This document shows positions 1 through 45,526 of a stretch of 45,526 nt of DNA, one piece after another; within the stretch, counting starts at the first letter, position 1, and every line of letters begins with the position of its first letter. Source of the stretch: a virus. The translations under genes were made by a program, and so were the position numbers. The notes under the pieces were generated by a model, which saw only the letters and a program-made list of their open reading frames with translations, ran no database searches and was not told where the DNA came from. The DNA is taken from the IMG/VR virus record IMGVR_UViG_3300030389_000645, positions 1 through 45,526 of that record; one strand, written 5' to 3'.

Positions 1-1
1 T

Positions 2-175
2 AGATATTCAAATACAACTAGTAACACCACTTACTGTCAGGGAGTAGCAGCAGATTCGGTAGGAGGAACAACTAATACATCAGTTTTTGTCGGCTCTATA
101 AAGTATGGTAACAATGCAGGTGATGCATTTGACGCAAGAGGAGTTATGCACTCATCAATGGGAGAATTAGCATAA
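2..175 (+). CDS. Tail-fibre-like protein, 3' end only
   Basis: An open frame enters from the left edge and ends at a TAA that overlaps the ATG of the next gene (TAATG). The 57 visible residues are rich in Gly, Ser, Thr and Asn and end in MGELA, much like the HGDLA end of the protein at 1247-1651. This composition and the position directly before tail-fibre genes suggest the C-terminus of a fibre or fibre-associated virion protein. The function is inferred from context only, since the N-terminal part lies outside the window. Confidence 0.55.
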   Translation, partial: RYSNTTSNTTYCQGVAADSVGGTTNTSVFVGSIKYGNNAGDAFDARGVMHSSMGELA

Positions 176-1242
176 TGGTTAGTGAACTAAGAGTAGACAA
201 AATACATAACGAAGGTGGAGACAACGATAGCGGCATTGACCTCTCAACAAACGATGTTGTGAAAATAAACATTGCAGGAGCAGAAAAAGCTAGGGTAGAT
301 TCTTCAGGTCGTGTAAGTGTAGGTACTGCATCAGCCGATGCAAGTGCTTTAGTAACATTAAACAAATCGACAACAGCCGCTTTTGGGAATCCAGTATTAC
401 AAGTAGGAGGTAGTACATATACTTCTGGTGGTTATTATTCAGTAGGTCTTGGTTATACTAATTCTACATATACTGAACCGCCTGCTGAAATTGCATATGT
501 TCCTACGTCTGATAGTGGTGGCACAAAGGGAATTTTAGTTTTTGGAACTAGAAATGCTACTACAAATACTGCTGTAACGGAACGTATGCGTATTGACGCT
601 AGTGGTCATGTATTTGTAGGAGCTACAGCAGAGTTTGTGGACAGTAGTGGTTCTAGTGCAAAAGGTATACAACTTCACTCAGACGGCTTAGTTATAGCTA
701 GTAGAGATGGTAGTGTATCTGCTATCTTTGGAAGGTCATCAGATGATGGTCAAATTATGCAATTACGTCAAGACGGAAGCACTGAAGGAACTATATCAGT
801 ATCTGGCTCTACAGTGTCTTATGGTGGTTTTGTAGGTCTACATGAAAGCTCTGGTATTGCAACAAGTACACCTGTTGGTACTGTAGTAAGCACAATAGAT
901 GAGCTAGATGTATACCCAGTAGATACACCTAAAGCAGGACAAAATAGAGCAGACCACGCAAAGGTAAAAGTATCCGATACAGTAGGCGATAAAAGAGTGT
1001 ACGGAGTTGTTCAAAAGTTTGACTCTGAATATCATAATAAACTACAGGTAGCTTCTGTAGGTGTAGGCTCTGTTCGTGTAACTGGTGCGTGTGCAGGAGG
1101 TGATTTACTTGAGAGCAATGGTGACGGCACAGCAAAGGTGCAGTCAGATGATATTGTAAGGAGTAGAACAATAGGTAAAGTAACAATAGGAAATAGTAAT
1201 ACAGGAGTGAAGTTAGTCTCTTGTGTGCTATATTGTGGGTGA
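175..1242 (+). CDS. Tail fibre protein (355 aa)
   Basis: This is a probable receptor-binding or fibre protein. It starts with MVSELRV, the SEL-[RK]-V opening also seen in the next gene, followed by a Gly/Ser/Thr-rich beta-type body containing the phrase ARVDSSGRVSVGT, typical of trimeric phage fibres. The last 110 residues (VKVSDTVGDKRVYGVV... to the end) form a distinct Gly/Val-rich domain of the kind found at the C-termini of marine phage fibres. No transmembrane segment or catalytic motif is visible. The start overlaps the stop of the preceding gene, implying translational coupling. The class is confident, but the receptor and exact fold are unknown. Confidence 0.75.
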   Translation: MVSELRVDKIHNEGGDNDSGIDLSTNDVVKINIAGAEKARVDSSGRVSVGTASADASALVTLNKSTTAAFGNPVLQVGGSTYTSGGYYSVGLGYTNSTYTEPPAEIAYVPTSDSGGTKGILVFGTRNATTNTAVTERMRIDASGHVFVGATAEFVDSSGSSAKGIQLHSDGLVIASRDGSVSAIFGRSSDDGQIMQLRQDGSTEGTISVSGSTVSYGGFVGLHESSGIATSTPVGTVVSTIDELDVYPVDTPKAGQNRADHAKVKVSDTVGDKRVYGVVQKFDSEYHNKLQVASVGVGSVRVTGACAGGDLLESNGDGTAKVQSDDIVRSRTIGKVTIGNSNTGVKLVSCVLYCG

Positions 1243-1246
1243 TTAG

Positions 1247-1651
1247 ATGGCAAGTGAACTTAAAGTAAATACACTCACAGGGGTTAGTACAGCAGGTAGC
1301 ATTGCAGTCACGGCTGAAGGTAATAGCACCACGACTAATCTACAGCAGGGATTGGCTAAGTGTTGGTTTCAAATTACTCAAGATTCTTCACATAGTATTG
1401 ATGATAGTTTTAATGTAGGTAGCATAGCAGATGGTGGTGCAGGAGAAACTACGGTAAACTTTACAAATGCAATGGCTAATAGTGATTGGTCTGGATTGTT
1501 GACAGCACAAAGTAGCAACAACAGAAGAGCAGTAAACAATGCACCTAACACTACAAGAATAAAAGTAGAAACATATCAAGTTGATTCAAATACTTCAGCC
1601 ACAGATGCTACAGGTGGTGTTTCTGGAGCAGTACACGGAGATTTAGCATGA
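1247..1651 (+). CDS. Small tail-fibre-associated protein (134 aa)
   Basis: The N-terminus MASELKVNTL parallels the preceding fibre gene. The body is Ser/Thr/Asn-rich and contains WFQIT, a motif seen in marine phage tail proteins, and it ends in HGDLA. It follows the fibre gene by four bases and overlaps the next gene by four bases (ATGA), so it belongs to the same fibre transcription unit. It is probably a fibre tip or adaptor. The C-terminal half resembles the protein fragment at the left edge of the window, suggesting duplicated fibre modules. Confidence 0.65.
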   Translation: MASELKVNTLTGVSTAGSIAVTAEGNSTTTNLQQGLAKCWFQITQDSSHSIDDSFNVGSIADGGAGETTVNFTNAMANSDWSGLLTAQSSNNRRAVNNAPNTTRIKVETYQVDSNTSATDATGGVSGAVHGDLA

Positions 1652-2745
1652 GTAAAGCAGCAGAACTAGCAGCACTAATTGCCAATGTGAATAAGGGTAG
1701 CTCATTAGGTAATAAGAATTTTGTTATCAATGGCGCACAAAACGTGGCACAAAGAGCTACGTCATACACAGGTCTTGGTGGTAGTACAGGGTACTATGTA
1801 ACAGATAGAAATAAATTAGTTTTTAGTACATCAGGAAGACTAACGATGGAACAGGTTGCAGATGGTCCTAGTGGTTTTTTAAATGCAACTAAACTTTCTT
1901 GCACAACGGCAGATACTTCTATAGGAGCAGGTGAGAATTTTTTATTTTCTCAATATTTTGAAGGACAAAATTTACAGTCTTTGAAAAAGGGTACATCTGA
2001 TGCTGTTCCTATAACTGTAAGTTTTTATGTGAAAGGTAATGCCTCTGCTACCTATGGTATGGAGATATATGATTTAGACAATACAAGGTCTATTAGTACA
2101 ACTTTTGATGTAACTACAGATTGGACAAGGGTAGAGAAAACTTTTGCAGGAGATACTACAGGTGCTTTGGACGATGATAATAACGCATCTCTTGCTATAT
2201 TTCTTTGGTTACACGCAGGTAGTGATTCTAATTCAGGAACACTAAATACTTCATGGAATAGTGTTACAGCCGCTAATAGAACAGACAGCAATAATACATC
2301 TTTCTTTGACAGCACTAGCAGGACATTTTTTATTACTGGGTGGCAGATGGAAATCGGAGAAAAAGCTACCGAATTTGAGCATGAATCATTTGAGACTACG
2401 CTTAGAAAGTGTCAAAGGTATTATTTAAAACGGCAAGCAGGAAGTGATTACTCTTATTGGGCTTCAGGGCATAATGCTTCTACATCTGCCGCTAGGTTGC
2501 ATCAAAATTTTCCTGTTGAAATGAACCATATTCCAGTGTTAGAAACAACAGCCGCAAGCACCTTTTATGTGTATTCTGTAGATACTGTTGCTCTTTCAGA
2601 TGTACCTACAATAAATAATCCAAGTGTTTGGGGTAGTGCTGTAACTTTTACAACAGCGTCAAGTGGTTTGACAGCAGGGCGAGGAGCTAATGCTATAGCT
2701 AATAATTCAACATCAGCCTATCTAGCTTTTGAATCGGAGTTATAA
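1648..2745 (+). CDS. Tail fibre / carbohydrate-binding virion protein (365 aa)
   Basis: Residues about 20-55 (LGNKNFVINGAQNVAQRAT) and about 225-260 (FITGWQMEIGEKATEFEH, then R-K-C-Q-R-Y-Y) form the signature of a widespread marine phage fibre family with a jelly-roll, carbohydrate-binding-like domain. The central part is beta-rich (SFYVKGNASATYGMEIYDLDN, then WTRVEKTF). The protein is likely to bind a surface glycan of the host. It is the third gene of the fibre cluster and overlaps its predecessor by ATGA. The family assignment rests on recognised phrases rather than a search. Confidence 0.75.
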   Translation: MSKAAELAALIANVNKGSSLGNKNFVINGAQNVAQRATSYTGLGGSTGYYVTDRNKLVFSTSGRLTMEQVADGPSGFLNATKLSCTTADTSIGAGENFLFSQYFEGQNLQSLKKGTSDAVPITVSFYVKGNASATYGMEIYDLDNTRSISTTFDVTTDWTRVEKTFAGDTTGALDDDNNASLAIFLWLHAGSDSNSGTLNTSWNSVTAANRTDSNNTSFFDSTSRTFFITGWQMEIGEKATEFEHESFETTLRKCQRYYLKRQAGSDYSYWASGHNASTSAARLHQNFPVEMNHIPVLETTAASTFYVYSVDTVALSDVPTINNPSVWGSAVTFTTASSGLTAGRGANAIANNSTSAYLAFESEL

Positions 2746-2746
2746 A

Positions 2747-2935
2747 ATGGAATTTAAAAACGCAAGATACAGAAAAGATTATAATTTTGATGGTGATAAA
2801 AATCCTTACATGTCTATATCTGTCGAGGTAGGTGATAAGTTTATATCTGTTCCATGCATTGTGGGCAATCGGTATTATGACGAGATACAAAAACAAGTCA
2901 AAGCAGGTACACTTACCATTAAAGACGCTGACTAA
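2747..2935 (+). CDS. Hypothetical protein (62 aa)
   Basis: This is a small charged protein with no signal peptide, membrane segment or known motif. I start it at the ATG one base after the preceding stop, which gives MEFKNARYRKDY. A start further upstream at 2729 would overlap the fibre gene. Its position between fibre genes and small membrane proteins suggests a minor virion or assembly role, but nothing in the sequence proves it. Confidence 0.6.
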   Translation: MEFKNARYRKDYNFDGDKNPYMSISVEVGDKFISVPCIVGNRYYDEIQKQVKAGTLTIKDAD

Positions 2936-2946
2936 GGAGGTGTACC

Positions 2947-3426
2947 ATAGACCCATTAACAGTCAGTGCGGCAATCTCTACAGCTACGGCTGCATTTAAT
3001 GGGATTAAACAAGCCTTTCAAGCAGGGCGAGACTTGGAGCAAATGTCAGGTGACTTGTCTCGTTGGATGGGAGCAGTCAGTGACGTAGACCACATACACA
3101 AGTCAGCTAAGTCACCGTCCATGTTAAAGAAAATGTTCGCTGCACAGTCAGTAGAACAGGAAGCGATAGAGGCATTTGCTGCGAAAAAGAAACTACAGCA
3201 ACAGCGTGATGATTTAAAAACATATATCATGTTCACTCAGGGAACTAAGGCTTGGGATGAGTTACTAGAAACTGAGGCTAACATCCGTAAGCAAAGAAAG
3301 AAGATGGTATATGAAGCTCAACAGAGAAGAGAGAAAATACTTAACGCTGTGTTTGTTACTCTCGGTCTTGCTCTTGTTACTGCACTCGCTAGTGGATTGC
3401 TCTACGTTATCATCATTAACGCTTAG
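2947..3426 (+). CDS. C-terminally membrane-anchored phage protein, apparent ATA start (159 aa)
   Basis: The frame is open from 2947, where an ATA codon stands six bases after a perfect AAGGAGGT ribosome binding site (2934-2941). No ATG, GTG or TTG is in frame between that site and a TTG at 3034, which has no Shine-Dalgarno. Beginning at ATA gives DPLTVSAAISTATAAFNGIK, the expected N-terminus of a conserved marine phage family, followed by a basic helical region and a C-terminal hydrophobic helix (residues about 133-157). It is therefore a tail-anchored membrane protein of unknown role. The next gene overlaps its membrane-coding part in another frame. The existence of the gene is confident. 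Use of ATA as initiator is inferred. Confidence 0.75.
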   Translation: MDPLTVSAAISTATAAFNGIKQAFQAGRDLEQMSGDLSRWMGAVSDVDHIHKSAKSPSMLKKMFAAQSVEQEAIEAFAAKKKLQQQRDDLKTYIMFTQGTKAWDELLETEANIRKQRKKMVYEAQQRREKILNAVFVTLGLALVTALASGLLYVIIINA

Positions 3427-3703
3427 AGCAGAGGCACATGAACACAAGTTTCAGCCTACACTAAACAATGGACATTTAACTGTCTGCAGACTAAAGAAGA
3501 TACACAAACGACATGACTCTGTAGGAAAAAAGAATACAATAAGTTGGTGGTGTTTATACGAAGGTGCAAACGGTAGCGGATTTTTAGAGATGGTAGAATC
3601 ACACACACAATGTCCTAGAGAAGTTATATGCCCATATGACCCAAAGGATAAACCCCCATCTATAGATGACATGTTAAACGCAATGAAGGATGCATTTAAT
3701 TAA
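3311..3703 (+). CDS. Secreted or membrane protein, signal peptide nested in the upstream gene (130 aa)
   Basis: The N-terminus has basic residues, a long Leu-rich core (residues about 11-29) and a polar end near AEAHEHK, so it looks like an exported protein cleaved near residue 42. The mature part holds four cysteines and a Trp pair, consistent with a disulfide-bonded periplasmic domain. The first 116 bases lie out of frame inside the membrane-segment code of the preceding gene. Such nesting resembles spanin gene pairs, but there is no proline-rich Rz1 tail. The exact start within the overlap is uncertain. The function is unknown. Confidence 0.6.
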   Translation: MKLNREERKYLTLCLLLSVLLLLLHSLVDCSTLSSLTLRAEAHEHKFQPTLNNGHLTVCRLKKIHKRHDSVGKKNTISWWCLYEGANGSGFLEMVESHTQCPREVICPYDPKDKPPSIDDMLNAMKDAFN

Positions 3704-3933
3704 TGGAAATTAGCCCTGTAATATTTTGGAACATCATACTTACACTTGTCATAGCTCCTGCTTTCTGGACATTCAGAGGCTTGCTTGCAGAGGTAAAGCG
3801 AATAGACATACTGCTCAACAAGACTAGAGAAGAGTATGCTTCAAGAGAAGATGTAAAAGAAGAGATGAACAAAGTACACGAAGCTATGCACCGCATTGAA
3901 GACAAGTTAGATAGATTATTGATTAAAGGTTAA
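3703..3933 (+). CDS. Small membrane protein with coiled coil (76 aa)
   Basis: An N-terminal hydrophobic helix (residues about 6-27, WNIILTLVIAPAFWTF) is followed by a charged heptad-rich helix to the end (EVKRIDILLNKTREEY...HRIEDKLDRLL). The topology is one membrane span plus a coiled coil, common among small marine phage proteins. Its start overlaps the stop of the previous gene (TAATG). A holin-accessory or spanin-like role is possible, but no diagnostic motif is visible. Confidence 0.65.
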   Translation: MEISPVIFWNIILTLVIAPAFWTFRGLLAEVKRIDILLNKTREEYASREDVKEEMNKVHEAMHRIEDKLDRLLIKG

Positions 3934-3937
3934 ATAA

Positions 3938-5875
3938 ATGGCGATGATGCAAACAAAGATGATGCAAACACCACAGTTCGGAGGCTTTCAGCCTTCAGGT
4001 AAAGCTAAGATAGCACAGGCTATGGGCTTTCAAGGTCCGATGGAACAGTTTGATAAGTTCTTAGAGGACAACCCAGATAGACAAGCAGAGATGATGCGGT
4101 ATGAAGACTTTGCTAGAAAGATGGTTAGCGGTGGCTATGTAGCTAAGATGCAAGAGGGTGGGGATATGAAAAAAGGTATCACACCTCCTAAAAAAGATCC
4201 TACTATAACTGATGTAACTATTGATAGAATAACTCAACCTTCATTGCCTCAAGGTGCATTTACAACTGCCTATGGTGTGCCTACAGATGAAACTCAAATG
4301 ATAAAAGAGGGTGTTGGTTCTGTTGGTGACATGCCTGAATACGCACCAACTGCTACCGCTACTGCTGCACAACAAGCCACCACGCAGGCGATACCTACAC
4401 CTATACCAGTTCAGCCTGAAACATCTACTGAGCAAGTTGAATCTACCCTTAGTTCTTTAACTGCTGCTCAATTAGATCCAGAAGATTCAAAAGCACAAAT
4501 CAATGCTGCAGAACAAACTGTATCTGCTGTAAGTAATCTTGAAGCAGCACAGGGTAATTTTACTAAGTTAGAAAACCCTGTTCAACGAGAGATTCAAGAT
4601 GGAGAAATAATATCTCCTGCTGCTAATGCAGAGAAAGCAGCTAAGTTTAATGAGCAGATACAAGCTGCTGAAGCCACACCTACTAAACAAGCAACTGTAC
4701 AAGGTCAGCTAGAAACTCTTATGCAACAGTTTGAGAGTGGTAACACACCTGCATGGGCGCAGGGAGCATTTCGTAATGTTCAAGCTGCAATGGCACAAAG
4801 AGGATTGGGTGCATCTTCCATAGCTGCACAAGCTATGATGCAAGCTGCACTAGAATCTGCTTTACCTATAGCACAAGCCGATGCATCTGTTATTGCACAG
4901 TTTGAAGCGCAAAATCTATCTAATAGACAACAACGTGCTATGTTAGCAGCACAACAAAGAGCTACATTCATGGGTATGGAGTTTGATCAACAGTTTCAAG
5001 CTCGTGTACAAAACTCTGCACGTATTGGTGATATAGCTAATATGAATTTTACTGCAGAACAAAACATAGCTTTAGAAAATAGTCGTGCAGCAAACACTTT
5101 AAATATGGCAAACCTTAGTAATGAACAAGCTATGGTTATGGCAGAGGCATCAGCTTTAGCTAACTTAGACATGTCAAACTTAAATAATAGGCAACAAGCT
5201 GCTGTACAAAACGCACAAAACTTTTTACAACTAGACATGTCTAATCTTTCAAATCAACAACAAACAGCCTTATTTAAAGCACAACAACAGTCTTCTGCTA
5301 TATTTAATGATCAAGCAGCTATCAATGCAGCAAGACAATTTAATGCAACTAGTCAAAGTCAAACAGATCAATTTTTTGCAAACTTAGCATCTCAAACATC
5401 ACAGTTTAATGCATCTCAAGTTAATGCTATAAGTCAGTTTAACGCAGGACAAGAGAACGCTATGGCACAGTTTAACTCTGAACTAGATAATCAGAGAGAT
5501 CAATTTGATGCTAAGAACGCACTTATTATAGCACAAAACAATGCACAGTGGAGAAGAGAAATAGCAACCGCAGATACTGCCGCAATTAATAGAGCCAACG
5601 AACTTAATGCAAATGCTATATTAGGTATATCTAACCAAGCATATGCTAACTTGTGGAACTACTATTCTGATACTATGGAATGGGCATGGCAAAGTGCCGA
5701 AAATAGTTTAGAGAGAACTAAAGATTTAGCTATGGCAGAATTAGATGCAAAAGCTAGAAAAGAAGTAGCAGATTCAAATCGTCAATCGGCTGCAGGCACT
5801 GCTATAGGAGAACTGATTGGCACACTTGGTAGCGCATGGATAACAGGTGGTAGCGGTAAGAAATTCATAGGGTAG
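3938..5875 (+). CDS. Large Ala/Gln/Asn-rich virion protein, probable internal or ejection protein (645 aa)
   Basis: The first 75 residues are Met/Gly/Gln-rich with FGGFQPSGKAKIAQAMGFQGP. Residues about 120-260 are low-complexity Pro/Thr/Ala/Gln. From about residue 265 on, the protein is a long helical region built of degenerate repeats: several N-L-[SN]-N-x-Q-Q units about 24 residues apart, then a series of Q-F-N-A-x-Q units about 11 residues apart. It ends with a Gly-rich tail. This architecture fits a fibrous internal virion or DNA-ejection protein of marine podoviruses. It opens the cluster of large virion genes reaching to 11459. No enzymatic domain is seen. Confidence 0.65.
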   Translation: MAMMQTKMMQTPQFGGFQPSGKAKIAQAMGFQGPMEQFDKFLEDNPDRQAEMMRYEDFARKMVSGGYVAKMQEGGDMKKGITPPKKDPTITDVTIDRITQPSLPQGAFTTAYGVPTDETQMIKEGVGSVGDMPEYAPTATATAAQQATTQAIPTPIPVQPETSTEQVESTLSSLTAAQLDPEDSKAQINAAEQTVSAVSNLEAAQGNFTKLENPVQREIQDGEIISPAANAEKAAKFNEQIQAAEATPTKQATVQGQLETLMQQFESGNTPAWAQGAFRNVQAAMAQRGLGASSIAAQAMMQAALESALPIAQADASVIAQFEAQNLSNRQQRAMLAAQQRATFMGMEFDQQFQARVQNSARIGDIANMNFTAEQNIALENSRAANTLNMANLSNEQAMVMAEASALANLDMSNLNNRQQAAVQNAQNFLQLDMSNLSNQQQTALFKAQQQSSAIFNDQAAINAARQFNATSQSQTDQFFANLASQTSQFNASQVNAISQFNAGQENAMAQFNSELDNQRDQFDAKNALIIAQNNAQWRREIATADTAAINRANELNANAILGISNQAYANLWNYYSDTMEWAWQSAENSLERTKDLAMAELDAKARKEVADSNRQSAAGTAIGELIGTLGSAWITGGSGKKFIG

Positions 5876-5885
5876 GGAAATAATA

Positions 5886-6104
5886 ATGAGAGCATTTGAT
5901 TCAGCAAAAGATACATATTTAAAATTTAACATGATGGCAAAAGATTTAGCTGTTGTAAAAGAAGATACAAGTAATGGGTTTTTTAAAAGACAACAACCTA
6001 AAGACATGGGTAGCAATACACAATTTACAGAAATACAAAAGTCTTTATATTTAATGAATGAAATAAAAAAGTTAAGGGAGTCCTATAAAAATGGAACAAC
6101 CTAA
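5886..6104 (+). CDS. Hypothetical virion-cluster protein (72 aa)
   Basis: This is a small, Lys-rich, helical-looking protein without membrane segments or recognisable motifs. It sits between two virion genes and overlaps the next gene by 14 bases, so it is translated in the same unit. It may be a minor structural or chaperone protein. I do not recognise its family. Confidence 0.6.
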   Translation: MRAFDSAKDTYLKFNMMAKDLAVVKEDTSNGFFKRQQPKDMGSNTQFTEIQKSLYLMNEIKKLRESYKNGTT

Positions 6105-6594
6105 TTTTAACAAACCTCAAATAGGTATAGGTATGACCCCTGAGTTAGGGTCAAGACCTTGGCAAAGCCCACCTCAACTCGTTAAAGTAGAAGAGGTAAT
6201 AGACTATTATGTAACAAGAATGTCAGATGAAGAGGCATCCTTAAAAATAGGAAATATATTAGATTTAGGAGTTCCTGTAACCACGCTATCAAATACAATA
6301 ATGCTAGGTAATGTCATGGAAGGGTTACACACTTTAGACACAGGCATACTAGCTTTACCTGCCATGATGGAATTTATTATGATGGTAGGTGATGCTCAAG
6401 AGATAGATTATGTAACAGGAGTAGAAGATGATGGAGAAGTTAACCCTGATATTTTTGCGGAGAGAGCAATGAATAGTCTGCTAAAAAATAAAATAGAGGA
6501 CTTACCAGAAGAATCTGTTGAAGGTCTTGGGCAAATGCTAAGTCAAGAAGAACCTCAAGAGCCTCCGATGGGCTTAATGTCAAGGAGAACGTAA
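6091..6594 (+). CDS. Hypothetical virion-cluster protein (167 aa)
   Basis: The protein is acidic. The central part is Met-rich and amphipathic (residues about 65-105, TTLSNTIMLGN through LPAMMEFIMMV), and the end is Glu/Pro-rich. The next gene starts on its stop codon (GTAATGG). Position among the large virion genes suggests a small structural or assembly protein. No known domain is seen. Confidence 0.6.
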   Translation: MEQPNFNKPQIGIGMTPELGSRPWQSPPQLVKVEEVIDYYVTRMSDEEASLKIGNILDLGVPVTTLSNTIMLGNVMEGLHTLDTGILALPAMMEFIMMVGDAQEIDYVTGVEDDGEVNPDIFAERAMNSLLKNKIEDLPEESVEGLGQMLSQEEPQEPPMGLMSRRT

Positions 6595-8063
6595 TGGCAT
6601 TTTTAACAGGACTGATAAAAGGTGTTGCAAGTAGTTTAAGCAGAAATATACAAGCCGATTTAGATACATATAAAAATGATATTAGAACTTTTGGTGCTAA
6701 ATTATTTGATACAAAACAATCTAACTATCAAAAATATATTGAAGAATTTAATCAAAATAAAAAAACAGTAAATGAAATAACTAATTTATTAAATGGTGAC
6801 ACAAGTGCTACTCAATATTTAATTGATACAACAGGTAGTCTTTCAGGTGCATTAGCACAAGCACAACTAATAGGACAAAAGGTAACAGAGTCAGGTGGTA
6901 TGTTACACCCTGTAAATGACTTTATTAAAATAGCACGAAAACCAAATGTAAATATTTCCGTAGAACAACTAGCGCAGACTTATACAACTCCCTATAAAAC
7001 TATGCCACTAGGACCAATGAAACCTCAAGGAACTATGAGATTCTTTGATGATGATATGTCTGATAACATTACTAGTATTAGTAACAGATTGTTAGACGTA
7101 TCTGGTATACCTCAAGGTGAGTTTGGTGGTGGAGATAAAATAAAAAAAGCGTATGATCTTGCAGGCACTAGAGGCATAAGAGTATGGGAATTAAATGCTC
7201 CTACAGATCATGGAGAAAGAGCATCATACTTACAAAATGCTGCTTTTGTAGCCAGAAGAAAAGCTCTAGATACAGAAGGTAAACCAAATAAAAGGCTATT
7301 GCTAGAAGCTGCAGAGATTCAACACGCTGCAGATCAAGCCAGTATCCTTCATAACCTTGAAAATAAAACAGAGTTGTCTAGAAGTGATCGTGATAAAATT
7401 AAGAATAATTTTTTAGAAAGACTTTCTATAGTTCATGGAACTGTAACTGATAAGATGTATCAAATGGGTTCATTTGTAACTGGGGGTATGGAAGCAACAC
7501 AATTAGATATACTAACTGAAGTAGCAGATAATTTGATGCAACAATTAGATATAGCTATGAAAGCAGGGGTAAGTTATGCAGAGGCAAATTATAATATAAA
7601 TGAAGCAATACGACAAAATAAAGTTATTACGTATAGTAGCCTTGAAGACGAGCTTAGAGAAGAAGGTGTGGAGATACCAAGTAAAGTAAAAATAGGACCT
7701 GAAGATACATATTTAAAAGGTCAATTTGTTATGAGTGAAAACTTATCGTTAGTTGACACAGGTGAAACCTATGGTAAATATTATGGTGGAGCAGAGAATA
7801 TTCCTTCAGCTATAGGAGCTTTGCAGGGAGGTAAATTAATATTTGGAGGTAGTATGTTTGCTCAACCTCTTCCTATAGATGTAGAAACAGCAGCGATCCT
7901 AAATAATTCAACTATTAGTAACGCAATTCAAGAGTATCAGAGATCAAATGTACCGAAAGATAAAGAGCAGATTAAATCTAAAATAAGATCCGAAATACTA
8001 AAAATATTCCCAGATAAAAATAATGACCAAGTTACTGATATGGTAACAAGATTGACAACTTAA
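6594..8063 (+). CDS. Probable internal virion protein (489 aa)
   Basis: Residues about 1-110 are mainly helical, with Lys/Asn-rich stretches, followed by a mixed region. No signal peptide, membrane span or catalytic motif is obvious. It lies between a small virion gene and the 1130-residue protein and is translationally coupled to the former. In this phage type the run of long genes after the fibres encodes proteins packaged inside the head. Assignment to that class is from position and length only. Confidence 0.55.
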   Translation: MAFLTGLIKGVASSLSRNIQADLDTYKNDIRTFGAKLFDTKQSNYQKYIEEFNQNKKTVNEITNLLNGDTSATQYLIDTTGSLSGALAQAQLIGQKVTESGGMLHPVNDFIKIARKPNVNISVEQLAQTYTTPYKTMPLGPMKPQGTMRFFDDDMSDNITSISNRLLDVSGIPQGEFGGGDKIKKAYDLAGTRGIRVWELNAPTDHGERASYLQNAAFVARRKALDTEGKPNKRLLLEAAEIQHAADQASILHNLENKTELSRSDRDKIKNNFLERLSIVHGTVTDKMYQMGSFVTGGMEATQLDILTEVADNLMQQLDIAMKAGVSYAEANYNINEAIRQNKVITYSSLEDELREEGVEIPSKVKIGPEDTYLKGQFVMSENLSLVDTGETYGKYYGGAENIPSAIGALQGGKLIFGGSMFAQPLPIDVETAAILNNSTISNAIQEYQRSNVPKDKEQIKSKIRSEILKIFPDKNNDQVTDMVTRLTT

Positions 8064-8066
8064 AAT

Positions 8067-11000
8067 ATGACACAGCCTATATATCATTTATACCATAAAG
8101 ATAATTTATCTAAAGATACCCTTTTACAAAATGAAAATTTTTTAGAAGACACACGACAATTTTTAATTGCAAGGGAAAATTATAAAGCTGAAGAACTTGC
8201 TGACGATAATTACGTGTATGATCAGTTTATGGAACACTTTAGATTCCAAAATGTAAACGAGATCACAGCTATAAAAGACTTGTTACACGCACAAAACGCT
8301 GATCAAGAGGGCAAAGATCGTATGGCTAGACTTATGTCTACATACGATAAGATGGATAGTGAGTTCGGTATGAAAGCACTAGGGGATTATGCTGCAGGTA
8401 TATTTTCTGCTCCGTCTACCTATGCAGGCTTGTTTTCTTTTGGATCTGCTAAAGCAGGCTCGTTAGCTGCTCAACAAGGCATAAAGTGGAGCATTAGAGA
8501 AGCCTTAAAACAAGGTGCTTTAACTACTGGAGTTCGTTCTGCTGCTATAGATGCTACTGTAGCAGGTGGAACTGTATTGGCACAAGAAGAAACTCGTGTT
8601 GAAACTGGACAAAAAGATAGTATAGATATGAAAAATGTAGGTCTTGCATCTGTTATGGGTGGTGGCGCATCTTTTCTTTTAGGCACAGGTACAGGTACGT
8701 TAGGTTATAAACAAGGTTTTGATTCAGAAAATATATTAAAAGTTAATCAGGAGAATTTAAGAACTCGATCAGAGCAGGTGTATAAGGTTAGGACATCTAA
8801 ACTTTTTAAATCAAATACTAAAAAAGCAGATTTAGCAAAAGAATTTGAAAAGATACTAATAGGCTCACTAAAAGAGAAAGCTGAAAGAGGAGAAAAACTA
8901 GCTCTTATAGAAACAATACCAGAAGAGTTAACGACAGGTAAAAAGTTATATGGGGATAGACTTCTTGAAAGAGGGGAGGGTATACCTCTTACCTTTGATG
9001 AGAAAGTTATACAAAACATAGCATCTGCTGCTGCGGAAATGGATTATCTTGTTCCTATTTTTGATGATGCAGCACGAGGTTCTTCAGAAAGATTTACATC
9101 TAGGCTTGTAAGAGGCTTACAAACAGATCCTAGCGGTACTTTAAAAGAAAAATTAGGTCAGGTATTAGTTGATCATAATATAAATTGGGAAGATATTGGT
9201 CCACTGTTTGCTGCTGAGTTATCAAGATCAGGTTCTATTCTAGGGATTGCAGGAAGATTATCTAAGAGTCAAAGATATAGGCAAAATTTAGATGCATTAA
9301 ATTTGATAGACGATGAACTAGCAGGCAGAGGTAATTTGACTAGTCAAGCTAGAAATACATTAGAGAGATTAAATCTACCAACAGGTCACTTTGCAAGAAC
9401 TAGATTAAATATTAGGGATTTTCTTGGTAAATCTAGGATAGGTCTTATGACTATCCAGTTGGCTACCACAGTACGTAATACTACAAATGGCTTTATGCGT
9501 AACTATGTATATGCTTTAGACAATCTAGGTTCTGGTATAATAAACTACGGTAAAGGTCAAACCGTAAAGTACGCAAGACTAGCAACAAATGCAGATGATC
9601 AACTTATAGAGCAAGCGCAAGCTGCTGTAGATTTAGGCAAAGCACAGATGGCTAACGGTGCTGTGTCTTTAACTATGAAAGACATGCTATTTGGTATGGA
9701 AAGCACAGGAACTAGAGCTTTATTTAAAGTTTTAGGAGATCCTAGCTTTGGTTATAATGAAGAGGTATCTAAACTATTAAGACAAATGGCTGATGTAGGA
9801 GAGCTTGCAGATGCAGAGAGTGGGATATTAAAAGGTGTAAGATGGCTGAATGGACTAAACACTCTTAGTGATAACATGTTTAAGAGAGCTATATTTGGCA
9901 GAGAAATGAGAGCAGCAGTAAAAGCTAATCCCATAGATGTAGATGGTGTAAAATATGATAACCTAGATACTTTATTAAAAGATGGATTTGGTAAAAGAAT
10001 AAGAGCAGAAGATATAGCTAAAGCTACATACGAAGCTATTGACTTTACATATCAAACAGGCGGTTATAGAGGTGTTGAGGGAGGATTTAATACCTTTGCA
10101 GATGGATTTATAAAATTATTTTCTACTACTCTAGGTTCTGCATTTGTACCTTTTCCTAAATTTATGGTAGGATCTTTTAGATTTATGTATGAACATGCTC
10201 CGATAATAGGCATGCTTAATTTAGGAGGTATAAGAAATAGACCCAAAGCCTTGGGAGGCAGACAAGGACTTTTTCAAACTGAAAATCTTGATTTAGATAT
10301 ATCAGCAAAATCTTTAGGACAACAAATGTCAGGTTTTGCTACACTAGGCGCATTTTATCAGGCAAGAGTAGCATTTGGGGATGAAACTACAGGTCCGTTT
10401 GAATATAAAAATGAAACCGATGGCGGTACATTCGATGCTAGAGCTATGCTTGGTCCTTTTGCTATTTATGCACTAGCTGCAGACTTTATATATAGAAAAT
10501 TCCCAGAGTTTCATACAGATATAGGTCCAATAACCCTACCTGATGTGACTAAAGAAAGAACCTCTGGCGATATAGTATCTGATGTTAAACCTGTTTTATC
10601 TACTAGGTCTTTAGTAGAAGCCTTTACAGGATCATTTGGTAGAGCAGGAACAGGTTTATATATAGTAGATGCTTTACTAGCGTCTGCCCAAGACACAGAT
10701 AATGATGCAGACTTTGAAAGAATGGCTGCTAAGATGCTAGGAAATTATTTTAATACTTATACAGTAGGTGTTGGCACAATAAATGATTTTGTATCTGTCG
10801 TTGATCCCAAGTATAGAACCTTATACAATAACGATGATGTAGAGTTTCTACCTTACTTTTTTAAACAGATGACTCGTACAATAAACCCTACTATGATGGC
10901 TGTTTCAGACACATTAGGTATTGGACTGCCAGACAATGCATATTTTAATAGAGATACACAAGGTGTGCCAACAAAAAGTGGCTCAACCGTTAGACATAAT

Positions 11001-11459
11001 CCCTTTTTTAAACAACTAACAGGATTAACACCTAGAGGTGCAAGAAACACTGTAAAAAGAGAAACAGATAGATTACAATTTGATTATATAGAACTATTGC
11101 CTAAGAGAATAAAGGGTGATGCTCTTATGACCAATGAAACTGTTAAACTTATGGGCGATTACGTTGAAAGAGAATTGTCTAGTTTTATAGATTCAGATTA
11201 CTACAAAAATATACCAAGCAACATAGAAAAAAGAGTACGATTAAAGCATGAAATCTCTCTTCTAAAAAATATGGCTAGAAATAGAATACTAGATCCATCC
11301 AGAGCAGAGTCTTATAGCAGGGCTGACGCACTTAGACACTTTAAGGCTATCTTTATGAATAAGCCTAGTGATCAAAGAAGAGTTCTAGCAGAGCAATATC
11401 GTCAGCTTTTTGATAGTAATCTGTATGAAGATCAAGCATGGACATTTCAAGGCAGATAA
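8067..11459 (+). CDS. Very large internal virion / ejection protein (1130 aa)
   Basis: This is the largest gene in the window. After about 100 charged residues comes an Ala/Gly-rich amphipathic stretch (residues about 110-215, AGIFSAPSTYAGLFSFGSAKAG and SVMGGGASFLLGTGTGTLGY) that could insert into a membrane, then a long mixed helical body. A second hydrophobic stretch lies near residue 680-720 (TTLGSAFVPFPKFMVGSFRF). Size, membrane-active stretches and the position at the end of the virion cluster fit a DNA-ejection protein comparable to gp15/gp16 of T7-like phages. I see no clear lysozyme or transglycosylase active site. Its stop is one base from the stop of the converging mazG-like gene. 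Confidence 0.6.
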   Translation: MTQPIYHLYHKDNLSKDTLLQNENFLEDTRQFLIARENYKAEELADDNYVYDQFMEHFRFQNVNEITAIKDLLHAQNADQEGKDRMARLMSTYDKMDSEFGMKALGDYAAGIFSAPSTYAGLFSFGSAKAGSLAAQQGIKWSIREALKQGALTTGVRSAAIDATVAGGTVLAQEETRVETGQKDSIDMKNVGLASVMGGGASFLLGTGTGTLGYKQGFDSENILKVNQENLRTRSEQVYKVRTSKLFKSNTKKADLAKEFEKILIGSLKEKAERGEKLALIETIPEELTTGKKLYGDRLLERGEGIPLTFDEKVIQNIASAAAEMDYLVPIFDDAARGSSERFTSRLVRGLQTDPSGTLKEKLGQVLVDHNINWEDIGPLFAAELSRSGSILGIAGRLSKSQRYRQNLDALNLIDDELAGRGNLTSQARNTLERLNLPTGHFARTRLNIRDFLGKSRIGLMTIQLATTVRNTTNGFMRNYVYALDNLGSGIINYGKGQTVKYARLATNADDQLIEQAQAAVDLGKAQMANGAVSLTMKDMLFGMESTGTRALFKVLGDPSFGYNEEVSKLLRQMADVGELADAESGILKGVRWLNGLNTLSDNMFKRAIFGREMRAAVKANPIDVDGVKYDNLDTLLKDGFGKRIRAEDIAKATYEAIDFTYQTGGYRGVEGGFNTFADGFIKLFSTTLGSAFVPFPKFMVGSFRFMYEHAPIIGMLNLGGIRNRPKALGGRQGLFQTENLDLDISAKSLGQQMSGFATLGAFYQARVAFGDETTGPFEYKNETDGGTFDARAMLGPFAIYALAADFIYRKFPEFHTDIGPITLPDVTKERTSGDIVSDVKPVLSTRSLVEAFTGSFGRAGTGLYIVDALLASAQDTDNDADFERMAAKMLGNYFNTYTVGVGTINDFVSVVDPKYRTLYNNDDVEFLPYFFKQMTRTINPTMMAVSDTLGIGLPDNAYFNRDTQGVPTKSGSTVRHNPFFKQLTGLTPRGARNTVKRETDRLQFDYIELLPKRIKGDALMTNETVKLMGDYVERELSSFIDSDYYKNIPSNIEKRVRLKHEISLLKNMARNRILDPSRAESYSRADALRHFKAIFMNKPSDQRRVLAEQYRQLFDSNLYEDQAWTFQGR

Positions 11460-11460
11460 A

Positions 11461-11841
11461 TTATCTTTTATCACCACTGCCGTGTATAGTACCCTTCTTT
11501 TTACGATTAGCTAACTTAGACTCATTATCTCGTGCTATTCGTCCTAGTGTATAGCCTAAGTCTTCAGTCAATGCCGCACAGTACCACAGCACATCTCCTA
11601 TCTCAGACGCTAACTGTTCCCTCCAATCATCAGGCATCTTATCCACTCCATCTCTCATTAACTTCTTAACCTTATTGGCAACTTCTCCTGCCTCTCCTGC
11701 TAATCCTAGTGCAGGATACAATATCTTATGCTGTGCAGGATAGATGGCTGTCGTAACAGCCACCTTTTGATATTCATTCATTTCCATTCTTCCATACCTT
11801 TCTTCCATAAATTGTTTAGCCTCTTGCTCTATTTTGTTCAT
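11461..11841 (-). CDS. MazG-like nucleotide pyrophosphohydrolase (126 aa)
   Basis: The protein belongs to the all-alpha NTP pyrophosphatase superfamily, which hydrolyses (d)NTPs to monophosphates and pyrophosphate. The metal-binding signature is complete: E50-AG-E53-V in LGLAGEAGEVANKV and E80-IG-D83-VLWY. The length matches single-domain phage MazG proteins, which are thought to adjust nucleotide pools or alarmone levels during infection. It is the last gene of the minus-strand block and overlaps the preceding small gene by 26 bases. Confidence 0.85.
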   Translation of the reverse strand: MNKIEQEAKQFMEERYGRMEMNEYQKVAVTTAIYPAQHKILYPALGLAGEAGEVANKVKKLMRDGVDKMPDDWREQLASEIGDVLWYCAALTEDLGYTLGRIARDNESKLANRKKKGTIHGSGDKR

Positions 11842-12031
11842 GCTTTTGTACCTTCTTTAGGTTGTGGGCAAATGCATCATTGAATCCTCTTTGCCACTCA
11901 CGATGCTGCATTGTGTTACTATTGAAGGGGTTATTTATTTTAGCTCTATAAAAATCTTTGAACCCTCTTTGATGTTGTATCTTTAAGGGTGCGTCATATT
12001 TTCCTAGTCCTCTTTTTTGTCTTATATTCAT
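11816..12031 (-). CDS. Small basic protein resembling ribosome modulation factor (71 aa)
   Basis: Residues 20-60 follow the spacing of ribosome modulation factor (RMF): H20-QRGF, then about ten residues to N-P35-F, then W46-QRGF-x-x-A. RMF of enterobacteria has HQRGY, PY and WxxGW at the same spacing. RMF binds 30S ribosomes and promotes hibernating 100S dimers. A phage version could alter host translation. The similarity is short and was judged by eye, so a basic nucleic-acid-binding protein of another family is possible. It lies between nrdJ and the mazG-like gene. Confidence 0.6.
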   Translation of the reverse strand: MNIRQKRGLGKYDAPLKIQHQRGFKDFYRAKINNPFNSNTMQHREWQRGFNDAFAHNLKKVQKHEQNRARG

Positions 12032-12033
12032 AT

Positions 12034-13989
12034 CTATGCTCCTATATCTACTATTTCACAAACATCGCCTGAACATGCAAAGGTCTGATTGCCTGCTGTG
12101 GTATCCTCTTTCTCATACTCTGCAAGCTGTGACCAGTTTATGTCATAGACGAACTTATCTAACATAGCATTATATTCTTCTTCTGTACAGTCCTGATATG
12201 GTGCTTGTTGATAAGTATGATCAGAGTGTGGCAAAAATGACACACCTGACATCTCATCAAAGTGTTTGAATACAAACGCACCAACTTCCATCCACTCATC
12301 ATCACGCACAGTAATAGTCACAGAGGGCTTATGTTCACACCAGTACCTTTGGTATATCATCCATATTTCAAGCTGCTGTATGGCTGTTAAATCGTTTCTC
12401 GTGACACATCCTTTAGGTGACTTAACAGGAAAGCTAAAGACTGTGGTGTCATTAGGCTTTGTAACGTCAGGTTCAGATGGTATACCCTGCTCAATCATAA
12501 ACTGAGTGAGTGGGTCTTTATTATCACCACGAACAGTCCTGATGTAGTATTCACTGTGTCTAGCGTGTATACCAGATGCACTGTCTACGAGTTGTGACAC
12601 TGTTCCTGATGGCTTGACGCATGTAATAGCAGTGGACTGTGGTATGTTTAGTTTCTCTGCCCACTCTTTGTTTGTATCTACTGCAACCTGTCGTAGCTCT
12701 TGTAGTAACTCTTCAAGATGTACATGTGATAGAAGTGTATTTTTACTAGAAGTGCCATTTGTTAATGGGCAGTCCATTATACCTGTAAGAGATACACCTA
12801 GTAGTCTTTCTTCTTCTGTGTTCTTCTTCCATACCTTACGTAGATAAGGAAAGTCTGTAAGAGTAGACTGTATTGTACCTAATATTGTGGCAAGCTTTAC
12901 CTTATGCTTTAGGGTTTCTTTTGTATCATCTGCTCTGATAACAACCTCTGTAAGATTACAGAACTGGTAAGGTCTAAGTATAATCTCACTGCATGGATTT
13001 GTACCGAACTCAAAGTTTGGATCTCGTCTACCATACTTCTCTACCTGTTTCTTAGAAGCAACTCTGTTAAAGATACCACGCTCTCCTGACTTAGACTCCA
13101 CTAGTCCTGTCCACTCTCGTAAGAATGTCTCACCGTCAGGCTTGTCTGTATATGCTACAGAGTTATTAGACAGAGCCATGTGTGGTGCATCCTGCCACCA
13201 CTGACCTGACTTAGCATGACGCATACGTATGTCACTAAGGTTAGATAAACTAATCATCGCTGATCTACGCACTCCTCCTACTACAACAATCTCCCCTATC
13301 TTACACATAATAGAATGACAGTCATAGCTAGACAGCTTCTTTCCTGTATTTGCTTTAAACATATTAACGGTAAAGTTAAACAAGTCTACCAAAGGTGCAG
13401 GTCCACTTGCTCTACCACCAAACGTCTTGAGCCTAGCTCCTGCAGGTCTAATCTTAGACACATCCCATGTAGGTATCTCTCCTGCATACAACAGGGCTAC
13501 TAACATACGAAAAGACTTTGCCCAACCTTCCTTGCTGTCCTTTACAACTATACAGGTGTCAGAATTATATAGGTACTCTGGTACTTCTGGTAGCTTATTT
13601 ATGTAATGTCTTTCTACAGAGAAACCTACACCTGTGCCACAGAGAAGTATATACATAGCTTCATCAAAAGATTTAGGGTCATCTACAGGTAGATAGCTAC
13701 AGTTGTATCCTGCTGTATTATCTCTTTCAAGAGCAGGTCCTGCTGTCATTAATGCTCTCATGCTAGGCATAACATCTAACCTAGTTATAGCATTACGTAA
13801 CTCATTCTTCATAGTAGACCACATACCTGTGCTTTCTCGTAATGTATCCATAGTTTCTTCTTTATGTGTTATATAATTAATATATCTATCAACTGTCTCT
13901 TGCCATGTCTCTCTTCTCTGTTCGTCATCTAACCAACGAGCATAGCGAGAGGTGGCAATAAAGTTTTGGTAATCTGTAGGTAAGCTCAT
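12034..13989 (-). CDS. nrdJ: Adenosylcobalamin-dependent (class II) ribonucleoside-triphosphate reductase, monomeric
   Basis: The enzyme reduces ribonucleotides to deoxyribonucleotides using a B12-derived radical. The active-site core NPCSEI gives C333 and E335, with C344 nearby. C97 fits the N-terminal partner of the redox pair, and the C-terminal tail holds the shuttle pair C639-x4-C644 (CSGDVC), exactly as in the Lactobacillus leichmannii monomeric enzyme. At 651 residues it is slightly shorter than bacterial relatives, as usual for phage forms. It needs no small subunit and no oxygen, but it depends on host or environmental cobalamin. Its start overlaps the stop of the small gene before it. 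Confidence 0.95.
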   Translation of the reverse strand: MSLPTDYQNFIATSRYARWLDDEQRRETWQETVDRYINYITHKEETMDTLRESTGMWSTMKNELRNAITRLDVMPSMRALMTAGPALERDNTAGYNCSYLPVDDPKSFDEAMYILLCGTGVGFSVERHYINKLPEVPEYLYNSDTCIVVKDSKEGWAKSFRMLVALLYAGEIPTWDVSKIRPAGARLKTFGGRASGPAPLVDLFNFTVNMFKANTGKKLSSYDCHSIMCKIGEIVVVGGVRRSAMISLSNLSDIRMRHAKSGQWWQDAPHMALSNNSVAYTDKPDGETFLREWTGLVESKSGERGIFNRVASKKQVEKYGRRDPNFEFGTNPCSEIILRPYQFCNLTEVVIRADDTKETLKHKVKLATILGTIQSTLTDFPYLRKVWKKNTEEERLLGVSLTGIMDCPLTNGTSSKNTLLSHVHLEELLQELRQVAVDTNKEWAEKLNIPQSTAITCVKPSGTVSQLVDSASGIHARHSEYYIRTVRGDNKDPLTQFMIEQGIPSEPDVTKPNDTTVFSFPVKSPKGCVTRNDLTAIQQLEIWMIYQRYWCEHKPSVTITVRDDEWMEVGAFVFKHFDEMSGVSFLPHSDHTYQQAPYQDCTEEEYNAMLDKFVYDINWSQLAEYEKEDTTAGNQTFACSGDVCEIVDIGA

Positions 13990-14153
13990 TAGTTATTCTC
14001 CATTAATACTTTTATTGTTTTTATCTCCATGCCATCAACATCATATACATATGCGTCAAAGGCTTCCTCTATTTCCTGTGATACCTCACCGTCCACAGGT
14101 ACAGGATATTCATCCTCATCTATATCAAGCGTTATGTAAACCTTGACCCTCAT
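13989..14153 (-). CDS. Hypothetical acidic protein (54 aa)
   Basis: This small frame fills an otherwise empty gap. Its ATG at 14153 overlaps the stop region of the upstream gene, and its TAA overlaps the ATG of nrdJ (TAATG). The product begins MRVKVYITLDIDEDEYPVPVD and looks like a compact beta-alpha fold. Similar short proteins occur in replication blocks of marine phages. The function is unknown. Confidence 0.65.
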   Translation of the reverse strand: MRVKVYITLDIDEDEYPVPVDGEVSQEIEEAFDAYVYDVDGMEIKTIKVLMENN

Positions 14154-14362
14154 TTTACTGTATCAATAAGTTTTGTCAAGTACCACTGAGCTTTCTCAAG
14201 GTCTTGCTTACCGCCTTTATATCTGTACCGCCACAGATACTTAATAATATTACCTTGTAAATAATATTCAAAGCCATCATCTGTGGCAGCCTCAATAGCG
14301 TCAATACACTCTATACCTTTTTGATTATAATGCGGTGGACTATTTACCATATCTTCACTCAT
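14150..14362 (-). CDS. DUF3310 family protein (70 aa)
   Basis: The family signature is complete: an N-terminal N-x-P-x-H-Y-N box (residues about 7-13), the IECIDAI helix, and the Y-L-W-R-Y-x-x-K-G-G core followed by L-x-K-A-x-W-Y-L. DUF3310 proteins are common small phage proteins, often loosely called nucleotide-kinase-like, with no proven activity. The ends overlap both neighbours by four bases. Confidence 0.85.
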   Translation of the reverse strand: MSEDMVNSPPHYNQKGIECIDAIEAATDDGFEYYLQGNIIKYLWRYRYKGGKQDLEKAQWYLTKLIDTVK

Positions 14363-14709
14363 GTTACCTCCTTTAGTTTAGGGTTAAAAGAAACTCTCAC
14401 GACATTATCTTTACGTGATACTACTCTAGGTTTTACCACAGTTTCATCTTCTCTGTCAAGCTCATTCAAAGCATAATCATTAATTAATTCTCTGAATGTT
14501 CTCATTTCTTCCATCATAGGAACTGTGGCAGTTATCATTCTACAGAAGTGTAAAAGATTAGCATAGTCTTCGTCATTAAAAAACATATCATCCGCTATGA
14601 CTATACCTACATTGACTTCACCTGCCCACTTTTTATTTTTAACAACAGGGGTTATCCTAATTATAAAATCTTCAGGTTTACACTCTACCAATATCTTATC
14701 GTCATCCAT
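14359..14709 (-). CDS. Hypothetical protein (116 aa)
   Basis: The protein begins with an acidic beta-rich half (MDDDKILVECKPEDFIIRIT), followed by a predicted helix around residues 50-85 and a basic C-terminus. No cysteines suited to metal binding and no membrane segment are seen. It is sandwiched between endonuclease I and DUF3310, so a role in nucleic acid metabolism is plausible but unproven. Confidence 0.6.
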   Translation of the reverse strand: MDDDKILVECKPEDFIIRITPVVKNKKWAGEVNVGIVIADDMFFNDEDYANLLHFCRMITATVPMMEEMRTFRELINDYALNELDREDETVVKPRVVSRKDNVVRVSFNPKLKEVT

Positions 14710-14710
14710 G

Positions 14711-15169
14711 CTACACCCTCACTTTCTTTTTAGGGAAAGGTATAATATTAGGATACTTGTGCTTTCCTTTTTCTTTTACCCATGCTTCAGGAATAACACG
14801 AGTTTCGTAAAGAAACCCATGCTTCTCACACCAATTAGCATATGTAGTCTTTGATCCTTTACGTAGCTTACGCTTACAATTCTCAAAGATAAAACGTATG
14901 TCTAGCTTTGGGTGCTGTTTCTGTATAGCTAGATGCTTTCTTCTGTCTGCGGCAGTAAACATACCTTTACTCTCAATGATTATACCATTGTTTAATATAA
15001 AGTCAGGTGTGTACTTACGGTAGCATAGGTCTTCCCATTCTATTTTAACCTTCTCGTAGAGATACTTTACTCTTCTCTCTTCAAGGTCAAGAGAAATCTT
15101 ATGTTCAAGACCACTACGGTAACCATACTTACGTGCCGCTATGTACTGTTTACTATTTCTCATGGACAT
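14711..15169 (-). CDS. Phage endonuclease I-type Holliday junction resolvase
   Basis: Starting at the internal ATG 15169, the catalytic residues match T7 endonuclease I in order and spacing: E22, E39, D56 (TPDF), E66 and K68 (IIESKG), against E20, E35, D55, E65 and K67 of T7. The enzyme cleaves branched DNA and helps degrade host DNA and resolve replication intermediates before packaging. I reject the upstream ATG at 15241 because it would lengthen the overlap with the exonuclease gene without conserved sequence. The present start overlaps it by 17 bases. Confidence 0.85.
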   Translation of the reverse strand: MSMRNSKQYIAARKYGYRSGLEHKISLDLEERRVKYLYEKVKIEWEDLCYRKYTPDFILNNGIIIESKGMFTAADRRKHLAIQKQHPKLDIRFIFENCKRKLRKGSKTTYANWCEKHGFLYETRVIPEAWVKEKGKHKYPNIIPFPKKKVRV

Positions 15170-15995
15170 ATGACACCATCCTTGGCTCTTTAGCCTGTGA
15201 GAACTTAGCAGGCTTCTCCTGTAGTGTAGGGAAGCAAGCATATTTATAACTGCAGAATTTACAGTTGTCGTTCAATACCATGTTGCCTGTTTCTTTACCT
15301 CTAAACTTCTCAGGTACAGGCTCAAAGCAACGCTTAAACGTATTATCATTTATTACATCTACAGTATTCTGTATCTTAGTGATCTCTTCATCAAGATGCA
15401 TATTTGCTTTAACATACTTGAACTCACCATTGGCTTTGTTTACAACCCACCAACCTCCTGCTTCTTTGCCTGCGGCACGAGCATAGCCTGCTAGTTGTGA
15501 TACATAACCAAACGAATCACCCTGTGCAAGTGTTTCATAGGACGCAAACTTGTTACGGTAAGACCAATCAGACGCAGACTTAACATCGTCAACAGCATCA
15601 TCAATTACAAGGTCATACTCTCCTGTAATTTCATCGTCTTCTAACTTCAGCGTAACCTTAGAGTTATCCTCATAGGATACACCTGCTTCCGTAAGCAAAG
15701 CTTTGAATACAGCTTCCACTATATCCCCAAGCATCATGTTCATTACAAAGGTGGTAGGTTTAGGCAATGCCTTCTCTGGCTGATTCTTCTCAAACCAGAG
15801 TTGGCAAGTAGGTCTGCCTACGTTTGACATACGTAAGCGAAACCCGTCCTTTTTGTTACCACCACCAAACTGACGTTGCAAAGCAGCTTTAATGTCATCA
15901 GCCACCTTATTGATGGTGGCTTCAGACATATATGTTTTACCTGCGGCAGCGTCCTCCATGTATTGGTGGAGAGCCATTTCTGCAGGATGCATCAT
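15153..15995 (-). CDS. Cas4-like PD-(D/E)XK exonuclease with Fe-S cysteines
   Basis: The nuclease core is visible as E94 in the LGDIVE helix, D128 (GEYDLVI), D137-x-K139 (DDVKSA) and the Q167-x3-Y171 motif of RecB/Cas4 nucleases. One cysteine (C64, in RMSNVGRPTCQ) precedes the core, and three (C245-x2-C248-x5-C254) follow it, the layout of the Cas4/AddB iron-sulfur clasp. In phages such proteins act as a 5'-3' exonuclease in recombination or host DNA degradation. There is no CRISPR array nearby, so the Cas4 likeness concerns fold, not function. The start overlaps the preceding gene by four bases. Confidence 0.8.
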   Translation of the reverse strand: MMHPAEMALHQYMEDAAAGKTYMSEATINKVADDIKAALQRQFGGGNKKDGFRLRMSNVGRPTCQLWFEKNQPEKALPKPTTFVMNMMLGDIVEAVFKALLTEAGVSYEDNSKVTLKLEDDEITGEYDLVIDDAVDDVKSASDWSYRNKFASYETLAQGDSFGYVSQLAGYARAAGKEAGGWWVVNKANGEFKYVKANMHLDEEITKIQNTVDVINDNTFKRCFEPVPEKFRGKETGNMVLNDNCKFCSYKYACFPTLQEKPAKFSQAKEPRMVSYVHEK

Positions 15996-16888
15996 TGTAC
16001 AGTAGCGTCCTCTACGTCAATAAACTCTTGCATATCAATATCAACTTCCTGCTTGTTACGAACATTCTCATTCCAAGCGTTGAATATATAACTGTTATAG
16101 TTATCTATCCATGCCATGAAATCAGCAAACCTAGCCTGTTCAGACTCCTCTACTCGTAGAGTCTCTGTCATGTTAAGTTTGGTCGTAGGAACATAATACC
16201 TATTACCGTTAGGTAAATCCCTAGACTCTGTTGTAAGATCAATATAGTGCTGTACAGGCAACCGCTTCATCTTACCAAACTGAGAAAAACAACCGCCTAT
16301 TGTATTATAGGCTTCTTTATTTTCAACCTCCCAAATGCAAGGTGTTACATCTAAATCAACAGATGCACCATTTTCATCAACAGGGTTGACAAGCTCAATA
16401 GTTCCTAGAACTACACGAACACGCTTGATAGATTTATATAAATCCTGTGTAGACTTAGGTAAAGCTTTCCAATCTTTTACCCAATGGTCACTCTTACCAC
16501 AGTTAAATCCACCATCGTTGTCCTTCAAGTCTATCTTGAAGTTCTCCTCAGTCATAATGGTTTTTATGTAGCGGTTTTTAGTTTCGCCAGAACCCATCAC
16601 GAACCTCTTATACATATACCGCTGTGCATATGGACGTAATTTAGCAGATGTAGCGTAGTATGTAGGACCGTCAGGAATTTCTAGTTTAAAAGAACCTCCC
16701 TCAACAACCTCCACATTTTTACGTTTACCATTTACTTCAGCCGTACCCATAATAGGTGTGTGGCTTATGCGAAACCTAGCAAGCGTACTAGCTTTCTTAG
16801 TTGAAGAACTAGTATCATCCGATATGCCCATAGCCTTTGCCATAGCCGCATAATTATTAGTATCAATAGTTATAATATCATTCATCAT
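15992..16888 (-). CDS. Possible single-stranded DNA-binding protein (298 aa)
   Basis: I do not recognise a defined domain. The gene lies between DNA polymerase and exonuclease, the place where podoviruses often carry their ssDNA-binding protein. The product is largely soluble beta/alpha, with aromatic residues in the middle, and ends in an acidic tail (VDIDMQEFIDVEDATVQ). Acidic tails are typical of SSB proteins that recruit replisome partners. The assignment is inference from position and tail. Confidence 0.4.
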   Translation of the reverse strand: MMNDIITIDTNNYAAMAKAMGISDDTSSSTKKASTLARFRISHTPIMGTAEVNGKRKNVEVVEGGSFKLEIPDGPTYYATSAKLRPYAQRYMYKRFVMGSGETKNRYIKTIMTEENFKIDLKDNDGGFNCGKSDHWVKDWKALPKSTQDLYKSIKRVRVVLGTIELVNPVDENGASVDLDVTPCIWEVENKEAYNTIGGCFSQFGKMKRLPVQHYIDLTTESRDLPNGNRYYVPTTKLNMTETLRVEESEQARFADFMAWIDNYNSYIFNAWNENVRNKQEVDIDMQEFIDVEDATVQ

Positions 16889-16927
16889 TAATTTACTCCT
16901 TTCAAAAGTGTTAAAGTTATAGTTATA

Positions 16928-18970
16928 TCATGCTACGTCTTTAGTGTCAAGCCAATTCGGACCAATTTTTGCTTCTAATAATAATGGTACATTAAAATTA
17001 ACATTCCATCGGTTGTCGATAATACTTTTTAATTTGTTGTTTGTACTATCTATAATAGTAAGCACTGCTTGCTCCTCATTAGGATGAACATCTATCACAA
17101 TAGAATCGTGTACAGTATTCACGATACAACTTCTTAGGTCATTAAGTTCCTTATCTATGTGCAGTAACGCAATAGGTACTATGTCTGCTGTCGCAAAGGA
17201 CTGCACAGGATAATTCTTTATCTGTGTAAAATGCGAGACAGTGTTATTACGTCTACGTGTAACATCAGGAAAGGAAAACTCTCTGCCTGAAGGTGTTGAT
17301 ATCTTGCCAGTGTTAAGTGCTTCACTAGCAAGACGCTTATGCCACTTGGCTATACCTGCATACTTATCATTGAACTGAGAATAATAAGCCGCTTCTGCAG
17401 GTGTTCGTCCATACCCACTAGCACCATACAGAGGTGCAAACGTGTGAGCTTTAGCATCTTGTCTTGATGTAGGTTGCCCTGCGTCAGATATAACCTTCGC
17501 TGTGTAGGCATGTACATCAAATCCTGTAGCTACCTCATCCATAGCTACTTTGTCCTGTCCTAGATAGGCGGCTACACGAAACTCTAACTGTGCAAAGTCA
17601 GCTTCCATAATCTTGCCACCCTCCCATCGTGATACAAACACCTTCTTCACAGGAAATGTACCACCTCTAGGCATGTTCTGCATGTTAGGATCTGCTCCAC
17701 TCAGTCTACCTGTAGAAGTTCTGTGCTGTAGAAGTCTAACGTGCAAGCGATTGTCAGGTTTGGTGTGTGTGCGGATTCCCTCCACAAATGAGGACAGGTA
17801 TGTGTCGATTGCTGATAACCGTTGCACCCTACTAAGAAAAGCAACAGCACCATCCATATTCCTAGCACGAGCAATCCCTTCAAGATACAATAGGTTTGTC
17901 TTATTCGTGCTAAAACCATTAGCACTGATCCACTTAGCGTTGGGTGCATTAAACTTTAACCCTGCTATAGCATTGTTGATAGGTGTAAAGGTGTATCCAA
18001 TACCTGCACACACATTACATTTATTTGATTTAGAAAATAGTGTTCCATCTTTTTTTACCTTTCTTACTGACCCTGTTCCTCTACAGGTGCTACATTGATG
18101 CGCTTTCTGTTTAAAAAGCACTTGTGACTGTTCTTTTATACCCTTTTTATATGCATCGTTATTCATATAAGGATCAAAGGTATTTACCCATATCGTTTTA
18201 TCTTTAGGTTTACGGCTATAAATAATCCATGACAGTTGTTCAGGACTGTTAAGATTAATAGGAATATCCCCCATTAGATCTCGCACCTGTTTATTCAAGT
18301 CAGATACTAGTTGCTGTTTCTCCTGTTCAAATTCACTTTTAACATGCTCAAGTTTAGACAAATCTACCTTAAACCCACGCTGATATATACGTGATAGACA
18401 CACTGCTACCTGATTAGTTAGATCAACTGTGTCTCGTAAACCATTATCCTCTAACAATAGTCTTTTATATATCTTATCTGATAATTCTTGCGTAGCATGT
18501 AGATCAGCAGATAAATATTCAGATAGCTCACCCCAAGGTATGTCTGATACAGAGTGACCCTTACTAAAATATTCTTTCATAGTATCTTGCTTCTTTGTGT
18601 CTAGGTCATACCTCTCCGCACATGCTTCAAGAGACAGAGGCTCTTTCAACCCACGCTGTAGTACATACTCACCTAGCATAGTGTCAAACACAGGACCGTC
18701 ATAGGTAAACCCACTCTCCCATAGCCACAACAAGTCATGTGATGCGTTGTGCATAATGAGTATGGTAGCTCTGTCTAGCCAATCCTGTACTATCATATGA
18801 CCGTCAGTATCAGAGTCAACCTCGTTATGATTAAACGTAATGAGTGCCTCTTCACCTGAGTCTGATAACATCCCCACCATAACAAGCTCATTCGTAGGTT
18901 CAAATGGATCTAGGTGTAGCTTACCATCACGTTTAGTAACTGTATTCTCTACATCAAGTGTTAGTTTCAT
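16928..18970 (-). CDS. Family A DNA polymerase with 3'-5' exonuclease and DnaJ-like zinc insert
   Basis: The exonuclease residues are D6-x-E8, D79 (HDLLW) and Y152-x3-D156. The polymerase motifs are A, with D458 (DFAQLEFR); B, with K507, F511 and Y515-G; and C, with H621-D622-S. F511 aligns with E. coli Phe762. Between the domains lies a DnaJ-type element, C293-x2-C296-x-G-x-G and C318-x2-C321-x-G-x-G, with a basic linker. This insertion is the known hallmark of HMO-2011-type phage polymerases. It may bind zinc and position the template or a partner, but its role is not established. The start overlaps the GIY-YIG gene by 17 bases. Confidence 0.95.
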   Translation of the reverse strand: MKLTLDVENTVTKRDGKLHLDPFEPTNELVMVGMLSDSGEEALITFNHNEVDSDTDGHMIVQDWLDRATILIMHNASHDLLWLWESGFTYDGPVFDTMLGEYVLQRGLKEPLSLEACAERYDLDTKKQDTMKEYFSKGHSVSDIPWGELSEYLSADLHATQELSDKIYKRLLLEDNGLRDTVDLTNQVAVCLSRIYQRGFKVDLSKLEHVKSEFEQEKQQLVSDLNKQVRDLMGDIPINLNSPEQLSWIIYSRKPKDKTIWVNTFDPYMNNDAYKKGIKEQSQVLFKQKAHQCSTCRGTGSVRKVKKDGTLFSKSNKCNVCAGIGYTFTPINNAIAGLKFNAPNAKWISANGFSTNKTNLLYLEGIARARNMDGAVAFLSRVQRLSAIDTYLSSFVEGIRTHTKPDNRLHVRLLQHRTSTGRLSGADPNMQNMPRGGTFPVKKVFVSRWEGGKIMEADFAQLEFRVAAYLGQDKVAMDEVATGFDVHAYTAKVISDAGQPTSRQDAKAHTFAPLYGASGYGRTPAEAAYYSQFNDKYAGIAKWHKRLASEALNTGKISTPSGREFSFPDVTRRRNNTVSHFTQIKNYPVQSFATADIVPIALLHIDKELNDLRSCIVNTVHDSIVIDVHPNEEQAVLTIIDSTNNKLKSIIDNRWNVNFNVPLLLEAKIGPNWLDTKDVA

Positions 18971-19484
18971 TGCTCAACTCCTCTATAGTTTTCTTAGCAC
19001 GATCTAAGTCTAATTTAAACCATTCTCCACTCCTGTCAAGGGTAAACTTATCAAGTTTCTCATGTGCTGAACCCTCTGCAGTTCTTCTGTCATTAAAATA
19101 ACGGCTGTACTCTAAGCTATAATCTCTGTGTGGACTAGATGTTTGATATCCTTTGAGTCTATCCTCTGCATCCATAGCCATGCCCACTTTAAACCAACCT
19201 CGCCACGCAGGATTAGATATTATGTATACGTACCCATCTTTTGCTTTGTTATATTCTCGTAAAGCTCGGCTACCTATACTACGTGCTAGTCTTTTTAATC
19301 TGTTCTCTGAACCTTTTATAGTATCACAGACCTTACAGATATAATTTCTTTTTCTTTCATTACCTATGCACCAAGTGTCAGGCACTACCAAAACTTTTGC
19401 ACACCTGTTGCATTTTTTTACACTTAGATATTTTTGTAGGATAGGAACATCATCCCTAACCGTATAGTTTCTTTTACCTCTCAT
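18954..19484 (-). CDS. GIY-YIG nuclease-like protein (T5orf172/MUG113 type) with N-terminal Cys cluster
   Basis: Residues 84-156 carry the GIY-YIG pattern of the T5orf172 group: Y85-V-Y87 in DGYVYII, F98-K-V-G in place of YIG, R109, the A-E137-x3-H141 helix and the terminal GEWF (E154). The N-terminus has a C25-x2-C28...C50-x2-C53 probable zinc finger. Free-standing GIY-YIG proteins are often mobile homing nucleases or small repair or restriction nucleases. This one sits exactly between helicase and polymerase, a classic place for homing enzymes, but it overlaps both genes tightly and may be a resident component. Confidence 0.75.
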   Translation of the reverse strand: MRGKRNYTVRDDVPILQKYLSVKKCNRCAKVLVVPDTWCIGNERKRNYICKVCDTIKGSENRLKRLARSIGSRALREYNKAKDGYVYIISNPAWRGWFKVGMAMDAEDRLKGYQTSSPHRDYSLEYSRYFNDRRTAEGSAHEKLDKFTLDRSGEWFKLDLDRAKKTIEELSNETNT

Positions 19485-20707
19485 GCTGTGTACCTCGCTG
19501 TTTTATAGTCAAGATTACAATGAATAACCCCATGATAACCTGACAGTTTATTTTTAACAATATTAATATGTCTTTGTGGATCTTCGTCCTCACCATTGTT
19601 ATCCCTCGCAGGGTTCTTCGCTATCAAAAGCATAAGATCAGCCTCTGCCGCTTTACCTGTACGACTACCCTCCATCATGGCTTGGTTAAGTATAACCTTA
19701 CCCTCTGCTTCAGCAGATAGCTGAGACATATAAAAGATAGCACAGTTGTGTTGCTTCGCAATCATACGAGCATGGACTGCATTAGCCTTGAGAGCTTCGT
19801 CCTGTCGTGCAAAGCCACCTGTCTTGGCAAATTTATCGCCCATATCTAACACCACAATATCAGGCTTATATGATTTACATATAGATTCAACCCATGCCAT
19901 ATCTCTACCTGTAACATCACGAACCTTAATATTTTGACGTACAGGTTCATATAATTCTTTGGCTTTTCTAGGATTAGACTTGATGTCCTGCACTGACATG
20001 CCTGACGCAGCAGTAAGATATCTAGCACCTACTCTATGAGATGCTTCCTCATTGCATAAGATAATACAATTAGCTCCTTGCCTAGCAAATCCATTCGGAC
20101 CTGCAATCAGGCTTGCATGGAAAGATGTCTTACCTGTGTTAGGTCTAGCACCTATCTCAACCAAGTGACCTTCGTTCACACCTTCAAGCACACGAGTTAG
20201 TGAGGGTATATTAAATGCCCATCGTGCTTCCATTTTATTCTTGGCAAGTAAGGTTTCCATAGTCATGTCATCCCATTCAACTTTGAGATCAGGTGTAAAG
20301 TCATCAGAGTATGATTCAAGAAGATTACGCAAGGGTTCAAGGCTAGTCTGTGTACCATTCACATAATCAAAACCTAAGTTGGCTATGTCCTCACCGACTA
20401 CCTGTTGGAATAGTTTAGACAGCACCTCCTGTGCTACATCACTACCCATAGGTGTCTCTGATTTAATTTTACGAAACAGATCCCCATATGCCTGCTTTTG
20501 TGCTGTCGTTAAAGTAGGGTTGCCTGACATAAACAAAGCCTCTATCTCATCAGGTGTGACAGTCCTTTCATATCTGTCCATAGCAAGATCAATAGTTTGC
20601 TTAATCTTTCGGACATCTTTTGTGAACAGTCTATCAGGACATTTAGCACCACGATGGTCATCGTAGAACTCTCTGTTCATAAGACTGCGTACTAATGATA
20701 ATTCCAT
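19481..20707 (-). CDS. DnaB/gp4-like replicative helicase
   Basis: The C-terminal half is a RecA-fold motor. Walker A is at residues 186-194 (GARPNTGKT), the Walker B region at 283-288 (DIVVLD), and a later helicase motif includes MSQLS. The C-terminus shows the conserved NKLSGYHG segment. The N-terminal 150 residues would form the primase-binding and hexamerisation part. It is expected to be a 5'-3' hexameric helicase unwinding ahead of the phage polymerase. Unlike T7, primase is a separate gene next door, two bases away. Confidence 0.85.
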   Translation of the reverse strand: MELSLVRSLMNREFYDDHRGAKCPDRLFTKDVRKIKQTIDLAMDRYERTVTPDEIEALFMSGNPTLTTAQKQAYGDLFRKIKSETPMGSDVAQEVLSKLFQQVVGEDIANLGFDYVNGTQTSLEPLRNLLESYSDDFTPDLKVEWDDMTMETLLAKNKMEARWAFNIPSLTRVLEGVNEGHLVEIGARPNTGKTSFHASLIAGPNGFARQGANCIILCNEEASHRVGARYLTAASGMSVQDIKSNPRKAKELYEPVRQNIKVRDVTGRDMAWVESICKSYKPDIVVLDMGDKFAKTGGFARQDEALKANAVHARMIAKQHNCAIFYMSQLSAEAEGKVILNQAMMEGSRTGKAAEADLMLLIAKNPARDNNGEDEDPQRHINIVKNKLSGYHGVIHCNLDYKTARYTA

Positions 20708-20708
20708 G

Positions 20709-21488
20709 TTATACTCCTATGTTGGTAAGACTATCTAAGTCTTGTTGGTTTCTGTATTTTAAATCATCTGTCAAACGTAAGGCTTTTACATCTGCCACAT
20801 GAGTTTTTAGTTCTCGTACAAACGCTAGTGTCTTGGGTAATGCGTCAGGGTCTAGCGCAACTACTGCCATAGAGAATTGTGACAAGTATCGCTTGTGTGA
20901 TTCCGATAGTGACGTACCCAACACAGCAACCCCAACATGCACATCGCTAACTGTTCCAACCACTGCGGCACTCACACAATCCTCTACAACTACAGCAACT
21001 TTACCATATCCATGCGTATAAGGCAAGTCACTTTTTCCATATCGTTTCCATTTAGGTAATCTTTTATTTAGGCTACGTCCTGTAGCGTCAACAATTTTAC
21101 CGCCATGCACGATAGGAAACACAACCCTATGGTCTTTGACATCATACATCAACTCAGTTGTTTCAATATCTAAACCATAGGTATCTGCAAACTTGAGTAC
21201 ATCCTCGTTATTATTATGAGGTATTATATACTCAGGCAATTCAAATGGTATCTCAACTGTTTCTTGAGCAAAAGAACCAATAGATTTACGTATGTCATCA
21301 CTTGTAAGGTGTACTTTCTTACCTCCAGATAAAGAACAAGAGGCTTTATAACAATTCCAAAGCATCTGACCCATGTTATTAGTGATAGTAAATGTCTTTT
21401 CCTTGTTGTTACACATAGGACAAGTCATACGTTTAGTTTCACCATCACGTAACTGTAAATCATTTATGAGTGTATTAATATTAACCAT
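20709..21488 (-). CDS. DNA primase, zinc-binding plus TOPRIM-like
   Basis: Taking the start at ATG 21488, the N-terminal zinc motif is C23-x2-C26...C46-x4-C51, as in T7 gp4 primase and DnaG. The middle has a short basic region with GRSLNKRLPKWKRYG. The TOPRIM part shows the VVVED strand with its acidic residue and the later D-P-D motif (ALDPDA). It makes RNA primers for lagging-strand synthesis together with the adjacent helicase. An upstream ATG at 21506 is also possible. Both choices overlap the integrase gene slightly. Confidence 0.85.
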   Translation of the reverse strand: MVNINTLINDLQLRDGETKRMTCPMCNNKEKTFTITNNMGQMLWNCYKASCSLSGGKKVHLTSDDIRKSIGSFAQETVEIPFELPEYIIPHNNNEDVLKFADTYGLDIETTELMYDVKDHRVVFPIVHGGKIVDATGRSLNKRLPKWKRYGKSDLPYTHGYGKVAVVVEDCVSAAVVGTVSDVHVGVAVLGTSLSESHKRYLSQFSMAVVALDPDALPKTLAFVRELKTHVADVKALRLTDDLKYRNQQDLDSLTNIGV

Positions 21489-22560
21489 TATACACACTCT
21501 TAACATGTTCTTTACGTGCAGTCAAGGCATTATTTGCACTTGTATATGTATTTTTCATGTACGGTTTTACCGAACTTGGATTAGTGTGACCTGTCACTGA
21601 CATGATCTGCCCAAGTGACACACCTGCGTCCACCATTTCGGTTGTTCCTGTCCTTCGAATGTCCATTAATCGTAGCTCATCAGACAGCCCTGCTTTACGC
21701 ATGACACCCCTTCCTTTTTTAGATAGTCCGAACAAGGAATAGGGTATGAACTCCCCCTGTACAGGCTTTATTTGAGGGCATATGTACCTTTGAAAGCCAA
21801 AGTCTTTTCGTTGTTGTTCTAACATGTCAAATAGCTCCTCTGATATGGGTAAAAATACCTCTGCTCTACGCTTGGATTGCTTGATGTGAACCTGCCTATC
21901 TTTGATGCTTGTCCACTCTAACAGACGCATATCACCTAGCCTTTGTACCCACTCATAAGCCATCTGAACTATCAGTCCTACGTTCCTAGTTTCAAAATCA
22001 GCATAAGCTGTCTCAAGAAACTTGGTTACATCAGTCCTAGTCCATACTACCTTGCGTTGTAGTGGTGTTTTGCGTGTCACCTGACTAAATGGATTGAAAG
22101 GTTGGTCATCAAACTGTACTGCGTATGTGAATAAGCGTGAGCTTACACTACAGGCATGGTTGGCAAAGGTTATCCCTCTGTTCAACCACTTGTTGTATAT
22201 CTGCTTCGCATCTTTCAATGTCACAGACCTATACTTCTTGTTGCCTATGTCTTCAGATAGCTGACGCATAAAGTATCGGTAGTCTGTCTGTGTCTTGTCA
22301 CGTAACTGCGCAAAATCCCACGACTCTATATATGCTTTGATAATTTGGTCAACTGTGCTTTTGTTATGTACTGTGACACATTCTTCCTGTTCTTTTTTCC
22401 ATACATCTATCCTGCTGTTCAGTTCCTGTGCTTTGCGTGTAGCTGTGGCTAGGTCTTTGCCTAGCTCACAACGTGACACAATGCCCTGATCCACAAACTT
22501 CTGTGGAGGATTAAACCTATAGCTATCTAAACGCTTCTGTGTAAAACGAGGTAGCGACAT
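21481..22560 (-). CDS. int: Tyrosine recombinase / phage integrase
   Basis: Using the ATG at 22560, which overlaps the preceding stop, the protein has 359 residues with an arm/core-binding half and a C-terminal catalytic domain. Catalytic residues are R207 (QRLGDMRLLEW), a Lys near 227-230, R302 (MDIRRT), H324 (VTGH) and the nucleophile Y333 (KPYMKNT). The first His of the usual H-x-x-R box is Met299. It would join phage and host chromosomes at an attachment site, implying potential lysogeny. It is embedded between DUF932 and primase rather than beside an attP, and I could not identify an attP. Confidence 0.88.
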   Translation of the reverse strand: MSLPRFTQKRLDSYRFNPPQKFVDQGIVSRCELGKDLATATRKAQELNSRIDVWKKEQEECVTVHNKSTVDQIIKAYIESWDFAQLRDKTQTDYRYFMRQLSEDIGNKKYRSVTLKDAKQIYNKWLNRGITFANHACSVSSRLFTYAVQFDDQPFNPFSQVTRKTPLQRKVVWTRTDVTKFLETAYADFETRNVGLIVQMAYEWVQRLGDMRLLEWTSIKDRQVHIKQSKRRAEVFLPISEELFDMLEQQRKDFGFQRYICPQIKPVQGEFIPYSLFGLSKKGRGVMRKAGLSDELRLMDIRRTGTTEMVDAGVSLGQIMSVTGHTNPSSVKPYMKNTYTSANNALTARKEHVKSVYNG

Positions 22561-23408
22561 TATGCCGCCACCAAGTCTTGAAACTGCTTGGACTTTACCC
22601 ACTTGGTAACGTCAAGCTCTCTGTTCCACATGGATACTGCTTCAGTATCTTTGCCTGTGTTACGTAGCTTAAAGCCATTACGCTCATCGGCATAGCTTGC
22701 ATAGTTAGTGAAGGCACTGTAGATACTGTAGGCATTAGCACCTCGTGTGCTTACCTCTGCACCGTACAGTGAGTACATCTTCTCTGCCTGAGTTTCAGAC
22801 ATAATCTTCTCAAACATAGCCTTAACATCTACGTTAACTGTGGATGTGTTTGCCCACTGTTGTAATGTATTAGCTTGGTCATAAAAGTCTGTTGAAGATT
22901 TCTCTAGCTGTCTGCCAAAGCTATCTATGCAGAAGTTAGATGTGTTCTTACGCTTCACGATGTCATGTTCACCTCGCACCATCTTGTTTGTGCAGAAAAA
23001 TGATATCTGCCCATACACCACGATGTTAGAACACAGACCATCTACACCATGCAGACCTATGATACGCTGTCCAATCTTCTCGCTATGCTTATCTGTGTAG
23101 ATGTCATAGCTCACGCTAGGTAATGTGATGTCCATCATCATGTACCCATCATTACGTGCAGACTTCCAGTCAATAGTCATACCATCTAGCTCATCAGCAG
23201 ATAGCTTGTCTTGCATGGTATTCCATACAGTGTGGGCAAAGTTTGCGTGTGACGTAGTAGTGAAGCCATTACCCACCACGTTAAGGTATGTATCTGTACC
23301 TTTAACCTTGACGTACTTCTTGTCAGGTACTTTGGATGGCTCATACTCCACCTCAAAGTCAAAGTTCTCAGGTACTTGAAAGTTGTTTGTTGTTAAATCA
23401 AATGGCAT
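22560..23408 (-). CDS. DUF932 family protein (282 aa)
   Basis: The start at 23408 follows an AAAGGAGA ribosome binding site. The family feature is the C-terminal N-A-Y-S-I-Y-S-A-F-T-N-Y-A-S-Y box, the equivalent of the N-x-x-x-x-x-N-A-x-T-x-Y-x-S-H signature, and a central GQISFFCTNKM segment. DUF932 proteins are frequent on phages and plasmids near replication genes. They have no established activity. The upstream ATG at 23438 would precede the ribosome binding site and is rejected. Confidence 0.75.
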   Translation of the reverse strand: MPFDLTTNNFQVPENFDFEVEYEPSKVPDKKYVKVKGTDTYLNVVGNGFTTTSHANFAHTVWNTMQDKLSADELDGMTIDWKSARNDGYMMMDITLPSVSYDIYTDKHSEKIGQRIIGLHGVDGLCSNIVVYGQISFFCTNKMVRGEHDIVKRKNTSNFCIDSFGRQLEKSSTDFYDQANTLQQWANTSTVNVDVKAMFEKIMSETQAEKMYSLYGAEVSTRGANAYSIYSAFTNYASYADERNGFKLRNTGKDTEAVSMWNRELDVTKWVKSKQFQDLVAA

Positions 23409-23493
23409 TTGTAATCTCCTTTTCTGGTTAGGTTGCAACTGATAGTTAGTTATGTAGGGTATAGCATACTCCCTGTACTAGTAACGGTTATTT

Positions 23494-23574
23494 TTATGCG
23501 TTCTTAATCAACCATAAAATAATATTTTCTGACCAATCATCGCATGGGTCGTTAGGTATTTCTACTGAGTTCAT
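23494..23574 (-). CDS. Candidate microprotein (26 aa)
   Basis: A short frame begins at ATG 23574 inside the end of the preceding gene and runs to TAA at 23494. The product is acidic at the start and hydrophobic at the end (IILWLIKNA). It is supported only by position in an otherwise dense gene array, so it could be chance. Confidence 0.3.
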   Translation of the reverse strand: MNSVEIPNDPCDDWSENIILWLIKNA

Positions 23575-23830
23575 TCGCTATCTCCTGTCTTGCGTTCCAT
23601 CTTATCCAACTGTACATACAGTGATCCTCACCATAGCACATATCAATAAGAGAAACAAGGTTAAATTTATTTTCCTTCTTCCACTGCCAATTCCTAGCAC
23701 TGAATGGCTGATGCACTCGCCCACCTGTCACCACATTAAGTAGCATAGACAGGGATATGAGTACACGTAAGCAGTAAGAACCTACAGATATCGTCCAATG
23801 TTGGACAATTTTGTTAACCACTTGAAGCAT
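23552..23830 (-). CDS. Conserved hypothetical protein with hydrophobic N-terminus (92 aa)
   Basis: The start follows GGAGAAACTA. Residues about 15-36 are hydrophobic, possibly membrane-inserted. They are followed by a conserved-looking TGG...FSARNWQWK segment and a WIRW end, a pattern I recognise from small marine phage proteins of unknown role. Palindrome copy 1 (23790-23809) lies within codons 8-14. Confidence 0.6.
   Translation of the reverse strand: MLQVVNKIVQHWTISVGSYCLRVLISLSMLLNVVTGGRVHQPFSARNWQWKKENKFNLVSLIDMCYGEDHCMYSWIRWNARQEIANELSRNT
23790..23809. promoter_or_regulatory. Palindromic operator candidate, copy 1
   Basis: The core GTCCAATGTTGGAC (23793-23806) has six-base arms around a TG centre. 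Read on the minus strand, its 20 bases are identical to copies 3 and 4. It lies inside the 5' part of the gene at 23552-23830. Confidence 0.6.
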
Positions 23831-24014
23831 TAGTTTCTCCTTTCATTTCTGTTAAAACTTTATCAATAACTTCTTCTACAGTATGCCCAAAGTATATTGT
23901 GTCCTTATACATGAGGGTATAACTAGGTAGACCTGCGTCATAATGTTTATTAAGCCTCTGGTCTTTCACCTTAGAGTGTAGCTCTTGCCTTAATTTTTCT
24001 TCTAGTTTCATCAT
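23814..24014 (-). CDS. Hypothetical protein (66 aa)
   Basis: This is a small helical charged protein. Two adjacent ATG codons (24014 and 24011) are available, and the second has better spacing from GAGG. It overlaps the next gene by 17 bases. No motif is seen. Confidence 0.5.
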   Translation of the reverse strand: MMKLEEKLRQELHSKVKDQRLNKHYDAGLPSYTLMYKDTIYFGHTVEEVIDKVLTEMKGETNASSG

Positions 24015-24186
24015 AATCCTCTTTCCTAATTATCTCTAGGTTACTTACGTTTCGCATCCTAGATTTAGCTTTCTTCAAACCTTTGTAATCTTCTTCTGTA
24101 CTAGCGAGTAATACCAAAGGCATCCTACCTTTTGTAAACTCTCGCATCTCTTCTATTCTTTTTTTATGTTCATCTTTCTTCGCCAT
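23971..24186 (-). CDS. Hypothetical basic protein (71 aa)
   Basis: The ATG at 24186 follows AAGGAGTATC, so I prefer it to an upstream ATG at 24225. The product is highly charged and helical (MAKKDEHKKRIEEMREFTKGR) with a short hydrophobic strand (PLVLLAS). It overlaps the next gene by 44 bases. The function is unknown. Confidence 0.5.
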   Translation of the reverse strand: MAKKDEHKKRIEEMREFTKGRMPLVLLASTEEDYKGLKKAKSRMRNVSNLEIIRKEDYDETRRKIKARATL

Positions 24187-24368
24187 GATACTCCTTGCAT
24201 TATTATATATGTTACTAGGGTGCATACAATGTATATGCCTATTGCATTAGTTTCCCACACTAAAAAGTATTGTAACAGATTTAGGTGTTTTAGTAAAGCC
24301 ACTACAAATATCATTACAAAGTAACCTGTAAAAGTAGCCATCAATATTGTCAGCCATACTGCGCCCAT
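24153..24368 (-). CDS. Small membrane protein, two helices (71 aa)
   Basis: Two hydrophobic helices (residues about 4-28 and 40-60) are separated by a short polar loop, with a basic C-terminal tail (WRRKMNIKKE) expected in the cytoplasm. I start it at 24368, after AGGTGTGATATT. An upstream ATG at 24389 is possible. The role is unknown. Several very small membrane proteins are clustered here. Confidence 0.55.
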   Translation of the reverse strand: MGAVWLTILMATFTGYFVMIFVVALLKHLNLLQYFLVWETNAIGIYIVCTLVTYIIMQGVSWRRKMNIKKE

Positions 24369-24445
24369 AATATCACACCTAGAAAACATACAACTAAAAC
24401 TAACATATACCAGTCGTTTGGGTCTTTATCATTCCAATAACTCAT
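24350..24445 (-). CDS. Single-span membrane microprotein (31 aa)
   Basis: The ATG at 24445 overlaps the stop of the preceding microprotein (ATGA), and the frame runs into the next membrane protein gene. A polar, Trp-rich N-terminus is followed by one hydrophobic helix (residues about 13-28). The tight coupling on both sides supports it despite its length. Confidence 0.45.
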   Translation of the reverse strand: MSYWNDKDPNDWYMLVLVVCFLGVILWAQYG

Positions 24446-24585
24446 GTTTCTACTCCAAAATTACAACGCACTAACAGTACAAATATAAACAATGTGGCTA
24501 CTAACATCCATTTAAGGAAGGATAGGAAGCCTGTGTAAGCTATCTCTGCCTGTGCCTGTGCGTCTTGTTTTACTTTATCGTCCAT
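24442..24585 (-). CDS. Small membrane protein resembling aa3-type cytochrome oxidase subunit IV (47 aa)
   Basis: The protein has a short polar N-terminus with A-E-I-A-Y-T-G-F-L, a Trp, and one hydrophobic helix to residue about 40. This is the layout of bacterial aa3-type oxidase subunit IV, a single-helix protein with a conserved H/Y-x-T-Y-x-G-F-x-x-x-x-K-W segment. If real, it could associate with the host respiratory oxidase. The similarity covers about 15 residues and was judged by eye, so a generic small membrane protein is the alternative. It is ATGA-coupled to the next microprotein. Confidence 0.5.
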   Translation of the reverse strand: MDDKVKQDAQAQAEIAYTGFLSFLKWMLVATLFIFVLLVRCNFGVET

Positions 24586-24743
24586 TCTACCACCTCTCCT
24601 GTGTTCCATTTATCTGCTTCTACTTGTGCTTCTTCCTTTGTGTCAAACACTTTAACAGGTGTGTCTACTGTCCACATAGCACCACACCCATCTTTGACAT
24701 ACTCAAAGCCCTCAAATGGCTCAATCATTACTGCGTACTTCAT
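24570..24743 (-). CDS. Hypothetical protein (57 aa)
   Basis: Starting at ATG 24743 gives MKYAVMIEPFEGFEYVKDG, a compact alpha/beta protein whose TKEEAQVEADKWNTGEV segment resembles small phage proteins of unknown function. It overlaps both neighbours by 16-23 bases. Confidence 0.55.
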   Translation of the reverse strand: MKYAVMIEPFEGFEYVKDGCGAMWTVDTPVKVFDTKEEAQVEADKWNTGEVVEWTIK

Positions 24744-24891
24744 CTTCTTCCTCCTTTGGTAAATATACATCTACATGGCTCTGACACTTAGGACAATGTA
24801 AGTTAGTGACCATGAGCCATGTGTCATCTTCTTCGCTGATGTCATGGTCACCTCCCCATATTAGTTCTGTGTTACAGTGCCAACAGTTCAT
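24721..24891 (-). CDS. Zinc-ribbon protein (56 aa)
   Basis: Two CxxC knuckles, C3-WH-C6 and C33-PK-C36, frame an acidic loop (GGDHDISEEDD), giving a clear zinc ribbon with an acidic C-terminal tail. Similar short ribbons are widespread in marine phages. They may bind nucleic acid or host proteins. Its start overlaps the stop of the preceding gene (ATGA). Confidence 0.7.
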   Translation of the reverse strand: MNCWHCNTELIWGGDHDISEEDDTWLMVTNLHCPKCQSHVDVYLPKEEEDEVRSND

Positions 24892-25085
24892 GTCCACTCC
24901 AATCCAGATGACCTAAGTTCTTCACTCAAAAAGTTATATGCCCAGTCTTGATAGTAATCTAGGTTACTAGAGTAAAGGTCAGGGTTACACTCTTTATCTT
25001 CTTCTTGCTGTTCTAATGCCCATGAATTATACATATGCTCAAAGCTATGCTCATGGTCTAGTGGTAGTTCATCTTTGAATATCAT
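24888..25085 (-). CDS. Hypothetical acidic protein (65 aa)
   Basis: The protein is Glu/Asp-rich, with several aromatic residues (NLDYYQDWAYNFL) and no cysteine pairs suited to metal binding. It is coupled by ATGA overlap to the zinc-ribbon gene. Strongly acidic small phage proteins sometimes act as host-enzyme inhibitors or DNA mimics, but nothing specific shows that here. Confidence 0.55.
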   Translation of the reverse strand: MIFKDELPLDHEHSFEHMYNSWALEQQEEDKECNPDLYSSNLDYYQDWAYNFLSEELRSSGLEWT

Positions 25086-25203
25086 CTTCTTGCTCCTCTT
25101 CTACACAAAATCTAATCCACACTACTCCTTCAAATCGTTGCACCTCTTCCCAACGATGGTCAGGGCAAGTTTCTAACCACTTTTGAAATTCTTCTTCAGT
25201 CAT
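25069..25203 (-). CDS. Hypothetical protein (44 aa)
   Basis: The ATG at 25203 lies seven bases from GAGGAG. A nearer ATG at 25209 is only one base from it, and a distant one at 25257 lies inside the neighbour. The product starts MTEEEFQKWLETCPDH and contains C-P-D-H-R-W, a phrase I associate with short phage proteins of unknown role. Confidence 0.55.
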   Translation of the reverse strand: MTEEEFQKWLETCPDHRWEEVQRFEGVVWIRFCVEEEQEDDIQR

Positions 25204-25408
25204 CTTCATTCTCCTCACAGTTGTTAATCTTATTGTGTTGTGCATCTTCGTAGGCACATCTCTCAGGGAAACTCATGCGTATCAGTCTATCTGACCAGTC
25301 CTTGCCATCAGCTATCCACAGGAATAGCATAGGCAAGGGTATCAGTATGAACACAACCCAGATAAATGCTTTGCCAAAGCCTTCATTATGATAGGGTTGG
25401 TCACTCAT
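25196..25408 (-). CDS. Small membrane protein (70 aa)
   Basis: One hydrophobic helix (residues about 13-32, KAFIWVVFILIPLPMLFLW) is followed by a soluble tail with two cysteines and an acidic end. It is probably an inner membrane protein. Its start overlaps the stop of the next upstream gene. Confidence 0.55.
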   Translation of the reverse strand: MSDQPYHNEGFGKAFIWVVFILIPLPMLFLWIADGKDWSDRLIRMSFPERCAYEDAQHNKINNCEENEDD

Positions 25409-25677
25409 TAGTTCACCTCTGTTGTAAAGTCTAAGTAGTCTGCGCTTATCATTAGTCGGTAGCTATCTTTGATGTTCTGTGATGGCTGATTTACTTTTAC
25501 AAGTAAGTTCATGCCATCAACTATCTCTCCATCTGAATGTACTAGGCACTCTATATCTAAGTCATCTGAGCAGTGTACATAGGTATGCTCTGCTTCCTCT
25601 AAGTCAAACATAGGCAGACCCACTTCGTTAGCTATCATCTCTTTTGGTGTAAGGTCATATACTTCTGTGTCAGTCAT
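25408..25677 (-). CDS. Hypothetical acidic protein (89 aa)
   Basis: The N-terminus has a helical segment (LTPKEMIANEVGLP), followed by a beta-rich part with two cysteines (HCSDDLDIECLVHSD). There is no membrane span. Single-base stop/start overlaps on both sides indicate a coupled transcript. The family is not recognised. Confidence 0.55.
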   Translation of the reverse strand: MTDTEVYDLTPKEMIANEVGLPMFDLEEAEHTYVHCSDDLDIECLVHSDGEIVDGMNLLVKVNQPSQNIKDSYRLMISADYLDFTTEVN

Positions 25678-25931
25678 TAGTTCACCTTCTCTTTCTTTTC
25701 TTTAGGCACATCTTCTGCGAACCTATAATCAGACCAACGATTAACGTGACCATGCTCACATAGGGGTTGTTTAAAGTTAAACACTTTACTCAGTAGCCAC
25801 TCACCACTTCTAATTGTTTCTAATGTAGAATACTCTAAAGGCACACCCTCTGACATCTGAGTGTCTAAATCTTTAACTGCATTAAGCAGTTTAAGCATAC
25901 CATACTTTTGATCTGTTGAAATATCTTTCAT
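25677..25931 (-). CDS. Hypothetical protein (84 aa)
   Basis: This is a soluble mostly helical protein with a C-x-H-G-H motif near residue 58 and a basic end. The C-H-H cluster could bind a metal, but there is no full zinc motif. It is coupled by a one-base overlap to the following gene. Confidence 0.55.
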   Translation of the reverse strand: MKDISTDQKYGMLKLLNAVKDLDTQMSEGVPLEYSTLETIRSGEWLLSKVFNFKQPLCEHGHVNRWSDYRFAEDVPKEKKEKVN

Positions 25932-25933
25932 GT

Positions 25934-26281
25934 CTATTCTCCTATAACTTTGTTAATAAGTATCTGCTCATCATCACGGTGATAAAGCACACGTATCGTA
26001 TCGCCTACCTCTACATACTTGGTCAGGTTCTTAATCCACATACGTGGGTCACCTCTGCCTGCCGTTCTGTAGAACTTTATAGATGTATCATGGGCATGAG
26101 CATCTTCTGTTAAAAACTTTGCTTCATGCTCGTCATGTTCCATACGCAACATATCACCAAAGTTACCTCTTAGAGCATCAAAGTACCAATCTTGCACCTT
26201 TTTGCTTGCATCTATCGTGTACTTATTCAACATGGTTTTGGTCAATGTTAAATCAAAATGAAAATATTCTTGTTCGGTCAT
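25934..26281 (-). CDS. Hypothetical protein (115 aa)
   Basis: Starting at the ATG overlapping the upstream stop (ATGA), the protein begins MTEQEYFHFDLTL. It has a Lys/Asp-rich helix, a His-rich acidic middle (HDEHEAKFLTEDAHAHD) and a small beta-rich end (VEVGDTIRVLYH). No known domain is recognised. Confidence 0.55.
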   Translation of the reverse strand: MTEQEYFHFDLTLTKTMLNKYTIDASKKVQDWYFDALRGNFGDMLRMEHDEHEAKFLTEDAHAHDTSIKFYRTAGRGDPRMWIKNLTKYVEVGDTIRVLYHRDDEQILINKVIGE

Positions 26282-26784
26282 GCTACCTCCTTCATCCAAT
26301 CTGGTTTAGTTCTGCCTTTGTTATACCTTGCAAACCTAGACTTGTCAACAATATAAAACTTTCTGTATGCTTCTATAGGATAGAACTCATCAGTCTTGAG
26401 TTCATCATGCCCACTGAAACACTGTGGGTGTCTAGTAAATCCTCTGTCGGGTATGAGCTTGTACGTATCCCAGTTGCCCAGAATATGCCTGTGCTTACTC
26501 GCACCATGCACCTTGCCATATCTGTAGGTATACTCGTCAAGCATGGCAGAGTATAGACTATAAGCCCATAGGTAATTGTTTCTGCTATACATAGCCCACA
26601 ATGTACATGGATGCTTCTGATGTACAGGTTTGTACAGGTCATGCTCCTCTGCATACTCTGGTGCGTGTTCCCATACTGATGTGCATAGCATCTGTGCTTC
26701 TTCAAGTGGCATCTTGACTATGTGTTGGTCACACAGTGACTTGGCTATCTTGTCTACGTTGTAGTCAATTAGAAATCTATTCAT
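26278..26784 (-). CDS. Conserved phage protein, His/Cys-rich (168 aa)
   Basis: The N-terminus MNRFLIDYNVDKIAKSLCDQ, then H-I-V-K-M-P-x-E-x-A-Q-M-L, the central H-P-C-T-L-W and L-W-A-Y segment, and an A-Y-R-K-F-Y end are the hallmarks of a family spread among cyanophages and other marine phages. The conserved His, Cys and Glu suggest an enzyme or metal-binding protein, but I know of no proven activity. The ATG at 26784 sits on the stop of the preceding gene. Confidence 0.65.
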   Translation of the reverse strand: MNRFLIDYNVDKIAKSLCDQHIVKMPLEEAQMLCTSVWEHAPEYAEEHDLYKPVHQKHPCTLWAMYSRNNYLWAYSLYSAMLDEYTYRYGKVHGASKHRHILGNWDTYKLIPDRGFTRHPQCFSGHDELKTDEFYPIEAYRKFYIVDKSRFARYNKGRTKPDWMKEVA

Positions 26785-26972
26785 TATTTCTCCTTCCAAA
26801 ATATTGGTGGTCGTTCTGGTGGTAAACTCATTGGAACAGTGACAGTCTCATGCATAGTAAAACACTCGCCTGCCTCTGCGCCATAGAGCTTGTGAGCATG
26901 GTCATTGCATTGGTCAAGCGTACTGAAACGCATGACCATTAGCAACCCATACACAGTGACTTGTTCAAACAT
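26784..26972 (-). CDS. Hypothetical protein (62 aa)
   Basis: A hydrophobic first strand (VTVYGLLMVMRF) is followed by a helix with His and Cys and a Pro-rich end. It is coupled to the next gene by a stop/start overlap. No family is recognised. Confidence 0.5.
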   Translation of the reverse strand: MFEQVTVYGLLMVMRFSTLDQCNDHAHKLYGAEAGECFTMHETVTVPMSLPPERPPIFWKEK

Positions 26973-27147
26973 CTTTTTTTACCTTCCAATGTTCTTGTTC
27001 TAGTTTGTTTAGTGTAAGCATTTTAATTTCTTTTAGTGCATCGTTAGCATCATCACCTAACTGCTCAAGCATAGCTACCATGAAGAAAGCGGTATCACGA
27101 TCTAATGCCATGATACTCGCTTTCGTTTCTTCAGAAACTTTACTCAC
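26965..27147 (-). CDS. Hypothetical helical protein (60 aa)
   Basis: This is a small helical protein with Asp/Glu/Lys and a Met/Phe-rich amphipathic middle (DTAFFMVAMLEQLG). It overlaps both neighbours by one to eight bases. The function is unknown. Confidence 0.5.
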   Translation of the reverse strand: MSKVSEETKASIMALDRDTAFFMVAMLEQLGDDANDALKEIKMLTLNKLEQEHWKVKKDV

Positions 27148-27494
27148 TAAGCAACTGCTTTCAACCGCTTGAGTTCTGCTCTTGCGACTTTCAGTTCCTT
27201 GCGTAGCTTACGCAACTCTTTTGCAGTTTCAGACATATCATACTTATGCTCTAATACACCTGTCTTTCGCAACACTTGAATCCTGTAGGTTATTCTGTTC
27301 TCAGGCTCACGCATCACCTCTGCTATTTGCTTCCTAGTAGTGGTAGCATATGCTTCAAGCAAAACTTTGTCAGCAGGTGTATAGTTGTACGTATACTTTT
27401 TTGCCTTTACATAGTGGGCAGTATGCGTTGTGTAGTCCTGCTTTGTATCAAGATCAAAAGACTTGTCGTTTGCTGTGTTTGTTGTATTTGTCAT
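27147..27494 (-). CDS. Putative helix-turn-helix DNA-binding protein with C-terminal coiled coil (115 aa)
   Basis: Residues about 39-85 read as a helix-turn-helix or winged-helix unit: T-P-A-D-K-V-L-L-E-A-Y, then R-K-Q-I-A-E-V-M, a turn, R-I-T-Y-R-I-Q-V-L-R-K and a G-V-L wing. Residues about 89-113 form a Lys/Leu/Glu coiled coil suited to dimerisation. A dimeric HTH protein is what would bind the palindromes in this block, and it is the best such candidate here, but no link is shown. It is preceded by a ribosome binding site (GGAGGGAATT). Confidence 0.5.
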   Translation of the reverse strand: MTNTTNTANDKSFDLDTKQDYTTHTAHYVKAKKYTYNYTPADKVLLEAYATTTRKQIAEVMREPENRITYRIQVLRKTGVLEHKYDMSETAKELRKLRKELKVARAELKRLKAVA

Positions 27495-27507
27495 AATAAT
27501 TCCCTCC

Positions 27508-27747
27508 TTAGTGGGTTAAAGTTGAGTTGTGGATATAGCCATGAACCTCTGGCTCTGGGTCTATTGTCCATTCTTTGATGAAGTCAAACTCCACCTTGCT
27601 ATTTGGAAGCACCGCCTTGAGTGTGCGTAGCACATGATCAATAGCTGATGTTCCATCACTGACTGATGGGTAGGTATCATCTACTTTAACAATACCATGT
27701 TCCCCATCTACAGTCAATCCTATGTGATAGTATCCTATCGCTTTCAT
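27508..27747 (-). CDS. Hypothetical protein (79 aa)
   Basis: From ATG 27747 the protein begins MKAIGYYHIGLTVDGEHG and looks like a small alpha/beta fold with an acidic-aromatic end. It overlaps the preceding stop by four bases. It is not recognised. Confidence 0.5.
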   Translation of the reverse strand: MKAIGYYHIGLTVDGEHGIVKVDDTYPSVSDGTSAIDHVLRTLKAVLPNSKVEFDFIKEWTIDPEPEVHGYIHNSTLTH

Positions 27748-27938
27748 TCTTCCCTCCAATTATTGTACAGCTCTACTGCTTTAGCATTAGTTTTATCTTC
27801 CCAATATTTCTTTGGGTCATTAAACCACAGTTTAACATTGGTAATGATAGTATCACAATTCATCTTTTGTTCAAAGATAATTTCTTCTGCTTGTGCATAG
27901 CATATCTCTTTTATGCGTTCATTTACTTCGTGGCTCAT
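27744..27938 (-). CDS. Hypothetical protein (64 aa)
   Basis: This is a charged helical protein with two cysteines and a Trp-rich C-terminal half. ATGA overlaps with neighbours indicate coupling. The family is not recognised. Confidence 0.5.
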   Translation of the reverse strand: MSHEVNERIKEICYAQAEEIIFEQKMNCDTIITNVKLWFNDPKKYWEDKTNAKAVELYNNWREE

Positions 27939-28107
27939 TGTATTCCTCCAATGTTTTATTGTTAATTAATATTTCATAAATTCTTTTGGCTAAATCTTGC
28001 CTACCTTTAAAGTAGTCACTTTTATAAGGTTCGTCAAGGTCTGCACCTTCTAGCTTACATAAGAACATTATATCTGCCACTACAAAGTCTTGTTTACTTA
28101 GGCTCAT
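27919..28107 (-). CDS. Hypothetical protein (62 aa)
   Basis: The protein has a helical N-terminal half with one Cys and a Y-F-K-G-R-Q-D-L segment, then a basic end. It overlaps both neighbours. The family is not recognised. Confidence 0.5.
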   Translation of the reverse strand: MSLSKQDFVVADIMFLCKLEGADLDEPYKSDYFKGRQDLAKRIYEILINNKTLEEYNEPRSK

Positions 28108-28475
28108 GCTACCTCCTTCATGTAGTATTGCAATCTAGGTTTTTCTTCGTAGCCTATGCATAATACTGCATCTGCTTTGTGTATGGGCAAGTCATCTGAC
28201 ATAAATGTATCTGCCTTGTATGGGTTATACTTTGCATACCCACTAAACTTTGTGCCTTCGGTGACTGCTCTACCTTCTGATAGGTCTAGCCACTCACCTC
28301 TGACAAAGGCATGAACATTCTTTTTCTTCTCACGTAACACACGTTGCCTGCCTGCCTCTGACACAACAAACTGTGCATCTTTAATCCACACATAATCCTC
28401 ATGTGCAATCACCTTGCCTTTGTGTTTAACCGAAAAGGTTTTCTTATGTAGGTTATAGTATACGTCAACTTTCAT
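28104..28475 (-). CDS. Conserved phage protein (123 aa)
   Basis: MKVDVYYNLHKKTFSVKHKG, then H-x-D-Y-V, A-G-R-Q-R-V-L-R-E-K-K-K-N-V-H-A-F-V-R-G is a pattern I recognise from a family of phage early proteins with unknown function. It is beta-rich at the N-terminus with a basic middle helix, so nucleic acid binding is possible. ATGA overlaps link it to both neighbours. Confidence 0.6.
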   Translation of the reverse strand: MKVDVYYNLHKKTFSVKHKGKVIAHEDYVWIKDAQFVVSEAGRQRVLREKKKNVHAFVRGEWLDLSEGRAVTEGTKFSGYAKYNPYKADTFMSDDLPIHKADAVLCIGYEEKPRLQYYMKEVA

Positions 28476-28615
28476 GCTATCCTCCTAGCTTGCTTGTTTT
28501 TGCGTTCTTGTCTGCGTTCACGCTTCCAATCATCACGCTTTGGTTTTTTAAATTGTCCAACGTTGGACGATTTTTTAACTGGTATTTTCTCATATGCTTT
28601 AATCTCGTAATACAT
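28472..28615 (-). CDS. Hypothetical basic protein (47 aa)
   Basis: I start it at ATG 28615 (MYYEIKAYEKIP) because the longer form from 28672 would run through most of the neighbouring microprotein gene. The C-terminal half is very rich in Lys and Arg. Palindrome copy 2 (28552-28571) lies within its coding sequence. Confidence 0.5.
   Translation of the reverse strand: MYYEIKAYEKIPVKKSSNVGQFKKPKRDDWKRERRQERKNKQARRIA
28552..28571. promoter_or_regulatory. Palindromic operator candidate, copy 2
   Basis: The core GTCCAACGTTGGAC (28555-28568) is a perfect 14-base palindrome. It lies inside the gene at 28472-28615, in a different reading frame from copy 1, so protein conservation cannot explain the likeness. 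Confidence 0.6.
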
Positions 28616-28745
28616 TACGCTTCTCCTTGCTTCGGTTGTAAGGTGTACCTTTACCTTTCTTAGGTGGTACAACCTTGGGTGGTTGCCTATCCTGTAGCAT
28701 AGTACGTGCCACAGGATTGACTATTTTAATAGTTTTAAGTTTCAT
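28599..28745 (-). CDS. Conserved basic microprotein (48 aa)
   Basis: The ATG at 28745 sits on the stop of the Gp88-like gene. The protein begins MKLKTIKIVNPVARTMLQDR, is Pro/Lys-rich in the middle (PPKVVPPKKGKG) and ends in a basic stretch with YNRSKEKR. The N-P-V-A-R and K-G-K-G-x-x-Y-N-R elements recur in small marine phage proteins. The role is unknown. Confidence 0.65.
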   Translation of the reverse strand: MKLKTIKIVNPVARTMLQDRQPPKVVPPKKGKGTPYNRSKEKRNVLRD

Positions 28746-29467
28746 TATGCCGCATTTCCAATTACAAATCCACTTGTGTCATGCCTTGCATCACCTTTAG
28801 CTTTCAGTCCTATGATAACACCTTTCTTATCCTTGAACCTTAAATCATCTCTATCGCCATCAATAACTTCCATACCCATGTATGATGATTGTGGATTTAC
28901 CTCAGTAAATACTACTGCCATGTTTGTGCCTGTATCTCTACACGCTTTGGCAATGTTCTTGGCATAGTCCATATTAGCTTCACTATATGACAAGGTAAGA
29001 TGATAGTTGCTAGGCAACTCTTTATACACTCTAGTGTATATCTTAGTGTAGTCATAGAATTGCACTAATGGATTATCTTGGATAATGCCAAACTTTTCCC
29101 ACATAATGTCAGTCGTGCCATTCAATCGCACACATGGTTGCTGTCCATTCTTTAAGCAACGCTTAGTGAACTTGTCAATATCGTCTTGCAAGTCAGCCAT
29201 GAACTGAGTTCTATTTGTATAGAACTGTATCAGCTTACGTTCCCTTGCTGACTGTACGTTATGCATCTTACCCCTGCCTGCCGATACAAGGCAACCTTCA
29301 TGGCAACTTGCTTGCTCCGCAAAAGCACAAGGATTAACAGTCTTGCCAAGTTCTTCGATAAAAGTCTTGTAAGACTTCATGTATAGGATAGCGGTCATGT
29401 ACTCATCACCATTGCCCTTGATAGTCTTGGCATCATTGCCCACTGAAAGTAATTTGTAATCACTCAT
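28745..29467 (-). CDS. Gene product 88 (Gp88) family protein (240 aa)
   Basis: The ATG at 29467 follows TCGGAGATTTAAA. Conserved features are the N-P-C47-AFAEQASC54-H-E-G-C58 cysteine cluster, A-R-E-R-K-L-I-Q-F-Y-T-N-R-T-x-F, the C-V-R-L-N-G-T-T-D segment and Y-D-Y-T-K. These match the phage Gp88 family, known from mycobacteriophages and others, whose function is not established. Palindrome copy 3 and a minus-strand sigma-70-like promoter lie just upstream, so this gene probably starts its own transcript. Confidence 0.7.
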   Translation of the reverse strand: MSDYKLLSVGNDAKTIKGNGDEYMTAILYMKSYKTFIEELGKTVNPCAFAEQASCHEGCLVSAGRGKMHNVQSARERKLIQFYTNRTQFMADLQDDIDKFTKRCLKNGQQPCVRLNGTTDIMWEKFGIIQDNPLVQFYDYTKIYTRVYKELPSNYHLTLSYSEANMDYAKNIAKACRDTGTNMAVVFTEVNPQSSYMGMEVIDGDRDDLRFKDKKGVIIGLKAKGDARHDTSGFVIGNAA

Positions 29468-29485
29468 TTTAAATCTCCGATTTAT

Positions 29486-29505
29486 ATTGTCCAACATTGG
29501 ACGAT
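29486..29505. promoter_or_regulatory. Palindromic operator candidate, copy 3
   Basis: The core GTCCAACATTGGAC (29489-29502) stands between a minus-strand promoter-like pair and the ribosome binding site of the Gp88-like gene, ending 18 bases before its start codon. A protein bound here would block elongation or clearance. Confidence 0.65.
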
Positions 29506-29526
29506 TTTTAAATTGCATTTAGTTAT

Positions 29527-29574
29527 ATAGTTATATAACACTTTCACATATAGTTCAAGTGTTATAATAACTAT
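29527..29574. repeat. AT-rich long inverted repeat
   Basis: The arms 29527-29543 and 29557-29574 pair over 17 positions with one bulged base around a 13-base loop. Neither strand has a U-run after it, so it is not a standard terminator. It occupies the gap between the membrane microprotein and the Gp88-like gene and contains promoter-like boxes. A regulatory or RNA-processing role is possible. Confidence 0.55.
29530..29558 (-). promoter_or_regulatory. Sigma-70-like promoter for the Gp88-like gene
   Basis: On the minus strand TTGAAC (29558-29553) is followed after 17 bases by TATAAC (29535-29530). Predicted initiation near 29523 leaves operator copy 3 about 20 bases downstream. The promoter overlaps the inverted repeat at 29527-29574. 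Confidence 0.5.
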
Positions 29575-29589
29575 AAATTTTATGATGTC

Positions 29590-29697
29590 CTAAACCTCAT
29601 CTCTCATGAAGCAAAAGAAACAGTACAGGAGAAAGCCATAGGCGATTATGCCTATGCCTAACCCCATGAATACACCTATCAGAAGTATCTGTTCCAT
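29590..29697 (-). CDS. Membrane microprotein (35 aa)
   Basis: The ATG at 29697 overlaps the stop of the preceding gene (TAATG). Nearly the whole product is one hydrophobic helix (residues about 4-30) rich in Gly, Ile and Phe with two cysteines, and it ends MRDEV. Position and coupling support it. Confidence 0.5.
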   Translation of the reverse strand: MEQILLIGVFMGLGIGIIAYGFLLYCFFCFMRDEV

Positions 29698-29930
29698 TAA
29701 GCACCCTCTCCAAAAGGAGAGTAAGGCATTGTCCACTCCCCAAAGGTATCACTCCATTCTTGTGGAGTAATGCCAGTTTTAATGAACTCACGCTCATCTA
29801 CATTCAGATGTGGAAACACATCTTGTATTAGCTCCCCACCTTGCCAACGGTTAAGCTGATCTTGAGTTACATCTAACTCCATAGAGTTAAGTTCACCTGA
29901 AATCATAGATTTTCTAGTAATTATTGTCAT
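29697..29930 (-). CDS. Conserved phage protein (77 aa)
   Basis: The pattern T-R-K-S-M-I-S-G, then D-V-T-x-x-Q-L-x-R-W-Q-G-G-E-L-I-Q-D-V-F-P-H-L and E-R-E-F-I-K-T-G-I-T-P-x-E-W is a very widely distributed phage family of unknown function. The ribosome binding site is ATCGGAGATT. Palindrome copy 4 lies 19 bases upstream of the start codon, as in the Gp88-like gene. Confidence 0.7.
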   Translation of the reverse strand: MTIITRKSMISGELNSMELDVTQDQLNRWQGGELIQDVFPHLNVDEREFIKTGITPQEWSDTFGEWTMPYSPFGEGA

Positions 29931-29948
29931 GTTAATCTCCGATTAAAT

Positions 29949-29968
29949 ATTGTCCAACATTGGACGAT
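29949..29968. promoter_or_regulatory. Palindromic operator candidate, copy 4
   Basis: The same 20 bases as copy 3 are placed nearly identically, 18 bases upstream of the start codon of the gene at 29697-29930, and are followed on the minus strand by the same ATCGGAGATT ribosome binding site element. Confidence 0.65.
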
Positions 29969-29994
29969 TTTGAGATGTGATTATCTCACACATA

Positions 29995-30016
29995 CAAGCC
30001 ACACATAGGTGGCTTG
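29995..30016. repeat. GC-rich hairpin after the first early gene
   Basis: A perfect 8-base stem, CAAGCCAC with GTGGCTTG, and a six-base loop lie 16 bases beyond the stop of the gene at 30033-30662. No U-run follows on the minus strand, so it is at most a weak terminator, attenuator or processing site. Confidence 0.5.
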
Positions 30017-30032
30017 CATATGAAAGGCAATC

Positions 30033-30662
30033 TTACTTGCAAAGCTCTTTTGATTTGCCTTGAACAAATTTGAGTTTGTCAATGAACTTGTCCAAATCTA
30101 AACCATACTGGTTTAATATTTTGAAAGTATCTATGGCTACTTTCATTTCAGTCGTTTCTTGTATCTGATGAATAGTAGGTTCATCAGTATCAGTTTTAGT
30201 AACGGTTTCAGTTTCTTTAGAAACTTCTTCAAGTGGTTGCTTATCATCATTACTTGGCTTTTCAGCTTTCTTCATAGCAAGCTGTAGTGCGGTTATAGAT
30301 GTGAAACCTTTCTTTGAGGTTTTAATGAACTCTAAAATGTCTTGAACATTTTCAAAAGCCCAGAGACATTCGGATCGTCTTCTACGATCTACGTTACGTA
30401 GCGAACACTCATCTAGACGCTTACCTGTCACATACTTGACACCTTCGGATAGAGCTTCGCTTGTAAGCTCACTCATTAGTTCACCTGTCCTGTAAATCAA
30501 GCCACCTTCGGTTAGGTCACGCTTGAGCGCATTGGCATCTCTACGGTCAACTTTTCTCCACTCAGAGGCTATCGCCTTACCACGGGATTCGAGTGTGTTG
30601 ATTACTTCTTCATTAGATTTGATCTTTGCTAATACCATTTTGTTTTCTAACGTAGTTGTCAT
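30033..30662 (-). CDS. First gene of the minus-strand block, hypothetical (209 aa)
   Basis: The start is preceded by GAAAGGAGCATAAA. The N-terminal two thirds are helical and strongly charged, with R-R-R-R near residue 95, a W-A-F-E-N helix, and K-G-F-T-S-I-T-A-L-Q-L-A at about 120-131. Residues about 135-165 form a Thr/Glu/Lys-rich linker before a final helix. As the promoter-proximal early gene it may be a regulator or replication accessory protein. I do not recognise a domain. Confidence 0.6.
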   Translation of the reverse strand: MTTTLENKMVLAKIKSNEEVINTLESRGKAIASEWRKVDRRDANALKRDLTEGGLIYRTGELMSELTSEALSEGVKYVTGKRLDECSLRNVDRRRRSECLWAFENVQDILEFIKTSKKGFTSITALQLAMKKAEKPSNDDKQPLEEVSKETETVTKTDTDEPTIHQIQETTEMKVAIDTFKILNQYGLDLDKFIDKLKFVQGKSKELCK

Positions 30663-30746
30663 TTTATGCTCCTTTCAAAAGCAATTTGTGAATTTGTGAT
30701 TATCAATAGATCATACCGTCAAACAAATGTCAACAACTTTTTGTGG

Positions 30747-31066
30747 GCATTATGCGCAAGGAAAAGCCGCATGTATGTACGCAAGGCAATGTGCAAGGCA
30801 TATGCATTATGCAAAAGGGAAAGTGAAATCGTCCAACATTGGACAATATGCAACAGGAGGGGGTGGTATTAGTACCACCAAGTAAAAATGCGGTCACTTT
30901 GCTAAAATCACACTGAATTTCACGCCAGTTGATAGACAACTGATAGCATATGAGTTGTCAACAGCATTTAAAACGCAAGTTTTATGGGGTTTGGCAAGGT
31001 GTTGGTGGATAAAGTGTTGGTTTTCTCATGCACCACGCATTATGCGTCAATAAGATCGCATTATGC
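30747..31066. repeat. Four GCATTATGC interrupted palindromes
   Basis: Copies are at 30747-30755, 30804-30812, 31037-31045 and 31058-31066. Each is GCAT-T-ATGC. The copy at 31037 extends to a perfect 6+6 palindrome (ACGCAT-T-ATGCGT). I found them only in this control region. They may be iterons of an origin or a second operator type. Confidence 0.55.
30828..30847. promoter_or_regulatory. Palindromic operator candidate, copy 5
   Basis: The core GTCCAACATTGGAC (30831-30844) lies in the divergent control region, 166 bases upstream of the first minus-strand gene and between copies of the GCATTATGC repeat. It is well placed to control the start of the early block. Confidence 0.65.
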
Positions 31067-31235
31067 GCCCAAAAAACGCACCCATGCAGGGGACATGTGG
31101 GGGGTGTGCGTTAGCGTATACACAGAAATACACAGATCTGGATTTTTCACTGTTAACCACTATAGCAACTGGCAGCTATATATGTACCATTATTGCAACA
31201 TTTGTAGTTATTTTGCCTACTATATACGTTTTTAC

Positions 31236-31264
31236 TTGACATGTTTTATTAAAACTGTTATAAT
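31236..31264 (+). promoter_or_regulatory. Consensus sigma-70 promoter of the rightward late block
   Basis: TTGACA (31236-31241), a 17-base spacer and TATAAT (31259-31264) form a perfect consensus promoter pointing right. Transcription should begin near 31271, giving an AT-rich leader of about 135 bases before the first gene. It indicates use of the host RNA polymerase. Confidence 0.85.
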
Positions 31265-31407
31265 TATGTATAACTAAAACATGCACATCACTTAAAGTGT
31301 ATACAGTTAAACTATTCCCTATAATATATCTTATATTACACTTATATGAATCATTTAAAATGGTTCTATAAGAATATTATACGTACAAATTAAATTAAGG
31401 CTTGACT

Positions 31408-31620
31408 TTGGCACGAAAATCAGTAAAACTATACACAGACAATGTTATTGAAGAGTTTTATAAAGCTCTTGTAAATAACAATCTCGACAAATTACATATT
31501 CCCCATAGTGATGTATTCTACGTAAGAACTGCTGTAGAGGCACACTATGGACGTTCTTTTACTCTTAAAGAAGTAGAGGACGCTATGAGAGCCGAGGGGT
31601 GGAAAGACTCTAATGAGTAA
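31408..31620 (+). CDS. Hypothetical protein, TTG start (70 aa)
   Basis: No ATG is available. The TTG at 31408 stands seven bases after AAGG and gives MARKSVKLYTDNVIEEFYKA. An alternative TTG at 31402 is closer to the site. The protein is small, helical and charged, with a V-R-T-A-V-E-A-H-Y-G-R-S-F-T segment. It is the first gene of the rightward transcript. The function is unknown. Confidence 0.6.
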   Translation: MARKSVKLYTDNVIEEFYKALVNNNLDKLHIPHSDVFYVRTAVEAHYGRSFTLKEVEDAMRAEGWKDSNE

Positions 31621-31640
31621 AAGAAATAAGGAGAATACTA

Positions 31641-32123
31641 ATGAGTACTAAGGATAAAAAAACTAAAGGTAAAAAGGATCTTACAAAAAAACAATTTTTA
31701 GCTTTGTCAGATAGTCAATTAAGTAAGCTAGGCAATGCTGAAATAATGAGATATATATTAAAATTTGGAATAATGTCTTTTGATGAAATTATGGGCAGGG
31801 CTAAAGGTGGTTTATCTAAAATGCAAACAGGTGGAATGAAAACTCCTCCTAGCGGAGCAAAAGGAAAAGGATTACGTAGCTTGCCTAAATCTGTGCGTAA
31901 TAATATGGGTTATATGAAAGATGGAGGATCTACTATGAAAGGTAAAAAAACTAAAGGCTACGCTAAAGGTGGAATGAAAACTAAAGGTTATGCTAAAGGT
32001 GGCATGAAGAAACCTGCTAAAATGATGGGTGGAGGCATGAACATGAAAGGCAAGAAGACCAAAGGTTATGCTAAAGGTGGAATGAAAAAAACTAAAAGCT
32101 ATTCCAGAGGTGGAAAAAGATAG
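31641..32123 (+). CDS. Basic Gly/Lys-repeat protein, probable virion or DNA-associated protein (160 aa)
   Basis: A short globular part (residues about 16-53) is followed by a very basic Gly/Lys/Met tail. The ten-residue unit TKGYAKGGMK is present three times in frame (residues 104-113, 114-123 and 140-149), two in tandem. Such lysine-glycine tails suggest nucleic acid binding, and a similar tail (KGGLAKMKAKK) ends the virion protein at 41166-43838. The ribosome binding site is AAGGAGAA. Confidence 0.65.
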   Translation: MSTKDKKTKGKKDLTKKQFLALSDSQLSKLGNAEIMRYILKFGIMSFDEIMGRAKGGLSKMQTGGMKTPPSGAKGKGLRSLPKSVRNNMGYMKDGGSTMKGKKTKGYAKGGMKTKGYAKGGMKKPAKMMGGGMNMKGKKTKGYAKGGMKKTKSYSRGGKR

Positions 32124-32133
32124 CATATCGGAC

Positions 32134-32162
32134 TTGCAATATTGTCTGTAGTGTGATATACT
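32134..32162 (+). promoter_or_regulatory. Sigma-70-like promoter of the DUF1127 gene
   Basis: TTGCAA (32134-32139), 17 bases and TATACT (32157-32162) point right in the gap after the basic repeat protein. Initiation would fall near 32169, the first base of the leader hairpin. Confidence 0.65.
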
Positions 32163-32169
32163 AATATAT

Positions 32170-32219
32170 GTTATAACTACCTTGTGCTAAAAATGCACAT
32201 ACGTAAAAGGAGTTATAAC
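32170..32219 (+). promoter_or_regulatory. 5' leader hairpin that covers the DUF1127 ribosome binding site
   Basis: GTTATAACT (32170-32178) pairs with AGTTATAAC (32211-32219), and after one bulged A, CCTT (32180-32183) pairs with AAGG (32207-32210). The pairing buries the whole AAGGAG site up to the base before the ATG. An inner stem TGTGC/GCACA (32183-32187 with 32195-32199) can also form. It could be a thermometer, a protein-controlled switch or a processing structure. Confidence 0.6.
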
Positions 32220-32384
32220 ATGAAACAGTATTTATACAAACTATGGGAACGCTATCAAGTATACCAAGAAAGAAGAGCAGCATACGAGGTGCTGCATGCT
32301 TTAACAGACTATCAGCTTAAAGATATTGGTATAGGTAGCAGAAGCGATATTAGGAGGATGGTATGCGAGTATCAGAAAAAGTAA
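32220..32384 (+). CDS. DUF1127 (YjiS-like) small protein (54 aa)
   Basis: After W9 and a basic stretch (YQERRAAYEVLHALTDYQ), the C-terminus carries the family core L-x-D-Y-Q-L-K-D-I-G-I-x-R-S-D-I-R-R. DUF1127 proteins are short and Arg-rich, and abundant in alphaproteobacteria, where members affect RNA turnover and phosphate or carbon metabolism. A phage copy suggests host acquisition and manipulation of host RNA metabolism. I start it at 32220, after AAAAGGAG, not at 32184. It has its own promoter and a structured leader. Confidence 0.8.
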   Translation: MKQYLYKLWERYQVYQERRAAYEVLHALTDYQLKDIGIGSRSDIRRMVCEYQKK

Positions 32385-33113
32385 ATGTCGTACTTAATAA
32401 GTAACGTACCACATTTTAAATGTTGGGTAAGAAGAGAGTTTACCTGTAATCATCAAGACTATCATGGCGAGTTTTTACACGCTATGGTATTTGCAGTAAA
32501 CACAATACCTGACAGGTCGTTAAGTTTTCAGCTAGTATTCACTGGTTGTGAAGTTGACAGAGAAGATGGACCTGAAGAAAATGTACACGGTGGAGCAATG
32601 TGGGCTAGGATGCCCATACAGGCTCTAGTAGCAGATATACCAGTAGATGACTGGGCAGTACCAATGGAAGACCACTTATGTCAACCTTGGGATTGTGAAT
32701 CAAGACATCACAGCGTAGTAGTGCTAGACAGAGTTAGTTCATCACCTTGGCTATGTAAAATAGACAATGAGTTTTATAAAGGTAAATATTTATTTACTGT
32801 TGACTACACAGACAGTGATATAGCTGATGATCCTGCACAACATAAACAGTCACATGTTTTATATTTGACAGATGCAGGACAGTGGACAGGAAACTTGGTA
32901 GCATTACCTAATAACAGAGTTAGAGCTACAAGCCCTGCTCTTTGGAGAACTGGTGAAGGTGCGCCTGACTTTACACCGTCACAGTGGACACACTCAGCAG
33001 AGAGTCACGAAAGTTACCTAGACCCATCTATAACCTTTAATAACTTATATGAGGATAGACATGACAGCAAAAGCAAAAGCAACGGTAAAAAAAGTAGCAG
33101 GAAAACTACGTAA
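32385..33113 (+). CDS. Conserved marine phage protein (242 aa)
   Basis: MSYLISNVPHFKCWVRREF opens a family that I recognise from podoviruses of SAR11 and related hosts. A central G-A-M-W-x-R-M-P-I-x-A-L segment, many Trp and His residues, a late W-T-G-N-L-V motif and a basic Ser/Lys tail follow. There is no membrane span. It starts directly after the DUF1127 stop, and its tail overlaps the next gene. The function is unknown. Confidence 0.65.
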   Translation: MSYLISNVPHFKCWVRREFTCNHQDYHGEFLHAMVFAVNTIPDRSLSFQLVFTGCEVDREDGPEENVHGGAMWARMPIQALVADIPVDDWAVPMEDHLCQPWDCESRHHSVVVLDRVSSSPWLCKIDNEFYKGKYLFTVDYTDSDIADDPAQHKQSHVLYLTDAGQWTGNLVALPNNRVRATSPALWRTGEGAPDFTPSQWTHSAESHESYLDPSITFNNLYEDRHDSKSKSNGKKSSRKTT

Positions 33114-33342
33114 AGCTAGTAAGGCTCATGCAGGTCAGGCAAAGGCTTTGTCTGCATTAAAGCTTAATAAGGGTGGTAGCACTGTAAATAAAGCAGGTAA
33201 CTATACTAAACCCACTATGCGTAAAAATTTATTTAATCGTATTAAGGCAGGCACAAAGGGTGGTAAAGCAGGTCAGTGGTCTGCAAGAAAAGCACAGATG
33301 CTTGCTAAACAATATAAAGCAAAAGGTGGAGGCTACAGATGA
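33061..33342 (+). CDS. Small basic protein (93 aa)
   Basis: From ATG 33061 the product is Lys/Ala-rich with a K-A-G-N-Y-T-K-P-x-M-R-K-x-L-F-x-R-I-K-A-G core and an A-R-K-A-Q-M-L-A-K-Q-Y-K end, a pattern conserved in many marine phages. The charge suggests nucleic acid or capsid-interior binding. It overlaps the preceding gene by 53 bases and the next microprotein by four. Confidence 0.65.
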   Translation: MTAKAKATVKKVAGKLRKASKAHAGQAKALSALKLNKGGSTVNKAGNYTKPTMRKNLFNRIKAGTKGGKAGQWSARKAQMLAKQYKAKGGGYR

Positions 33343-33416
33343 AAAGATATCTTAAAAGATTATGGTGTGCTTTAATTAACAGGAAATGCTCAGAAAACTG
33401 CACTTGCGATGAGTAA
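33339..33416 (+). CDS. Cys-containing microprotein (25 aa)
   Basis: The frame MKRYLKRLWCALINRK, then C-S-E-N-C-T-C-D-E is coupled at both ends (ATGA with the previous gene, and an eight-base overlap with the next). The C-x3-C-x-C end could bind metal. Similar short Trp/Cys proteins occur in related phages. Confidence 0.45.
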   Translation: MKRYLKRLWCALINRKCSENCTCDE

Positions 33417-33714
33417 AGATCCTAAAGTAGGCACAGGTAAAAAACCTAGAGGTAGTGGCAGAAGACTTTATACAGATGAGAATCCAAAAGATACCGTCAG
33501 TATAAAGTTTGCTACCGTTCAAGATGCTAAAGATACAATAGCTAAAGTTATGCGTATCAAAAAACCATTTGCTAGAAAGATACAGATATTAACTGTATTA
33601 GAGCAAAGAGCTAAAGTTGCAGGTAAAATGGAACAGGCAAGATTAGCAAAGGAAGCAAAAGAACGATTGAGGAGACAGAGAAATGGCACTAGCAAAAAGT
33701 CAAAGAAGTCTTAA
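33409..33714 (+). CDS. Conserved small basic protein (101 aa)
   Basis: The segment K-P-x-G-S-G-R-R-L-Y-T-D-E-N-P-K-D-T-V, followed by K-P-F-A-R-K-I-Q-I-L-T-V-L-E-Q-R-A-K, is a conserved block in marine phages and some large DNA viruses. The end is Lys/Arg-rich. The function is unknown. Likely virion-associated or nucleic-acid-binding by charge and neighbours. Confidence 0.65.
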   Translation: MSKDPKVGTGKKPRGSGRRLYTDENPKDTVSIKFATVQDAKDTIAKVMRIKKPFARKIQILTVLEQRAKVAGKMEQARLAKEAKERLRRQRNGTSKKSKKS

Positions 33715-33931
33715 ATCGTGGACTAAACAAAAGTGGAGAACCAAAAGTGGTAAGCCATCTTCTAAAACAGGAGAACGATACTTGCCTACAGCAGCAATCA
33801 AGGCACTATCTCCACAAGAATATGCAGCTACAACAAGAGCTAAAAGGAAAGGTACAAAGAAGGGTAAGCAGTTTGTTAAGCAACCTAAAGGAATTGCTAA
33901 GAAAACTCGTGCTTATCGTAAGGTTACTTAG
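33683..33931 (+). CDS. DUF5872-like basic protein (82 aa)
   Basis: The pattern S-L-K-S-W-T-K-Q-K-W-R-T-K-S-G-K-P-S, then G-E-R-Y-L-P and A-A-T-T-R-A-K-R-K-G-T-K-K-G-K-Q-F matches my memory of DUF5872, a domain of phages and giant viruses with no known activity. It is very rich in Lys. It overlaps the preceding gene by 32 bases. Confidence 0.6.
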   Translation: MALAKSQRSLKSWTKQKWRTKSGKPSSKTGERYLPTAAIKALSPQEYAATTRAKRKGTKKGKQFVKQPKGIAKKTRAYRKVT

Positions 33932-33940
33932 ACCTAGACG

Positions 33941-34138
33941 GTGGCAAATATATGCCCTATTTGTGGGCATGATACGGTTGTAATAAAAAACCGATTATCA
34001 TGTCTATACTGCGAAAACTTTTATGACGTAGAATTAGCAAAAACATGGGTAAATCATATTTATGACACAAAAGAAATTTCAGAAGCACAGCGAGTACGAA
34101 GATTACGACCTAGATGGAGATGGAGTAGTGACGGATGA
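33941..34138 (+). CDS. Zinc-ribbon protein, GTG start (65 aa)
   Basis: The GTG at 33941 gives MANICPICGHD, with C-x2-C and a second C-x2-C (CLYC) 13 residues later, a compact zinc ribbon. The last 25 codons overlap the EF-hand gene in another frame and are Arg/Trp-rich. The ribosome binding site is weak. The zinc motif is the main support. Confidence 0.5.
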   Translation: MANICPICGHDTVVIKNRLSCLYCENFYDVELAKTWVNHIYDTKEISEAQRVRRLRPRWRWSSDG

Positions 34139-34382
34139 AGAACTTGCACATGCAAAAGAAATAAATAAATCTGAAGCTGAGTTACGCAAACAAAGAGCGC
34201 AACGTAGAATGGCTACAGCTACGCTAATAGGCATGGGAGCATTTACAGCAGGAATGTTTTTTATGCCTATTGAGCATATAGAAGCACTATCAGATTTATC
34301 TAATCTGTTTTATATATCAGGTGCAGGTATAGTTGGTGCATATATGGGAACATCCGCATGGATGTCAAATAGAAGTAAATGA
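34062..34382 (+). CDS. EF-hand membrane protein (106 aa)
   Basis: An N-terminal EF-hand calcium loop, D-L-D-G-D-G-V-V-T-D-E-E-L (residues about 16-28), is followed by a charged helix and two hydrophobic helices (residues about 50-66 and 82-100). This EF-hand plus two-span layout is widespread in marine phages. A calcium-responsive membrane or lysis-accessory role is possible. It overlaps the next gene by four bases. Confidence 0.7.
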   Translation: MTQKKFQKHSEYEDYDLDGDGVVTDEELAHAKEINKSEAELRKQRAQRRMATATLIGMGAFTAGMFFMPIEHIEALSDLSNLFYISGAGIVGAYMGTSAWMSNRSK

Positions 34383-34675
34383 CGCTAAAACCTGCGCAAC
34401 TAAAACCTACAAGTAGAACAACTAAAACAGGTAGACGTATTTATAAGTTAGGAAACAGGGATGTTTCAGAAATATCTACAACTTTAAAGTATAAAGGTAA
34501 ATGGATAAATATTCCAACTATACATAATGGTAAAATAGTTAGATCTGAAAAAAAATTAAAACAAATGCTTGATAATAATGAAATTAAACCAACTAGCACC
34601 CATAAGAGTTTAGCATTAGCAGAAGCAGCAGCAGCTAAACGTAGTAAATTACTAACAAGAGGTACAGGATTTTAA
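34379..34675 (+). CDS. Conserved hypothetical protein (98 aa)
   Basis: The recognisable block is K-G-K-W-I-N-I-P-T-I-H-N-G-K-I, then I-K-P-T-S-T-H-K-S-L-A-L-A-E-A-A-A-A-K-R-S. It is found as a separate protein or a domain of larger virion proteins in marine phages. The function is unknown. It is coupled to both neighbours by overlaps. Confidence 0.6.
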   Translation: MTLKPAQLKPTSRTTKTGRRIYKLGNRDVSEISTTLKYKGKWINIPTIHNGKIVRSEKKLKQMLDNNEIKPTSTHKSLALAEAAAAKRSKLLTRGTGF

Positions 34676-34821
34676 TGCCACACTACACTAAGCCATTAAC
34701 TAAAGTTATAAAAGGATTAAAGAAAGCATCTAAGCTACATTTAAAGCAAGCTAAGACTCTTACTAAGATAAAAAAAGATCAGAAGACAAGATATAAAAAG
34801 AAAGGTACACATGGCAGATAA
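34675..34821 (+). CDS. Basic microprotein (48 aa)
   Basis: The ATG at 34675 overlaps the preceding stop (TAATG), and the frame ends at 34821, inside the next gene. MPHYTKPLTKVIKGLKKASK continues as an almost pure Lys/Thr-rich helix. The content resembles other small basic proteins of this cluster. Confidence 0.6.
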   Translation: MPHYTKPLTKVIKGLKKASKLHLKQAKTLTKIKKDQKTRYKKKGTHGR

Positions 34822-35023
34822 CGTAATTAATATAAATCAAAAAGATTATAAACTAGAAGATTTAGATAGTAAATCTAAATATATAGTAGCGCAGATACGA
34901 GACTTAGAAGGTAAAGTAGCTGCAGCTAAATTTCAATTAGATCAACATGAGATAGCTAAACAGCAGTTTGTTAATATGCTAATAGGTGCTGTAGAGGGTA
35001 AGCCAAACGGAAAAGATAACTAA
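34811..35023 (+). CDS. Small coiled-coil protein, DUF6447-like (70 aa)
   Basis: A short polar start is followed by a long heptad helix (LEDLDSKSKYIVAQIRDLEG to IAKQQF). This matches my memory of DUF6447, small phage coiled coils usually encoded just before the holin. Its stop overlaps the holin start. Confidence 0.6.
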   Translation: MADNVININQKDYKLEDLDSKSKYIVAQIRDLEGKVAAAKFQLDQHEIAKQQFVNMLIGAVEGKPNGKDN

Positions 35024-35391
35024 TGTTTAACTTAGCAGGAACATTATTATCATCAGCAGGAAATTTAGCATCTACATGGTTAGATGGTAAAGTAGCCGCT
35101 AACAAAGCTGAAGCGGAGATTCGTCTGAAAGAAGCTACAGGCGATATAGATTGGGACTTAGCTGCTATTAGGGCATCTCAGAGTTCGTGGAAAGATGAAT
35201 GGATTACTGTACTTTTCTCCATTCCGTTAGTACTGTCCTTCTGTGGTGATTGGGGTAGGGAGATAGTAGCAAATGGTTTTACTGCTCTAGCAGGTATGCC
35301 TGACTGGTATCAGTATAGTTTAGGTGCTGTTGTAGCAGCATCACTAGGAACAAAAGGGGTAGCTAAGTTTTTTGGTCCTAAAAAGAAATGA
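35023..35391 (+). CDS. Holin, three-helix gene-transfer-agent type (122 aa)
   Basis: The pattern A-E-I-R-L-K-E-A-T-G-D-I-D-W-D, then S-W-K-D-E-W-I-T-V-L-F-S-I-P-L-V, P-x-W-Y-Q-Y and a final hydrophobic stretch fits the GTA_holin_3TM family known from Rhodobacterales gene transfer agents and alphaproteobacterial phages. Hydrophobic helices lie near residues 63-78 and 98-113, with an amphipathic N-terminal helix. It would open the inner membrane to release the endolysin encoded 300 bases downstream. Confidence 0.75.
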   Translation: MFNLAGTLLSSAGNLASTWLDGKVAANKAEAEIRLKEATGDIDWDLAAIRASQSSWKDEWITVLFSIPLVLSFCGDWGREIVANGFTALAGMPDWYQYSLGAVVAASLGTKGVAKFFGPKKK

Positions 35392-35627
35392 AAATATTCT
35401 TATATGTAATGTTCCTAGTGAATGATGTCTGGTGGATTGATCCTAACTTCCCACCAGTAATCATGCAAGACGCAGAACAGTGTAGAACTATGGAAAACTA
35501 TTTTGGTATTAATATGGGAATAATACAAGAGCATGAATACAAGATCGGATGTATCCAAGCAAATGACATATGGGGATTTCTTGTTGATACATATGGGTCA
35601 AGACCCTATAAAGATACTCAAATTTAA
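35388..35627 (+). CDS. Hypothetical protein in lysis cluster (79 aa)
   Basis: A hydrophobic start (MKIFLYVMFLV) is followed by a soluble, Cys-containing domain (C32 and C55), consistent with a short signal or anchor and one disulfide. It lies between holin and endolysin, overlapping the holin by four bases, so a spanin or lysis-accessory role is conceivable but unproven. Confidence 0.55.
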   Translation: MKIFLYVMFLVNDVWWIDPNFPPVIMQDAEQCRTMENYFGINMGIIQEHEYKIGCIQANDIWGFLVDTYGSRPYKDTQI

Positions 35628-35727
35628 ACCCCAATATTTAGGTGAAAGAAGAATACCGTTAGCACGATTTAATAATAAAAGGAAGTACACACATGGCTTA
35701 CACACTGTCTACAAGGTCACTAGATAA
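35593..35727 (+). CDS. Doubtful small basic frame (44 aa)
   Basis: A frame in a different phase from both neighbours spans the otherwise empty 65-base gap before the endolysin and overlaps it. The product is basic (MGQDPIKILKFKPQYLGE...). There is no clear ribosome binding site. It may be chance. Confidence 0.22.
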   Translation: MGQDPIKILKFKPQYLGERRIPLARFNNKRKYTHGLHTVYKVTR

Positions 35728-36145
35728 ACTTGAAGGAGTCAATGAAGACTTAGTGCAAGTTGTTAAAAGAGCAATAGAACTCACAAAAATTGATTTTGGA
35801 GTCATCTATGGCATGAGAACCAAAGAAGAACAACAGAAGTTATTTGACTCTGGTAAATCTCAAACTATGAAGTCTAAGCATTTAACAGGTGATGCAGTGG
35901 ACTTGATGGCATACGTAGACGGTAAAGCATCATGGGAACTCAATCTGTATGACGATTTAGCTGACGCTATGAAGTGGGCAGCCACAGAATATGGCACTAA
36001 GATTAGATGGGGTGCAGCTTGGCATATACCTGATATAGCTATATGGGATGGCACTATGGAAGAAGCTATGATGGCTTACATAGACTTGCGTAGGTCAGAA
36101 GGCAGAAGACCATTTATTGATGGTCCACATTTTGAACTTAACTAG
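35693..36145 (+). CDS. Endolysin, peptidase M15 family (150 aa)
   Basis: The zinc-ligand motifs of M15 D-Ala-D-Ala or L-Ala-D-Glu peptidases are present: S61-x-H63-x-x-G-x-A-x-D70 (SKHLTGDAVDL) and the terminal D143-G-P-H146-F. The length matches single-domain phage enzymes. It cuts peptidoglycan cross-links at lysis after the holin opens the membrane. There is no signal peptide, consistent with holin dependence. Confidence 0.88.
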   Translation: MAYTLSTRSLDKLEGVNEDLVQVVKRAIELTKIDFGVIYGMRTKEEQQKLFDSGKSQTMKSKHLTGDAVDLMAYVDGKASWELNLYDDLADAMKWAATEYGTKIRWGAAWHIPDIAIWDGTMEEAMMAYIDLRRSEGRRPFIDGPHFELN

Positions 36146-36146
36146 T

Positions 36147-36398
36147 ATGAGAAAAATATCTTTACCACCCCCTAGACCTAAAAGGTTCACTACAAAAGGC
36201 AGAAAAGAAGCAGAAACTGATGCTGCTGTAAGTAGGTTAGTAAAAGAGTACTCTAAAACAGGTACAAAAGCTGAAACACCTACGTATGATAAATTACCTG
36301 CTAATAGTCCTTATTTACGAAGCTTACAAAAATTAGGTAAGATATTTAAAGGTACAACTAAAGATAAATTGCAGGTTAATTACAGGATAGACTTTTAA
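36147..36398 (+). CDS. Hypothetical basic protein (83 aa)
   Basis: From ATG 36147, one base after the endolysin stop, the product begins MRKISLPPPRPKRFTTKGRK, with a Pro/Arg-rich start and a Lys-rich body. An upstream in-frame ATG at 36117 would lie inside the endolysin. The function is unknown. Confidence 0.6.
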   Translation: MRKISLPPPRPKRFTTKGRKEAETDAAVSRLVKEYSKTGTKAETPTYDKLPANSPYLRSLQKLGKIFKGTTKDKLQVNYRIDF

Positions 36399-36676
36399 TG
36401 GCTACAGGTATGAAAGGTCACACTATAAAAGGCGGTCACAAGCGTCCTACTAAAGCAGGCGCAGGTATGACAGCAAAAGGTGTAGCTAAGTATCGTAGAG
36501 ATAACCCTGGAAGTAAGTTACAAACTGCAGTCACCGAAAAGAAACCTACAGGTAAACGTGCAGCAAGAAGAAAGTCATACTGTGCTAGAAGTGCAGGACA
36601 AATGAAAAAGTTTCCTAAAGCAGCAAAAAATCCTAACAGTAGATTACGACAAGCAAGACGAAGATGGAGATGTTAA
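36398..36676 (+). CDS. DUF6321-like basic protein (92 aa)
   Basis: The C-terminal two thirds read G-M-T-x-K-G-V-A-K-Y-R-x-x-N-P-G-S-K-L-x-T-A-V-T, R-R-K-S-Y-C-A-R-S-x-G-Q-M-K-K and N-P-N-S-R-L-R-Q-A-R-R-R-W-R-C, a well conserved block I associate with DUF6321 of phages and giant viruses. It is strongly basic with two conserved Cys. The role is unknown. It lies just before the terminase genes. Confidence 0.6.
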   Translation: MATGMKGHTIKGGHKRPTKAGAGMTAKGVAKYRRDNPGSKLQTAVTEKKPTGKRAARRKSYCARSAGQMKKFPKAAKNPNSRLRQARRRWRC

Positions 36677-37048
36677 TTGGCAAGAGAACTAACAGATAAA
36701 CAACAAAAGTTTTTACAGGTATTGTTTGATGAAGCAAGTGGTGATGTAGCTATGGCTAAAAGATTAGCAGGCTACGCTGAAGGCACAAGCACTACTGATA
36801 TTGTAACAGGATTAAAGGAGGAGATACTTGAAGCAACACAAATCTATATGGCAAGAAATGCTCCTCAAGCTGCCGTTGCATTGGCAGGTGGTATGCTTGA
36901 CCCAACTCAACTGGGCATACGAGATAAGCTCTCTGCTGCGAAAGAACTTCTTGACCGCACTGGTTTGGTTAAGACTGAAAAGATGCAAGTAGAATCCACA
37001 GGTGGAGTAATGTTAATGCCACCTAAGAAACAAGAAGAAGATGAATAG
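36677..37048 (+). CDS. Probable terminase small subunit, TTG start (123 aa)
   Basis: The TTG at 36677 directly follows the previous stop. MARELTDKQQKFLQVLFDEA resembles the N-terminal helix-turn-helix of small terminase subunits (L-T-x-K-Q-x-x-F-x). The C-terminal half carries P-Q-A-A-V-A-L, A-A-K-E-L-L-D-R-T-G-L, also seen in that family, and an acidic end. It would recognise phage DNA and load the large terminase encoded shortly downstream. Confidence 0.7.
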   Translation: MARELTDKQQKFLQVLFDEASGDVAMAKRLAGYAEGTSTTDIVTGLKEEILEATQIYMARNAPQAAVALAGGMLDPTQLGIRDKLSAAKELLDRTGLVKTEKMQVESTGGVMLMPPKKQEEDE

Positions 37049-37451
37049 ATCATTAGGACGATTTAAACTACCGCAGCCAGTAGATATACAAGAAGAAAAT
37101 GAATGGCTGCCTATACCTAAAGTAGCACGTACAGTTCCCTTTGGGTATAAAGTTAATGAAGAAGATCCTGATATACTAGATCCTATTCCAGATGAATTAA
37201 ATAAACTACAACAAGCTAAAAAATATCTAAACCAATATTCTTACAGAGAGGTAGCAAACTGGTTAAGTACAAATACAGGCAGATCTATATCTCATGTAGG
37301 TTTAATGAAAAGATTAACGAATGAGCAACGACACAAGAAGCAAGCTACAAGCCTCCGCAAATGGGCAGACTATGCGAAAAAGGCTCTCGCCAAAGCGGAA
37401 AAAATTGAAACCCAAAGAACAGGCGCAAGAAGAAAAGTCGCTACAGCCTAA
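37041..37451 (+). CDS. HTH-containing terminase-associated protein (136 aa)
   Basis: E-N-E-W-L-P-I-P-K-V-A-R-T-V-P-F-G-Y and L-x-Q-A-K-K-Y-L-x-Q-Y-S-Y-R-E-V-A-N-W-L-S are conserved features of a small protein found just before large terminases of marine phages. S-Y-R-E-V-A-N-W-L with S-H-V-G-L-M-K-R-L looks like a recombinase-type HTH. It may be a second DNA-recognition factor for packaging. It overlaps the terminase gene by 131 bases, unusually much. Confidence 0.65.
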   Translation: MNRSLGRFKLPQPVDIQEENEWLPIPKVARTVPFGYKVNEEDPDILDPIPDELNKLQQAKKYLNQYSYREVANWLSTNTGRSISHVGLMKRLTNEQRHKKQATSLRKWADYAKKALAKAEKIETQRTGARRKVATA

Positions 37452-38880
37452 AGTAGAGGCACAACCACTTAGAGTAGAAGAAACACATAATGTTATATTC
37501 AAACCTAATGAAGGACCTCAGACAGATTTTCTTGCCGCTTCCGAAAGAGAAGTTCTCTATGGAGGCTCTGCAGGTGGTGGTAAATCTTATGCTATGTTGG
37601 CTGACCCTCTCCGTTATATGGGTAATCCTAGCTTTAGTGGTCTTCTTCTCAGACACACTACAGAAGAACTCAGAGAGTTAATATATAAAAGTCAAGAGTT
37701 ATACCCTAAAATATGGAAGGGTATAAAGTGGTCAGAAAGAAAGATGCAGTGGACTGCACCATCTGGCGCAAAACTCTGGATGTCATACCTAGATAGAGAA
37801 GACGATGTGCTACGCTACCAAGGTTTAGCATTTAGTTGGATAGGGTTTGACGAACTTACACAGTGGGCTACTCCTTTTGCTTGGAACTATATGCGGTCAC
37901 GATTACGTTCTACAGACCCAAACCTTCCAGTATTTATGAGAGCTACCACTAACCCTGGAGGTAGAGGACATCACTGGGTTAAAAAAATGTTTATAGACCC
38001 TGCTCCGTATAATAATTCTTTTAATGCTACAGATATAGAAACAGGAGAAGAATTAAAGTATCCATCAGGACATGAAAAAGCAGGCAAAGCTTTATTTAAA
38101 CGTAGGTTTATACCTGCACGACTAACAGATAATCCATATCTTTCTAGCTCTGGTGACTATGAAGCGATGCTTCTTTCATTACCAGAACAGCAAAGAAGAC
38201 AACTATTAGATGGCGATTGGGATATTAAAGAAGGCGCAGCCTTTACAGAGTTTGATAGAAATATACATGTTATTGAACCTTTTAATATACCAAACAACTG
38301 GGTAAAGTTTAGAGCATGTGATTATGGATATGGTAGTTATTCTGCTGTAGTATGGATAGCAGTAGCACCAGATGAGCAATTAATAGTATATAGGGAGTTA
38401 TATGTATCAAAAGTATTAGCTACAGACTTAGCTGATATGATATTGGAGTTAGAGTCGGGTGATGGAAATATTCGGTATGGTGTGCTTGACAGCAGCCTTT
38501 GGCACAAACGTGGCGATACTGGTCCATCTCTGGCAGAACAGATGGTACAACGAGGTTGCAGATTTAGACCGTCAGATCGCAGCAAGGGGTCGAGAGTTTC
38601 AGGAAAAAATGAATTACATAGAAGATTACAAGTCGATGAGTTTACCGAAAAACCAAGGTTAGTATTTTTTAATAATTGTAATAATATTATAGCACAATTA
38701 CCTGCGCTACCAATAGATAAGAAAAATCCTGAAGATATTGACACACATTCAGAAGATCACTTGTATGATGCATTAAGATATGGTATAATGTCAAGACCAC
38801 GTTTTAGTATATTTGATTATGATCCAACAATGAATCAAACAAGTCGTATGCCAGTTGCTGATGCAACATTTGGATATTAA
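37321..38880 (+). CDS. Terminase large subunit
   Basis: The ATPase motor has Walker A at residues 81-89 (GGSAGGGKS) and Walker B at 171-178 (FSWIGFDE). The C-terminal RNase H-like nuclease has D334 (ACDYGYG), D390 (GVLDSS) and D483 (HLYDALRY). It packages DNA through the portal and cuts the concatemer. The N-terminal 50 residues are a very basic extension overlapping the preceding gene. A start at ATG 37372 is possible and would shorten it by 17 residues. Confidence 0.93.
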   Translation: MSNDTRSKLQASANGQTMRKRLSPKRKKLKPKEQAQEEKSLQPKVEAQPLRVEETHNVIFKPNEGPQTDFLAASEREVLYGGSAGGGKSYAMLADPLRYMGNPSFSGLLLRHTTEELRELIYKSQELYPKIWKGIKWSERKMQWTAPSGAKLWMSYLDREDDVLRYQGLAFSWIGFDELTQWATPFAWNYMRSRLRSTDPNLPVFMRATTNPGGRGHHWVKKMFIDPAPYNNSFNATDIETGEELKYPSGHEKAGKALFKRRFIPARLTDNPYLSSSGDYEAMLLSLPEQQRRQLLDGDWDIKEGAAFTEFDRNIHVIEPFNIPNNWVKFRACDYGYGSYSAVVWIAVAPDEQLIVYRELYVSKVLATDLADMILELESGDGNIRYGVLDSSLWHKRGDTGPSLAEQMVQRGCRFRPSDRSKGSRVSGKNELHRRLQVDEFTEKPRLVFFNNCNNIIAQLPALPIDKKNPEDIDTHSEDHLYDALRYGIMSRPRFSIFDYDPTMNQTSRMPVADATFGY

Positions 38881-38889
38881 GGAAGTTAA

Positions 38890-41019
38890 ATGGCAGAAGA
38901 AGAAATAACATTAGAAGAAAATATGATAGCCCTAGAGGACACAGATAATTCTATATTAGATGATACTGCAGCCTCTAATATTATACCGTTTGTACAGGAA
39001 AGATATAAAAAAGCAGAGGACTATAGAGAACAAGATGAACAGAGATGGTTAAGATCTTACAAAAATTATAGAGGTATATATGGGTCAGATGTTCAATTTA
39101 CTGAAGCAGAAAAGTCTCGTGTCTTTATTAAGGTTACTAAAACAAAAACACTAGCTGCTTATGGTCAGATAGTTGATGTTTTGTTTGCAGCAAATAAATT
39201 TCCTTTAACTATAGAGCCTACTAAACTTCCTGAAGGAGTTATTAGTGATATAAACTTTGATCCTAAAAAACCAGAACAACTACGTAATGATATAGAAACA
39301 GATACACCCTATGGTTTTGCAGGAGATGGTAAAGATTTACCTGCAGGTGCTACACAAAAATCTTTAACATTAGGACCATTAGAAGAAAAACTTAATGATA
39401 TAACAGGTCTTGAAGAAGGAGTAGGTAAAACTCCTACAGCTATGACTTTTAGTCCTGCTATGATAGCTGCAAAAGGCATGGAAAAGAAAATACATGATCA
39501 ACTAGAAGAGTCAGGTGCTAATAAACATTTAAGAAGCACAGCATTTGAAATGGCACTATTTGGCACAGGTGTAATGAAAGGTCCATTTGCTGTAGATAAA
39601 GAATATCCTAATTGGGATGAAAATGGTGAGTATGATCCAACTATAAAGACAGTGCCGCAAGTTTCACATGTATCAGTATGGAACTTTTATCCAGATCCAG
39701 ATGCAAATAATATGGATGAAGCTCAGTATGTAATTGAAAAACATAAATTATCAAGATCACAATTAAGAGCATTAAAACGTAGACCATATTTTAGAGATAC
39801 AGTTATTGAAGAAGCTATTGAAGCAGGTGAAAATTACACTAAAGATTATTGGGAGGATGACTTATCTGATTATGCACCAGAGCATAGTATAGATAGATTT
39901 GAAGTTCTTGAGTATTGGGGTATGTGTGATATTGAAATGCTTAAAGCAGAAGGTGTTGAGATACCAGATGAAATAAAAGATGCAGAAGAAGTTTCTGTAA
40001 ATGTTTGGACTTGTAATGGTAAACTATTACGTATGGTTTTAAATCCATTTAAGCCATCAAGAATACCATATATGGCTGCACCATATGAACTTAATCCTTA
40101 TTCTTTCTTTGGTGTAGGTATAGCTGAGAATATGGATGATACACAAACATTAATGAACGGCTTTATGCGTATGGCTGTAGACAATGCTGTATTGTCAGGT
40201 AATTTACTTATAGAGGTAGATGAGACTAATTTAGTTCCAGGGCAAGATCTATCAGTATACCCTGGAAAAGTATTTAGAAGACAAGGTGGCGCTCCAGGGC
40301 AAGCTATATTTGGTACAAAGTTTCCAAATGTTTCAAATGAGAATATGCAACTATTTGATAAAGCTAGAGTACTTGCAGATGAAAGCACAGGTTTTCCAAG
40401 TTATGCTCATGGGCAAACAGGAGTTATGGGTGTAGGTAGAACTGCATCAGGTATATCTATGCTTATGAACGCAGCATCGGGTAGTATTAAAAATGTTATT
40501 AAAAATGTAGATGACTACTTACTTAAACCTTTAGGCGAGGGTCTATTTAGATTTAATATGCAGTTTGACTTTGATCCAAAGATACGAGGAGATTTAGAAG
40601 TTAAAGCTAGAGGAACGGAAAGTCTAATGGCAAATGAAGTGCGTAGTCAAAGACTAATGCAATTTTTACAAGTTGCATCTAATCCTGCTCTTGCACCTTT
40701 TGCAAAAATGGATTATATTATTAGAGAAATAGCAAAGGCTCTTGAGTTAGACCCAGACAAAGTTACAAACGATATAAGAGAAGCTGCCTTACAAGCAGAA
40801 CTTATGAAAGATTTTCAACAACCACAACAACCTCAAATGAAAGGACAACCTCCTGCAGGCGCAGATGCTATGGATATGACAGGCGCAGGTGGAGGAACAA
40901 TAGGCACAGGACAAGTGCCATTACCACAGGAGCAAGGATTTGCAGGAAATGAACAAGCAGCTACTCAACAACCTCAAGCCACTGGTCAACAACAAGGAAA
41001 TGTTGGACCACTTCAATAA
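38890..41019 (+). CDS. Portal protein (709 aa)
   Basis: Portal features include the N-terminal Y-R-E-Q-D-E-Q-R-W-L-R-S-Y-K-N-Y-R-G-I-Y helix, central W-N-F-Y-P-D-P-D-A and the G-V-G-I-A-E-N-M-D-D-T-Q-T-L-M-N-G-F-M-R-M-A stem region, followed by a Gln/Pro/Gly-rich tail. It forms the dodecameric ring at one capsid vertex through which DNA is packaged and ejected. The size fits podovirus portals with long tails. It lies ten bases after the terminase. Confidence 0.9.
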   Translation: MAEEEITLEENMIALEDTDNSILDDTAASNIIPFVQERYKKAEDYREQDEQRWLRSYKNYRGIYGSDVQFTEAEKSRVFIKVTKTKTLAAYGQIVDVLFAANKFPLTIEPTKLPEGVISDINFDPKKPEQLRNDIETDTPYGFAGDGKDLPAGATQKSLTLGPLEEKLNDITGLEEGVGKTPTAMTFSPAMIAAKGMEKKIHDQLEESGANKHLRSTAFEMALFGTGVMKGPFAVDKEYPNWDENGEYDPTIKTVPQVSHVSVWNFYPDPDANNMDEAQYVIEKHKLSRSQLRALKRRPYFRDTVIEEAIEAGENYTKDYWEDDLSDYAPEHSIDRFEVLEYWGMCDIEMLKAEGVEIPDEIKDAEEVSVNVWTCNGKLLRMVLNPFKPSRIPYMAAPYELNPYSFFGVGIAENMDDTQTLMNGFMRMAVDNAVLSGNLLIEVDETNLVPGQDLSVYPGKVFRRQGGAPGQAIFGTKFPNVSNENMQLFDKARVLADESTGFPSYAHGQTGVMGVGRTASGISMLMNAASGSIKNVIKNVDDYLLKPLGEGLFRFNMQFDFDPKIRGDLEVKARGTESLMANEVRSQRLMQFLQVASNPALAPFAKMDYIIREIAKALELDPDKVTNDIREAALQAELMKDFQQPQQPQMKGQPPAGADAMDMTGAGGGTIGTGQVPLPQEQGFAGNEQAATQQPQATGQQQGNVGPLQ

Positions 41020-41155
41020 CTATATTGATTCTATGATACAACAACAGCATAGAGTTATGGAGCAAACAGATAATTCTGTAGTTTTACATAGAGCGCAAGG
41101 TTCTATATATACATTACGTAAACTTAAATTTCTTAGAGATGAAGTAAATAACTAA
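41000..41155 (+). CDS. Small helical protein after portal (51 aa)
   Basis: The ATG at 41000 follows AAGGAA inside the end of the portal gene. The pattern H-F-N-N-Y-I-D-S-M-I-Q-Q-Q-H-R-V-M, N-S-V-V-L-H-R-A-Q-G and L-R-K-L-K-x-L-R-D-E-V is conserved at this position in marine podoviruses. It may be a small assembly protein or packaging accessory. A longer frame from 40940 would run further into the portal. Confidence 0.65.
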   Translation: MLDHFNNYIDSMIQQQHRVMEQTDNSVVLHRAQGSIYTLRKLKFLRDEVNN

Positions 41156-41165
41156 AGGATATATT

Positions 41166-43838
41166 ATGCAAGTAACCCCTAAACAAGCAGAAAGTTTTAC
41201 TGAAACAATTAAAGAAGCAGTAAAGAAAACAGAAAGCACAGTATTAGATTTTTTAATTGATAATAATTTAATTAGTGAAGATGCTTTAAATAAATATACA
41301 AAACTTAAATATGGAGATACTGATTATAAACCTAGTGAAGAAGATGTTTATAAAGAAGCAAAAGATAGAGGTATGTATAGATTTTTAAATGAAGCAAAAG
41401 GGGGTAAAGCTTTTAATAAAGGTGGTATGCCTACGCAAATGCAAATGGCTTTTATGGATGAGGGCGGTTTAAAAGATGAAGGTGGTGAAATAGATCCTGA
41501 GTCAGGTAATGAAGTTCCTTCTGGATCATTAAAAAAAGAAGTACGAGATGATATGCCTACAATGTTAAGTGAAGGAGAGTTTGTATTTCCTGCAGACGTA
41601 GTGCGTTATATTGGACTTGAAAAACTTATGAAGCTACGTCAAGATGCTAAACAAGGTTTAAAGATGATGGAAGAAATGGGTCAGATGGGTAATGCAGACG
41701 AAGCAACAATACCAGATGATTTACCTTTTGGTATGGCAGACTTAGTTGTAATAACAGGCGGTAAAGATGAACCCAAAGAAATGGCAGAGGGTGGTGTGCT
41801 TACAGGACAACAAGGTTTGTTTGCTGATCCTAGATTTGCAGGACAAGGTGTAAGTCCTACTCAAAGATATACACCTGCTCAAATAGAAAACATAAGATCA
41901 GGTTTAGGTGGACAGTTTCAACAAATAGAACAAGACATTAAAGATACAGATAAAACAAAAACGGATCAACCAGTAGTAGCTCAACCTGAACAAGCTGAAG
42001 TACTAGCACCAGAAACAGATTCAAAGTTTGATAGAAGACGTAGTGAAACAAGAGGCTTCAATAAATTTATAGAAGAGCAAGAGGGTCACGGTGGCGCATT
42101 TTCAACTATAAAACAGTACGCAGACAGGGATGCCGTAGACTGGCTAAAGGCTGCCACAGACATAAATAGTCTTGCAGGAGATATAGTTACTAAGTTACCT
42201 ATTGTAGGTGATTTGGTTAGTATGAGTTATAAGGGTGCATTAGATGAGGCAAAAAAACAATTAAAAGAATTTGAGAATGGAACAAGAAACCTAGATTCAG
42301 ATACTAAATTTGCACTAGACATATTTGTTAAATCTAAGAAGCCAAAGGGTATACTATCAGTATTAAAAGATATATTTCAAGGCAAGACACTTAAAGAGGC
42401 ATTTACACCCGAAGAGTATAAGCAGCTTACAGAAACAGAACTTGCTGAGATTCAAAGGATAAGAGATAAAGCCAAGCTAGAAGCAAAGAAGAGGCGAGAT
42501 GAGTATAATAATATGTCTGCAGCCGATAGAACACAGAGAAGACAATTCTTAAATGTTGGTGTTTACAATGACGGTTCAGGAACTATTATTCAGATGAAGG
42601 GTGATCAGGTACTATATCAAACAGGTGGACGAAATGTGTATGTTAACATTTCAGATATTATAAAACAGGGTGATGATCCCTCACTATTAATGGAACGTAT
42701 ACTTCAAAAGAAACCTACATTTGATAGCAGCGGTCAGTATACAGGGTTAAGTGATGCCAAGCCTCTACCTGCGTATGTACAAGAAAATGCTACTATAGGT
42801 GATAAAATAGAAAAAGAAACTACAAAAACTATTGTTCCTACGTATGGAGGAACTATAACTACACCTGAAGAAGATAGATTTAAGCCTTACACAACAGAAT
42901 CTACTGAAGTAACAGATGTAACACCACCAGTGTCTCCTTATATTACAAAAGGACCAGAAGGTTTACTACCGCAAGCACCAGAATCTAGCGTACAAAATAT
43001 ATTAGATGAAGCAGCAAGTTCAGAAGCTCCAAAAATAGAAATCCCTGATACTACAGGAGAAGGTGAAGGACCTCCGTTAGATGCTCCTGAACTAATAGAT
43101 CCAGATATTACAGATTTAGAAAAAACTTCTAATATTATAACTTTACCAGATGGAACTGAATTTGATACTACTGGTTATTCACAAGAACAAATAGATAATT
43201 TATTTCCTAAAAAAGTAGATAATGAAAAAGTAAGCACTTCTGCTCCTGCATCTGTATCCTTAGAACAATCTACAGTAAAACCAACAGAATACGCAAGTAA
43301 GGGTCTTGAATTTTTAGGTGAATCAGGAATTGTAGATAAAGTTAAAGATTTTGGATCAAGTTTATTTGACTCTATAAAAAGTTCTTTTGCTAAAGGCAGA
43401 GAAGAACAAGAAGAACGTGATAGGATATTAGCTGAGACTATTAGAAAAAATAAAATAGCTAGACAAGATGCAGCAAGAGATGCAGAAGTTGAGCAAGCTA
43501 AAAAAGATTCAGCAAGTCAAGCATTAAAAAAACAAACAGTTGCTAGTGGTAAAATAGATATAGCAGAACCATTTCAAAATTTAAGCACAAAAGTATCTCC
43601 TATTACAGGAGAAAGTGAAAAAGATGTTGTTGACAGAATTAGAAGAAGACAAAAGGATGAAGCTTACAAAGCTGCTGTTGCATTAAAAAATCAACAACCA
43701 ACATATGTGCCACCTACTGCACCCACAATAAAATATGATGCACCTGCAGGACCATTTGCTAAAGGTGGACTAGCTAAAATGAAAGCTAAGAAACCTGCAA
43801 AAAAGAGGAAAGGTGGACTAGCCTCTAAAAAGAAATAG
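41166..43838 (+). CDS. Large virion-associated protein with basic tail (890 aa)
   Basis: Residues about 105-185 carry G-G-E-I-D-P-x-S-G-N-E-V-P-x-G-S-L-x-x-E-V-R-D-D-x-P-x-M-L-S-E-G-E-F-V-F-P-A-D-V-V-R-Y-I-G, a block widespread in cyanophage and other marine phage virion proteins. The rest is mostly low complexity: Asp/Glu/Pro/Thr stretches and coiled coil. It ends in a Lys/Gly tail, K-G-G-L-A-K-M-K-A-K-K, recalling the repeat protein at 31641. Position between portal and scaffold suggests a head-interior protein. Confidence 0.65.
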   Translation: MQVTPKQAESFTETIKEAVKKTESTVLDFLIDNNLISEDALNKYTKLKYGDTDYKPSEEDVYKEAKDRGMYRFLNEAKGGKAFNKGGMPTQMQMAFMDEGGLKDEGGEIDPESGNEVPSGSLKKEVRDDMPTMLSEGEFVFPADVVRYIGLEKLMKLRQDAKQGLKMMEEMGQMGNADEATIPDDLPFGMADLVVITGGKDEPKEMAEGGVLTGQQGLFADPRFAGQGVSPTQRYTPAQIENIRSGLGGQFQQIEQDIKDTDKTKTDQPVVAQPEQAEVLAPETDSKFDRRRSETRGFNKFIEEQEGHGGAFSTIKQYADRDAVDWLKAATDINSLAGDIVTKLPIVGDLVSMSYKGALDEAKKQLKEFENGTRNLDSDTKFALDIFVKSKKPKGILSVLKDIFQGKTLKEAFTPEEYKQLTETELAEIQRIRDKAKLEAKKRRDEYNNMSAADRTQRRQFLNVGVYNDGSGTIIQMKGDQVLYQTGGRNVYVNISDIIKQGDDPSLLMERILQKKPTFDSSGQYTGLSDAKPLPAYVQENATIGDKIEKETTKTIVPTYGGTITTPEEDRFKPYTTESTEVTDVTPPVSPYITKGPEGLLPQAPESSVQNILDEAASSEAPKIEIPDTTGEGEGPPLDAPELIDPDITDLEKTSNIITLPDGTEFDTTGYSQEQIDNLFPKKVDNEKVSTSAPASVSLEQSTVKPTEYASKGLEFLGESGIVDKVKDFGSSLFDSIKSSFAKGREEQEERDRILAETIRKNKIARQDAARDAEVEQAKKDSASQALKKQTVASGKIDIAEPFQNLSTKVSPITGESEKDVVDRIRRRQKDEAYKAAVALKNQQPTYVPPTAPTIKYDAPAGPFAKGGLAKMKAKKPAKKRKGGLASKKK

Positions 43839-43904
43839 ACCACATATAATCTAGCTACCAATCCCCCATATTGGCTACGATTGCCCTAGAAAGGAGAACT
43901 GACA

Positions 43905-44768
43905 ATGGCTGAAGCTGCTGTTATGACTGAGGAAGCAACACCTAAAAAAGTTGCATTTGTTGACCGCCCTACTGCTAATGAAGAGCGAATCAAAAAAGAT
44001 GAAGAAGAATTAAAATCTCTTCTTAATGAAAAGGATAATAAAGAAGTAGAAGAAGTTCAAGAACCTGAACCAAAATCTGCTGAAGAAAAAACCTTTAAGA
44101 AAAGATATGGAGACTTACGTAGACACTCTCAACAAAAAGAGGGAGAACTACAAGCTCAAATAGATGCACTTAAAAAACAACTAGATGAGTCTACTCGTAA
44201 AGAAATAAGTTTACCAAAGTCGGATGAGGATATAGAAGCGTGGGCTAAAGATTATCCTGATGTGGCTGCAATAGTAGAAACTATAGCTATTAAAAAAGCA
44301 CGAGAGCAAACAGAATTGCTTGACAAACGTGTAAAAGAGATAGATACTATGCAGTCTAATGTAACAAAAGAAAAAGCAGAAGCTGAACTTTTACGTTTAC
44401 ATCCAGACTTTAATGAGATAAGAGAGACAGATGACTTTCACAACTGGGCTGAAGAACAGCCTAAGTGGGTACAAGATGCTCTCTATGAAAATGATAGTGA
44501 TGCTCGTTCTGCAGCCAGAGCTATAGACCTATATAAAATTGATATGGGTATAGGCAAAAAGAAAGAGCCATCATCAAAAGATGCGGCTCGTGCTACTAAT
44601 ACTAGAAATGCACGATCAAAGCCACAAGAAGATGACAGTAGCGATTACTTACGAGAATCTGCCGTTCAAGCAATGTCAGCTAAACAATATGAAAAAAACC
44701 AAGATGCAATAATGGAGGCAATCCGCACTGGTAAATTCATATACGATATATCAGGCAATGCAAGATAA
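43905..44768 (+). CDS. Capsid scaffolding protein (287 aa)
   Basis: The protein is highly acidic and helical. Glu/Lys-rich segments (residues about 20-65), a coiled coil (E-G-E-L-Q-A-Q-I-D-A-L-K-K-Q-L-D-E), a central W-A-K-D-Y-P-D-V and H-P-D-F segment, and a basic end are typical of phage scaffolds. It is encoded immediately before the capsid gene, as expected. The ribosome binding site AAAGGAGAA is strong. It would guide procapsid assembly and then leave. Confidence 0.8.
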   Translation: MAEAAVMTEEATPKKVAFVDRPTANEERIKKDEEELKSLLNEKDNKEVEEVQEPEPKSAEEKTFKKRYGDLRRHSQQKEGELQAQIDALKKQLDESTRKEISLPKSDEDIEAWAKDYPDVAAIVETIAIKKAREQTELLDKRVKEIDTMQSNVTKEKAEAELLRLHPDFNEIRETDDFHNWAEEQPKWVQDALYENDSDARSAARAIDLYKIDMGIGKKKEPSSKDAARATNTRNARSKPQEDDSSDYLRESAVQAMSAKQYEKNQDAIMEAIRTGKFIYDISGNAR

Positions 44769-44771
44769 GTG

Positions 44772-44799
44772 TTGACAAATAGATTATTATAAGTATAAC
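44772..44799 (+). promoter_or_regulatory. Promoter upstream of the capsid gene
   Basis: TTGACA (44772-44777), 16 bases and TATAAC (44794-44799) face right. A second -10-like TATAAT at 44807-44812 lies further on, so initiation may shift. It starts four bases after the scaffold stop and would give extra capsid transcript. Confidence 0.65.
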
Positions 44800-44905
44800 T
44801 ATATGTTATAATGTTTATTTACCCTATTTTATAGCAACTTAATAAACATACCATAGCAAGCTCCAGAAAGTTTAAATTACTCTGTGATAAAAAGCCCAGA
44901 GATTT

Positions 44906-44932
44906 GAGTGTAGCGCAACACTCTTATTTTTT
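44906..44932 (+). terminator. Rho-independent terminator-like hairpin before the capsid gene
   Basis: GAGTGT pairs with ACACTC around a six-base loop and is followed directly by TTATTTTTT. It lies between the scaffold-distal promoter and the capsid gene, so it may attenuate read-through, or serve as a processing site that stabilises capsid mRNA. Confidence 0.7.
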
Positions 44933-45007
44933 GCACCTTTTTATTTGGACCTTTAAAGTGTATTGGTGTTTCGCATTTGATAGTTTTAATATGAAGGGAT
45001 TAAAATC

Positions 45008-45526
45008 ATGGCATTTAAAACTGCAGCAGGCTATGGTAATCTGCCTAATGGTAACTTTTCACCAGTTATCTATTCCAAGCAGGTTCAACTAGCCTTCCGA
45101 AAAAGTACGGTTGTTGGTTCAATCACTAATTCGGATTATTTTGGCGAAATCTCCGCAATGGGAGATACAGTCAGAATCATCAAAGAGCCAGAGATCACCG
45201 TCAAAGAGTATGCTCGTGGAGCGCAAATCACTCCTCAAGACCTCGATGACGAAGATTTTACACTCGTTGTTGATAAGGCAAATTATTTTGCTTTCAAAAT
45301 GGACGATATTGAAGAAGCACATTCTCATGTGAATTTCTCACAGTTAGCTTCTGATCGTGCCGCATATCGGTTAGCCGATCAATATGACCAAGAAGTTCTT
45401 GGATACCTCTCAGGCTTTAAGCAATCAAGCATAAGCTCTTTAGCAGGTACAGCAAACGACACTGTTTCAGGGTCAAAGGCTGTGTCTACTGCAGGGTCTG
45501 ACGAATTGCTAACAAGCATGAAGTTG
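45008..45526 (+). CDS. Major capsid protein, 5' part
   Basis: The frame opens at ATG 45008 after GAAGGGATTAAAATC and runs without a stop to the window edge (173 codons). MAFKTAAGYGNLPNGNFSPV is followed by I-Y-S-K-Q-V-Q-L-A-F-R-K-S-T-V-V and a D-Y-F-G-E-I-S-x-M-G-D-T-V-R-I-I strand pair, typical of HK97-fold capsid proteins of marine podoviruses. It forms the icosahedral head with the scaffold encoded upstream. Confidence 0.9.
   Translation, partial: MAFKTAAGYGNLPNGNFSPVIYSKQVQLAFRKSTVVGSITNSDYFGEISAMGDTVRIIKEPEITVKEYARGAQITPQDLDDEDFTLVVDKANYFAFKMDDIEEAHSHVNFSQLASDRAAYRLADQYDQEVLGYLSGFKQSSISSLAGTANDTVSGSKAVSTAGSDELLTSMKL

Follow-up and report, generated by a model that had tools for sequence, protein, structure and literature searches.

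A DUF1127 gene with a structured leader

The window, meaning the whole 45,526-nucleotide stretch analysed here, is a 45.5-kb virus record from an HMO-2011-type marine phage, whose terminase and portal region shares 73–75% DNA identity with Puniceispirillum phage HMO-2011 and the roseophages CRP-1 and CRP-345. The locus under study holds a short ORF preceded by two promoter-like elements and a leader hairpin (Table 1). The ORF matches PF06568 with 33.7 bits (cut-off 23.3) over profile positions 1–37 of 37, in agreement with the DUF1127 core originally recognized in its translation. Relatives of the locus were grouped as A (the window, L002–L005 and L011), B (L006–L009), C (L104, L105 and L135–L143) and D (L150–L158). 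The dN/dS of the ORF is 0.05–0.16 against group A relatives and 0–0.21 over all related pairs tried and, because it is this low in every pair, the substitution pattern indicates that the ORF is a real protein under purifying selection.

Table 1. Positions of the leader elements and the DUF1127 gene in the window, and hairpin arms of other carriers
Feature	Position	Strand	Sequence	Basis or remark
Outer promoter-like element	32134–32139 and 32157–32162	+	TTGCAA, 17-bp spacer, TATACT	Sequence, consensus scan
Inner extended -10	32169–32178	+	TGTTATAACT (TGTTATAAC at 32169–32177)	Within proximal arm; predicted start about 32184
Proximal (hiding, anti-SD) arm	32167–32182	+	TATGTTATAACT A CCT	RNA folding, hand alignment
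Apical stem-loop	32183–32199 (stem 32183–32187/32195–32199)	+	TGTGC...GCACA	Compensatory changes in relatives
Distal arm	32208–32222	+	SD core AGGAG (32208–32212) and ATG	RNA folding
DUF1127 ORF, 54 aa	32220–32384	+		PF06568 match; stop directly abuts the next gene's ATG
CRP-212 arms			ATAATTACCT/AGGTAATTAT	
CRP-3 arms			ATAATTATCTC/GAGATAATTAT	One mismatch allowed at the end
CRP-235 arms			ACTCTCCTTAG/CTAAGGAGAGT	
CRP-207 and group D arms			CTATCTCC/GGAGATAG	

In size and PF06568 core, the phage protein resembles the small bacterial DUF1127 proteins, such as the SDPs of A. tumefaciens, YjiS of E. coli and Salmonella, and CcaF1 of R. sphaeroides, from which the phage copies are nevertheless divergent: bacterial matches to the window's family reach just 34–52% identity over partial length. 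The SDPs bind to the sensor kinase PhoR and hold back phosphate uptake, with similar evidence from E. coli, and CcaF1 binds RNA (PMC12501420). Some HMO-2011-type phages carry phosphate-related genes (PMC9038755). By analogy, a role for the phage protein during infection in the control of host phosphate (the PhoR/Pho system) or of host RNA is plausible.

The promoter–hairpin–ORF unit lies at different places in different phages, which fits a unit bringing its own expression control. DUF1127 precedes its downstream neighbour in only 3 of the 80 loci that have that neighbour; in most of these 80, the stop of a Lys/Gly-rich gene overlaps or nearly abuts the neighbour's start. The gene had been described as moron-like, and its occurrence in a minority of relatives and its variable position agree with this. 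Promoter-like elements are conserved ahead of it, and no + strand terminator-like site was found after the ORF, which ends directly at the next gene's ATG. Upstream of the cassette, the gene at 31641–32123 encodes a repetitive Lys/Gly-rich protein with K-TKGYAKGG repeats; it differs greatly between relatives in copy number and position. The small-gene array at 31400–37000, upstream of the terminase, is strongly shuffled, with the same genes differing in order and presence from one relative to another.

The leader hairpin pairs the Shine–Dalgarno sequence

The leader at 32167–32222 folds with a dG of -20.2 kcal/mol (z -6.03), and none of 200 shuffles was as stable. With an unpaired probability of about 0 for GGAG, the folding bears out a leader hairpin that hides the ribosome-binding site. 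The full AAGGAG (32207–32212) had been placed in the distal arm; the Shine–Dalgarno (SD) core and the ATG are indeed inside it, whereas the first A (32207) sits at its edge. In a search of the window for inverted repeats at distances of up to 60 nt, the hairpin came first in the list, and no Rfam 15 family matched within 31–34 kb at E up to 1. Comparable fold energies are not rare, occurring in about 3% of the genome's 72-nt stretches, and an SD as closed as that of DUF1127 is found for 5.4% of 367 SD-bearing ORFs in the HMO-2011-type phages examined. Going by the folding model, what is unusual about the hairpin is not its energy but that the SD itself is the paired part.

The window SD is still closed when upstream sequence of up to 320 nt is included in the folding. 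Refolding of the read-through RNA to an open form, which was seen for L011, was not seen by folding in the window. Temperature, one of the gates originally suggested, is disfavoured in silico: predicted openness of the window SD is 0.00 at 5–37 °C and 0.04 at 65 °C, and an RNA thermometer was rejected on these grounds.

Conservation and covariation of the leader

Aligned by hand, groups A and B and L104 show pairing-preserving changes on both sides in the apical stem (G-C/A-U and C-G/U-A) and in the CCU/AGG stem, and in L004 and L011, whose start codon has changed from AUG to GUG, the pair is kept as G-U. A covariance-model alignment places standard pairs in 94.9% of pair cells, against 25.7–54% with the partner slid. 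It contains 8 double-change cells against 2.4 in shuffles, and its covariation score is 0.221 against 0.160 (0 of 500 shuffles); kinship among the sequences can inflate all such figures. Folding and covariation in relatives had been proposed as the check on the hairpin, and these figures come out in its favour. A MAFFT alignment gave no structure with RNAalifold, since aligning by sequence puts the distal arm out of register; the covariance model and hand alignment were used in its place. Relative to L105, conservation is highest in the promoter segment (0.71–0.79), followed by the ORF DNA (0.57–0.61) and the leader (0.31–0.47).

Among the loci searched, the leader covariance model matches solely DUF1127 genes; L105 folds similarly yet is not listed by it. 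A further 89 loci yielded no significant match to the hairpin model (best E 0.85), and 385 alphaproteobacterial genomes, a set without a positive control, yielded none under strict filters. A distant DNA search of phage records returned just short chance matches, and L095, picked up by an exact 18-mer, was rejected as not being a DUF1127 locus.

Two promoter-like elements at fixed spacing

The outer element, TTGCAA-17-TATACT, is present as originally reported, with a TG one base ahead of TATACT and a predicted start at about 32168–32170. A consensus scan of 29.5–36 kb gave 19 promoter-like sites against 23.6 expected, and the outer promoter alone is not above chance; the real evidence for this putative element is conservation at fixed spacing in relatives. 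TTGCA and the spacing are kept in groups A and B, L105, D1, CRP-1, CRP-13 and CRP-345; in L104, C1 and C2 the outer -10 has decayed.

The second element is an extended -10 inside the proximal arm. TATAACT occurs at this arm in all 23 group A–D leaders checked (IMG/VR-type, window included), and its context is TGNTATAACT in groups A, B and D, L104 and L105. Wherever TTGCA is present, including in L002, L003 and L005, it lies 37–38 nt from TATAACT, even where the outer -10 has decayed. L151 and L153 of group D are without TTGCAA and the outer -10 and retain TGTTATAACT and the hairpin. In several relatives, the proximal-arm TATAACT is unchanged and its distal partner mutated, as expected if the proximal strand also has a role as DNA. 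No -35 is recognizable for the inner element, and by sigma-70 rules the outer promoter looks stronger in groups A, B and D1 and in several CRP phages, where it would give a locked RNA. From its conservation we infer that the inner -10 is used as a promoter. Predicted elements conserved at fixed spacing in relatives thus support the earlier view that DUF1127 has its own promoter. Initiation at the first base of the hairpin, also part of the original prediction, is plausible for the outer promoter, but the better-conserved inner -10 predicts a start further downstream.

Elsewhere in the window, closely paired TATAAY motifs with variable spacing lie at other likely promoters, at 16921–16933 (-), 29527–29541 (-), 31259–31275 (+) and 44794–44808 (+).

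Unrelated sequences hide the SD or start in most cultured roseophages

Searches with the group D and CRP-738 proteins revealed that ten cultured HMO-2011-type roseophages carry DUF1127. Only in CRP-603 is the gene annotated as such; in the others it is unannotated or hypothetical, and in CRP-13 it occupies a place (L162:1001–1165) without an annotated CDS. Now that the gene is known from ten isolated roseophages, phage DUF1127 becomes testable in culture.

In group D and in most of the cultured phages, the SD or start is hidden by arms unrelated to those of the window (Table 1). The cultured phages have a -10 (TATAAT or TATAAC) that lies within the hiding strand or immediately 3' of it. As the SD and start are buried by unrelated sequences in distant relatives, structure rather than sequence appears to be under selection. 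Compared with shuffled upstream sequence, the cost of opening the SD-to-start region is individually significant (p ≤ 0.05) in 11 of 19 leaders, and Fisher's combination over the 19, which are not phylogenetically independent, gives 4e-10. Poor fits are L011, a clear exception with a read-through opening cost at p = 0.955, and L135, which is weak; in CRP-603, the inner start gives no gain in opening cost. The hairpin–promoter arrangement is lacking from the DUF1127 copies of CRP-5, L145 and the jumbo phage Phosso. In the latter, a Sinorhizobium phage, the DUF1127-like gene (L168:998–1147) has a tRNA-Lys a few hundred bases downstream.

Group D leaders (L152:700–755 and others) contain a loop GCAC able to pair with a GTGC just past the stem, so that a pseudoknot covering the SD and start could arise. 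CRP-212 (L160, CCACCTAATTAGGTG) and CRP-3 (L163, CGCACTTAACTAGGTGCG) have an inverted repeat just upstream of the -10, about 35–60 nt 5' of the DUF1127 start, possibly an operator.

A candidate promoter-embedded lock and its alternatives

On balance, we think that the leader probably acts as a promoter-embedded translational lock, in which the strand hiding the SD and start coincides with the -10 region of the inner promoter. RNA arriving from further upstream, by operon read-through or from the outer promoter, would contain the hiding strand and fold, leaving DUF1127 untranslated, whereas RNA from the inner promoter would begin downstream of that strand and expose the SD. Expression of DUF1127 would then depend on the inner promoter alone, whichever operon holds the cassette. 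The hairpin, its conservation and covariation and the conserved position of the -10 are computed directly; the start position and the translational effect are what we infer from them.

RNA begun about 7 nt past the -10 would retain little or none of the hiding strand, and in folding the SD is closed on RNA from the outer start. In the window, predicted SD openness is 0.00 on read-through RNA and 0.58 on RNA from the inner start; the corresponding values are 0.00 and 0.89 in L152, 0.00 and 0.92 in CRP-212, and 0.07 and 0.97 in CRP-1, with the caveat that a shorter RNA has fewer pairing partners by necessity. For this reason the control over all ORFs matters: among the SD-bearing ORFs of CRP-3 (54), CRP-212 (62) and the window (64), none but DUF1127 is both closed on read-through RNA and opened by a start from its own -10. 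Read-through into DUF1127 is likely, to judge from the TTGACA-17-TATAAT at 31236–31264 and the absence of any + strand terminator-like site between it and the gene. This upstream promoter, a 12/12 sigma-70 match with an extended -10 at the head of the + strand operon, overlaps an inverted repeat (31240–31255/31268–31283) and has a TATAACT 4 nt past its -10.

The closest competing account, which we regard as unlikely though worth keeping in view, has the transcript start at the outer promoter (about 32168), so that even mRNA from the gene's own promoter is locked and is translated only after a trigger such as RNase III cleavage, a small RNA or a protein. It draws on the TTGCAA-17-TATACT/TATAAT with TG at fixed spacing in groups A, B and others, and on the closed state of RNA from the outer start. 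However, L104, C1 and C2 have only a decayed outer -10, L151 and L153 lack it along with TTGCA although the gene persists there, and several cultured phages have a -10 only at or downstream of the hiding strand. Gating by an RNase or small RNA, as originally proposed, is not needed to explain the leader, and simpler mechanisms exist. Transcription beginning 3' of the proximal arm, then counted against the hairpin, is what the lock predicts; it would change the hairpin's role and not its reality. Autogenous control, with the small basic DUF1127 protein binding its own leader to set its own translation, seems improbable to us: the leader model's restriction to DUF1127 genes, RNA binding by the related bacterial CcaF1 (PMC12501420) and the binding of T4 gp43 and gp32 to their own leaders (PMC3014915) speak for it, but arms and loops differ wholly between groups and cultured phages, with no shared protein-binding motif seen, and the arms close without any protein.

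Slightly less probable again is a 5'-terminal hairpin that stabilizes the mRNA and hides the SD as a side effect. On RNA from the outer start the hairpin would be 5'-terminal, and on the inner transcript the apical stem would be; yet the SD and start are paired in group after group by different sequences, and in CRP-235 and CRP-738 the -10 follows the hiding strand, which is therefore missing from the gene's own transcript. We give least credence to a DNA-level inverted repeat serving as the operator of a dimeric repressor instead of an RNA structure, which we consider very improbable. GTTATAAC is itself palindromic, and its exact copies in the window are the two arms only, but covariation in the apical stem, G-U-tolerant changes at the start codon, the asymmetric internal loop and the other arm sequences elsewhere fit RNA pairing. 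As a repeated operator, GTTATAAC was rejected for want of enrichment (30 one-mismatch sites against 28 expected).

If the inner promoter does release a translational lock, the outer promoter of groups A, B and D1, CRP-1, CRP-13 and CRP-345 may be either a further promoter, one that keeps DUF1127 off, or a component of an activator site. Leaders with two -10s about 14–15 bp apart, of the form TTGCAW-17-TATAMY-N8/9-TATAACT, are found in groups A, B and D1, L105, CRP-1, CRP-13 and CRP-345. Here the choice of start site might itself be a switch, the outer, -35-dependent start giving locked RNA and the inner, extended -10 start open RNA; we hold this to be doubtful. Were it true, anything weakening -35 recognition during infection, such as a hypothetical AsiA-like phage factor, would suffice to switch DUF1127 on, and no dedicated regulator would be needed.

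Relation to known systems

Control of this kind is known already. In T4 genes e and soc, the SD is hidden on early read-through mRNA; the 5' strand of the e helix is encoded by the promoter region, so that the own transcripts of e are open (PMC3014915). The window is alike in that, by folding prediction, its SD and start lie in a helix on long transcripts; its gene and phage group are unrelated, and T4 e and soc use phage late promoters (TATAAATA), whereas the window has a host-type (sigma-70) extended -10, read from its sequence. Driven by a host-type promoter, DUF1127 might be expressed early and stay silent on the operon mRNA made later, opposite in timing to T4 lysozyme. I-TevI, I-TevII, I-TevIII, segB and Aeh1 mobE are likewise inserted genes with a hairpin hiding the ribosome-binding site and a promoter whose transcripts cannot form it (PMC2988022). 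The phage DUF1127 leaders share such a hairpin and have a conserved -10 at the place where a promoter of that kind would be expected; however, DUF1127 is not an endonuclease and its arm sequences change completely between relatives. What would be new here are the phage group, the DUF1127 gene and the host-type promoter, and the literature searched yielded no report of such control on a DUF1127 gene.

If the lock exists, control in the style of T4 lysozyme and I-TevI would reach an abundant group of marine phages and a small protein of regulatory type. It has apparently been rebuilt several times with unrelated sequences, and this suggests strong selection for keeping DUF1127 off on operon mRNA. 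Control through the mRNA leader is also known for a bacterial DUF1127 gene, duf1127_1 of Sinorhizobium meliloti, whose leader mediates uORF-dependent Rho attenuation (PMC12218461). There, control works through uORF translation and transcription termination, whereas the short leader of the window is predicted to pair directly with the SD.
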